The notes under the pieces were generated by a model that saw nothing but the letters and a program-made list of their open reading frames with translations, did no database searches and was not told the origin of the DNA. The translations under genes and the position numbers were made by a program. Below, piece by piece: positions 1 through 35,776 of a stretch of 35,776 nucleotides of DNA; the stretch's first letter is position 1; each line of letters begins with the position of its first letter. This stretch comes from a virus: the IMG/VR virus record IMGVR_UViG_3300032296_001219, positions 1 through 35,776 of that record. One strand, 5' to 3'.

Positions 1-958
1 CGCCGTTTGTCCACAGCACCAGTGGCTGCGCGCCAGTGCTGGCAATCTGCGCCTCCCCGGTGTCACGCACACCAACATAGATGTCGTTCAGGGAGTTGCC
101 GACACGCGCCCAGGTGAACGATGCGGTCGAGTTCGCAACACGCAGCCGCTCGCCTACTCCAAAAGACGTGGCGCCAATCCCCACATTCCCGCTTGCGTCG
201 ATGCGCATGCGTTCGGTGTTGTTGGTGGTCAACATAAACGGTGTATTGCTCACTGTGCCGATGTAGCCAATGCTCGGGGTTGCACCAAGCGATGCGCTAA
301 CTGCACCCACAACGAATGAGCTTTGCGCCGAAGAAGAACCCGCCAGAGTCAGCTGCCGGTCGTTGGCTCCTCCGCCCGGCGAAGTCGTCCCAATCCCCAC
401 ATTCCCATTCGCATCCACCCGAACCTGCTCCGCTCCCGCAGTAGCAAGTGCCAGCGTGTTCACGCCAGGGCGGAAGACGCCCGTGTCGGTGTCTGATGCG
501 AACGACAGGCCCGGGGCTGCTGCGGTGCCGTCTGCGATGTGTGCGATGCCCGCGGTGTTGCTGACCTTGACGAAGTCCGCGCCGTTCCACGCCACCACCG
601 CCCGCTCGCCGTTGGCAACGACCACCCCCGTCGTGGGGCCTACCCCACGAAGCACGACTGCGAACCCACCCGTAGTGGCGTTGTTGACGATGTACGCCTT
701 GGACTGCGCCGGAGCCGTGATGTTGCGCTGTGCCGTGCGTGCGCCCGTGCAGAGCAGGACCGCCTGTCGGGCTTGGTTGGCCGCGCCCGTGGTTGTCGTC
801 AGTGTGACGTCGGCATCCGTGCTGAGCGTGGCGGTGCCCGCCACAGCGCCGTCAAGCAGCGAGGTGATCGCGTTGTTGACCTCGGCGCCCCACGATCCGG
901 ACAGTTCGCCCGTGGCCGGCAGAGCCAGCCCGAGCAGGGGGGTGTATGCGGTTGGCAT
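1..958 (-). CDS. Tail fibre-like protein, 3' part cut by window edge
   Basis: The reading frame opens with ATG at 958, preceded by TAGGA, and stays open to the left edge (about 319 codons seen). The N-terminus ([20 protein letters not shown]) has the look of fibre proteins that begin with a '[11 protein letters not shown]' segment. Further on there are two copies of the fibre repeat that contains NVGIG ([14 protein letters not shown] and [13 protein letters not shown]). Such repeats are typical of trimeric beta-rich tail fibres that bind the host surface. The C-terminal receptor-binding part lies outside the window. It is the last visible gene of the leftward virion operon, 8 bp after the stop of the 138-residue tail protein. 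Fibre assignment is by repeat style, not by a database match. Confidence 0.75.
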
Positions 959-966
959 GTCGTGTC

Positions 967-1383
967 CTATTCAAAGCGGATCAGGGCCGACGTCGGCCCT
1001 GTGGGTGGGAGCTGGACGGTGAACGTCCCGGCTGCGCGTTTGTCATCCCCGAAGTCCAGCACCGCCACCGTGCGGTTGGCCTTGCTCGCGTTGTAGATCA
1101 GCGCCCCTCGGCAGACAAACGACGCTCCCGTCCAAGTCGGGTTGTTGAAAGTCAAGAACGCCACGTTCGCCGCCAGCGAGAGCGTCACGCCGGTCAACAC
1201 TACACCACCAGCCGCGTAGCCCGCACCCACAACCTCGTTGGCGGCCGTGTAGACCGTCGTCGATGGGCCAAGCGAGGCGTTGGCCGTGTACAGCGCGAAC
1301 CGAAGCGTGTCAACCGGCAGGTTGTGCACCGCCTGCCAAGACTCCACTCGGAACGAATCCGTCAACCCCTGGACAAGCGCCAT
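967..1383 (-). CDS. Small virion/tail protein, beta-rich
   Basis: This 138-residue protein starts at ATG 1383 behind GGAGTAAGTTGAC. The visible pattern is [20 protein letters not shown], then [13 protein letters not shown], then [20 protein letters not shown], then FG. That is a widespread phage virion protein type found next to adaptor and fibre genes in podovirus-like genomes. No catalytic motif or membrane segment is visible. It begins immediately after the stop of the adaptor-like gene and ends 8 bp before the fibre start, so it is presumably co-transcribed with them. Its exact place in the tail is unknown to me. Confidence 0.6.
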
Positions 1384-1384
1384 G

Positions 1385-2044
1385 TCAACTTACTCCCATG
1401 CGCGCCTGACCGCTGCGGTATGCGTCGCGGGTATTCTTCCCATCTGCAAGCTGCTTGAATAGCAACAGCGATTGCTTGAGCTTGTATTCGTATATCTTTA
1501 CCGTGTCTTTGTCCTGCTTCATGAACCGCGCAGCCTCGACCATCACCGCGTCGAACAGCACTGACTCGAAGTTGTCCCCAAGCCACGACCGCCCGCTGAC
1601 GGCGACCGCGATGCTCTCAGGATAGGCGAAGTAGTTGAGGTCCAGGCTCAGCGCCGCAGACGGCGTAGGCCCCAGCAGGATTGCTTGTGTCAGCGGCGTA
1701 GCCGGCGCCCCGACCAGCGCGTAGAACTTTGGCGTGCCCGTGATCGTCGGGCTCGGGTAGGCTTCCCGGATGAAGTTCACGTCCTTGTTGAGCAGGAAGC
1801 TGTGCTCGCCCAGCGTAGAGATCACCGCAAGGCTGAACGCCGACAAGAAGTCGGTAGGCAGGTTGACCAGCGGCGCGCTGATGACCGTGGACAAAGCCGC
1901 GGTCTTGCGTGTGATGGGCGGCTGTGCTGCGTTGTAAATGACCTGCTCAGCAAGCTGCGTCATCGTGGCGAAGTCGAACGGAGAAAACGTGTTAGACGTG
2001 TAGTCCTCAACCGCCGTCTGCAACTGCGAGTAGGTTATCGACAC
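1385..2044 (-). CDS. Probable head-tail adaptor (SU10-adaptor-like)
   Basis: A 219-residue protein with a GTG start (2044). It opens with a short amphipathic helix (YSQLQTAVEDYTSN), followed by AEQVIYNAAQPP and a conserved-looking VNLPTDFLSAFSL segment. The C-terminal half (VLFDAVMVEAARFMKQDKDT) is helical. This order (N-terminal helices, a 'lP.dfl' strand region, C-terminal helical tail) is that of phage connector/adaptor proteins of the SU10-adaptor or P22 gp4 type, which form the ring beneath the portal. The gene lies between the HExxH gene and a tail protein. A second adaptor-like protein is encoded at 5278-5973; the two may form successive rings. Family placement is from memory of sequence style. 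Confidence 0.55.
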   Translation of the reverse strand: MSITYSQLQTAVEDYTSNTFSPFDFATMTQLAEQVIYNAAQPPITRKTAALSTVISAPLVNLPTDFLSAFSLAVISTLGEHSFLLNKDVNFIREAYPSPTITGTPKFYALVGAPATPLTQAILLGPTPSAALSLDLNYFAYPESIAVAVSGRSWLGDNFESVLFDAVMVEAARFMKQDKDTVKIYEYKLKQSLLLFKQLADGKNTRDAYRSGQARMGVS

Positions 2045-2047
2045 GCT

Positions 2048-2446
2048 TCAGCCCTCATTCATCCGCCGAGCAAACTCGGCCATCAACTCTTGTGCAAGGG
2101 ACTGCACAGCGTAAGCCTCCTGCTCGACGCCAGGACAACGCTCGCCGATGCTGGCCGCGTACTCCTGCCACACATGCACAGCCTCGTGAACCAAGAGCCC
2201 CGCAACTTCGATGGGCGAGCGCCCTTCGTAGTCCGATAGGCAGACAATGCATGCGGTGCCTTTAGGTGTGATGTGTACGTGTGTCGTTGCGTGCGCCCCT
2301 GCATTCACGTAGGCCGCGGAAAATCCCGTCTTGTTCTCCGCAATAACGGCGTCGAACTCTTCTTGCGACAGGCACAGCGTCAGGAACGGCCCCGGCGCGG
2401 CAATACGCCGATCCAACCACTTGGTCCGCAGCTTACCCATGCTCAC
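2048..2446 (-). CDS. HExxH metallopeptidase-like protein of the virion module
   Basis: A 132-residue protein with the zinc-binding motif HEAVH at residues 87-91, inside a hydrophobic helix (VAGLLVHEAVHVWQEY), and acidic residues downstream (PGVEQEAYA, E108/E110) that could be the third ligand as in gluzincins. This resembles a minimal metallopeptidase core, though it is very small. The GTG at 2446 overlaps the preceding stop; an in-frame ATG at 2440 is an equally good start. The location among tail genes suggests a virion-borne or assembly-associated hydrolase. A non-catalytic metal-binding role cannot be excluded. Confidence 0.55.
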   Translation of the reverse strand: MSMGKLRTKWLDRRIAAPGPFLTLCLSQEEFDAVIAENKTGFSAAYVNAGAHATTHVHITPKGTACIVCLSDYEGRSPIEVAGLLVHEAVHVWQEYAASIGERCPGVEQEAYAVQSLAQELMAEFARRMNEG

Positions 2447-2628
2447 GCCATCGGGCCGCGAGACACCGTGCCCTTCGTTGCCGCGCCCGTGCCGCGCATC
2501 TTGATGCCGGAGGTCTTGACTGCCGGGTAGTCCTTGACGCGGTGATCGCCGACCGAGACGTTCAGCTCGTCAACGCCCTTGGGCGTAGCGCCAGCAGCAG
2601 GGCTGGCGACCTTCTTGGCCTTCGTCAT
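2443..2628 (-). CDS. Small conserved basic phage protein (GTGAATKG type)
   Basis: A 61-residue Lys/Gly-rich protein ending in VKTSGIKMRGTGAATKG-TVSRGPMA. This C-terminal signature recurs as a tiny protein in the virion modules of many aquatic phages; its function is unknown to me. No membrane segment or cysteines. It starts at ATG 2628, directly downstream of another small basic gene, and its stop overlaps the start of the HExxH gene, so translation is probably coupled. Confidence 0.6.
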   Translation of the reverse strand: MTKAKKVASPAAGATPKGVDELNVSVGDHRVKDYPAVKTSGIKMRGTGAATKGTVSRGPMA

Positions 2629-2631
2629 GAC

Positions 2632-2787
2632 TCACCCCGTCTTCTGGTTGGCGATGCGGGACGCGTTGCGGCCCATCTGCTTGCGGTCCTCCGAGGTGGG
2701 GCCGCCCTTCTTGAAGCCTGCCGCCTTCGGCCCGTGCGCCTTGCTGGCGGGCATCTTGGCGTGCTTTTCGAGAGTCATCTTCTTCAT
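2632..2787 (-). CDS. Small basic phage protein (51 aa)
   Basis: A 51-residue, strongly basic protein starting at ATG 2787 behind AGAGGCGACC. A longer in-frame upstream extension exists but would overlap the zinc-ribbon gene and lacks a ribosome site. The C-terminus, FKKGGPTSEDRKQMGRNASR, is a motif seen in short phage proteins encoded near tail genes. It belongs with the neighbouring small basic proteins at 2443, 5977 and 6216. Function unknown. Confidence 0.55.
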   Translation of the reverse strand: MKKMTLEKHAKMPASKAHGPKAAGFKKGGPTSEDRKQMGRNASRIANQKTG

Positions 2788-2798
2788 GGTCGCCTCTT

Positions 2799-3185
2799 CT
2801 AGGTAAATGACACTGTACCGACTACACCGCGCCCTAGCAAGTAGTTCGGCGTCAGCCCTGCTGCAGCCCCCTGCGCCCCGCCAACCGGAGCCCAGCCCCA
2901 CTGGTACACCCGACTGCCTTCACCCGGGAATCCCGCCGCATTCGTACCCGACTGCAGCCACGTGTTGGTGTCCGGGCGTGGGTCTCTGATGGCCTGCGGA
3001 TCACTGATCGGGTACATGCCCAACTGGAGCTGCGGGTGATCCGGCGTCCAACACTGCGGGCATGCCTTGATTTGCGTCTGCTTGGTCTTTACGGTTAGGT
3101 TCTTGAGTTTCTTCAGGTCAAAACGAAAGCCGCAAACATCGCAAAAACCGAATGCTTTTCTGCCGTTTGCAAAGCGGTTTGCCAT
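2799..3185 (-). CDS. Zinc-ribbon virion-module protein
   Basis: A 128-residue protein with two CxxC pairs, CDVC (residues 15-18) and CPQC (42-45), forming a probable zinc ribbon. This is followed by WTPDHPQLQLG and a DPQAIRDPRPDT segment, and a Gly-rich C-terminus. The arrangement GFCDVCGFRFDLKKLK then CPQC-TPDHPQL is a recurrent phage protein type coded between fibre and connector genes. Its job is unknown; a small structural or assembly role is likely from context. It begins 16 bp after the stop of the glycoside hydrolase gene. Confidence 0.6.
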   Translation of the reverse strand: MANRFANGRKAFGFCDVCGFRFDLKKLKNLTVKTKQTQIKACPQCWTPDHPQLQLGMYPISDPQAIRDPRPDTNTWLQSGTNAAGFPGEGSRVYQWGWAPVGGAQGAAAGLTPNYLLGRGVVGTVSFT

Positions 3186-3201
3186 CTAAACCCCCGCAAG
3201 C

Positions 3202-4362
3202 TCAAACAAAAACAATCTGGTTGTTAATAGACGCGCACAACTCGGCGCCGGGTAGTCTGTTTACCCACTGAACAGTGCGACCGCGAAGAAAATTGACCGC
3301 GGTTATAAACGCGGGTTCGTTACGCGAAACGCGCATGTCGGGCACGCCCGCGGCGTCATGACTGTACCAGCACCAAGCGGTAGCACCCTGCGCCCGAGCG
3401 TAGAGTAGTGCTCTCGCAACATCAACCCAGGTGTACGCGCCGAAGTTGCTGTCTCCGCACTCATCAATCATGAACGGCTTGCTGAACCCGGCGGCGGCAA
3501 ACGCGGCTTTGACGTCGTCGATGACGTGAAGGTCAATCCAGAGGCCGGAGGGAAATCCGCCGGAATAGGCGTGGTGCGACCAGACATTGCAAAAGTTTCC
3601 AAGCCCGGCTGCCAGCAGTGTCTCCACGGTCATGCCGGGGCCTGATGCACTTCTATCCGTCAGCGTGGCTGACAAGACTGTGTACGTCGTACTGTTAGCC
3701 GTGTTGTATGCCTGAACCGCATTCCAGATTGTTTGCTGGTGCAAAACGAGGTTTGCGACCGAGTCTTTGTAGACGTTCGGGGTGTTGGGCTCGTTCCAAC
3801 CCTGGATCGAAGCGTCTGTGACGCCGTTGGTCCGCATGAGGTTCAGCACGTAGTTCACGTGTGAAGTGAGCGTCGCAAAGCTGGCAGGCACCCAGGCCGT
3901 CCCTGTCCCGTTTCCGTCACCCGCCGAGCTGGGGTTGCTGCTGGCCCACTGCGGCGTGAATGGCACGGGGTAAATAATCTTGACGCCGAGGTCGCGGCAA
4001 CGCTGTATCATGCTGACCAGCTTGTTGACTGCCGTCGTGTTGTACACGCCTGCTGCCGTCTCAATGTCGCGCCAATCAACCAAAGAGTCCAGGAATCGTC
4101 GACGACCGTAGAAGTACGTGGGGCCGAGCGCTGCCCCGCAGTGGATGCCGAAAAAGTCGTCTGGGAAAGCAAACGGCGTGGACGTGATCTGCGAAATTCC
4201 GCCGGCCTGCACCCGCACGGGCAGAACGGCTTGCGCCGCGTCTGAACGCTCAATGCAGTCAATGTCCGTTGCCCGATGAACAACCGAAACGAATCGCCGA
4301 GTGTCTATCGATGGCGACAACCCCTGGCTGTCGTTGACAGTTTGCTTGCTGAATGTCTGCAT
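3202..4362 (-). CDS. Clan GH-A glycoside hydrolase, probable virion depolymerase
   Basis: A 386-residue protein. Residues about 65-370 read as a TIM barrel of the retaining clan GH-A (GH5/GH39/GH42-like). The acid/base glutamate sits in IQGWNEPN (E191) and the probable nucleophile is E301 in PFMIDECGDSN. Other barrel-like strands include VKIIYPVPFTPQW and VWSHHAYSGG, and a late Trp-rich strand is ATAWCWYSH. The N-terminal 60 residues are unrelated and could attach the enzyme to the tail. Flanked by tail-associated genes, it most likely degrades capsule, exopolysaccharide or cell-surface glycan during adsorption. No signal peptide. Substrate cannot be read from sequence; an exact GH family is not assigned. 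Confidence 0.75.
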   Translation of the reverse strand: MQTFSKQTVNDSQGLSPSIDTRRFVSVVHRATDIDCIERSDAAQAVLPVRVQAGGISQITSTPFAFPDDFFGIHCGAALGPTYFYGRRRFLDSLVDWRDIETAAGVYNTTAVNKLVSMIQRCRDLGVKIIYPVPFTPQWASSNPSSAGDGNGTGTAWVPASFATLTSHVNYVLNLMRTNGVTDASIQGWNEPNTPNVYKDSVANLVLHQQTIWNAVQAYNTANSTTYTVLSATLTDRSASGPGMTVETLLAAGLGNFCNVWSHHAYSGGFPSGLWIDLHVIDDVKAAFAAAGFSKPFMIDECGDSNFGAYTWVDVARALLYARAQGATAWCWYSHDAAGVPDMRVSRNEPAFITAVNFLRGRTVQWVNRLPGAELCASINNQIVFV

Positions 4363-4364
4363 GA

Positions 4365-4976
4365 TCAGCCTAGCACTTCGACCATGAACATCTTCTTGAT
4401 GATGGTATCGCTGGCATTGCTCTTCAGGCAGACGAACGAAAGCGTCTGGTCGATAGCCATGTTGATCGACGTGTCAACCATAATGCCCGCTGAGGGGCCT
4501 GGTACGGTGTTGCCGTTCTGGTAGCCGTTGGCGGACACGCTGCCACGGTTGAAAAACAACTGCGTGTACGACGCTGACTCGTTGCCGCCGCCGCCGAAGA
4601 TCGTCGCCATGATGTTGGTGCCGCTCATGCGGAACCAGAACGTCTTGGTGCCCGCGCTGTTGCTGACAAGCGCCTGAGCGGTGATCCGCAAGACGCTGTT
4701 GGTGCCCATCAGCCCGCCGGGGATGACCACGCTGTCCAGCGCGTTTTCGTTGGTGTCTGCGGGCGCAGTCTGCGCGACGCCGTTGGAATAGAAGGCCGAG
4801 TCTGCGAGTCCATACTGGCTCGCAGAGCGGGCAAAGAACTTTACCCCGCTCGCTACGTCGACATACAGCGTATTGGGGTCAAGCTGACTCGCACTTGCCA
4901 AAGCACTAAGCTGCGCAAGTGTCACTCGCTTGTGCTGGCTTACGAACGTAGTTGCCGTGTTAGGTGTGAAGCTCAT
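4365..4976 (-). CDS. Minor virion protein, beta-sandwich-like
   Basis: A 203-residue protein rich in Ser, Thr, Asn and Ala. Its central stretch, PGGLMGTNSVLRITAQALVS then KTFWFRMSG, matches the 'G.mg.ngvLri...s.tnsa..KtfwvrlgGt' pattern of beta-sandwich modules in phage tail appendages. It begins 10 bp after the stop of the 95-residue gene and ends directly before the glycoside hydrolase, so the two could be parts of one appendage. No enzymatic motif. Assigned as structural from composition and context. Confidence 0.55.
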   Translation of the reverse strand: MSFTPNTATTFVSQHKRVTLAQLSALASASQLDPNTLYVDVASGVKFFARSASQYGLADSAFYSNGVAQTAPADTNENALDSVVIPGGLMGTNSVLRITAQALVSNSAGTKTFWFRMSGTNIMATIFGGGGNESASYTQLFFNRGSVSANGYQNGNTVPGPSAGIMVDTSINMAIDQTLSFVCLKSNASDTIIKKMFMVEVLG

Positions 4977-4986
4977 AACTACGCCT

Positions 4987-5274
4987 TTAGTGGGTGACTA
5001 CGACGTTTATCGAAAAGCGTCCGCGGCCTGTAGAAGTTACGCGGTAGCGCATTCGTGCTGGTAGTGCAGTCAGTAGCCCAGATTTAACCGTTGCTCCAAC
5101 TGTTGTCAGGTCGAACGTGCCGTAAACAACCTCGTCGCTGCCGACGATCTCTACGGTCATTGCTGGCAACTCTGTAAGCACGGCAACAAAGTTAGCGACT
5201 GGCGTTAACATCGTTTGTGGGCTTGACGAGAGCTGCTCCGGCAGTCGGTTGGAGTTGTCTATGCAGTGTGCCAT
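4987..5274 (-). CDS. Hypothetical small virion-module protein (95 aa)
   Basis: A 95-residue protein without a recognised family. The C-terminal part alternates hydrophobic and polar residues (MTVEIVGSDEVVYGTFDL, RYRVTSTGRGRFSINVVVTH), consistent with a small beta domain. It lies between an adaptor-like gene and a beta-sandwich tail protein, with gaps of 3 and 10 bp, so it is part of the same transcript. A structural role is inferred only from position. Confidence 0.5.
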   Translation of the reverse strand: MAHCIDNSNRLPEQLSSSPQTMLTPVANFVAVLTELPAMTVEIVGSDEVVYGTFDLTTVGATVKSGLLTALPARMRYRVTSTGRGRFSINVVVTH

Positions 5275-5277
5275 AAA

Positions 5278-5973
5278 TTACCCTATGAACATTTGCCGCG
5301 GTACGAAACGCACTGCAGCCTTCTCACGGTCTTCCGTCGAAGCCAGTTCCCACGCCGCATCGTACTGTTCCTTGAGCACCGGCATGCGGTCAAGGGCGCC
5401 TGGGATCTTCAGCGACAGGTAGTACGTCAGCCCCGCCACGAGGCAGGGCAGGAACCTGAACGGGATGTCTTGCGTGAACGAGCCGCCTGCACCCGCGTCT
5501 TGGATGCGCCGCAGATACCAGTACACCAGAGTGTAGGTCTGCGAGCTGTCCGGCACCGGCCACACCGTGAACTGCGGAGCGTCGGCTTGGCGGTTGATCC
5601 ACATCTGGATGGGGCGCGCCTGCTGCAGCTTGTTCGGGATCGACGAGTAGGTCGAGACCGAGATCCGTGTGATCGTCAGGTCGGTTTGCGTTGCCACATT
5701 GTTCTCGCCTGTGCGAATGACATGCTCAAGCAAGTCGACCGTGTCGGCCGGCAGCGTGTACGTCGCCGTTCCGGGAGTCAGTACCTGAGAGCCCTGCGCA
5801 ATCGTCCAGAGGTTGACGCCGCGGTTTGCCCAGTCAGCGAACAGCAGGTTAAGGCTACGCCGTGCAGTACGCAAATCGTAACCTGTGCGCAACTCCGAAC
5901 CGCAGCGCTCGAAGCACTCCTCCACGATCTCGTTTAAGTCGAGATCAAACGTTGCGGTTCCTGACGTTGCCAT
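5278..5973 (-). CDS. Head completion/adaptor protein (P22 gp4-like or tail-tube-ring type)
   Basis: A 231-residue protein beginning with an acidic helix (DLDLNEIVEECFERCGSEL), then RTGYDLRTARRSLNLLFADW, then PADTVDLLEHVI and a beta-rich core (LTITRISVSTYSSIPNK). The last third is FRFLPCLVAGLTYYLSLKIP plus an acidic C-terminal helix. This is the layout of podovirus connector/adaptor proteins that plug the portal and seat the tail. It differs from the other adaptor-like protein at 1385-2044. Follows the small basic proteins with a 3-bp gap. Confidence 0.6.
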   Translation of the reverse strand: MATSGTATFDLDLNEIVEECFERCGSELRTGYDLRTARRSLNLLFADWANRGVNLWTIAQGSQVLTPGTATYTLPADTVDLLEHVIRTGENNVATQTDLTITRISVSTYSSIPNKLQQARPIQMWINRQADAPQFTVWPVPDSSQTYTLVYWYLRRIQDAGAGGSFTQDIPFRFLPCLVAGLTYYLSLKIPGALDRMPVLKEQYDAAWELASTEDREKAAVRFVPRQMFIG

Positions 5974-5976
5974 GTG

Positions 5977-6219
5977 CTACTTTGCTGTGCGCGCAGAGCG
6001 CTTGAGCGCGTTGGTGGTGGGAGCCCCTTCAGCGCCGGGCTTTCGCATCTTCTCGCCGCTGCCGGCGGCGATGCGCTTCCGCTTAGCGTGGATGTTGCTG
6101 TACAAGCCGACCTTGCCGCCCGCGGCGTAGATGTCCGTGGGCTCCGGGCCATCGCGGCGAACGACCTCCTTCGGCCGCTTGCCGGGGGCGATAGCCCCCA
6201 TGCCACGAGCCGGCCTCAC
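5977..6219 (-). CDS. Small basic phage protein (80 aa)
   Basis: An 80-residue basic protein with GTG start (6219) behind GAGGGAAG; an in-frame ATG at 6201 has no ribosome site. The second half, LYSNIHAKRKRIAAGSGEKM, followed by RKPGAEGAPT, is a conserved phage signature known from short genes beside tail genes. The GTGA overlap with the preceding gene implies coupled translation. Function unknown. Confidence 0.6.
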   Translation of the reverse strand: MRPARGMGAIAPGKRPKEVVRRDGPEPTDIYAAGGKVGLYSNIHAKRKRIAAGSGEKMRKPGAEGAPTTNALKRSARTAK

Positions 6220-6473
6220 ACGAACTTCCCTCGGGTCTTGCCCTTGACTTCGCAGCCGCCGCCCTTGGCGTACTTGGCGGGTTTCTGCTCGCCCTTCTTG
6301 GCGGGCTTCTTCTCGGACTTTTTCATCATGAACGGGGGCAAAGGCTTCTTCATCTCAGGCTCCTCATGGGCACTCGGCCCGACAAATTTCTTCGCTACGC
6401 TCGGCGGCACATCCGTCTTGCCCGCCAACGAAGCATACATGAACCGCCGCTGTTTCTCGGATCTAACCGGCAC
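6216..6473 (-). CDS. Small Lys-rich phage protein (SEKQRRFMYA type)
   Basis: About 85 residues from GTG 6473. The start is chosen because the protein then begins MPVRSEKQRRFMYASLAGK, the usual beginning of this phage family; a longer frame upstream lies inside the preceding gene. Residues after VPPSVAKKFVGP become a Lys/Pro-rich tail. The gene overlaps its upstream neighbour by 11 bp. The family is common in virion modules but has no known function; the basic, disordered tail could bind nucleic acid. Confidence 0.55.
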   Translation of the reverse strand: MPVRSEKQRRFMYASLAGKTDVPPSVAKKFVGPSAHEEPEMKKPLPPFMMKKSEKKPAKKGEQKPAKYAKGGGCEVKGKTRGKFV

Positions 6474-6705
6474 GTCGCTCTCGCAGATTGTCCAACTTTT
6501 CCGACAGCGCGTCCAACCGCTTGAGCAGCTCATTCATGTCGTGTCGAAATTCCTGCCGCGTTATGTGATCGCGGGCAACTTCTTCTCGCGTCCTGTTAAG
6601 CAGCGCACTCAGTCGATCCAGCTCCTTAAACTTAGACGCCATGAAGAACGACACAACGGCTAACAGAACTGTGAGAATCGTGTTCCAAAGCAGTGTGTTG
6701 TCCAT
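6463..6705 (-). CDS. Membrane-anchored coiled-coil protein, possibly lysis-related
   Basis: An 80-residue protein: one N-terminal membrane helix (TILTVLLAVVSFFMASKF, about residues 9-26), followed by a long charged helix with heptad-like Leu spacing (LDRLSALLNR ... LLKRLDALSEKLDNLRER). This N-in/C-out single-span topology is seen in i-spanins, small holins and XhlA-like accessory proteins, so a lysis role is possible. No endolysin or second spanin gene is recognisable beside it, so the role remains open. Confidence 0.5.
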   Translation of the reverse strand: MDNTLLWNTILTVLLAVVSFFMASKFKELDRLSALLNRTREEVARDHITRQEFRHDMNELLKRLDALSEKLDNLRERRAG

Positions 6706-6706
6706 T

Positions 6707-6961
6707 TTAGCAATTCCACGCCCGTAGGCTTTTGTTGATGCGGCTGTTGGGGTCTTTAGCTGTCTTTTCCGAGGTCAGCTTTTTCTTCATACCCTTCATT
6801 CTGCTACAGAATGAATCCCTGCGGGGGCCACCTTCAGGCTGCGGCGCCTTCAGCCCTGGCTTACCGGGATTGGCGCGGTTGTAAGAGGCACGGCCTTTGG
6901 CGTTGAGTCCGCCCGACTCGGCCTTGCCTTCTTTACGTGTCCATGCAGGTGTCTTAGCCAC
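6707..6961 (-). CDS. Small conserved phage protein (DUF6321-like)
   Basis: An 84-residue, Gly/Lys-rich protein with GTG start at 6961. It begins MAKTPAWTRKEGKAESGGLN, continues AKGRASYN, GKPGLKAP, and has the late motif PRRDSFCSRMKGMK and C-terminal INKSLRAWNC. This series is characteristic of a small phage and cyanophage family that I recall as DUF6321; the label is from memory. Lies between the fibre-like gene and the coiled-coil membrane protein. Confidence 0.65.
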   Translation of the reverse strand: MAKTPAWTRKEGKAESGGLNAKGRASYNRANPGKPGLKAPQPEGGPRRDSFCSRMKGMKKKLTSEKTAKDPNSRINKSLRAWNC

Positions 6962-6987
6962 ACTCAGCCCCTGGCTATCTGTTCTGT

Positions 6988-9507
6988 TTATGCGTAGAAC
7001 AGCTCGCCAACAATATCGTTTGCGGTAACTGCGGTAGCGTCCGTATCAGCGGCGCCTGTCACCATGGTCAGGCCGATACCTGCTGTAAACGAGACGCCGC
7101 CCTCGGAGAAGAAAGACGCTGTGTTATTCGGCGGAATACCTATTGTTCGCACCACGCCAGTACCGGCAGTTGGTGCCGTGGCCTGGTTGTGCAGCTTTAC
7201 ATATCGCCATGAGGCAGTGGTATTCGCAAAATACCAGCCAAACACTTTGCCTGCTGCGTTCTTGACCAACGTAGCGTTAGTAGACCCCGCAGCCACGAAG
7301 TGCGTGGTCGTGGTAGCCAAACCCGCCGCAGTGGCGCGGTATTGGACACCAACATCGCCAACCAACGCCGTGCCAGCTACCAGGGCTGGCTGCGTGAACG
7401 TAGTCGTGACCGTGTTCTGAATTGATACCGGCATCGCTGACGCCGCGTCAGAAGCCGGGCGTGCGAGGGCCTCTACACGTAGCCGTTCGTAGTCAAAAAT
7501 ACGAACAAAGCTGACGCGCAGACAAGTCCGCTTGATGATCGCGCCGCCGCAGTTCGCGCTTCCGAAGTCGGCAGGGAGAACCCGCTGACCCGAAAACGGA
7601 AGAACCAGCGTCAAGACGGTAGTCGCTTGGTTAGCGATCTTCCACGGACCATCTACGCCGAGCGAAACACCCGTCAGGTCTGCCCGCATGCCGACCACGT
7701 TCACGAGATCACCGATAGCGCCAGCGGCCCATGTCGTGTTTCCGGTGATGACGAGCTGCCGCGTACCGTCTGCCAGTGTGGACAAAACCGCAGACTGCGC
7801 AACCACCGCGCTTGCGCCCAGCGCAGACATCAGGTTACCGCCCTGCACCTTGGCGACGTATCCGCCATAGCTGGTGACGGTGCCTGCCGCGCCGATCACA
7901 ATCGTGAACTCTGTCGGGCTCACTACACTAGCAACCGGCGTGGCGGTGGTGAGGTTCGGGAATTCCGTCGCACCTTGCGCACGGATACCGTACACCACTA
8001 CAATTTCGCCCGGCACGTATCCGTGCGGGCGGTCGGTCACGATGTTGGCGGTCGTTGTACCACTTTTGACGGCCGATACGATCTGCGCGTTTGGAACCGT
8101 CAATGAACGGTTGTTCGTGGCCCGGAAACGAAGCCGGTACTTTTCGCTCGGGTCGGGACAGACCTGCGTCCGCACAGCGCGGCTAGTCATCTGTGCGGTG
8201 GCATCGACGACCGAATCAGCCCATTGCGTGCGATCTGCTTGAATAAGCAGCCGGTACTCGTTAGTTGGGCTGAATGCGTACGTGTATGCTGCGTTTACGA
8301 GCTGTATACTAGCGGTAGTACCGACCGTAACAGAATTGTTGCCGACAATCGTACCGGAAGGCAGCGCGTCGCCCGCTTCACTGCGGATATACAGCGAGGC
8401 GTTTGTGACCGTGACGTTCTCAAAAATCTGCGACACGCCGTTACGGGCACGGCCTAGGCGCTGGCGGACGTATACAAAACCTAGCTGCCCTACGAGAGTA
8501 GTGTCGGCAAATGTAACCGCCGTAGTGCCTACTGTGGTTACCGTCGCGGTAAGATAAAACTGTCTCTGTGCTTGCGTAGTGCCTTGCTGCACATACACAT
8601 TAACCGCAAACAACGCACCCGCAACTACTGTCATTTCTGCAGTAGTGTCAAAATCAGTGGCGCGGGTCAGAATCCACGGCAGCCCTGCGTTACCAACCTG
8701 CGTCAGGACGTACACACCGTTGTTGGCGGGCGCTGCTTCGTTCTTCACGAGCACGCGCTGGTTAAGCAGGACAGTAACGCCGTCCTGCGCTGGGAAGGCG
8801 CCGTTTGTGTTGGCGGTGAGCGTAGCGCCTACACCGAGCGTCCCGTTGGCGTATGTGTTTGCCGGCAGTGCTGCGGTCGTTGCGGCCAGCACCGAGGTCG
8901 TGTAGGCGGACAGCGATGGGATAGTGCCACCAGGGCCTGCTGTAGCCGTGAATTGCGTGGGGCTCGGAACAGATGCGACAACAAGGGCCGGGTAGTTAAT
9001 GCGCGAATCCGCCAGCGCCCTAACGCCAATAGCCCTACCGACGGGGTACCCGTGCGGCAGCACGGTGTTTACTGTGAGTGTGGTTGTTGCTTGTGTGATG
9101 CTGTCAATTAGCAGCTCAGACGTATCTTCGATGAGGTCGCCGGCATCGACAACCTCCATGGAGAATTCTTGCCCAAGCGTGCGCTGGGACATAGAAAGCC
9201 CAACAGCCGCTTCAACCGGAAGCGTCAGTTTCTCAGTAGTGGTGATGTTGCTTTCAGTACCCGCACTCAACGGGTCTTTAGAGATTACCAAGTAGGACGC
9301 TGCCGCAGCGTTGCCGTCGGTAAAAATGAGATCGCCTGTGGCGTCATGCTCCCGCCAAACACCGCCGTTCAGCGGGTCATACGCTTCAAAAGCATCCCTA
9401 AATTTAGTAGTGATGTTTTGTGGAACGACATGCGCAGCCCCGTCTGTGGCACCCCAGCTAGACGCACGCCCGGTCTCGCTATCCGTCAACGGAGAAAAGC
9501 CGCCCAT
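6988..9507 (-). CDS. Large fibre/tail appendage-like structural protein (839 aa)
   Basis: The start at ATG 9507 is set by TAGGAG seven bases upstream; the frame is open further upstream, but that part overlaps the previous gene. The protein is rich in Ala, Thr and Val. Around residues 230-330 is the tail-fibre module AQDGVTVLLNQRVLVKNEAA, NNGVYVLTQVG, PWILTRATDFD, which is usual in phage fibres. Repeated segments of the form 'TANIVTDRPHGYVPGEIV' occur three times (near residues 160, 510 and 590 by eye). It is the largest virion gene in the window and the probable main tail-appendage protein. No catalytic motif seen. Confidence 0.65.
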   Translation of the reverse strand: MGGFSPLTDSETGRASSWGATDGAAHVVPQNITTKFRDAFEAYDPLNGGVWREHDATGDLIFTDGNAAAASYLVISKDPLSAGTESNITTTEKLTLPVEAAVGLSMSQRTLGQEFSMEVVDAGDLIEDTSELLIDSITQATTTLTVNTVLPHGYPVGRAIGVRALADSRINYPALVVASVPSPTQFTATAGPGGTIPSLSAYTTSVLAATTAALPANTYANGTLGVGATLTANTNGAFPAQDGVTVLLNQRVLVKNEAAPANNGVYVLTQVGNAGLPWILTRATDFDTTAEMTVVAGALFAVNVYVQQGTTQAQRQFYLTATVTTVGTTAVTFADTTLVGQLGFVYVRQRLGRARNGVSQIFENVTVTNASLYIRSEAGDALPSGTIVGNNSVTVGTTASIQLVNAAYTYAFSPTNEYRLLIQADRTQWADSVVDATAQMTSRAVRTQVCPDPSEKYRLRFRATNNRSLTVPNAQIVSAVKSGTTTANIVTDRPHGYVPGEIVVVYGIRAQGATEFPNLTTATPVASVVSPTEFTIVIGAAGTVTSYGGYVAKVQGGNLMSALGASAVVAQSAVLSTLADGTRQLVITGNTTWAAGAIGDLVNVVGMRADLTGVSLGVDGPWKIANQATTVLTLVLPFSGQRVLPADFGSANCGGAIIKRTCLRVSFVRIFDYERLRVEALARPASDAASAMPVSIQNTVTTTFTQPALVAGTALVGDVGVQYRATAAGLATTTTHFVAAGSTNATLVKNAAGKVFGWYFANTTASWRYVKLHNQATAPTAGTGVVRTIGIPPNNTASFFSEGGVSFTAGIGLTMVTGAADTDATAVTANDIVGELFYA

Positions 9508-9520
9508 GTCGTAACTCCTA

Positions 9521-10000
9521 TCAGACGCGGGCCGGGGCCTGCGAACCGTCTTCGTTGCGCTGCGCGTAGAGCACAGTGACCACCGCACGCCCCGCACCCG
9601 CCGCGACGCCCACGGCGTAACGCACGAAGATCGGCGTGTCCGCGGCATTAGACGTTTGCCAAGCAAGCTGCGTGGCCGCCGTGGCAGTGCCCGGGAAGCG
9701 CCCGCCGGCCGTGGTTGTCACGGCGGCCAACAGATCTGCACCGCCCAGGGTCGACCCCACAGAAACCGTCGAGGTGGATGAGCCGCCCGGGACCACAACC
9801 TGATCGACCCAGATGGCGACGATCTGCGAACCCCGCGGAAGCGTGCCAAGACGGAAGTCGACGTTGCCTACGCCGGCATTGACAACGCCCGTGTCAAGCG
9901 ACTGTACGAGGGCGACAAGCCCCGTGTTGCGGCCAGCGGCCAGCGGTGCGTCACGCAGCGTGCCTGAGCGGATCGGTCCCGAGAAGGTGGACGTGCCCAT
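9521..10000 (-). CDS. Hypothetical virion protein, probable head decoration or head fibre
   Basis: A 159-residue, Gly/Ala/Ser-rich protein starting at ATG 10000 behind GAGGAACTACC. It begins MGTSTFSGPIRSGTLR and continues with alternating hydrophobic strands (SQIVAIWVDQVVVPGG, IFVRYAVGVAAGAGRAVVTV). Such short beta-rich proteins directly after the major capsid gene are commonly head decoration or head-fibre proteins; that role is inferred from position only. It is separated from the capsid gene by a terminator, suggesting different expression level. Confidence 0.5.
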   Translation of the reverse strand: MGTSTFSGPIRSGTLRDAPLAAGRNTGLVALVQSLDTGVVNAGVGNVDFRLGTLPRGSQIVAIWVDQVVVPGGSSTSTVSVGSTLGGADLLAAVTTTAGGRFPGTATAATQLAWQTSNAADTPIFVRYAVGVAAGAGRAVVTVLYAQRNEDGSQAPARV

Positions 10001-10096
10001 GGTAGTTCCTCAGTCTGCGCCCGCCGTCCTTGAGGAGTGGTCTGCCGAGTCAGTCGGCGGGCTGTGATGGTATCTCGGATGCGGGGGTTGTAGCAC

Positions 10097-10125
10097 AAAA
10101 GAAAAGGGGGCACAAGGCCCCCTTT
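10097..10125 (-). terminator. Rho-independent terminator after major capsid gene
   Basis: Read on the minus strand: stem AAAGGGGGC / GCCCCCTTT (9 bp, 10103-10111 with 10117-10125), a 5-nt loop, then TTTTCTTTT. It lies 19 bp after the capsid stop and would end or attenuate the head operon before the tail genes. Confidence 0.85.
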
Positions 10126-10143
10126 GTTGGACGCACGCCTGTA

Positions 10144-11055
10144 TCAGGAGCTGCCAGGGCTCCCAAACATGCCGAGCGGGTCGCTGACGCCGAAGCTGTA
10201 CCGCTCGCGTGCCTTGTAGCGGCTGTTCCCGGTATCGAAGTCTTGATCCATTGACGTCGACATGCCTACACGCACGAAGTGCTTGAGGCCGTTCGGCACA
10301 TCCGTTTTCAAAAACCACGCGTTGTTGTCGGTCAAGAAGTGGTTGACCGCGTAGCCCTCGGGGATGCTTCCGTTGCTCTTCAGCGCGTTGATGTCGTTGT
10401 CAGTCGTGCCAACACGGAGACTGGTCTCCAGCAGGCGGGTGGCAACGAACATCAGGGCCGGGGGCACGATCAGCTTCCGGGGCTTGGCGGCGATCAGCAG
10501 CCCCTTCTCGTCCGTCCACGCAGCGATCTGGATGACGGCGGCCTCCAGGGAGGTCTCGTTCAGATCCGCCGCGGTGGCCGGGCGGTTGCTGTTGGTGTCA
10601 CCGTTGACCAGCGGGTGCGCCGTGCTGAACAGCGGTTGGCCGTCTCCGTAGACGACGGCCGCCGAAAACCCGTTGTTGAGCGTAGACGCTGCCTTCACCT
10701 GCTTGGTGTAGGCCATACCGCGCGCAAGGGCCTTGGTGTAACGCGCCGAGAGGTTGTCGTACAGGTTGTCTTCAATCGCCTCTTCGGTGATCGAGAAACC
10801 CATTGCGACGGTCTCGTGGTTGTAGCGCGCCGTCCAGGCTTCCTGTGCGTTTTCGTACCGGATGCCTTGGCCTTCGTTCTTCACGGGGGCGGCACTGAAG
10901 CCCGCGAGCTTGGTCTCCTCTTCAAAGCTGCGCTCCGAAGATTCTTGCTCGTAGATTTCCTTGTGCTCTTCACCGTAACGTGCGTACTCCATACCGAAGA
11001 GCGCGTTGAGGCCCGGGAGCAGTTCCTTGAGTAGCTGGGCACGAGAGATTGCCAT
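10144..11055 (-). CDS. Major capsid protein (HK97 fold, Mu gpT-like)
   Basis: A 303-residue protein. Features include an N-terminal helix (AQLLKELLPGLNALFGMEYA), RSFEEETKLAGFSAAP in the region of the E-loop/N-arm, the conserved-looking FSITEEAIEDNLYDNL helix, YGDGQPLFSTAHP, and a P-domain-like KLIVPPALMFVATRLLE. These are typical of Mu gpT-like capsid proteins found in many podoviruses and siphoviruses. The strong Shine-Dalgarno (AAGGAG) and the terminator directly downstream suit a highly expressed gene. It follows the scaffold and two head-associated genes, the normal order. Confidence 0.85.
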   Translation of the reverse strand: MAISRAQLLKELLPGLNALFGMEYARYGEEHKEIYEQESSERSFEEETKLAGFSAAPVKNEGQGIRYENAQEAWTARYNHETVAMGFSITEEAIEDNLYDNLSARYTKALARGMAYTKQVKAASTLNNGFSAAVVYGDGQPLFSTAHPLVNGDTNSNRPATAADLNETSLEAAVIQIAAWTDEKGLLIAAKPRKLIVPPALMFVATRLLETSLRVGTTDNDINALKSNGSIPEGYAVNHFLTDNNAWFLKTDVPNGLKHFVRVGMSTSMDQDFDTGNSRYKARERYSFGVSDPLGMFGSPGSS

Positions 11056-11067
11056 GATGTGTGCTCC

Positions 11068-11907
11068 TTAGGCGGTAGCGCTGCTGTAGTAGCCGTGAAC
11101 CAGCAGGTTCATTTTGACCAGGACTTCCGGGTACACGGTGAAGACGATGGTCGAAGCGGCCGGGATGGCGACAACGCCGCCAGGGACTGCGATGGCCGCA
11201 TTCATCGTGACAGACGTCGCACCTACTGCCGCAGCCGTAGCCACGAACGAGCCCGTGTCGATGATCTGACCGTTCGCAGCCACGTAGGCCACATGCGCCC
11301 CAACAGGTACTGCCTGCGGGAGAGCCGTGGTCAGCGTGATGGTCGTGGTCGAGGACGAGCCAACAGCCGGGATGCTGTACGCCGTCTCATCTACCAGCCC
11401 GATGCAACGTACGGGGAGGATCGTCGACACCGGGGTTGCCGTCGGGGCCAGCACGGCGTTAGCCGAGTTGCCCGTGTTGACACTGCCTGCGTTGTTAATC
11501 ATCGACAGGTTCGTGCCCACCAGCGCCTTGGCCGCCGAAGCAACCACCACGCCCGACGAGCAGACGGCAGCCTTGAAGATCGTGTCCGGGTCGTCACACA
11601 CCACCGCTTCAGCGTCGCCCGCCAGCGTACCCGCCGGCCAGAACTGACTGAATCGCTTCTGCCGCGTCACCGGGTCGGTGAACGAGCATCCAAGGAACAC
11701 GCCCGACACTTGGTTCACGCCCGTGCCAGCGGCAACAGTCGCCCGAGTGATGAAGCCACGCGACAGCACCACGAAGTCACCGTAGAAGATGTCCGTGGCG
11801 AAGCCGTACTGAATCGGCAGGTTGCGGGTGGAGCCCGCGAAACCCTGCCCGCCGATCAAATTGATCGGCTTGAGTCCGTAAGGACGGAGCACAGTTGGGT
11901 ATGCCAT
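11068..11907 (-). CDS. Head-associated structural protein (279 aa)
   Basis: Begins MAYPTVLRPYGLKPINLIGG, then QYGFATDIFYGDFVVLSRG. Phage proteins of the 'fGLrPv...GG' and '..iyiGDpV' type sit next to the capsid gene in many aquatic phages. The C-terminal half is a Thr/Ala/Val-rich beta region. The start codon directly follows the previous stop (GGAGGCC-TAA-ATG), so translation is coupled. A decoration or head-stabilising role is plausible, not shown. Confidence 0.55.
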   Translation of the reverse strand: MAYPTVLRPYGLKPINLIGGQGFAGSTRNLPIQYGFATDIFYGDFVVLSRGFITRATVAAGTGVNQVSGVFLGCSFTDPVTRQKRFSQFWPAGTLAGDAEAVVCDDPDTIFKAAVCSSGVVVASAAKALVGTNLSMINNAGSVNTGNSANAVLAPTATPVSTILPVRCIGLVDETAYSIPAVGSSSTTTITLTTALPQAVPVGAHVAYVAANGQIIDTGSFVATAAAVGATSVTMNAAIAVPGGVVAIPAASTIVFTVYPEVLVKMNLLVHGYYSSATA

Positions 11908-12369
11908 TTAGGCCTCCGGTTTTTCAGCACCGCGTCCGAAGCGAACCTCCGTCTTGCGCTCTCGGAAGAGAGGCATGCGGGGGTCGTTCTCGCGCATGAA
12001 GTTGTTGTCCACAGACTGCATCTGCCCTTCCGCTTGCTGGCGGTAGAAGTCATCACGCTGCTTCATGAACTCCTGCGGGGTTTTGCAAAGGAGGAGGCCG
12101 CCGATCTCGATGTTGTCTGTGAAACGGCCGCCGCCGCTTCCCATCAACTGGATCTCCGGGTGGTCACTCGCTTTGACAGGCTCCCAGCCTTCGCGGAGCT
12201 TCGAGGAAACGTTCATCGGGTCGTTGTTACCCATCGTGCTGATGCGAATCCAACGATATGCGTAGCCGGGCTCAGGCTTCGGGTCCGGAAGCAGTTGCGG
12301 GGGCATCCACTTCTTGGGCCGCTCGGTCTTGGCACGGGTGTCCAGCTCTCGGGGGGTACGTTCAGCCAT
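11908..12369 (-). CDS. Hypothetical head-module protein (153 aa)
   Basis: A charged, Pro-rich protein. It contains YAYRWIRISTMGNNDPMNVS, EGWEPVKASDHPE, GLLLCKTPQEFMKQR and FMRENDPRMPLFRERKTEVR. This order recurs in a phage family between scaffold and capsid genes; function is unknown. The start overlaps the end of the scaffold gene by 8 bp, behind GAGGAAACAAA. No cysteine pairs or membrane segments are visible. Confidence 0.55.
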   Translation of the reverse strand: MAERTPRELDTRAKTERPKKWMPPQLLPDPKPEPGYAYRWIRISTMGNNDPMNVSSKLREGWEPVKASDHPEIQLMGSGGGRFTDNIEIGGLLLCKTPQEFMKQRDDFYRQQAEGQMQSVDNNFMRENDPRMPLFRERKTEVRFGRGAEKPEA

Positions 12370-13306
12370 TTTGTTTCCTCATTTCTTCCGCAACCGCACG
12401 GGCGTACTGCTCATTCGTCAGTCCGAGCCGCTTGGCGAGATTCACAGCAGTCTGCGTCAGCACGATCTTCTTGGGCGCGGTGCTGCGCGTGGGAGCGGCG
12501 ACAACGCTTTGCTTCCGGGGCTTCTCTTCCTGGGTGAACGCGCCAGGGAAGGTGCTACGGAGTTCTGCGTCGATCTTCTGGTAGTAGTCCGGTGACCCCA
12601 CCGTCACGCCACTCTGTGCAAGCTCTTGGTGAATCTCCAGCGCTACTGCCGTCATCCTCCGATTCTTCCCGAACCACGGATTGGCTTCTTGCCACGCAAG
12701 TGCGCCGGGGTCCGGAGGGGCTGCAGCAGCCTGTGTCACGGGTTGTACCACAGGTGCCTGTGGTTGTGCAACAGGTTTGAAACTGTTGACCCGCTCCGCC
12801 TTGATCTTGGCTGCCGTGAGTTCTTCCTGCGCCGCAATGATGGCCTCAGTGTCGAACTTCTCGTGCGCTTCACGCAGCTTGGCTTTCGCCTGCTCGATCT
12901 CGCCTGCGACCGTCTTCTTGGCCTGCTCCAGCAACGCCTGCTGTCCCTGCCCCAGGTTGCTCTGAAGCCGCTGGTTCTCCTCCAGCAAGTTCTGCGCAAG
13001 GCGGATGGCCTCTTCCTTCTCCCGGTGCGCAGCCTCCTTGGCACGGCGCTCCTCGTGGTAGCCCTTGGAGAAGTGCTGAATGCGCTTCTTGACCCCTTCG
13101 GCGTACTGCGCCAACTCCTCGTCCGTAACCTCCGCCGGAGTGTCCGTCATCGGCTTGCGACCGCGATCCGGCTCCGGGGTGTCGTCGACAACCTCAATCT
13201 CGGGGTTGTCACCTTCGATCTCGAACTGCACAACGTCCTTCTTGTCGTCGGACTTCTGCTCGTCGGACTTATGCTCGTCGGGAAACTTGAAAGTGTCCAT
13301 GTTCAT
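12362..13306 (-). CDS. Capsid scaffolding protein
   Basis: A 314-residue, highly charged protein. The N-terminus is acidic (DEHKSDEQKSDDKKD). The centre (about residues 75-175) is a long coiled coil rich in Glu, Lys, Gln and Ala (EERRAKEAAHREKEEAIRLA). Then a Pro/Gln linker and a basic C-terminus (AEEMRKQNG), which in scaffolds usually contacts the capsid. It lies upstream of the capsid gene in the usual order. Overlaps the co-chaperonin stop by 4 bp. No protease motif is seen, so the scaffold may exit or be cleaved by something outside this window. Confidence 0.75.
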   Translation of the reverse strand: MNMDTFKFPDEHKSDEQKSDDKKDVVQFEIEGDNPEIEVVDDTPEPDRGRKPMTDTPAEVTDEELAQYAEGVKKRIQHFSKGYHEERRAKEAAHREKEEAIRLAQNLLEENQRLQSNLGQGQQALLEQAKKTVAGEIEQAKAKLREAHEKFDTEAIIAAQEELTAAKIKAERVNSFKPVAQPQAPVVQPVTQAAAAPPDPGALAWQEANPWFGKNRRMTAVALEIHQELAQSGVTVGSPDYYQKIDAELRSTFPGAFTQEEKPRKQSVVAAPTRSTAPKKIVLTQTAVNLAKRLGLTNEQYARAVAEEMRKQNG

Positions 13307-13704
13307 GCCCTCTTAACGCCACGCGGATCTTGAATGGTTGCTTCAACGGAATCGTCGTTGATGATCCGGAACTCCTGCCCGTGGATCTTCAACCGCGTGC
13401 CCGTGTTGGGCCGCACAAGCACGAAGTCGCCCACCTTGCACGACGGCCCGTTGGGGAAGCGCTCTTTGTCGGCGTAGGCGTCCGGACCCATCTTGACCAC
13501 AAACAGCACAGGCGACAGCACCTCTTCGTAGTGAAGCGTCTGACCGGCCTTGATCAGGCCGCTCTCGTACTCCTCTTCCGCCTTTGGCACCACACAAAGA
13601 ATGTGGTACGTCACAGGGTCCGGCACCTGTCGCGCCTTGTCTTCGGCCGTTTCCGGCAAGACAGTGGTTGACTGCCCGTCAGAGATCAAAAGCTCATTCG
13701 TCAT
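13303..13704 (-). CDS. GroES-like co-chaperonin
   Basis: About 133 residues from ATG 13704 (MTNELLISDG). A longer frame upstream (to 13851) overlaps the neighbouring gene and lacks sense. The core has the Cpn10 layout: GLIKAGQTLHYEE mobile-loop region, VLFVVKMGPDAYADKERFPN, CKVGDFVLVRPNTGTRLKIH, and FRIINDDSVEATI at the end. Phage-encoded GroES homologues cap host GroEL to help fold the capsid protein; here the gene lies immediately before scaffold and capsid, which fits. The gene overlaps the upstream small gene by 11 bp. Confidence 0.7.
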   Translation of the reverse strand: MTNELLISDGQSTTVLPETAEDKARQVPDPVTYHILCVVPKAEEEYESGLIKAGQTLHYEEVLSPVLFVVKMGPDAYADKERFPNGPSCKVGDFVLVRPNTGTRLKIHGQEFRIINDDSVEATIQDPRGVKRA

Positions 13705-13882
13705 CTTGTTCACTCTTTCGCACGAGGTCAGTGATGTGGGCATGTGCAAAGGAAAGACCTCGGATCTCCCCACACAAGTTGCGGTACTCGGCAAAGTCTT
13801 TTGCCGCGCCTGAAACAAGAGCCTGCGTAAGAGCATTTCTGCGCTCGTCAAGCTCTCGAATTACGCTGTCAATCGCTGTCAT
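13694..13882 (-). CDS. Small helical protein (62 aa) between portal and co-chaperonin
   Basis: MTAIDSVIRELDERRNALTQ opens a mostly helical, charged 62-residue protein; AEYRNLCGEIRGLSFAHAHI follows. The start directly follows the portal stop (TAA-ATG) behind an AAGGGGGAC ribosome site that lies in the portal gene end. Very short helical proteins in this position are frequent in phages of this type, role unknown; could regulate portal or scaffold. Overlaps the next gene by 11 bp. Confidence 0.55.
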   Translation of the reverse strand: MTAIDSVIRELDERRNALTQALVSGAAKDFAEYRNLCGEIRGLSFAHAHITDLVRKSEQDDE

Positions 13883-16339
13883 TTAGTCCCCCTTCGGCTT
13901 GTCGGCCTTCTTGGCTGCGCGTTGCTCGGCCTGCTGGCGCATCTTCAGCCGGTGGGCCTGCTCTTTGTGGACGAGGTTCTGCTGCGCCGTGGCGCCCTTG
14001 ACCGCCAGCTCTTGCTGGGCGCGGATCGCCTGGAGGCGGGGGTCTTCGCCCTGCTTGCGCTGCGCGTCCAGCGCGAGGCGTGCCTGCTCAAGCTGCAGCT
14101 TGCCTTGGGCGATCTGGAAGTCCCGCAGGCTGTCGGCTTCCTTGCGCTTCAATTCCTCGGCCTTCAATTGAAGTTCTGCCTGCTGCATTTGCAAAGCCGG
14201 GTCTTGTGCCTGCTGCTGGGCCTGCTGCTGGGCCTGCTGCTGGGCGAACATCGCTTGGTTCTGCACCATGGTGCGCTGCGCTGCGGCGGCGATGAGCGGT
14301 GCGAGGGCCTTCTCGTCCTCGGGGGCGAGCGGGGCTTCGTTCTCGTCGTCCAGCGGAGGCAGCGGCACCCCCAGCGTCATCTCGATCTGAGCACGGTATG
14401 CGAACGCCGCGTGCTCGGCCATGTGTGCTTGTAGCGCGGCCATGAGCTGCTGCGCCATGGGGTTCTGTCCCAGCGTGGCGGCGATGTTCGGGTCTTGCAT
14501 GAACGCTTGGTGCGTCATCATGTGCGCTTGGTGGTCCTGGTACGCAAACGCCTTGACCGGCTTGCCGGTGAGGATGGACATGTTCTCCGTCACGGGGTCG
14601 CGCGGTTTCATGTCGGCGTCGACTGGCACGAGCTTGTCGGCCTGCTTGATTCCCAGCACCTCCAGCATCTGGCGGTGCAGCCTGGGGAGGGCATAGATCT
14701 GCGGAGCGCCCTGCGCAAGCTGCAGTGCTGCTTGGTACTGCATGATCCGCTGCGCCATCGTGGCTGCGTTCGGATCGCTGACGGGAATGACCTCGACGAC
14801 GTCGTAGTCGGCCTGCTTGACGCGGCGGTCGCCACCCTCGGGGGTGTACGGGTACTCCGCCGGCAGGAAGTCGCGGATGATGACCTTCAGGAGCTTGAAC
14901 TCCATCCGCAGGCTGGCGTGCACGCGGGCCTGGACGGCGGACATGGTCTTGAGCTGGCGCTCCAGGATCGCCAGCGTGGTGCCCACGGGGGCCTGCGCGC
15001 TCATGTCGCTGACCTTGAGGTCGGCGATGGCTGCCAGCCGACGGCCTTCCTCCGTGATGCGCTCCAGCAGGGCGGAAAGCACCTGACTGGGCTCCTTGTA
15101 CGGCAGCGGCATCAGATTGTCGCGCACGGTGCCGCTGGGGATGTCCACGTCGCGGAACTCGCCCGGTGCGATGGGCGTGTCGTCGCCCTTTATCCGTAGC
15201 CCACGGGCCTTCAGGCCGCCCGGCAGGTTGGCGAGCGTGCCGGCGTCCACAAGCTGGCGGATGATGCTTGTGCCTGCGCGTGCGTAGCCGCCGATGATGT
15301 GGATGAACCCCATGCCGTAAGCGCCGAAGCCGGGGATGTATGTGTACTGCACGAAGTGCTGCCGCTTGCGCCGCTGCGTGTCGTTCTCGTCCCAGTTACG
15401 CCGTACTGCCAGCACCTTCTGCGTGCCGCGCTCGACCGTCACCACGTATGGCAGGGCCACGTCATCCTCGTGCCCCGGCATGTCGCATTCGACGTGGATC
15501 TCCAGGAGCTGGTAGCGCTCGTCGTCGTTGAGGCTGTAGCCCTGCTCCTCGGCTTTCTTCTTCTCGATGTCCGAGAAGACACGCGTGGGCTCTCCGAGGT
15601 CAACGTCGCGGTAGAACCCCGACGCCTGCAGCCGCCGGATCTCGTTCTTGGTCTTGCGCATCACGTGTGTGACGCGCTCGGATGTGTAGATATCCTCTGC
15701 ACCGTAAGGGATGATGATGTCTTCGGCAGGCACGAACGGCGCCGCGGGCAGCCCCGTGTCCGGGTTAGGGTATATCTTCTTGAACGCCGCCCCCGCAAGC
15801 CCCAGGCTGAACAGCATCCGCTCGTGCTCCGAGCGGTATGACACCATGCGCTCGGTCAAAGTGAAGTTCATGTCGTCGCGCACGCGCTCGGCCGCCTCCT
15901 CGCGGAGCTTGTCGATGGCCCCCACGATCTGCGTCTTGACCGGCCCCTGAGCAGGGAACGTCTCGGTGATCATCTCCGACTGGAACCGGATGGCTGCTTC
16001 AGTCAGCAGCGGGGAGAACACGCCGCACGCGCCACTCCAGGGCTCTGTGCGCTCCTCATACTTCATCCCCAAGACCTCCAGGCCCTTGACGTACATCTCC
16101 ACCCAGTCCTTGCGGGAGTTGATGTCGCTGTCCACGAGTGTGACCATCTCGCCAGCCAGCGCCTGCAGCGCGTCTGCGTCGATGCTCTCCGCAAGGTTGG
16201 CATCGAACGCCAACGGTACTTCTTCGCTCGCTTCTTCGGGCTCTACCCCCTCCAGCTCAATCTCGATCTCGACAACGGGTTCGTCTGACAAAAGCTGCGG
16301 GTCAAAGGGGGTCAGTGCGGGAGCGAAGTTGGTAGCCAT
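13883..16339 (-). CDS. Portal protein
   Basis: An 818-residue protein. The acidic N-terminus is followed by SRKDWVEMYVKGLEVLGMKY, PWSGACGVFSPLL and a portal core with FSLGLAGAAFKKIYPNPDTG, YGAEDIYTSERVTHVMRKT, and FVQYTYIPGFGAYGMGFIHI. Last ~200 residues are a Gln/Ala-rich coiled coil (QQQAQQQAQQQAQDPALQ), then a Lys-rich end. Long portals with a C-terminal helical barrel occur in P22-like and related podoviruses. Position after the large terminase is canonical. Weak ribosome site (GAAAG) 13 bp after the terminase stop. Confidence 0.8.
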   Translation of the reverse strand: MATNFAPALTPFDPQLLSDEPVVEIEIELEGVEPEEASEEVPLAFDANLAESIDADALQALAGEMVTLVDSDINSRKDWVEMYVKGLEVLGMKYEERTEPWSGACGVFSPLLTEAAIRFQSEMITETFPAQGPVKTQIVGAIDKLREEAAERVRDDMNFTLTERMVSYRSEHERMLFSLGLAGAAFKKIYPNPDTGLPAAPFVPAEDIIIPYGAEDIYTSERVTHVMRKTKNEIRRLQASGFYRDVDLGEPTRVFSDIEKKKAEEQGYSLNDDERYQLLEIHVECDMPGHEDDVALPYVVTVERGTQKVLAVRRNWDENDTQRRKRQHFVQYTYIPGFGAYGMGFIHIIGGYARAGTSIIRQLVDAGTLANLPGGLKARGLRIKGDDTPIAPGEFRDVDIPSGTVRDNLMPLPYKEPSQVLSALLERITEEGRRLAAIADLKVSDMSAQAPVGTTLAILERQLKTMSAVQARVHASLRMEFKLLKVIIRDFLPAEYPYTPEGGDRRVKQADYDVVEVIPVSDPNAATMAQRIMQYQAALQLAQGAPQIYALPRLHRQMLEVLGIKQADKLVPVDADMKPRDPVTENMSILTGKPVKAFAYQDHQAHMMTHQAFMQDPNIAATLGQNPMAQQLMAALQAHMAEHAAFAYRAQIEMTLGVPLPPLDDENEAPLAPEDEKALAPLIAAAAQRTMVQNQAMFAQQQAQQQAQQQAQDPALQMQQAELQLKAEELKRKEADSLRDFQIAQGKLQLEQARLALDAQRKQGEDPRLQAIRAQQELAVKGATAQQNLVHKEQAHRLKMRQQAEQRAAKKADKPKGD

Positions 16340-16352
16340 GTGTGTCTTTCAG

Positions 16353-18830
16353 TCAGTAGTAAGCCGCACGCCTGTGCGAACGCCACTCTTTCGGTTCTTC
16401 GGGCTCGTCTGACGGTAGTCGAATAAACCCACCCTGTCGCATACGCATTAGCGCCATACTGCAGTTGTGCGCGAGCAGCGAGTTAGCGAAGAAACACTGC
16501 GCGTCATCCACGGCTATGTCGTACACGCGCCGCGTGGTGTGGGTGTTCCTTACGTAGCTTACCGGAACGGAACTTGCAGACTGCACTCGCGCAGGCCGCT
16601 CGACAGTAAAGGCTGCGGACGCTGTGCGCGATGTATGCGGTCCCGCACCAGTCACACTGCCGAGGAATCTCTGGAGGAGGGGCGGTCTTGCGCGCTGCAA
16701 GAGCGAGGGCGATGGACTTCTTGGCATTCTCGCGGTGCCAAGCACGCCCTTCCTCACTCCGGTGCCAGTTTTTTGTCTTGTCACGAATGGCCGCCAAGTG
16801 CAGCAAGTGCGCAGGCGCGCTACTGCGAGCACTACGGCTAGCAGCATGCTCTTCGGCGTGTTGCTCGGGAGTAATACAGGCAAGATTCTCGGGACGGTTA
16901 TCTGTAGTGTCCCCGTTGATGTGGTGTACGTGGCTTCCGGGCGGAATAGGCCCGTTGTGTGCCTGCCAAACAGCGCGGTGTAGGCTGCCTGTGCTGCACC
17001 TAAAATACCGCCGGTGCGCAGGATTTTTGCTGTTAGGGTAGCGGCGATATGTGCGGCCGTCGAAGACAACCGTTTCGACCTCAACGTGCGGGTTTTTTGC
17101 GAAGGGCACAGGGCGTCTCCAGCAGTGGCAATGGTCACATTGTCCAACACCGGAACAAGGCTGTCAACCCGTATCCATCCACGTTGCGTAGCCATGCGGT
17201 GGTCAGGGGTAGCAAACACGCGCGACTGCCCGACGACTAGCTCCCAGACCTCCCTCTCGCCCCGGTCCCATGCAGCCAACACGCGCCGCGGCCCCAACGG
17301 TGTCGCCACCATGTCCCCGACACGCACATCGCTGATCGGGCGCTCCGTACCGTCTGCCAGCAACACCAGAGTTTCCCCGACAAGGCAAGTGTCGACGTAA
17401 TCATCGTGCTCGCCGGCCGGGAACGCAGCGACTTCCTCGATCACTTCCCGCGCCCAACGCGTGTCGGGCGCCCAGACTCTACCGGATGCGAACATGTCTG
17501 CCACGGCGTTGAGGCGCACTCGCTTGTCATTGGACGTGCCTACCTTACCACGGGACGGGGAGAACTCCCCGATGGCGAGCCCCATCGCTCGCAGCTCCTG
17601 GATCAGCGGCGCTCCGGCAGCCTTCTTCTCGATCAGACACGCGTCCGGCTCCCACTCTTTGTAGTACTCCAGGGCGCGCTTCTTCAAGTCGGGGAATGTC
17701 CAGCGGCCCTTGATTGCATCGAGCAGGATGATGTGCGCGTTGTCGTTGTCTTCCTCGTTAAACCACACGCCCCACACCGTGCATGCGCTGTAATCGCTGG
17801 CAGTCTTAGTCTCGTGTGCCGTGTCCCACGACTGGATGATGTACTCGCACTTCGGGGGGTCTTCCGGCTCCCAGATCTTCCACAGGTCACGCTTAATGAC
17901 AGCCGCGACCTCCGAAGTCGGGTTCTGCATGTACTGCGCCTGCCAGAACCGCGGGTCCATGCCTGCGCGCTTAGCTTGAAGCTGCTCCAACGGCCACTGC
18001 TGGGGCCAAAGACTCTTCTCTTCGGGCGTGTTCTCGTGCAAGATGGCCGGAAGCTCGACGATTTCCCACTTATCCGCGTCCGGGTTGCGAATCTGGTGTT
18101 TAATCAGCATGCCTGTTAAATCCAGCTCAGACCACCTAGTCATTACGACTATTATAGCCCCTCCCGGCATCAGGCGCTGCAGGGGGCCTGACTGAAACCA
18201 CGTCCAAGCGGCATCAAAAGGCGTTCTAGTGCCGGATTTCAGGTCTTGTTCGGAGTGCGGATCGTCAATAATGAACAGATCCGCGCCGCGCCCTGCGATG
18301 CTACCGCCGACACCGACGGCGTAATACTGCCCTCCGGCACTTGTTGACCATTTTCCGGCTGCTTTTTGGTCGTCAGCAACGATGGTTTTAGGAAAAATGT
18401 CGTTGTACGTGGCGTCGGCTGCAAGATTCTTGATCCTCCGTCCAAAATCCTCAGAAAGCGACGCGGTGTGCGTGCCCATGATGACCTTTTTCTCGGGGAA
18501 ACGGCCCAAAAAGTACGCCGGAAACAGGTAGGAACTAAACTCGCTTTTACCCATACGGGGGGCAATGTTGATAATCACCCTCTTTTTCTCGCCGCTTATT
18601 ACAGCGTCGAAGATTCTCGCTAGTTGGCGGTGGTGGGGGCCTTCTTTGAATCCTGGGTAGACAGCATGGGCGAAGCCGAGCGCGCTTGTACGGGCGCTTT
18701 GAATGCGCAAGCGCTGTTCTTTCTCTTCTAGCAGATCGCACAGGTCCATCTTCTCTTTAAGAGACATGGTCGGCAGCGCGGCTTGGATCGCCGCGGCCTC
18801 GCTGTGCGTGAGGAACTCAGGCAGCTTCAT
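16353..18830 (-). CDS. terL: Terminase large subunit precursor with intein
   Basis: An 825-codon precursor; removal of a 308-residue intein would leave a 517-residue enzyme, a normal size. ATPase: PRMGKS Walker A (91-96) and LFIIDDP Walker B (185-191). Nuclease: SWDTA with D336 as first acidic residue and HDDYVDT (475-481) with the last acidic pair. The intein lies exactly after T481 and before C790, adjacent to the catalytic Asp, so packaging would depend on splicing. C-extein is 36 residues (CSMALMRMRQGG...). The gene overlaps the small terminase by 14 bp. It pumps DNA into proheads and cuts concatemers. Confidence 0.9.
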   Translation of the reverse strand: MKLPEFLTHSEAAAIQAALPTMSLKEKMDLCDLLEEKEQRLRIQSARTSALGFAHAVYPGFKEGPHHRQLARIFDAVISGEKKRVIINIAPRMGKSEFSSYLFPAYFLGRFPEKKVIMGTHTASLSEDFGRRIKNLAADATYNDIFPKTIVADDQKAAGKWSTSAGGQYYAVGVGGSIAGRGADLFIIDDPHSEQDLKSGTRTPFDAAWTWFQSGPLQRLMPGGAIIVVMTRWSELDLTGMLIKHQIRNPDADKWEIVELPAILHENTPEEKSLWPQQWPLEQLQAKRAGMDPRFWQAQYMQNPTSEVAAVIKRDLWKIWEPEDPPKCEYIIQSWDTAHETKTASDYSACTVWGVWFNEEDNDNAHIILLDAIKGRWTFPDLKKRALEYYKEWEPDACLIEKKAAGAPLIQELRAMGLAIGEFSPSRGKVGTSNDKRVRLNAVADMFASGRVWAPDTRWAREVIEEVAAFPAGEHDDYVDTCLVGETLVLLADGTERPISDVRVGDMVATPLGPRRVLAAWDRGEREVWELVVGQSRVFATPDHRMATQRGWIRVDSLVPVLDNVTIATAGDALCPSQKTRTLRSKRLSSTAAHIAATLTAKILRTGGILGAAQAAYTALFGRHTTGLFRPEATYTTSTGTLQITVPRILPVLLPSNTPKSMLLAVVLAVARLRTCCTWRPFVTRQKTGTGVRKGVLGTARMPRSPSPSLLQRARPPLLQRFLGSVTGAGPHTSRTASAAFTVERPARVQSASSVPVSYVRNTHTTRRVYDIAVDDAQCFFANSLLAHNCSMALMRMRQGGFIRLPSDEPEEPKEWRSHRRAAYY
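16464..17387 (-). mobile_element. Intein within terminase large subunit (308 aa)
   Basis: Starts with C482 in CLVGETLVLLADG (block A). Block B is FATPDHRMAT, with the TxxH-type histidine. The C-terminus carries block F (VYDIAVDDAQCFFAN) and block G (LLAHN) followed by Cys+1, all residues needed for standard splicing. Blocks A-B and F-G are in the terminase frame. The roughly 200 residues in between have no resemblance to a homing endonuclease in this frame; instead an HNH gene lies there in another frame. Insertion next to the nuclease Asp is a classic intein site. Splicing is predicted, not shown. Confidence 0.9.
16504..17109 (-). CDS. HNH homing endonuclease overprinted in the intein
   Basis: A 201-residue protein on the same strand, in a different frame from the surrounding terminase/intein. 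Start GTG 17109 has GGAGA six bases upstream. It carries VHHINGDTTDNRPENL (residues 61-76) with HH and N of the HNH motif, then PEQHAEEHA. An N-terminal DGRTYRRYPNSKNPAHRRYF fits the HNH_3/AP2-like style of phage homing enzymes. C-terminal CDWCGTAY plus LYCRAAC is a likely zinc knuckle. It ends 40 bp before the end of the intein, so its last codons overlap block F coding sequence. It probably cuts intein-free terminase alleles to spread the intein. Confidence 0.85.
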   Translation of the reverse strand: MPFAKNPHVEVETVVFDGRTYRRYPNSKNPAHRRYFRCSTGSLHRAVWQAHNGPIPPGSHVHHINGDTTDNRPENLACITPEQHAEEHAASRSARSSAPAHLLHLAAIRDKTKNWHRSEEGRAWHRENAKKSIALALAARKTAPPPEIPRQCDWCGTAYIAHSVRSLYCRAACASAVCKFRSGKLRKEHPHHAARVRHSRG

Positions 18831-19482
18831 CGCTGGCTGGGGTTGGAGTCACGTCCACGACGTCGGTGACGTCCGTGATCTGCATGAAGCGCGAGAGCTT
18901 CTCTTTAATCTTGGAGTCCAGCTCCGCGTCGCTGACCGTTGTCTTCTTGATCTCCACGCGGTCGGTGAAGAGCGCCACCTCAGTGACCTTGCCCAGCAGT
19001 TCCAGTGCGCGCAGTCGGATGCGGGCGTCGGTGTGTTTGGTCTCTTCGATGATCTGGCTGACGGCGTAGCCGCGGATCTCTTTGGCCTGCTCTACGAACT
19101 CCCAGTCGTAGGCGGTCAGCATCCCCGTCAGGTGCCGGACTGCTTCTGGTGTCTTCAGTGCCAGCAGCGCAGCGCGCTGCGTGATCGGGGTATCTTGCTT
19201 GACGAGCGAACTGAACGCGGCTTGCGCGGTGCTTGCCGCGGCTAGGCGCTCTGCTTCTCCAGGAGCTGGCGCCCCCAACGCCTGCAGCCAGTCGGCTGTG
19301 TCTGACTGAGCGTCCAACAATGTCTGCGGCGGCACCTCGTTTACAGGCGCGCCTGAGTCGGCCGCATCACCGACCGGGGGCTCGTAATCAAGAAGGTGCT
19401 CTAGCATGTTGTCGCAGGGCTTGTGCCCGAGGTTGCGGCAGTGTAAAGTAGCTCCGGCCGCTGTGCAAGCAGGGGCCTTCAT
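18817..19482 (-). CDS. terS: Terminase small subunit-like protein
   Basis: A 221-residue protein with ATG 19482 behind GAAGGAG. The N-terminal ~50 residues hold Cys/His pairs (CTAAGATLHCRNLGHKPC), a possible zinc site. The central to C-terminal part is helical with AEFVEQAK-like helices and ARIRLRALELLGKVTEVALF, then TDRVEIKKTTVSDAELDSKI, a signature of phage small terminases (DNA-recognition oligomer). It is the first gene of the leftward late operon, right upstream of the large subunit. Acidic C-terminus ends SDEAA. Confidence 0.7.
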   Translation of the reverse strand: MKAPACTAAGATLHCRNLGHKPCDNMLEHLLDYEPPVGDAADSGAPVNEVPPQTLLDAQSDTADWLQALGAPAPGEAERLAAASTAQAAFSSLVKQDTPITQRAALLALKTPEAVRHLTGMLTAYDWEFVEQAKEIRGYAVSQIIEETKHTDARIRLRALELLGKVTEVALFTDRVEIKKTTVSDAELDSKIKEKLSRFMQITDVTDVVDVTPTPASDEAA

Positions 19483-19498
19483 TGCTTTCTCCTTCTTC

Positions 19499-19528
19499 GC
19501 CCCGGCCGCAAGACCGGGGCAATTTTTT
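19499..19528 (+). terminator. Hairpin plus U-tract in the divergence region
   Basis: Stem GCCCCGG (19499-19505) with CCGGGGC (19514-19520), 8-nt loop, then AATTTTTT on the plus strand. It would stop rightward (antisense) transcription coming out of the late arm before the early genes. On the minus strand it forms a hairpin in the leader of the small terminase just ahead of its ribosome site. Confidence 0.6.
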
Positions 19529-19536
19529 ATGTAGTG

Positions 19537-19592
19537 TGTCTAAGTTTTGACATGGTGTCTAAGTTTTGACATGTTGTCTAAGTTTTGACATG
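19537..19592 (+). repeat. Three tandem 19-bp operator-like repeats
   Basis: TGTCTAAGTTTTGACATG occurs at 19537-19554, 19556-19573 and 19575-19592, period 19 bp. Each unit is an imperfect palindrome (TGTCTAAG / TTTTGACA) and each contains TTGACA on the plus strand. Two helical turns spacing and location between the divergent arms suggest binding sites for an early/late switch protein, or iterons. Confidence 0.75.
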
Positions 19593-19613
19593 TGTAGCGA
19601 CTAGTTTGAAAAT
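19585..19613 (+). promoter_or_regulatory. Possible rightward early promoter
   Basis: The third TTGACA (19585-19590) is followed after 17 bp by GAAAAT (19608-19613), a 4/6 match to the -10 consensus, within an AT-rich stretch. It would read into the 19818 gene. The -10 match is modest, and the same hexamer is part of a repeat, so this is a candidate only. Confidence 0.35.
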
Positions 19614-19749
19614 ATTGTGTAGCGTGGTTGGTGGTCCCTGTTACTACTACCACGCACTACCTCGCATGTATACAGGGGGCTCCCCCGGGTGGTGGGTATC
19701 GGGGCTGGCCGAAAAGGGACGAAGTACCCCCTGCTGCTAGAATGGGGGC

Positions 19750-19774
19750 TGTTGCATAGGTGGTCTATGCAACA
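19750..19774 (+). repeat. Inverted repeat upstream of first early gene
   Basis: TGTTGCATAG (19750-19759) and CTATGCAACA (19765-19774) are perfect 10-bp arms around GTGGT. No U-tract follows. Could be an operator or a 5' leader hairpin for the 19818 gene. Confidence 0.6.
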
Positions 19775-19779
19775 CCGAC

Positions 19780-19795
19780 GCGGACAATTGTCCGC
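19780..19795 (+). repeat. Palindrome family I, copy 1
   Basis: GCGGACAATTGTCCGC is a perfect 16-bp palindrome 22 bp ahead of the ATG at 19818. It is the first of seven interspersed copies of GCGGACA-n-TGTCCGC in the early arm. Confidence 0.8.
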
Positions 19796-19817
19796 ATTCA
19801 CACTGGAGTCTTGCATC

Positions 19818-20264
19818 ATGACTATCCACAAGTCCGCCGTCTTCGCTGCCCTGAACGCTTACGCTACCGATGCGAATGAGGCTACGAAGCGGCTTCGCGC
19901 CACACTCTGCGGTCTTGGCATCACCACGGCCGAGGATGCCAGGCCACTCGTCATCGAGTGGGCCAGCACGAAGTACGGCTGCCCGCTCGTGGTGAGCCAG
20001 TCGAACAAGAACAAGGGGCAGCTCGTGCTGGACCGTGCGGCGCCGTGCTTCGCTGCGGCGGACAAGGCGATGCGGCGCCTGATGGAAGCCCTGAAGGGTG
20101 ATGCCGACGAGAGCACGTCGTCGGCGAAGACCGAGAAAAAAGCCGGCGTCGAAGTGCCGGCGCACATCGCAAAGCTGGCTGCCGCGCTGGCTGCCGCGTG
20201 CAATGAGTACGAAGGTGCAAAGAAGCTCGCTTCGACCGCCCTGGCCGAGGCTTTTGCGAAGTGA
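19818..20264 (+). CDS. Hypothetical early protein (148 aa)
   Basis: First gene of the rightward arm, ATG 19818 with GGAG nine bases upstream. The protein is Ala-rich and helical: MTIHKSAVFAALNAYATDAN, LRATLCGLGITTAEDARPLV, IEWASTKYGCPLVVSQSNKN, then a Ser/Lys linker and AHIAKLAAALAAACNEYEGA. No family recognised. As the first early gene next to the switch region it may be a host-takeover or regulatory protein, but nothing in the sequence proves this. The leader contains palindrome I copy 1 and a 10-bp-arm inverted repeat. Confidence 0.6.
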   Translation: MTIHKSAVFAALNAYATDANEATKRLRATLCGLGITTAEDARPLVIEWASTKYGCPLVVSQSNKNKGQLVLDRAAPCFAAADKAMRRLMEALKGDADESTSSAKTEKKAGVEVPAHIAKLAAALAAACNEYEGAKKLASTALAEAFAK

Positions 20265-20268
20265 GATG

Positions 20269-20293
20269 CAACGCGGACAAGATGTCCGCGTTG
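20269..20293 (+). repeat. Palindrome family I, copy 2
   Basis: CAACGCGGACA-AGA-TGTCCGCGTTG: perfect 11-bp arms directly after the stop of the 19818 gene. Confidence 0.85.
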
Positions 20294-20363
20294 AGCGTAG
20301 CGGCGATGGGGTCAGGCGACCCCATGCCAGTGCGCTTGGTGCCATCGTCGATGGCGGCGTACT

Positions 20364-20384
20364 ACGCGGACAAAATGTCCGCGT
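20364..20384 (+). repeat. Palindrome family I, copy 3
   Basis: ACGCGGACA-AAA-TGTCCGCGT, perfect 9-bp arms, 18 bp ahead of the ATG at 20403. Confidence 0.85.
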
Positions 20385-20402
20385 TGACTTTTGGAGATTG
20401 CA

Positions 20403-20837
20403 ATGCACAACTTCGACACCCTGGCTTTCAACGTCGGCGCCGCGTCGCAGAAGACCCGCAGCGAGTGCGACCCCATCCACTCCGCCTACATGGCGATGGA
20501 CCCGACGGAACAGAAGGAACTCCGCCGCGCGTGGTTGATCGCCCACGTTGCGGGCCAGCTCAGCGTGAAAAAGGGCCTGCCGAAGCCCGCGGCCGTGGCG
20601 GCGGCCGAGAAGGTGATCGAGGCCGGCAAGGGCGCCGATGCCAAGCCCGACAACGTGCTGATGATCGACCGCGCGTCGTCTGACTTCCGTTACCACGTGA
20701 TCCGCCCCACCAGCACGGCGGCGAAGGCGCAGAAGAAGGCGGTGCGCACCACGGCGGCCGAGAAGGCAGCCTGGGCTGCGTTCGTGCAAGCGGTGGGCGA
20801 AGAGCGCGCCACCATCGTGGCGAAGGCGCTGGCCTGA
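20403..20837 (+). CDS. Hypothetical early protein (144 aa)
   Basis: ATG 20403 behind TTGGAG. The N-terminus, MHNFDTLAFNVGAASQKTRS, is followed by an acidic/helical region (MDPTEQKELRRAWLIAHVAG) and Ala/Lys-rich helices (KPAAVAAAEKVIEAGKGADA). C-terminus is AEKAAWAAFVQAVGEERATI. No recognised domain. Expressed behind a multi-hairpin leader, so regulation at RNA level is possible. Codon use is like its neighbours. Confidence 0.55.
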   Translation: MHNFDTLAFNVGAASQKTRSECDPIHSAYMAMDPTEQKELRRAWLIAHVAGQLSVKKGLPKPAAVAAAEKVIEAGKGADAKPDNVLMIDRASSDFRYHVIRPTSTAAKAQKKAVRTTAAEKAAWAAFVQAVGEERATIVAKALA

Positions 20838-20888
20838 GAGACTTCTCTCTGATCCCTACGGGTGGCCGCTGCCCTTCAGCGGCGCTTT

Positions 20889-20913
20889 CAACGCGGACAA
20901 AATGTCCGTGTTG
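20889..20913 (+). repeat. Palindrome family I, copy 4
   Basis: CAACGCGGACA-AAA-TGTCCGTGTTG; 11-bp arms with one change that is still a G-U pair in RNA. Lies 15 bp ahead of the ATG at 20929. A palindrome II-like AGAGA-CTTC-TCTCT lies between the previous stop and this copy (20836-20849). Confidence 0.8.
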
Positions 20914-20928
20914 ACCTTGGAGTTAGAC

Positions 20929-21075
20929 ATGAACCTCTTCAACCTGATGGCCGACGTGCGTGGTGTTCTGACGACCCGCAAGATCAAGCAGCTCATGCCC
21001 GCCTCGTACAAGACCGAACCCGTCGTGCAGCGGCGCAACCCCGCGCGTGCTGCCAAGCGCGGCGCCAAGAAGTGA
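20929..21075 (+). CDS. Small basic protein (48 aa)
   Basis: ATG 20929 behind TTGGAGTTAGAC. Sequence runs MNLFNLMADVRGVLTTRKIK, QLMPASYKTE, and an Arg/Lys/Ala-rich end (NPARAAKRGAKK). The basic tail suggests nucleic-acid binding. No family recognised. Too short for confident calling on coding statistics alone, but the ribosome site, the palindrome I leader and the packing with the next gene support it. Confidence 0.5.
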   Translation: MNLFNLMADVRGVLTTRKIKQLMPASYKTEPVVQRRNPARAAKRGAKK

Positions 21076-21089
21076 GCGAGGCAGTCACC

Positions 21090-21239
21090 ATGACCAAGCC
21101 CTCCCGCGAAGTCTTGATGTCCTTCAAGCGCGAGCGCAAGCTCGCTGAGAGAGCGCTCTCTCTGCTCCGACAGTCTGAGCGCGACCGCAAGCGCACCGCC
21201 TGGACCGTCGTCGAACCCCTGAAGCGTCGCGCGAGTTGA
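21090..21239 (+). CDS. Small basic helical protein (49 aa)
   Basis: ATG 21090, with GAGGCAG upstream. It is nearly all helix-forming and charged: MTKPSREVLMSFKRERKLAE, RALSLLRQSERDRKRTAWTV, and ends KRRAS. A palindrome II copy (GAGAGAGCGCTCTCTC, 21147-21162) lies inside the coding sequence. A strong terminator follows 36 bp after the stop, so this is the last gene of the first early transcript. Confidence 0.5.
   Translation: MTKPSREVLMSFKRERKLAERALSLLRQSERDRKRTAWTVVEPLKRRAS
21147..21162 (+). repeat. Palindrome family II copy inside a gene
   Basis: GAGAGAGCGCTCTCTC, a perfect 16-bp palindrome, within the 49-residue gene. Same family as the intergenic GAGAGAnnTCTCTC elements. Confidence 0.75.
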
Positions 21240-21274
21240 CATAAAAAAGAGCGCGAAAATCACCGCTTCCGCTC

Positions 21275-21309
21275 GGCGGCCTGCGAAAAATGCAGGCCGC
21301 CGCATTTTT
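21275..21309 (+). terminator. Rho-independent terminator
   Basis: GGCGGCCTGC (21275-21284) pairs with GCAGGCCGCC (21292-21301) over 10 bp, loop GAAAAAT, followed by GCATTTTT. Ends the four-gene first early transcript. Confidence 0.85.
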
Positions 21310-21713
21310 CCAGACGACATATGCACGCCGATGCATGTCAAACTCTTGACATCGCGTGGTAGATAGCGGCTCGCGCCCCCGCCTGGGCAAGCATCGCGCA
21401 CCACCTAAGTCCTTGATCCGCAACAACTTCTCTATTTATATATATAACAAGACAAGTCATATGTATGTATATGCGTCTGGGAATGTTCTCGTCTGCTCGT
21501 CCGCCGTCCTTTTCTTTTTTTCCTTTGCAGTCCTCAGTCTGGGTGAGTATAGTGCTACGAGCTTGCCAATCTGGCCCACCCGACGAAAGTTCAATCGCCA
21601 CAACGGCTTAGCCGCGGCAAGCCCCTACCACCTAGCACTAGAGACATATAACGAACCCCCCCCATACGTCCGTTTTTTTCAACCAAATCAACCACTTACC
21701 CCCTCTACCCCCC
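21310..21713 (+). other. Gene-free AT-rich stretch, possible promoter or origin
   Basis: About 400 bp without a convincing gene. It is locally AT-rich (ATTTATATATATAACAAG near 21434) in a GC-rich genome and has long pyrimidine runs (TTTTCTTTTTTTCC near 21511; CCCCCTCTACCCCCC just before 21714). TTGATC (21413) followed after 18 bp by TATATA is a promoter candidate. No DnaA-box or iteron was recognised. Open frames here (for example from 21356) are low-complexity and lack ribosome sites. Confidence 0.4.
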
Positions 21714-22364
21714 ATGCACGCCATCTCCACAGACTGCGGGCGCCTCCGCGCCCACACCCGCGGCACTCACGCCGGCAACTGGCAACGCTTGCGCAAGCTG
21801 TTCAGGATCCTTGGCAAGACCGAAGCCGAAACCGATGACGAGCGGATCCCCCTCACCACGATCCTCGAACATAACGGCCTGGACTACGCGCTCTGGTGTC
21901 TGCGGGCCGCAGTCGACGTCGAGCGTCACACGCCCGCGATGCGCCTGTACGCCGTCTGGTGCACGCAGCAGGTTCCGCGCCTGCTCACCGACCCACGCTC
22001 ACTGGACGCCCTGCGCACCGCTGAGCGCCATGCCAAGGGCGAAGCCACTGACGCGGAGCTGGCCGCCGCGTGGGACACTGCGTGGCGCGCTGCGCGGGAC
22101 GCGCAGACTGCCGTCAGTGCGGCTCCGCGGAACATGCTCTACGCGGCGAAGGCTGCGGCTGCGGTGGCCGCGCGGGACGCCACGCAGGGTGACATCGCGT
22201 ACGCGGTGGACGCCGTGGCGCGGGCATCAAGGGGGGCGGTGACGGACTTCGGGCTGTACCTCGTGCGGGCGTCGCCACGCTCCCGTGTCGCCATCGAGGG
22301 GCTTGCCGCCGCAGAGCGCGTCTTGGGCGAACAGGCCGAAGCCTTTCGGCGCCGGTTTGGTTGA
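21714..22364 (+). CDS. Ala-rich early protein, paralogue of the 25065 product
   Basis: A 216-residue protein. The N-terminal half matches the 25065 product: TTILEHNGLDYALWCLRAAV, AMRLYAVWCTQQVPRLLTDP, RSLDALRTAERHAKGEATDA. The C-terminal half is helical and Ala-rich (AAKAAAAVAARDATQGDIAY) but without strict repeats, and ends EAFRRRF like its paralogue. This is a common phage protein type with no known function. The start has no Shine-Dalgarno, only a run of C and T, which is odd next to the strong sites elsewhere; it may depend on the upstream leader. Confidence 0.65.
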   Translation: MHAISTDCGRLRAHTRGTHAGNWQRLRKLFRILGKTEAETDDERIPLTTILEHNGLDYALWCLRAAVDVERHTPAMRLYAVWCTQQVPRLLTDPRSLDALRTAERHAKGEATDAELAAAWDTAWRAARDAQTAVSAAPRNMLYAAKAAAAVAARDATQGDIAYAVDAVARASRGAVTDFGLYLVRASPRSRVAIEGLAAAERVLGEQAEAFRRRFG

Positions 22365-22389
22365 GACACTTCTATAGGAGAACACTTTT

Positions 22390-23124
22390 ATGCCCTACCC
22401 CATGAACCTCTTCGCGGGCTACCCGACCCTGCGAACGTGCCCCGCGTGCGGCGTGCCGATGCGCCTGAATCACTTCCGGCGCTGGGCCAGCACCCCCGCC
22501 GGGGACAAGCGCATGCTGCACGACGTGTGCAACGCTTGCGAGCCAGAGAGAACTCTCTCTGAGATGACTCCCGAGCAGCGTCTGCGTGCCGTTGACGCCG
22601 ATCACCCTCGCGCTCGCCTGCTGGTGGTGGAGAACATGACTGACGCTGAGCGGGCGCGTGCGCTCACCTCGCAGAAGGGCCGGAAGCGCAGCCAGTTGTT
22701 GGCCCGCCACGGGCAGGAGCGCCGTCGTGCGTGGCGTGAGGCTATCGGCGCCCGGGTGAGCGCCGAGCACGAGTGGGCCACTCGTACACTGGAGAGCATG
22801 CGCTTGGCGGCGCTGGGTGCGGGTCCGGTGCGGTCGACGGCGCCGTCTGCCTTGCAGACGCAGGCCCTGGCGCAGACCTACGCGCTTGCATGGCAGGAGT
22901 TCTTCACTGCCTACGTGCAGGTGCTGAAGCTGATGAAAACCCGCATACACGCGCTGTCCACCAAGGCTTATTCTCCCGTCAAGCCAACGCCGGAACAAGT
23001 CGACCCACGCTACTACGCCGACGCAAACACCCGCGCGTCGCTACGCCGCTTGTATGGCGCATGCAGGCCCCTGCCTAACCGACGCCTGATGCGAGACCCC
23101 TGGTGCCTGTCATGGGAGGAGTAA
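22390..23124 (+). CDS. Hypothetical protein with N-terminal zinc finger (244 aa)
   Basis: ATG 22390, AGGAG nine bases upstream. CPAC (about residues 18-21) and CNAC (47-50) form a probable Cys4 zinc site: CPACGVPMRLNHFRR ... HDVCNACEPE. The middle is basic and helical (SQKGRKRSQLLARHGQERRR). The C-terminal part has YALAWQEFFTAYVQVLKLMK and YSPVKPTPEQVDPRYYADAN. Possibly a DNA- or RNA-associated protein. A palindrome II copy (22555-22570) lies inside the coding sequence. No family recognised. Confidence 0.6.
   Translation: MPYPMNLFAGYPTLRTCPACGVPMRLNHFRRWASTPAGDKRMLHDVCNACEPERTLSEMTPEQRLRAVDADHPRARLLVVENMTDAERARALTSQKGRKRSQLLARHGQERRRAWREAIGARVSAEHEWATRTLESMRLAALGAGPVRSTAPSALQTQALAQTYALAWQEFFTAYVQVLKLMKTRIHALSTKAYSPVKPTPEQVDPRYYADANTRASLRRLYGACRPLPNRRLMRDPWCLSWEE
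22555..22570 (+). repeat. Palindrome family II copy inside a gene
   Basis: AGAGAGAACTCTCTCT, perfect 7-bp arms, in the coding sequence just after the zinc-site region of the 22390 gene. Confidence 0.7.
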
Positions 23125-23141
23125 AACGACCAGTGTCAACC

Positions 23142-23162
23142 CAACGCGGACAAGATGTCCGC
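23142..23162 (+). repeat. Palindrome family I, copy 5
   Basis: CAACGCGGACA-AGA-TGTCCGC followed by TTAG instead of GTTG; 7-bp core arms retained. Located 25 bp ahead of the ATG at 23188. Confidence 0.8.
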
Positions 23163-23187
23163 TTAGACCACGAAAGAAGGAGCTGAT

Positions 23188-23376
23188 ATGAAGGTGCACG
23201 TGATCTGCTGCAACGACAGCATCCAGCACGCCGTGCTCGACGACCCCGCGAGAGCGGAGGAGACGCGGAGCGATCTCAAGGAAGCGTGCTGGGAGCGCCA
23301 CAAAGCGCTGTTTGATGATCGCGCCGAGTACGAGCGCCAGTTCTACTGGCACGTGCGCATCACAGACGGCGCGTGA
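23188..23376 (+). CDS. Conserved small phage protein (62 aa)
   Basis: ATG 23188 behind GAAGGAGCTGAT. MKVHVICCNDSIQHAVLDDP, then an acidic-basic helix (ARAEETRSDLKEACWERHKA) and YERQFYWHVRITDG. This pattern (MKVHvICCNDs ... YWHih) is a recognisable small phage protein of unknown function. Followed 4 bp later by a palindrome II hairpin that leads into the next gene. Confidence 0.6.
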   Translation: MKVHVICCNDSIQHAVLDDPARAEETRSDLKEACWERHKALFDDRAEYERQFYWHVRITDGA

Positions 23377-23379
23377 CCA

Positions 23380-23393
23380 GAGAGAAGTCTCTC
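23380..23393 (+). repeat. Palindrome family II, leader copy
   Basis: GAGAGAAGTCTCTC between two genes, directly followed by ACAACCTGAAGGAGCACAAC and ATG 23417. Confidence 0.8.
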
Positions 23394-23416
23394 ACAACCT
23401 GAAGGAGCACAACGAC

Positions 23417-23572
23417 ATGACTTGGTTCGACACACGTTTCACTGCCGCTGCGTGGCAGGAGTTCGCCCGTCTCTTCCCCGACGCTGCGCGTGCCTACCGC
23501 ACGCTGCCTGGGCTGAGCGCCCACCTCCGGCCGATGATCGTCGACTTCCTGATGGCGTACGAAGGGAGGTGA
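23417..23572 (+). CDS. Hypothetical protein (51 aa)
   Basis: ATG 23417 behind GAAGGAGCACAACGAC. It is a single small domain: MTWFDTRFTAAAWQEFARLF, PDAARAYRTLPGLSAHLRPM, IVDFLMAYEGR. Mostly helical, no cysteines or membrane segment. Called on the strong leader, which is shared word for word with the next gene. Function unknown. Confidence 0.5.
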   Translation: MTWFDTRFTAAAWQEFARLFPDAARAYRTLPGLSAHLRPMIVDFLMAYEGR

Positions 23573-23603
23573 TCACCGACACACAACAACGCCCCAACAA
23601 CCC

Positions 23604-23617
23604 GAGAGAGTTCTCTC
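23604..23617 (+). repeat. Palindrome family II, leader copy
   Basis: GAGAGAGTTCTCTC followed by ACAACCTGAAGGAGCACAAC and ATG 23641; the leader is nearly identical to the one ahead of 23417. Confidence 0.8.
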
Positions 23618-23640
23618 ACAACCTGAAGGAGCACAACGAC

Positions 23641-23880
23641 ATGCGTTTCCGCAAGCTACAGACACACGAGTTCGTGTGCAACACGTGGTTCGAGCGCGAC
23701 CGGCAGAACATCCGCCTGGAGACGCCCAACGGGCGCACGATCTTCGACCTCTGGGACGACGACGTCACCGACGCCATCAATGCCGGGCTGCTGCCCATCC
23801 CGCACACACCCCGCGCCTCAGACGCCGACTGGCAACCCTGCGCCGTCAAGTACGCGCAGAACATCGGCATCCTGGACTGA
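23641..23880 (+). CDS. Conserved small phage protein (79 aa)
   Basis: ATG 23641 behind CTGAAGGAG. Sequence: MRFRKLQTHEFVCNTWFERD, RQNIRLETPNGRTIFDLWDD, DVTDAINAGLLP. This 'RLETP.Gr.iFdLWDdDV..Ai..G.l' type is widespread in phages of proteobacteria; function unknown. The next gene starts 4 bp after its stop. Confidence 0.6.
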   Translation: MRFRKLQTHEFVCNTWFERDRQNIRLETPNGRTIFDLWDDDVTDAINAGLLPIPHTPRASDADWQPCAVKYAQNIGILD

Positions 23881-23884
23881 CACG

Positions 23885-24052
23885 ATGTGTAAACCGCAAC
23901 GCTGGTACGAGTTGGACGCTCGGGCCGGGCTGATCTACGTATACAACGCAAGCAACCCCAGGTTCGCCACGAGCTGCAGCACGCTGATCAGCCTCAAGGA
24001 CTTGGCCTACTACCGGCGCAACTTCACGCTGCGTCGCGTCAAGGCCGACTGA
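23885..24052 (+). CDS. Hypothetical protein (55 aa)
   Basis: ATG 23885, four bases after the preceding stop; it probably uses coupled translation because no separate Shine-Dalgarno is evident. Sequence: MCKPQRWYELDARAGLIYVY, NASNPRFATSCSTLISLKDL, AYYRRNFTLRRVKAD. Mixed beta/helix, basic C-terminus. No family recognised. Confidence 0.45.
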   Translation: MCKPQRWYELDARAGLIYVYNASNPRFATSCSTLISLKDLAYYRRNFTLRRVKAD

Positions 24053-24063
24053 TACCCACCCCC

Positions 24064-24079
24064 GAGAGAGAAGTCTCTC
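24064..24079 (+). repeat. Palindrome family II, leader copy
   Basis: GAGAGAGAAGTCTCTC ahead of GAAGGAGATACAC and ATG 24103. Confidence 0.8.
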
Positions 24080-24102
24080 ACAAACAAGCGAAGGAGATAC
24101 AC

Positions 24103-24432
24103 ATGAAGCAGACGAAGACCATCCACACGCAGTTCAAAGCACATAGCTACTCCCTCAACGGCTGGCCCCCCGAAGACGCGGCGGGGTTAATGGGGTGGTT
24201 CCAGAAGCAGTTCGACGCCGTGCCGCCGGAGCACCGCGCGAGCCTGCGCGTCCGCATCGACGCCTACGAAGACGCCTACGCGTACATCGAGGTCAGCTAC
24301 ACGCGCCCGGAGACGGACGAGGAAGAAGCGCTCCGCGAGATGCAGGAAGCCGCCCGCGCCCGACGCCGCGTTGAAGACGAGAAGCGCACGCTCGCCGCGC
24401 TGAAGGCGAAGTACGAGAACCCCACAACCTGA
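24103..24432 (+). CDS. Hypothetical protein with C-terminal coiled coil (109 aa)
   Basis: ATG 24103 behind GAAGGAGATACAC. The N-terminal half (MKQTKTIHTQFKAHSYSLNG, SLRVRIDAYEDAYAYIEVSY) looks like a small alpha/beta domain. The C-terminal half is a charged helix (DEEEALREMQEAARARRRVE). No family recognised. It ends 11 bp before the next start, and the next ribosome site overlaps its stop region (ACCTGAAGGAG). Confidence 0.5.
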   Translation: MKQTKTIHTQFKAHSYSLNGWPPEDAAGLMGWFQKQFDAVPPEHRASLRVRIDAYEDAYAYIEVSYTRPETDEEEALREMQEAARARRRVEDEKRTLAALKAKYENPTT

Positions 24433-24443
24433 AGGAGCACAAC

Positions 24444-24845
24444 ATGGAAGTCAACATCACGGAACTCTTCAACAACGTCGACCCCTCGCGCTACTTCGCC
24501 AGCCAAGCCGAACTCGGCCCCGATGCTGGCACCCTCACATGGGAACGCGCCGTCGACCGCGTCATCCACACCCGCCTGCTCAACCATGCCGAGATCGACA
24601 CATGGCGCGTCTACGTGCGGTCCTCCGGCGGCTGGTCCGCCGAGGAGGTCGCAGCCATGACCGACACCGAGCTGCAAGCGATGTTCCTGCAGTGGGTGTC
24701 AGGCGACATGCGCGAGGCCGGGCTCGACGCCAGCAGCACCGACGCTGACTGGGCGCAGTACGAGAAAGACGCCAGCGACGGCACTGTGTCGGGCAGCATC
24801 TTTCGCACCGACGACGGACAGATTTTCTTCGACATCACGCCATGA
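24444..24845 (+). CDS. Conserved phage protein (133 aa)
   Basis: ATG 24444. MEVNITELFNNVDPSRYFAS, then QAELGPDAGTLTWERAVDRV, VRSSGGWSAEEVAAMTDTEL, QAMFLQWVSGDMREAGL and a beta C-terminus (IFRTDDGQIFFDITP). This 'sAELG..AG..TW ... GaW...Ei..m...eL.alFlQ...gD.rE' order is a recognisable phage family of unknown function. Stop overlaps the start of the 24842 membrane gene (ATGA). Confidence 0.6.
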   Translation: MEVNITELFNNVDPSRYFASQAELGPDAGTLTWERAVDRVIHTRLLNHAEIDTWRVYVRSSGGWSAEEVAAMTDTELQAMFLQWVSGDMREAGLDASSTDADWAQYEKDASDGTVSGSIFRTDDGQIFFDITP

Positions 24846-24994
24846 ACAACCTGCACGACAAGGACAACAAGGACGCCGAAGACAAAGACTGGCTCGACCG
24901 CCTGTCACTCGTCGACGGCTTGGACACCGTCGACACGCTGATCCTGGCGCTGTTCGTCGTGGTCATCATCGCTATGTTCTTCGGCGTCATTTGA
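24842..24994 (+). CDS. Small single-span membrane protein (50 aa)
   Basis: ATG overlaps the previous stop. The N-terminal half is charged (MNNLHDKDNKDAEDKDWLDR), followed by DTVDTLILALFVVVIIAMFF, one clear membrane helix ending at the C-terminus. Tail-anchored topology. Could be a membrane-acting early protein such as a superinfection-exclusion factor or small holin-like protein; nothing decides this. Confidence 0.5.
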   Translation: MNNLHDKDNKDAEDKDWLDRLSLVDGLDTVDTLILALFVVVIIAMFFGVI

Positions 24995-24998
24995 TCCC

Positions 24999-25044
24999 CA
25001 ACGCGGACACTTATTCCGGCCGCAGGCCGTCCGTTGTCCGCATT
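24999..25044 (+). repeat. Palindrome family I, copy 6, with nested hairpin in loop
   Basis: CAACGCGGACA ... TGTCCGCATTC, arms at 25003-25009 and 25035-25041. The loop is expanded to 25 nt and contains GGCC-GCA-GGCC (25018-25028). Ahead of ATG 25065. Confidence 0.7.
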
Positions 25045-25064
25045 CACAACTGAAGGAGTTACAC

Positions 25065-25670
25065 ATGCCCGCTCTCTACACCACACTCAACCGCATCCGC
25101 GAGCACGGCCCGTGCATCAACGGTTGGCACAAACTGCTCAAGCACTTGGGCAAGCTCGCGGCCGATGACGACCCCCTGCCCCTCGTGACCATCCTCGACA
25201 GCAACGGCCTGGAAGACACCCTCTGGTGCCTGCGCGCCGTCATCGACGTCGAGCAGCACGCGCCGGAGATGCGGCTCTATGCCGTGTGGTGCGCTCGTCA
25301 GGTGCAGCACCTGATGACAGACCCGCGCTCACTGGAGGCACTGGACGTAGCCGAGCGCCACGCCCGAGGCGAAGCTACCGACGACGAGCTGGAAGCCGCA
25401 CGGGCCGCCGCAGCGGACGCCGCATGGGCCGCCGCACGGGCCGCCGCACACGCCGCCGCACACGCCGCCGCAGCGGACGCCGCATGGGACGCCGCATGGG
25501 ACGCCGCACGGGCCGCACGGGCCGCCGCAGCGGACGACGCATGGGCCGCCGCACGGGCCGCCGCACACGCCGCCGCACGGGCCGCCGCAGCGGACGCCGC
25601 ATGGGACGCCGCATGGGACGCCGCACGGGACGCACAGACCGAAGCGTTCAAACGCAGGTTCTGCGCCTGA
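25065..25670 (+). CDS. Ala/Trp-repeat early protein, paralogue of the 21714 product
   Basis: ATG 25065 behind CTGAAGGAGTTACAC. N-terminal ~105 residues: LVTILDSNGLEDTLWCLRAV, MRLYAVWCARQVQHLMTDPR, SLEALDVAERHARGEATDDE. Residues about 110-195 are a near-perfect Ala-rich helical repeat of the types AAADAAWAAARAAAHAA and DAAWDAAWDAARAA, with Trp every 4-11 residues. Ends DAQTEAFKRRFCA. Such Ala-rich repeats are frequent in this phage family and may form a long helix or solenoid. Function unknown. The repeats are also near-perfect at DNA level, so replication slippage is likely. Confidence 0.7.
   Translation: MPALYTTLNRIREHGPCINGWHKLLKHLGKLAADDDPLPLVTILDSNGLEDTLWCLRAVIDVEQHAPEMRLYAVWCARQVQHLMTDPRSLEALDVAERHARGEATDDELEAARAAAADAAWAAARAAAHAAAHAAAADAAWDAAWDAARAARAAAADDAWAAARAAAHAAARAAAADAAWDAAWDAARDAQTEAFKRRFCA
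25396..25635 (+). repeat. GC-rich coding repeat (Ala-rich tract)
   Basis: About 240 bp of repeated units of GCCGCACGGGCCGCC, GCAGCGGACGCCGCATGGG and GCACACGCCGCC in the 25065 gene. Because the repeat has no stop codons in several frames, long false frames appear here on both strands. Confidence 0.8.
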
Positions 25671-25702
25671 TCACCCACTACCAACCGCTGAAGGAGTTAC
25701 AC

Positions 25703-26254
25703 ATGACTTCTCCCATCTTCAACAGGCTCCGCGCCATCGCCCAAACGGATGCGCAAGCTGACGCGCACAAGAACCTGCTGCTGGCGACGTTGGTGTCGCA
25801 CCCCGCAGTCAAGGAAGCCTTCCGGATGGTCCCGGCCGACATACGCAAGCACGCGTGGCTCAGCCCGGCCAAGTACGACAACAACGTCGGGTTCGGCGTG
25901 AGCTTGCGCGACCTGTCCGGGTTCAAGGACCCGCGCCTGCTCCGCGCACTGGCGCCGTTCACCGGCAGCGAGTGGGACGCGTACACACAAGACTGGCCCC
26001 ACGCCCGCAACCGCGACTACCGCTTCCTCCGCACGGTGGTGTTCACCCCCGAGCAGTCCGCCAAGATGCAGCGCCTGCCGTCCGCACGCTGGCTGAGCAA
26101 GCACAACCATGCGTGGATGGTGCCGACCAGTGTCAAGATTGGCGTCACGGTCTACGCATACGTCAAGGAGGACAGCGAGACATGCCGCGTCGTCGTCACC
26201 GGCATCGAGGAGCAAGTCGTCCGCACCGAGAAGAAGGAGTTCATCTGCGCCTGA
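25703..26254 (+). CDS. Hypothetical protein (183 aa)
   Basis: ATG 25703 behind CTGAAGGAGTTACAC; the longer upstream frame is repeat readthrough. MTSPIFNRLRAIAQTDAQAD, NLLLATLVSHPAVKEAFRMV, VGFGVSLRDLSGFKDPRLLR, WDAYTQDWPHARNRDYRFLR, KIGVTVYAYVKEDSETCRVV. C-terminus is beta-rich and ends RTEKKEFICA. No family recognised. Followed directly by a palindrome II copy and a UUCG hairpin. Confidence 0.55.
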   Translation: MTSPIFNRLRAIAQTDAQADAHKNLLLATLVSHPAVKEAFRMVPADIRKHAWLSPAKYDNNVGFGVSLRDLSGFKDPRLLRALAPFTGSEWDAYTQDWPHARNRDYRFLRTVVFTPEQSAKMQRLPSARWLSKHNHAWMVPTSVKIGVTVYAYVKEDSETCRVVVTGIEEQVVRTEKKEFICA

Positions 26255-26269
26255 GAGAGAAGTCTCTCT
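26254..26269 (+). repeat. Palindrome family II, copy after a stop
   Basis: AGAGAGAAGTCTCTCT starting in the stop codon of the 25703 gene. Confidence 0.8.
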
Positions 26270-26280
26270 GCGCTCAACCC

Positions 26281-26296
26281 GGGGGCTTCGGCCCCC
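26281..26296 (+). repeat. UUCG hairpin leader, copy 1
   Basis: GGGGGC-TTCG-GCCCCC, a very stable stem with a UUCG loop, followed by ACAACCTGAAGGAG. No U-tract. The same element occurs at 31846. Confidence 0.75.
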
Positions 26297-26315
26297 ACAA
26301 CCTGAAGGAGTGAGT

Positions 26316-26519
26316 GTGAAAGCAACCACCCCACCGATCCACTTCCATCCGTCCAGCCCTGACGGGCCTTGGGGCGTTAACGGCATCGGCCGTACGTGGT
26401 ACGTCATTCATCGCGTGACGCTGCGCGCCAAGGCCATCGGCAAGGTGGGCGGCAAACGCATCAACTACTTCGACCGAGCTTTGGAAGAGGCGCACAAGCG
26501 CAACAAGGAGCAAGCATGA
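26316..26519 (+). CDS. Hypothetical protein (67 aa), GTG start
   Basis: GTG 26316 lies five bases behind GAAGGAG; no ATG in frame fits. MKATTPPIHFHPSSPDGPWG, VNGIGRTWYVIHRVTLRAKA, then KVGGKRINYFDRALEEAHKR. Small basic domain, unknown family. Stop overlaps the next start (ATGA). Confidence 0.5.
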   Translation: MKATTPPIHFHPSSPDGPWGVNGIGRTWYVIHRVTLRAKAIGKVGGKRINYFDRALEEAHKRNKEQA

Positions 26520-26722
26520 AAGTCAACACAACAATCTCAGGCTCGCACTGTGTTGTCGAGCTGAGCCCCGGCGTCAACGGCACCTACATCGACGCACGCA
26601 GGGGCAAGGAAGGGCTCACCAACATCGAAGTCGTCCACGCAGGTTTCGTGCGGGCCTACGAGACGGTGCTCAACGAGATCGCGCCCGAGAAGATCGTCGA
26701 ACTCATGCGGAGGTTTGCATGA
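26516..26722 (+). CDS. Hypothetical protein (68 aa)
   Basis: ATG overlaps the stop of the 26316 gene, and AAGGAGCA ahead of it is a good ribosome site. MKVNTTISGSHCVVELSPGV, NGTYIDARRGKEGLTNIEVV, RAYETVLNEIAPEKIVELMR. Small alpha/beta domain. Its stop overlaps the start of the DUF2591-like gene. Unknown function. Confidence 0.5.
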   Translation: MKVNTTISGSHCVVELSPGVNGTYIDARRGKEGLTNIEVVHAGFVRAYETVLNEIAPEKIVELMRRFA

Positions 26723-27186
26723 AGATCAAGACAAGCGACCTCGAAGGCATCCCGCTGGACTGGGCGGTGCTGCAGATCCTGGAGCCCAGCGAGCGGTACG
26801 AAGGCATCATCCGCGACGGCGTGCTGGAACTGTGGCACAGCAGCGAGATTGGCACGCACAACCCGACGCTCGACAGAGACAACAAGCCACGGTTCATCCG
26901 CGCCCGAGACGGTGTTCCGGTGTTTCTGTTCGGCTGCCCGGCCAACGTGCAGGAGTGGTCGGTAGTCGGCCCGATCATGGACGACTTCAACATCGACGTG
27001 GATTTCGTCGAGGAAGGGCGCTTCAACGCAAGCCTAGGCCGCGCACAGCTAGTGCCCGGACTCGGATGTGGAAGCTACTCGTACTGCGGCGAGTACGGCC
27101 CTTCAAGGATCGTCGCAGTCCTGCGCTGCTTCGTCACGCTGAAGATGGGGCCGGTGGTGGAAGTACCCGACGAACTCACTAACTGA
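26719..27186 (+). CDS. NinX/DUF2591-like protein (155 aa)
   Basis: ATG 26719 overlaps the preceding stop. MKIKTSDLEGIPLDWAVLQI, RDNKPRFIRARDGVPVFLFG, VVGPIMDDFNIDVDFVEEGR, and a C-terminal IVAVLRCFVTLKMGPVVEVP. The 'ikTsdL.G..LDWAV ... GPi... i ... G.t.l.A.lRc.v..k.G..vevP.el' order is that of phage DUF2591 (NinX) proteins, accessory genes of unknown function. Cysteines (CGSYSYCGEYGP) occur in the middle. Confidence 0.65.
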   Translation: MKIKTSDLEGIPLDWAVLQILEPSERYEGIIRDGVLELWHSSEIGTHNPTLDRDNKPRFIRARDGVPVFLFGCPANVQEWSVVGPIMDDFNIDVDFVEEGRFNASLGRAQLVPGLGCGSYSYCGEYGPSRIVAVLRCFVTLKMGPVVEVPDELTN

Positions 27187-27199
27187 AGGAGAACTGAAC

Positions 27200-27499
27200 A
27201 TGCTGAACATCAAACACCGGGGGTCTCCCCCCGACGGCGCACACTGGAGCATGGGCGGAAAACACATGGTCCGCATCAGCGAAGGGGATGCGCGAAAGCT
27301 CTCCCCCACGTTCCTGCCCCGTATGGGGTACGAAACGGATGTGCGTGTGGTCAGGCTGGCGGAATATCCCAACTTCTACCGCAGGCTGACGCTCATGAAC
27401 ATGTCGGGTGACTATTACGTGGCCTGCACCACACGCATCTTCGCGGACTGGCCGGAGCTGTTCGGTGTGACGATCACCGGCTTCGAGGAACCGACATGA
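27200..27499 (+). CDS. Hypothetical protein (99 aa)
   Basis: ATG 27200 behind AACTGAAGGAGAACTGAAC. MLNIKHRGSPPDGAHWSMGG, HMVRISEGDARKLSPTFLPR, FYRRLTLMNMSGDYYVACTT, DWPELFGVTITGFEEPT. Mixed alpha/beta, no recognised family. The stop overlaps the start of the next gene (ATGA), so translation is coupled. Confidence 0.5.
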   Translation: MLNIKHRGSPPDGAHWSMGGKHMVRISEGDARKLSPTFLPRMGYETDVRVVRLAEYPNFYRRLTLMNMSGDYYVACTTRIFADWPELFGVTITGFEEPT

Positions 27500-27735
27500 T
27501 ATTCCCCTCACGCATCGCCGGCATCCCCTGCCGGATCGAAGTGACGTCGCTCGACGAGGTGCAGGGCAGCTACAGCCCCTACGCCGACTCGGACATGGAC
27601 TTCTACGGGTACGTGGACGACTTCTCGTTCAACGTGCTCGACCGGCGCGGGCGTCCGGCACTGTGGCTGGAGCGCAAGCTCACCGCCGCTGACTGCGACC
27701 GGCTGCTTGACGAGGCACTGAAGCTCGCACGCTGA
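27496..27735 (+). CDS. Conserved small phage protein (79 aa)
   Basis: ATGA overlap with the previous gene. MIFPSRIAGIPCRIEVTSLD, DMDFYGYVDDFSFNVLDRRG, RPALWLERKLTAADCDRLLD. The 'f.tRIaGIPC.irV ... D..GRPA.WLErKlt..D' pattern is a recognisable small phage protein. Unknown function. Confidence 0.6.
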   Translation: MIFPSRIAGIPCRIEVTSLDEVQGSYSPYADSDMDFYGYVDDFSFNVLDRRGRPALWLERKLTAADCDRLLDEALKLAR

Positions 27736-27911
27736 TGCTCTACCCCATCCAGAAAGACCCAAGCACGCTGCACCACCGAGGCAGCGGCATGGACACACGC
27801 AGGGCATGGCTCTGCGGTCATCGACACCGCACGGGGATCTTCCGAGGGCGCGTCCCCTACAAGTGCGTCAACTGCGCCCAACCACACCCCAAGGAGAAGC
27901 AAGATGTCTGA
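27735..27911 (+). CDS. Small Cys/His-rich protein (58 aa)
   Basis: TGATG overlap: ATG 27735 begins in the preceding stop codon. MLYPIQKDPSTLHHRGSGMD, RAWLCGHRHRTGIFRGRVPY, KCVNCAQPHPKEKQDV. CGH and CVNC could bind one zinc. The stop overlaps the next gene by 8 bp, and its 3' end supplies the AAGGAG for that gene. Unknown function; called mainly on tight packing. Confidence 0.4.
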   Translation: MLYPIQKDPSTLHHRGSGMDTRRAWLCGHRHRTGIFRGRVPYKCVNCAQPHPKEKQDV

Positions 27912-28539
27912 CTACATCCGCAAGGAAACCACCCCCAGCGGCTTCACTGTCGAAGTCTGCTACGACCCCCGCCCCGAGAACCCCTGCACGGAGTGGGACC
28001 AGCTCGGCACCGTGGCGCTGGACAAGCGCAGCCGGTACGACTTCGGCAACGAGCGCCTCGACAGTGTGCGGCTCCAGGAGATCGGCACGAGCGACGACTA
28101 CCTCAAGCTGCCGATCTACATCTACGACCACAGCGGCATCACGATCAACACGACCGGCTTCTCCTGCTCGTGGGACTCCGGCTGCGTCGGCCTGATCTAC
28201 GTCCACAAGGACAAGCTGCGCAAGGAGTACGACACCAAGCGCATCACCCCGACGCTGCGCGAGCGGGTACTGACCACGCTGCGCGCCGAGATCGAGAGCC
28301 TGGACCAGTACCTCACCGGACATGTCTACGGCTGGCGCGTGCTCGACCCCGATGGCGAGGATGTAGATTCCTGCTACGGGTACTTCGGCACCGTCGACGA
28401 ATGCATGGAGGAGGGCATGCGCGTAGCCAAGCACTACGAGGAGGAAGCGCTCGAAGAGCGCCGCCAGAACTGGCGCAACGCCCTGCGCGAAGCGCGCGAA
28501 GCCCGCTACTGGGCCACCCGCGACGTCGCCACGGTGTAG
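27904..28539 (+). CDS. Conserved phage protein (211 aa)
   Basis: ATG 27904 behind AAGGAGAAGCAAG. Pattern: TVEVCYDPRPENPCTEWDQL, LPIYIYDHSGITINTTGFSC, SWDSGCVGLIYVHKDKLRKE, LDQYLTGHVYGWRVLDPDGE, VDSCYGYFG, and a C-terminal charged helix. The 'lP.yiYDHSG......F...WDSG.vG.iyv' and 'YLtG.VyGw.v' motifs define a very widespread phage family. Function unknown to me. The gene is one of the largest in the early arm. Confidence 0.65.
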   Translation: MSDYIRKETTPSGFTVEVCYDPRPENPCTEWDQLGTVALDKRSRYDFGNERLDSVRLQEIGTSDDYLKLPIYIYDHSGITINTTGFSCSWDSGCVGLIYVHKDKLRKEYDTKRITPTLRERVLTTLRAEIESLDQYLTGHVYGWRVLDPDGEDVDSCYGYFGTVDECMEEGMRVAKHYEEEALEERRQNWRNALREAREARYWATRDVATV

Positions 28540-28595
28540 GAACAGTCATCACAACCCGGGGGGCAGCGTGTCCCCCAGAACCTAAAGGAGCAAGC

Positions 28596-28919
28596 ATGAG
28601 CCTAGACGTAATGCTTTACGACGCCGATGAGACTGAGGTTTACTCGGCCAACATCACGCACAACCTCAACAAGATGGCCGACGAGGCGGGAATATATGCC
28701 TGCCTCTGGCGCCCTGACGAGCACGGCATCACGCATGCGCGGCAGATCATCGAGCCGCTCGCCGCAGGGCTTGCGCTGCTGGCGACCGAGAAGGCGCGGT
28801 TCGAGCAGTTCAACGCGCCGAACGGCTGGGGCTTGTGGGAGCACTTCGTGCCGTGGTGTGCGCGTTACTTGCAGGCGTGCCGAGACAACCCCGACGCGCT
28901 GGTGCGCGTGAGCCGCTGA
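28596..28919 (+). CDS. Conserved phage protein (107 aa)
   Basis: ATG 28596 behind CTAAAGGAGCAAGC. MSLDVMLYDADETEVYSANI, THNLNKMADEAGIYACLWRP, IIEPLAAGLALLATEKARFE, APNGWGLWEHFVPWCARYLQ, PDALVRVSR. The 'aNITHNLnkMA.eAGiY.clWrP' motif with a following 'NgWG.ye....f..yl' part is a well conserved phage family of unknown function. Preceded by a GGGGGG/CCCCC hairpin. Confidence 0.65.
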   Translation: MSLDVMLYDADETEVYSANITHNLNKMADEAGIYACLWRPDEHGITHARQIIEPLAAGLALLATEKARFEQFNAPNGWGLWEHFVPWCARYLQACRDNPDALVRVSR

Positions 28920-28937
28920 GACACACATCAACCCAAC

Positions 28938-28953
28938 GCGGACAAGTGTCCGC
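28938..28953 (+). repeat. Palindrome family I, copy 7
   Basis: GCGGACA-AG-TGTCCGC, followed by ATTCAACTGAAGGAG and ATG 28975. Confidence 0.8.
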
Positions 28954-28974
28954 ATTCAACTGAAGGAGCAAACC

Positions 28975-29394
28975 ATGGGTAATCGCGCAGTCATCTGCCA
29001 CAGCAAGGACGACACCAGCATCGCCATCTACGTCCACTGGAACGGCGGGCCGGAGTCCATCCTGGCCTTCCTCGAAGTGTGCCGCCATCGCTGCTACCGC
29101 GCCCCCCAGGCCGACACTGCCTACGGCATGGCCCGCCTCTGCGGGCTGATCTGCGAGTTCTTCGGGCACGACTCCGACACGGGTGTCGGCATCAGCACGC
29201 TGCAGGAAGCAGACACCGACAACTACGACAACGGCGCCTACCTGCTCGGAGAGAGCTGGACCATCAAGGAGCGCTTTGGCCTCGGCAGCGCCAGCGGCAG
29301 GGGCGCCAAGACCTACGCCACGCTCAACAGTGACGGCCGCAAGCAGCACGACGACATCGTCGCGCATCTCACCAACACCAAGACCAGCAACTGA
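28975..29394 (+). CDS. Conserved phage protein (139 aa)
   Basis: ATG 28975 behind CTGAAGGAGCAAACC. MGNRAVICHSKDDTSIAIYV, HWNGGPESILAFLEVCRHRC, MARLCGLICEFFGHDSDTGV, TDNYDNGAYLLGESWTIKER. The MGNRAVi ... iYvHWNGG ... DnGaY motifs are those of a widespread phage/plasmid accessory protein, function unknown. Confidence 0.65.
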   Translation: MGNRAVICHSKDDTSIAIYVHWNGGPESILAFLEVCRHRCYRAPQADTAYGMARLCGLICEFFGHDSDTGVGISTLQEADTDNYDNGAYLLGESWTIKERFGLGSASGRGAKTYATLNSDGRKQHDDIVAHLTNTKTSN

Positions 29395-29402
29395 CACCAC
29401 CC

Positions 29403-29420
29403 GGGAGAGAGTTCTCTCCC
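29403..29420 (+). repeat. Palindrome family II, leader copy
   Basis: GGGAGAGAGTTCTCTCCC, an extended copy, followed by ACAACCTGAAGGAGCAAGC and ATG 29443. Confidence 0.8.
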
Positions 29421-29442
29421 ACAACCTGAAGGAGCAAGCAGC

Positions 29443-30039
29443 ATGACCCCGCTCTACATTTTCGATCTCGACGGCACCCTGGCCAACATCGAGCACCGCC
29501 TGCACCACGTCCGCATCCGCAAGGGTTCGAGGGTGCGTATGGTTGGTGACCCGAACGATCTGCAGGGTACGGTGGAAGCCATCCAGAACGATGCTGCCGA
29601 GGTTCGTTGGGACCGCCTGCACGAGCACCGGCTCTACATCCCGATCAGCATGCTCAAGCTGATCCCGGACTGGGACGCGTTCCATGCCGCGTGCGTGGAC
29701 GACACGCCGATCATGCCGACGCTCACGCTACTGGACACGCTGGCGGATTCGCACCCCGTTTCCCCGCCTGACGTGCAGGTCTGGTCGGGCCGCATGAACA
29801 CGGTGTTCGACGAAACCAGTAGCTGGTTCGACCACCACATCGGCTGGTGTCCGCCCCTGCGCATGCGGCCCGCCCGCGATTACACGCTCGATGAGCAGCT
29901 CAAGGAGCGGTGGCTCCACGCCCTCTCTCCCGAGGACCGCGCGCGCCTCGTCATGGTTTTCGACGACCGCCAGAGGGTGGTCAACATGTGGCGCCGCAAC
30001 GGCGTCGTCTGCGCCCAGGTTGCACCGGGCGCCTTCTGA
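29443..30039 (+). CDS. HAD-superfamily phosphatase with small inserted domain
   Basis: A 198-residue protein. Motif I is FDLDGT (D8, D10), motif II VWSGR (S115), motif III a Lys around 154, and motif IV VFDDR (D174/D175), followed by VVNMWRRNGVVCAQVAPGAF. The end resembles the 3'-phosphatase half of T4-type polynucleotide kinase, so a nucleic-acid or nucleotide phosphatase is likely. Residues about 24-73 (KGSRVRMVGDPNDLQGTVEA, then AAEVRWD, HRLYIPISML) are an inserted beta domain with KOW/SH3-like spacing. There is no kinase domain. Confidence 0.75.
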   Translation: MTPLYIFDLDGTLANIEHRLHHVRIRKGSRVRMVGDPNDLQGTVEAIQNDAAEVRWDRLHEHRLYIPISMLKLIPDWDAFHAACVDDTPIMPTLTLLDTLADSHPVSPPDVQVWSGRMNTVFDETSSWFDHHIGWCPPLRMRPARDYTLDEQLKERWLHALSPEDRARLVMVFDDRQRVVNMWRRNGVVCAQVAPGAF

Positions 30040-30052
30040 AGGAGTAAGCAAC

Positions 30053-30376
30053 ATGGCCACCAGCAACAAGCGCGAGACCGCCATCACCAACGCTCTGCAG
30101 GCAAGCCTCGTGGACGCCCTGGCGTCCGTCAAGGCGCGCATCGTCGCCCTCCAGGCCGAGGAGGAAGTGCTCAAGCAGGCCATCATCGCGCAAGGCGAGC
30201 CGGTGCTGCTCGGCACGGAACACCGGGCCACGGTGTCTGAGCACGAAGGGCGCGTCACCACCGACTGGAAGACCATCGCCACCCGGCTGAACGCCTCCCG
30301 GCAGATCATCGCCGCACACACCACCCAAGGCGAGCCGTACACCGCCGTTCGCCTGTACGCCCGCAAGACCACCTGA
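30053..30376 (+). CDS. Hypothetical protein with coiled coil (107 aa)
   Basis: ATG 30053; its AAGGAG overlaps the stop codon of the HAD gene. MATSNKRETAITNALQASLV, DALASVKARIVALQAEEEVL, KQAIIAQGEPVLLGTEHRAT; a C-terminal EPYTAVRLYARKTT. The first half is a coiled coil. No family recognised. Followed by a T-rich stretch and the promoter of the DUF932 gene. Confidence 0.5.
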   Translation: MATSNKRETAITNALQASLVDALASVKARIVALQAEEEVLKQAIIAQGEPVLLGTEHRATVSEHEGRVTTDWKTIATRLNASRQIIAAHTTQGEPYTAVRLYARKTT

Positions 30377-30392
30377 TTTTTTTCCACAAATG

Positions 30393-30423
30393 CGTTCCCA
30401 CAGACACGGGAACGTGATACACT
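30393..30423 (+). promoter_or_regulatory. Promoter with overlapping operator ahead of DUF932 gene
   Basis: TTCCCA (30395-30400), 17-bp spacer, TACACT (30418-30423) with an upstream TG giving an extended -10. The perfect inverted repeat CGTTCCC-N8-GGGAACG (30393-30414) covers the -35 box, as an operator would. Confidence 0.5.
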
Positions 30424-30426
30424 ACC

Positions 30427-30447
30427 GTCGCCCCTGCGGTTCAGGGG
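30427..30447 (+). repeat. Duplicated leader hairpin, copy 1
   Basis: CGTCGCCCCTGCGGTTCAGG plus GG: arms CCCCTG and CAGGGG around CGGTT. An identical element lies in the leader of the 31517 gene. Confidence 0.75.
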
Positions 30448-30471
30448 TTCTTTCACTTAGGAGCAATAGCA

Positions 30472-31452
30472 ATGGCCCACCAGATCATGTTCAAGAACGA
30501 AGTTGCCCAGTACGCTTCGACCGAGAAGGAATGGCACTTCGGTCACACCAAGCATCAGATCCTGCTGCCCGACGCCAGCGTCGAGGAGTGGCAGAAGGCG
30601 TCGGGAATGGACTACGAGATCAAGCGCGGCTTCGTCCGCTACGCGACCGAGCGCGGTCAGTCGGCGGAGCAGATGCAGATCGTCAAGGACAAGGTCGTGC
30701 TGTTCCGTGGCGACACGCTGGACCCGCTGGGTGTGGTGTCCGAGGGCTACAAGGTCGTCCAACCCCGTGAGGTGCTGGAGTTCTTCCGCGAGTGGGCGTC
30801 GGCGGGTGGCCTCACCATCGAGTCTGCTGGCGTGCTCTTCGGGGGCAAGCGCTACTTCGCCACGGCCAAGCTGGCGGAGGGGGTGTCTGTCGACGGGGTC
30901 GGGCGCGACCGCATCGTGCCTTACGCCCTGCTCAGCACCAGCGCTGACGGCTCGCTCGCCACGGAGGGGCGCTGGACTGGCGTGCGGACGGTGTGCAACA
31001 ACACCCTGCGCATGGCCCGGGAGGGCAAGGCGGCGTTCCGCCTGACGCACCGCAGCGAGTGGAAGCCGGAGCGGTTCAAGGCCGTGCTGGAGGAGGCACA
31101 GAGTGAGTTCGGCGCGTTCATGGCGATGAACCGCAAGCTCGCCGCCGTGCGCGTCGAGGCGAAGCTGGCCGAGGAGATGACCCTGGCGCTCTTCCGCAAG
31201 GCCGAGAGCGACAGCGACAAGGTCAAGGAGTCGCGCGGCTTCACCCAGGTCATGGGCCTGTTCAACGGCGCGGGCAAGGGGGCCACGCTGGAGACGGCGC
31301 GCGAGACGGCCTTCGGCTGGCTCAACGCGTGCACGCAATACTTCGACCACGAGGTGCGCGCGCACTCCGAGGAGAACCGCACCGCCAGCGCCCTGTGGGG
31401 TCCGGGTGACGCGGCCAAGAACCGCGCCCTGGAGATCGCCCTGGCTGTCTAA
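30472..31452 (+). CDS. DUF932 (phage/plasmid-like TIGR03299) protein
   Basis: A 326-residue protein behind TAGGAGCAATAGCA. Typical segments: FKNEVAQYASTEKEWHFGHT, YEIKRGFVRYATERG, FRGDTLDPLGVVSEGYKVVQ, PREVLEFFREWASAGGLTIE, SAGVLFGGKRYFATAKL, RTVCNNTLRMA, FGWLNACTQYFDHEV. These define the DUF932 family common on phages and plasmids; some members are linked to DNA metabolism or defence, but the biochemical role is not settled. It has its own promoter/operator and is the best conserved gene of the early arm. Confidence 0.85.
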   Translation: MAHQIMFKNEVAQYASTEKEWHFGHTKHQILLPDASVEEWQKASGMDYEIKRGFVRYATERGQSAEQMQIVKDKVVLFRGDTLDPLGVVSEGYKVVQPREVLEFFREWASAGGLTIESAGVLFGGKRYFATAKLAEGVSVDGVGRDRIVPYALLSTSADGSLATEGRWTGVRTVCNNTLRMAREGKAAFRLTHRSEWKPERFKAVLEEAQSEFGAFMAMNRKLAAVRVEAKLAEEMTLALFRKAESDSDKVKESRGFTQVMGLFNGAGKGATLETARETAFGWLNACTQYFDHEVRAHSEENRTASALWGPGDAAKNRALEIALAV

Positions 31453-31468
31453 GAGAGAGTTCTCTCTC
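31453..31468 (+). repeat. Palindrome family II, copy after a stop
   Basis: GAGAGAGTTCTCTCTC directly after the stop of the DUF932 gene, followed by the duplicated leader hairpin. Confidence 0.8.
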
Positions 31469-31470
31469 AC

Positions 31471-31492
31471 CGTCGCCCCTGCGGTTCAGGGG
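31471..31492 (+). repeat. Duplicated leader hairpin, copy 2
   Basis: Same CGTCGCCCCTGCGGTTCAGG element as at 30427; ahead of TACTAGGAGATTCGC and ATG 31517. Confidence 0.75.
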
Positions 31493-31516
31493 CACTTTCG
31501 TTACTAGGAGATTCGC

Positions 31517-31837
31517 ATGTTTGATTTCAACGCCGTTGTCAACGCCGCCATCGCTCAAGCCGTCAACGAGGCGCTGCTGCCGCTGCAGCAGGAGTACGCC
31601 AACAAGATGGGCGAGATGGCGCAGAAGATCGCGCAGCTGGAGGCGCAGCTGGCCGATGGACTGACCGACGCTGTCTCCGTCACCGTGGACGAGGAGAGGA
31701 TGGTCGAGGCGCTCGACAAGCAGGAGTGGTTCTGGGAGAAGCTCTGTCGGTTCGTCGTCCACAACAGAAGCATCAGTGTCGAGGACACTGTGCGCGATCT
31801 GCTGGACAACTCCACGATCAGCATCCGCATCCGCTAA
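31517..31837 (+). CDS. Coiled-coil protein (106 aa)
   Basis: ATG 31517 behind TAGGAGATTCGC. MFDFNAVVNAAIAQAVNEAL, LPLQQEYANKMGEMAQKIAQ, LEAQLADGLTD form one long coiled coil, then WFWEKLCRFVVHNRSISVED. No family recognised. Shares a leader hairpin with the DUF932 gene, so the two may be co-regulated. Confidence 0.5.
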   Translation: MFDFNAVVNAAIAQAVNEALLPLQQEYANKMGEMAQKIAQLEAQLADGLTDAVSVTVDEERMVEALDKQEWFWEKLCRFVVHNRSISVEDTVRDLLDNSTISIRIR

Positions 31838-31845
31838 TCAACCCG

Positions 31846-31861
31846 GGGGGCTTCGGCCCCC
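31846..31861 (+). repeat. UUCG hairpin leader, copy 2
   Basis: GGGGGC-TTCG-GCCCCC followed by ACAACCTGAAGGAGTAAGCA and ATG 31882; nearly the same leader as at 26281. Confidence 0.75.
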
Positions 31862-31881
31862 ACAACCTGAAGGAGTAAGCA

Positions 31882-32529
31882 ATGGCAGTGAAACTCTCCG
31901 TCACCAGCAAGCTCGACGGCATCAAGTCGTGGAGTCTGCAGGCGCTTGACACGTGCCCTGGCAGCGTGTCTTACAAAGGCGAGTTGGTCGACGCATGCAA
32001 GGGGTGCTACGCAGTCGACGGCAGCTACCACTTTCCCTACGTGAAGGCCACACGCGAGCACAACCGCCAGGACTGGAAGCGGCCCGGCTGGGTGCGTGAC
32101 ATGACGCAGGCGCTCGACAACGACCGATACTTCCGCTGGTTCGACAGCGGCGACATGTACAGCGTTGCTCTCGCCCGCAAGATCCTCGCCGTCATGCGCG
32201 CTACCCCCGGCACGAAGCACTGGCTCCCGACGCGCATGCACAAGTTCGCCAAGTTCAAGCCAGTGCTCGACGCCATGCGGGCCTTGCCCAACGTGGCGCT
32301 GCGGCTCTCGTCTGACAGTGTGCTCGGTGAGTTCACGCCCGGCCTGCACGGCAGCACCATCGTCCCCACGCGGGCGCATGCGACGACCAGTGTCAAAGTC
32401 TGCGAAGCGTACGAACACGGCGGCAAGTGCAGCGGGTGCCGGGCCTGCTGGGACAAGAACGTGTCAGTGATCGCTTACGTCGCACACGGGCATCGGATGC
32501 AGAAAGTCATTCGCATGATGGCGGTCTAA
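31882..32529 (+). CDS. GP88-like cysteine-rich protein
   Basis: A 215-residue protein. LQALDTCPGSVSYKGEL, ACKGCYAVDGSYHFPYV, KATREHNRQDW match the phage GP88 (gene product 88) family with its CPG and CxxCYA motifs. Cysteines at 25, 39, 42 and a C-terminal CSGCRACWDKN cluster (183-189, plus C174) could bind an Fe-S cluster or zinc. WFDSGDMYSVALARKILAVM and WLPTRMHKFAKFKPVLDAMR are helical. Function of the family is not established. Confidence 0.7.
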   Translation: MAVKLSVTSKLDGIKSWSLQALDTCPGSVSYKGELVDACKGCYAVDGSYHFPYVKATREHNRQDWKRPGWVRDMTQALDNDRYFRWFDSGDMYSVALARKILAVMRATPGTKHWLPTRMHKFAKFKPVLDAMRALPNVALRLSSDSVLGEFTPGLHGSTIVPTRAHATTSVKVCEAYEHGGKCSGCRACWDKNVSVIAYVAHGHRMQKVIRMMAV

Positions 32530-32532
32530 CGC

Positions 32533-32562
32533 TTGACAGCCGCAGGCTATACGCGGCACAAT
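32533..32562 (+). promoter_or_regulatory. Candidate promoter ahead of 32640 gene
   Basis: TTGACA (32533-32538), 18-bp spacer, CACAAT (32557-32562; 4/6). Located in the only sizeable gap (110 bp) of this stretch and 78 bp ahead of ATG 32640. Confidence 0.4.
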
Positions 32563-32639
32563 GCGACCATCGTGGAGCAGCCACGCAACAAACAGTTCGC
32601 CGCCTGCTGCTCAGGCTGCTGCACAGAACAGAGGAATAG

Positions 32640-32921
32640 ATGTTCAAGATTGAATCCGGCGTCCCGTACGCCAACAAGAACGGCGGGCGTGGCCGCAAGC
32701 CGACGGCTTTCCCCTTCGAGGACATGGAGATCGGAGACTCGTTCCTGATCCCGTGCGACAGCACCAGCAAGACCGTGGTGGACTCGTGGCGCCGCAAGAT
32801 CCTCGTCTCCAAGAAGCGATTCAACGCCGCCTATGACGGCGATGCGTGGGAATTCCGCACGGCGACGCAACCGGAAGGACTGCGCGTGTGGCGCGTCAAG
32901 CCGACCCCAGAAGCGGTTTGA
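32640..32921 (+). CDS. Small phage protein (93 aa)
   Basis: ATG 32640, with AGAGGAATAG close upstream. MFKIESGVPYANKNGGRGRK, PTAFPFEDMEIGDSFLIPCD, RKILVSKKRFNAAYDGDAWE, FRTATQPEGLRVWRVKPT. 'yPFe.MevGDSF.ip' with a later 'r.....GvrVWRv' is a common small phage protein, possibly DNA-binding with a compact beta/helix fold. Unknown function. Last gene before the early-arm terminator. Confidence 0.6.
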   Translation: MFKIESGVPYANKNGGRGRKPTAFPFEDMEIGDSFLIPCDSTSKTVVDSWRRKILVSKKRFNAAYDGDAWEFRTATQPEGLRVWRVKPTPEAV

Positions 32922-32942
32922 CAGCGCCGGTAGACCTACGCT

Positions 32943-32970
32943 AAACGCTCTGCTGACGCAGGGCGTTTTT
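32943..32970 (+). terminator. Rho-independent terminator at end of early arm
   Basis: AACGCTCTGC (32944-32953) pairs with GCAGGGCGTT (32958-32967) over 10 bp with one G-U, loop TGAC, ending in TTTTT. It separates the early genes from the cassette-array end. Confidence 0.85.
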
Positions 32971-32999
32971 CATGCCACAACAACACTGAAGGAGTAGTG

Positions 33000-33290
33000 A
33001 TGAGCATGCTTGACAGCATTCGCTGGCTCTTTAACCAGCCTACAGCGGCAACTCTGGCGCAGCGACAGCTTGAAGAAACGGAGCGCCAGCTCCTGTACGC
33101 CTACGCCTACCGTGAAGACGCCGACGCCATGGTCAAGAAGTACGAAGACCGTCTGCGCCGTCTTGAGGAAGCCACGGCGGGGCTTGGCTGCACGAGCGCG
33201 CAGCAGGTAGCGAGCACGACTGGCGCGTTACCTCGGGCGTTAGGCCCCACAGTGCCAAAGCGTAAACAACTTGGAGAACTGACATGGTGA
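33000..33290 (+). CDS. Conserved helical phage protein (96 aa)
   Basis: ATG 33000 behind CTGAAGGAGTAGTG. MSMLDSIRWLFNQPTAATLA, QRQLEETERQLLYAYAYRED, ADAMVKKYEDRLRRLEEA is a phage coiled-coil family ('p.a...AqreLEeaerqLL.A....eyA.amv.y...Ri.rL'). The last 35 residues (TAGLGCTSAQQ...) are unlike the family. They come from a stretch containing GTTACCTCGGGCGTTAGGCC, which resembles the right end of an attC. The C-terminus may therefore have been replaced or extended by an insertion. Confidence 0.6.
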   Translation: MSMLDSIRWLFNQPTAATLAQRQLEETERQLLYAYAYREDADAMVKKYEDRLRRLEEATAGLGCTSAQQVASTTGALPRALGPTVPKRKQLGELTW

Positions 33291-33754
33291 CTGTCCACAT
33301 TCCGCCACCCGGCGCGGAAGAAGTGATGACGGTGATGGCCCGAGGGGTTGCGCGACTGTACGGCGTGAAGGTGACGGTGAAGCTGGAGAGCGCCACGGGC
33401 GAGAGCAACACCGTGATCGACGGCAGGCCGCAGACCCCTTTGGGTCAGGTTGAGCGAGGGGTTAGAGCGCTCGACCCGGAGCGCGCAGACTTTGAAGCGT
33501 GGGTGCGCGGTAAAGACCCTGAAGCAACCGACGCGCTGTGGAGAGACGCGGACGACCGAGACGCATACCACTATGGCGACACTCAAGCCGCATGGGAGGC
33601 GTGGCAGGCCGCTCGCGCTTGGGTGCCCATGAGCCAGCGCAAACCCAAAGGCGGTCAGTTGATCGTGAAGCGCTGGCGGCATGGAGCCGTATGGGCCGGC
33701 ACGCACAACGAAGGCCCGAAGAACGAGGCGTTCGATGAGTGGAAAGCGCTCTAA
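33284..33754 (+). CDS. Fusion of a phage protein N-terminus with cassette 1 coding sequence (156 aa)
   Basis: ATG 33284 behind TTGGAGAACTGAC. Residues 1-55 (MVTVHIPPPGAEEVMTVMAR, VARLYGVKVTVKLESATG) look like one small phage protein. Residues about 58-62 (VERGV) are the translation of an attC right half. The rest (LDPERADFEAWVRGKDPE, YGDTQAAWEAWQAARAW, RHGAVWAGTHNEGPKNEAFD) is a different phage-type protein. Its stop (TAA 33752) lies in the left core of attC 1, as in integron cassettes. So the present protein appears to be a fusion made at a recombination point. Confidence 0.65.
   Translation: MVTVHIPPPGAEEVMTVMARGVARLYGVKVTVKLESATGESNTVIDGRPQTPLGQVERGVRALDPERADFEAWVRGKDPEATDALWRDADDRDAYHYGDTQAAWEAWQAARAWVPMSQRKPKGGQLIVKRWRHGAVWAGTHNEGPKNEAFDEWKAL
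33454..33467 (+). other. attC right half-site inside a gene
   Basis: The 14 bp read GAGCGAGGGGTTAG plus context GGTTGAGCGAGG, the same L'-R' arm as attC 1, 2 and 5. R' is GTTAGAG instead of GTTAGGC. A short hairpin GACCC-CTTT-GGGTC precedes it. No matching left half is found upstream, so this looks like the 5' boundary of the array or a decayed site. Confidence 0.65.
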
Positions 33755-33850
33755 CGTTCGAGCTAACCGCGCCAATGACGGCGCTACAGGAGCATGAAGA
33801 TGGAACAAGGCAGCCCGCCGGCATTGGTCCGGTTGAGCGAGGGGTTAGGC
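33749..33850 (+). other. attC-like site 1 (102 bp)
   Basis: Left core CTCTAAC (33749) and arm GTTCGAGCTAACC; right arm GGTTGAGCGAGGG and core GTTAGGC (33844-33850). The arms pair (AGCTAACC with GGTTGAGC) with the unpaired bases expected for attC. The variable part includes GCGCC-aatgac-GGCGC, and then CAGGAGC and ATG 33800, so the next gene begins inside the site. Confidence 0.85.
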
Positions 33851-34030
33851 GCGCGTAGCCGTAGCGATTGGGCGTTGCGAGCGCTTGTGGCTGTGCAATA
33901 CACCGCCGCCGTGGTTTGCGTGTGGGTGACGCTGCGCACGATGCACCCGGGCCTGATTGAGTGGTGGCAAGCCGCTGCAATGGGCGGAGTGTCTGCCATC
34001 GTCGCGGCGATCTACACGCGGCGCACCTGA
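33800..34030 (+). CDS. Cassette gene 2: small two-span membrane protein starting in attC
   Basis: ATG 33800, seven bases behind AGGAG, in the variable part of attC 1. The first residues (MEQGSPPALVRLSEGLGARS) are translated attC, with LSEGLGA crossing the recombination point. The cassette-specific part has two membrane helices, ALRALVAVQYTAAVVCVWVT and AAAMGGVSAIVAAIYT, ending RRT. Membrane protein of unknown function, about 76 residues. The stop lies 4 bp before the left core of attC 2. An ATG six bases upstream is also possible. Confidence 0.6.
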   Translation: MEQGSPPALVRLSEGLGARSRSDWALRALVAVQYTAAVVCVWVTLRTMHPGLIEWWQAAAMGGVSAIVAAIYTRRT

Positions 34031-34034
34031 AAGC

Positions 34035-34094
34035 GCCTAACGTTCGAGCTAACTTGCGGGCCGAAGGCCCGTCAAGTTGAGCGAGGGGTTAGCC
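34035..34094 (+). other. attC-like site 2 (60 bp, canonical)
   Basis: GCCTAAC (34035-34041), GTTCGAGCTAACTTG, stem CGGGCC-GAA-GGCCCG, TCAAGTTGAGCGAGG, GTTAGCC (34088-34094). The whole element folds into one long imperfect hairpin of attC type with 60 bp total, the typical minimum length. No start codon in its variable part. Confidence 0.92.
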
Positions 34095-34132
34095 GGCACC
34101 CGACGAACGCCGGCACAACTGAAAGGAATGAA

Positions 34133-34315
34133 ATGGCAGCGAATAAGCAAAAGTCGGATACTGAGAGCCTTGGCGTGACCAAGGAAAGAATTGCCAAAGC
34201 GATGTTGGCAGAAATCGAGAAGGCGAAAACATTAGAGACACGCGCAGGCGCTGTGTCGGTGTACGAGCAGTTCGTCCGGGCGTGTCATATGGCACAGGCC
34301 GTGATCACTGTTTGA
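34133..34315 (+). CDS. Cassette gene 3: hypothetical helical protein (60 aa)
   Basis: ATG 34133 behind GAAAGGAATGAA. MAANKQKSDTESLGVTKERI, AKAMLAEIEKAKTLETRAGA, VSVYEQFVRACHMAQAVITV. Lys/Ala-rich helices; no recognised family. Begins 38 bp after the recombination point of attC 2 and ends 39 bp before the left core of attC 3, with an extra inverted repeat GCCGGCACC/GGTGCCGGC (34330-34357) after its stop. Confidence 0.55.
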   Translation: MAANKQKSDTESLGVTKERIAKAMLAEIEKAKTLETRAGAVSVYEQFVRACHMAQAVITV

Positions 34316-34354
34316 TTCAACGCTACACGGCCGGCACCGGGGGGTATTGGTGCC

Positions 34355-34438
34355 GGCTAACGATAGTTTGAGCAGCGCCTGTAGTTAGTGGCCGAGGCGC
34401 GCTGCCGTTGCGCGCTCCGGTCGAATTTGGTGTTAGGC
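34355..34438 (+). other. attC-like site 3 (84 bp, divergent arms)
   Basis: GGCTAAC (34355-34361) and GTTAGGC (34432-34438), inverted core sites. The interior has AGTTTGAGCAGCGC on the left and GCGCGCTCCGGTCGAATT on the right, with a GCGCGC-n7-GCGCGC stem. The arms differ from the other sites, suggesting origin from another cassette source. Confidence 0.65.
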
Positions 34439-34465
34439 CACGCTGGTGGCGAAGCGAGGTGAATG

Positions 34466-34678
34466 ATGGTGACGATAGACAACGGGAACGATGGCGGTGC
34501 CAGCGGGAAGAACCTGCTTGATGCGCTGGATGAAGCGCGAGTGTTCAACGTCACGAAGATGGACGACGGCCGCTTCTGTTTCGAAGAGTCGTGCGACCAC
34601 TACTTCAGCGCGAGTCTCACGAAGGATCAGGTGTTGGCGCTTGCGGAAGAACTGCGCACGCTGGCTTGCGGGGCCTAA
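34466..34678 (+). CDS. Cassette gene 4: phage-type small protein (70 aa)
   Basis: Start ATG 34466 behind GAGGTGA; ATG 34463 is alternative. MVTIDNGNDGGASGKNLLDA, LDEARVFNVTKMDDGRFCFE, ESCDHYFSASLTKDQVLALA, EELRTLA. The 'dGrF.f.E.CD.yFsv.LT.dqv.aLaeEL' end resembles small phage proteins of unknown function. The stop TAA (34676-34678) is part of the left core GCCTAAC of attC 4. Confidence 0.6.
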   Translation: MVTIDNGNDGGASGKNLLDALDEARVFNVTKMDDGRFCFEESCDHYFSASLTKDQVLALAEELRTLACGA

Positions 34679-34774
34679 CGCCAGGTTAACCGCGCCCGAC
34701 ACGGCGCACAGGAGAAACGATGAATGAGACGAAGCAGCCCGCCGTGGCGGGTCCGGTTGAACCGACAGCTAGGC
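34673..34774 (+). other. attC-like site 4 (102 bp), altered right core
   Basis: GCCTAAC (34673-34679), arm CAGGTTAACCGCGCC; right arm GGTCCGGTTGAACC, core GCTAGGC (34768-34774) with C for the second base of GTTAGGC. The variable part contains CAGGAG-AAACG-ATG 34720, like attC 1. The mutated right core may make this site inactive. Confidence 0.75.
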
Positions 34775-35025
34775 CGCTTGGCTGGTGGGCGCGGCGGCGC
34801 GTAAACCGCCTTGACGTGATGCTGGCTGGCCTGCGGGCAAAGCTGGCCGCAACCAAAGGCGCGATTCAACTGGTGGCGGAAGGATCAAATATTCCAGGTT
34901 CGTTGGTGTGCGACTTGCGCGAACTGCTGAAGCTGATTGCCGAGCTGGAAGAAACGAAGCGGCAGATTGAGCGGCCTAACGTTCGAGCTGAGAGGCCGCA
35001 AACGGCGGCACCACAGCCCGAGTAA
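34720..35025 (+). CDS. Cassette gene 5: helical protein starting and ending in attC (101 aa)
   Basis: ATG 34720 behind CAGGAGAAACG in attC 4. MNETKQPAVAGPVEPTARPL is translated attC; the cassette part is WWARRRVNRLDVMLAGLRAK, LAATKGAIQLVAEGSNIPGS, LRELLKLIAELEETKRQIE, a basic helical, coiled-coil-like protein. The last 16 residues (NVRAERPQTAAPQPE) are read from attC 5, and the stop lies well inside that site. So this protein has recombination-site-encoded sequence at both ends. Confidence 0.6.
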   Translation: MNETKQPAVAGPVEPTARPLGWWARRRVNRLDVMLAGLRAKLAATKGAIQLVAEGSNIPGSLVCDLRELLKLIAELEETKRQIERPNVRAERPQTAAPQPE

Positions 35026-35075
35026 GGCACAAAACGCGACCGCCGTTTGCGGTCCTTTCGAGCGAGGGGTTAGGC
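34974..35075 (+). other. attC-like site 5 (102 bp)
   Basis: GCCTAAC (34974-34980) GTTCGAGCTGAG; right arm TCGAGCGAGGG, GTTAGGC (35069-35075). The variable part has a perfect 13-bp stem CCGCAAACGGCGG / CCGCCGTTTGCGG. No ribosome site or ATG inside; the next gene starts 25 bp after the right core. Confidence 0.85.
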
Positions 35076-35100
35076 CCGCTGCTCGCAACCGAGGAAATAC

Positions 35101-35352
35101 ATGAACGAGAATGTGCTTTTGGAACTGGCCGCGAAGTGGGAGCGCAACAACTCCGAGCCGCTTTGCGAAGACGGCAGCGATGCCGGAAAACTGCAAAGCG
35201 CCGAGGCGCGAGGCCACCGTAAGGCGATGGCGGCAGCGGCGGACGATCTGCGCACGCTGGTGCGACTGCTGAGCGACCCGCCGCCGATGGGCTGGGGCCA
35301 GCGCGGCGCCGTTTCTTCTGTGGGTGCCGGAAGGGCCGAACGTTGGAGCTAA
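35101..35352 (+). CDS. Cassette gene 6: phage-type small protein (83 aa)
   Basis: ATG 35101 behind GAGGAAATAC. MNENVLLELAAKWERNNSEP, LCEDGSDAGKLQSAEARGHR, KAMAAAADDLRTLVRLLSDP. The pattern 'LaakWe ... gs ... a.....a..l..c.deLr.lv.ll' is like small phage proteins that pair with host or replication factors, but no function is assigned. The C-terminus (GAVSSVGAGRAERWS) runs into attC 6 and the stop is in its left arm. Confidence 0.55.
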   Translation: MNENVLLELAAKWERNNSEPLCEDGSDAGKLQSAEARGHRKAMAAAADDLRTLVRLLSDPPPMGWGQRGAVSSVGAGRAERWS

Positions 35353-35453
35353 GGCGCCCAGCGCGGCGCAAAGGAAGACCGATGACCATTGAATCCACGA
35401 GTGCAGACGACGCCACCCGCCGCGATGGGTCGCGCTTGAGCGAGGGGTTAGGC
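35335..35453 (+). other. attC-like site 6 (119 bp), altered left core
   Basis: GCCGAAC (35335-35341) GTTGGAGCTAAGGCGC; right arm CGCGCTTGAGCGAGGG, GTTAGGC (35447-35453). GCGCCCAGCGCGGCGC lies on the left. The variable part carries AAGGAAGACCG and ATG 35382. The left core differs from GCCTAAC by one base. Confidence 0.75.
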
Positions 35454-35651
35454 GCGCTGCCGGAGCCTGCAATGTTGCGCGGGGTCGATGAGGACTACTA
35501 CACCGCCGAGCAAATGCGCGCCTATGCGCTTGCCGAAGTGCAGCGGGCTGTGAGCGCGATCATGTCTCGATGCCGAGGCAAGACGCACGAAGGCTGCGCC
35601 TACCTTGGGCACTGCGGCATGGTGTGCAACAAGTGCGGCCAAGTGGCTTGA
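35382..35651 (+). CDS. Cassette gene 7: Cys-rich protein starting in attC (89 aa)
   Basis: ATG 35382 behind AAAGGAAGACCG in attC 6. The first ~26 residues (MTIESTSADDATRRDGSRLS, EGLGA) are attC translation. The cassette part has VDEDYYTAEQMRAYALAEVQ, RAVSAIMSRCRGKTHEGCAY and LGHCGMVCNKCGQVA; cysteines in CNKC and HCGMVC could bind zinc. The tyrosine/acidic 'YYTAEQMRAYA' segment is a style frequent in small phage proteins. The stop lies 2 bp before the left core of attC 7. Confidence 0.6.
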   Translation: MTIESTSADDATRRDGSRLSEGLGALPEPAMLRGVDEDYYTAEQMRAYALAEVQRAVSAIMSRCRGKTHEGCAYLGHCGMVCNKCGQVA

Positions 35652-35653
35652 GG

Positions 35654-35776
35654 GCCTAACGTTCGAGCTAAGCTGCCCGCGGAGGCGGCGTTGCCCTGCG
35701 GGGCGAAGGAGAATTGACATGACCGAAGAACCGCAGGGCAACGCTGCCGTAGCGGGTCAGCTTGAGCGAGGGGTTA
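35654..35776 (+). other. attC-like site 7, cut by window edge
   Basis: GCCTAAC (35654-35660) GTTCGAGCTAAGCTGCCC; stem GCGTTGCCCTGCGG / CCGCAGGGCAACGC; right arm AGCTTGAGCGAGGG and the start of the right core, GTTA, at the edge. AAGGAGAATTGAC and ATG 35719 lie inside. Confidence 0.85.
35719..35776 (+). CDS. Cassette gene 8, only N-terminal attC-encoded part visible
   Basis: ATG 35719 behind AAGGAGAATTGAC in attC 7. The visible 19 codons read MTEEPQGNAAVAGQLERGV, with QLERGV formed by the attC right arm, as in the half-site gene at 33284. The cassette-specific part lies beyond the window. Confidence 0.5.
   Translation, partial: MTEEPQGNAAVAGQLERGV

Follow-up and report, generated by a model that had tools for sequence, protein, structure and literature searches.

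An HNH endonuclease gene nested out of frame in a phage terminase intein, and a family of terminase inteins that share its layout

In the textbook intein, a splicing domain is fused to a homing endonuclease. Split inteins carry a free-standing endonuclease gene between their halves, the host gene being broken in two; there too the endonuclease is a gene of its own in the intein region, but in the locus presented here the host frame is unbroken. The dCTP deaminase intein of cyanophage CL131, whose excision has been shown in E. coli (PMC6293099), resembles the present one in that it associates Hint and HNH_3 in a phage intein, yet its HNH is reported to be read in frame with the host protein. 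An out-of-frame HNH insert of disjunct distribution (ShiLan domain and Pacc40 insert) has been described in a DNA methylase (Genes 2025; PMC11855218). It differs in its host, in the lack of any splicing domain found, so that it is not an intein, and in having no detectable ribosome-binding site, a leaderless start being proposed; in the present insert a Hint domain surrounds the HNH, which sets it apart from the ShiLan type. The out-of-frame nested layout itself had one prior remark: in 2015 a single passage on brucellaphages mentioned a putative HNH, encoded by an intein and lying out of frame in their TerL (Virol J; PMC4422536). It tested no frame, analysed no intein and surveyed no relatives, and the likeness to the present family is drawn from that description. 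In the open-licence literature we found no account of the nested family, of its fixed frame or of its second endonuclease, and earlier ones may exist.

The gene that concerns us lies in a window of 35,776 nucleotides, which is the whole stretch analysed (IMG/VR virus record IMGVR_UViG_3300032296_001219), and all of its features described below are on the minus strand. We understand it, with a probability of roughly 0.88, as a mobile intein of TerL that has its homing endonuclease in a separate overprinted gene and not in a fused domain; we infer that the intein splices, and that the endonuclease is translated and cleaves. A single, unbroken TerL frame of 825 residues runs from 18830 to 16353. 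Its flanks match Terminase_6N and Terminase_6C above the Pfam cut-offs. The N-extein (17388..18830, 481 codons, terminase by Pfam and PHROGs) ends with HDDYVDT at the nuclease active-site motif, and the C-extein (16353..16463, 36 codons and the stop), which begins with CSMALMRMRQ, aligns with intein-less TerLs. The intein occupies the 308 codons in between (16464..17387), from C1 to N308, followed by the +1 Cys, and is delimited by Pfam and NCBIfam matches and by a Hint fold predicted with AlphaFold (AF2). As the host ORF passes through the insert without stop or restart, this is neither a split intein nor a fractured gene. Upstream of TerL stands an unclassified gene, possibly that of the small terminase (18817-19482), and downstream a portal protein gene (13883-16339).

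Both splicing domains can be recognized at the ends of the insert. The N-terminal one (17118..17387, residues 1-90, blocks A and B) holds C1 and T60PDH63, and C1 and T60-x-x-H63 are kept in 30 relatives; the C-terminal one (16464..16577, blocks F and G, ...RVYDIAVDDAQCFFANSLLAHN) holds H307 and N308 before the +1 C, which completes the four blocks. Vint and Intein_splicing match the insert, both below their Pfam curated cut-offs, and NCBIfam intein_Cterm matches residues 288-308 above its own. In the AF2 model, residues 1-90 and 271-308 have block means of 84-98 pLDDT (91-98 for the C-terminal domain), and both ends together are predicted to form a Hint fold, with TM scores (target) of up to 0.82 against solved mini-inteins, the best matches in the PDB being the Ssp DnaB, Npu DnaB and Mtu RecA mini-inteins. 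The insertion is in frame at a conserved host motif, HDDxVD[ATS]|C, and intein-less alleles exist, as expected of an intein: TerL relatives that are 79-83% identical (L009-L011) align end to end with the extein of the window (residues 1-517) and have no insert. Fold and catalytic residues together point to an intein that is predicted to splice. Phage group I introns commonly contain HNH genes, and the insert might be seen as an RNA intron that holds such a gene, the open frame being incidental; the complete intein blocks, the Hint fold and a frame that stays free of stops across the family all speak against this, an Rfam scan gave no match at E values up to 1, and we regard the probability of such an intron as practically negligible.

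Within the intein, the HNH_3 endonuclease gene (16504..17109, 201 residues, GTG start) extends from intein codon 93, where it starts, to codon 295, where it stops, displaced by 2 nt, that is in frame +2 relative to the intein. It is preceded by a Shine-Dalgarno-like GGAGA and a six-base spacer (17110..17120). The 201-codon ORF matches HNH_3 (PF13392) with E=8.5e-19 and 67.4 bits, for a cut-off of 24.8, and residues H62, H63, N71, N75, H84, H88, C152, C155, C169 and C173 are invariant in 44 sequences. Its AF2 model has a mean pLDDT of 94 and finds I-HmuI as its best PDB match, a weak one (E 0.17, prob 0.93); searching the sequences of the PDB with a profile of the HNH gave no match. What the initial annotation had read from the letters is borne out on these points: an intein frame open over 308 codons with blocks A, B, F and G, an HNH gene out of frame on the same strand with GGAGA-n6-GTG before it, a complete HNH and zinc-knuckle sequence (the invariant His and Asn and four Cys), and an HNH 3' end lying over block F, within which codon 295 falls. 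Its view that about 200 codons must be readable in both frames holds in part. There are indeed no stops, but the overprinted middle of the intein (16590..17117, residues 91-266) is predicted to be disordered in the intein frame, with pLDDT below 50 nearly throughout, so that the stretch does not specify two folded products over its whole length. The main requirement there would be the absence of stops. The dual-functional stretch is limited to 16504..16577, where the 3' end of the HNH gene runs over the C-terminal splicing domain (a strand from residue 271, then block F); the HNH stop is inside the intein in 105/105 measured members, in nearly all of them at 31-64 nt from its end, and only the last part of the overlap must serve two folded proteins.

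Could the HNH frame have been displaced by error or decay? The reading would be that a once in-frame HNH lost its frame through sequencing errors or a pair of compensating indels, and it gains something from the fact that, when the HNH gene of the window is recoded with synonymous codons, the host frame remains open by chance with P0=0.16, a consequence of the 60% GC content. The window alone is therefore not convincing, and it is the relatives that decide. A second public contig, IMGVR 3300033571_012259, possibly not independent of the window, is identical to it over 5452 bp, and this makes an indel error, about which the initial annotation had been cautious, unlikely. That contig was also the sole match of single-sequence searches made with the intein or the HNH. 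Against displacement stand, beyond this second contig, the invariance of the HNH residues and the same frame relation in 115 distinct genes, three deposited phage genomes among them; for the family it is already refuted, and as an account of the locus it is extremely improbable.

Profiles of the HNH and of the intein were used to gather the family, and a motif pattern spanning the insertion junction, blind to the content of the insert, also located relatives. After removal of free-standing genes there remain 115 distinct nested HNH genes, all in the same relative frame, which form 95, 89, 73 and 56 clusters at 90, 80, 70 and 60% identity. Their hosts, judged by the junction sequences, are all TerL, so that the layout is shared with related terminases, where the initial annotation had proposed to look for it; related inteins with an in-frame HNH, which it had named as evidence to the contrary, were absent among the classified placements, where every HNH-bearing intein has its HNH at +2. 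The endonuclease thus lies outside the intein reading frame both in the window and in all nested relatives, which distinguishes them from full-length fused inteins.

To evaluate chance, each HNH gene was recoded synonymously, the codons being sampled from its own TerL. On average this null produces 3.2 host-frame stops per HNH gene, and none was observed in the 115 nested genes, the third frame of which has about 14 stops on average. Of 89 clusters, 6.8 were expected to be open and all 89 are (joint log10 P about -151), a figure that is overstated since the 115 genes and 89 clusters were chosen as open in the host frame. Counts free of this selection are fairer: the host frame is without stop over the matched part in 118/124 distinct HNH matches, the third frame in 1, and a search by HNH similarity only gave 65/68 distinct loci with the host frame open and 0 with the third. 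Control windows of 195 codons in TerL exteins, read in the same relative frame, were stop-free in 0/125 cases (mean 7.8 stops). Eight free-standing HNH relatives have, over the whole gene, 1-12 stops each in the frame that is open in nested copies, and in L090, at 43% GC, recoding gives P=0.0005. The open frame goes beyond chance for the family, not for the window alone.

Selection tells which of the two frames gives way, a comparison that the initial annotation had proposed. Among 30 independent pairs the mean identity is 0.83 for the HNH and 0.66 for the intein frame, the HNH being the higher in 28/30; changes silent for the HNH occur at 2.2-3.7 times the neutral expectation, those that alter it at 0.64-0.76 times, and an omega-like ratio worked out from these change-class counts is about 0.31. 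The HNH frame is under purifying selection; over the same pairs the intein frame shows weak constraint only. Diverged pairs make overprinting a testable matter, through the frame that yields, the purging of stops and the single frame relation. The divergences of HNH and N-intein are correlated (Mantel r=0.61).

Signals of initiation were looked at in 85 members of the family. A Shine-Dalgarno match of at least 4 nt precedes 65/85 HNH starts (76%), against 20% of control start codons, leaving about a quarter of the starts without a 4-base match, and the position of the start is nearly invariant. These features bear on programmed -1 frameshifting, which would yield an N-intein-HNH fusion instead of an HNH made from its own start. 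The HNH does sit in the -1 frame, and the window (L001) has 18 open HNH-frame codons upstream of the GTG; in 41/85 members, however, an HNH-frame stop lies 15 nt or less upstream of the HNH start, which leaves almost no room for a shift, and the enrichment in Shine-Dalgarno matches and the fixed start also disagree with it. We consider such a fusion very unlikely, and retain an endonuclease initiated at its own start codon.

The nested genes are found at several TerL insertion sites: HDDxVD[ATS]|C, which is that of the window, HDDx|C, DH|C.DA.RY-like, and a Walker-B-like ...FHGGW|C...CDELAAW. Some TerLs hold two inteins, and each of these has a nested HNH of its own. A second TerL intein at the Walker-B-like site, with a nested out-of-frame HNH there too, was seen in L241, L250, L115, L132 and L227. 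At the site of the window there are three further intein types of 304-334 residues (L102/L090; the L092/L109 group; L098), each carrying an HNH ORF in the +2 frame. The same site is also occupied by a 125-residue mini-intein without HNH in L111 (reverse complement 717-1091), which looks like an in-frame loss of the HNH, its deletion end points being imprecise as the MAFFT alignment is wrong across the deletion, and by a 431-residue intein with an in-frame LAGLIDADG in L089; here, at the same TerL site as the present intein, the endonuclease is fused in frame, unlike that of the window. The TerL ORF of L089 (L089:3187-8496:+) has 1770 codons and several in-frame LAGLIDADG inteins. A profile search of genome contigs brought six HNH loci, two of which, L270 (a Rhodobacteraceae MAG) and L271, are clearly nested.

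A second endonuclease family has taken the same place. In the TerL intein of Gordonia phage Fosterous (L284:1386-1847:+) and in the first intein of L098, the nested ORF is an Endonuclease_7 (5e-21 and 1.6e-19, respectively), with the same frame relation as HNH_3; recoding gives P for an open frame of 0.14 in Fosterous and 0.002 in L098. The TerL of L098 (L098:6179-9646:-, 1156 residues) contains two inteins with unrelated nested endonucleases, Endonuclease_7 and HNH_3. This has a bearing on another possibility, that the nested HNH serves the terminase as a partner in packaging, like the HNH proteins coded beside TerL in many phages, and has no part in homing. All nested hosts seen are indeed TerL, and free-standing HNH relatives adjoin terminase genes: two of the eight, those of L129 (2501-3064:+) and L131, are close relatives of the HNH, and that of L129 is directly behind an intein-less TerL. 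Yet close TerLs do without the element, an HNH-less intein exists, Endonuclease_7 can stand where HNH_3 does, and this gain and loss fits a mobile element; a role in packaging in place of homing appears unlikely. The patchy presence of the element rather suggests that the HNH has homing activity.

In the mobile intein that we propose, the TerL frame would encode a mini-intein, the N- and C-terminal Hint halves of which are connected by a disordered linker of about 180 residues, and which, to judge by its predicted fold and the catalytic residues observed, would excise itself at the TerL nuclease motif HDDYVDT|C. Two bases off, the DNA of the linker offers an internal Shine-Dalgarno sequence and a GTG, from which a 201-residue HNH_3 with zinc-binding cysteines would be made on the TerL transcript by internal initiation, as its start site and the selection on its frame suggest. 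The HNH would then cleave TerL alleles that have no intein, in or close to the insertion site, and repair of the cut allele would copy the whole element, intein and HNH together. Along most of the HNH gene, the main demand on the intein frame would be that it contain no stop codon. This host frame is in all cases HNH+1. Stops in that frame should arise only from NTA followed by A or G, or from NTG followed by A, and synonymous changes would mostly remove them; by this reasoning those of the other frame would be harder to avoid, a likely cause of the fixed frame.

We find it probable that TerL inteins include a large and old class in which an overprinted endonuclease is locked in one frame relation, at least two unrelated families, HNH_3 and Endonuclease_7, having entered independently, and that nesting out of frame has recurred as another solution than domain fusion, one in which the splicing and the cleaving protein are translated separately and can evolve apart. 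With two separate proteins in two frames of one DNA, production of the endonuclease need not depend on splicing, and its own start site can set how much of it is made. That dozens of diverged phages share the layout argues for a real and long-lived carriage of two proteins by a selfish element. There is also a gap in annotation: Tetrasphaera phage TJE1 (L276), Acinetobacter phage Highwayman (L277) and Rhodobacteraceae phage LS06-2018-MD07 (L279), all deposited, have an HNH_3 nested in TerL, and at each locus the terminase gene alone is annotated. It would thus seem worthwhile to reread, in the second frame, any TerL intein of about 300 codons whose middle part is unrecognised. The Fosterous record likewise lists the terminase only at its nested Endonuclease_7, and 15 other Gordonia phage records match in the same intein region.
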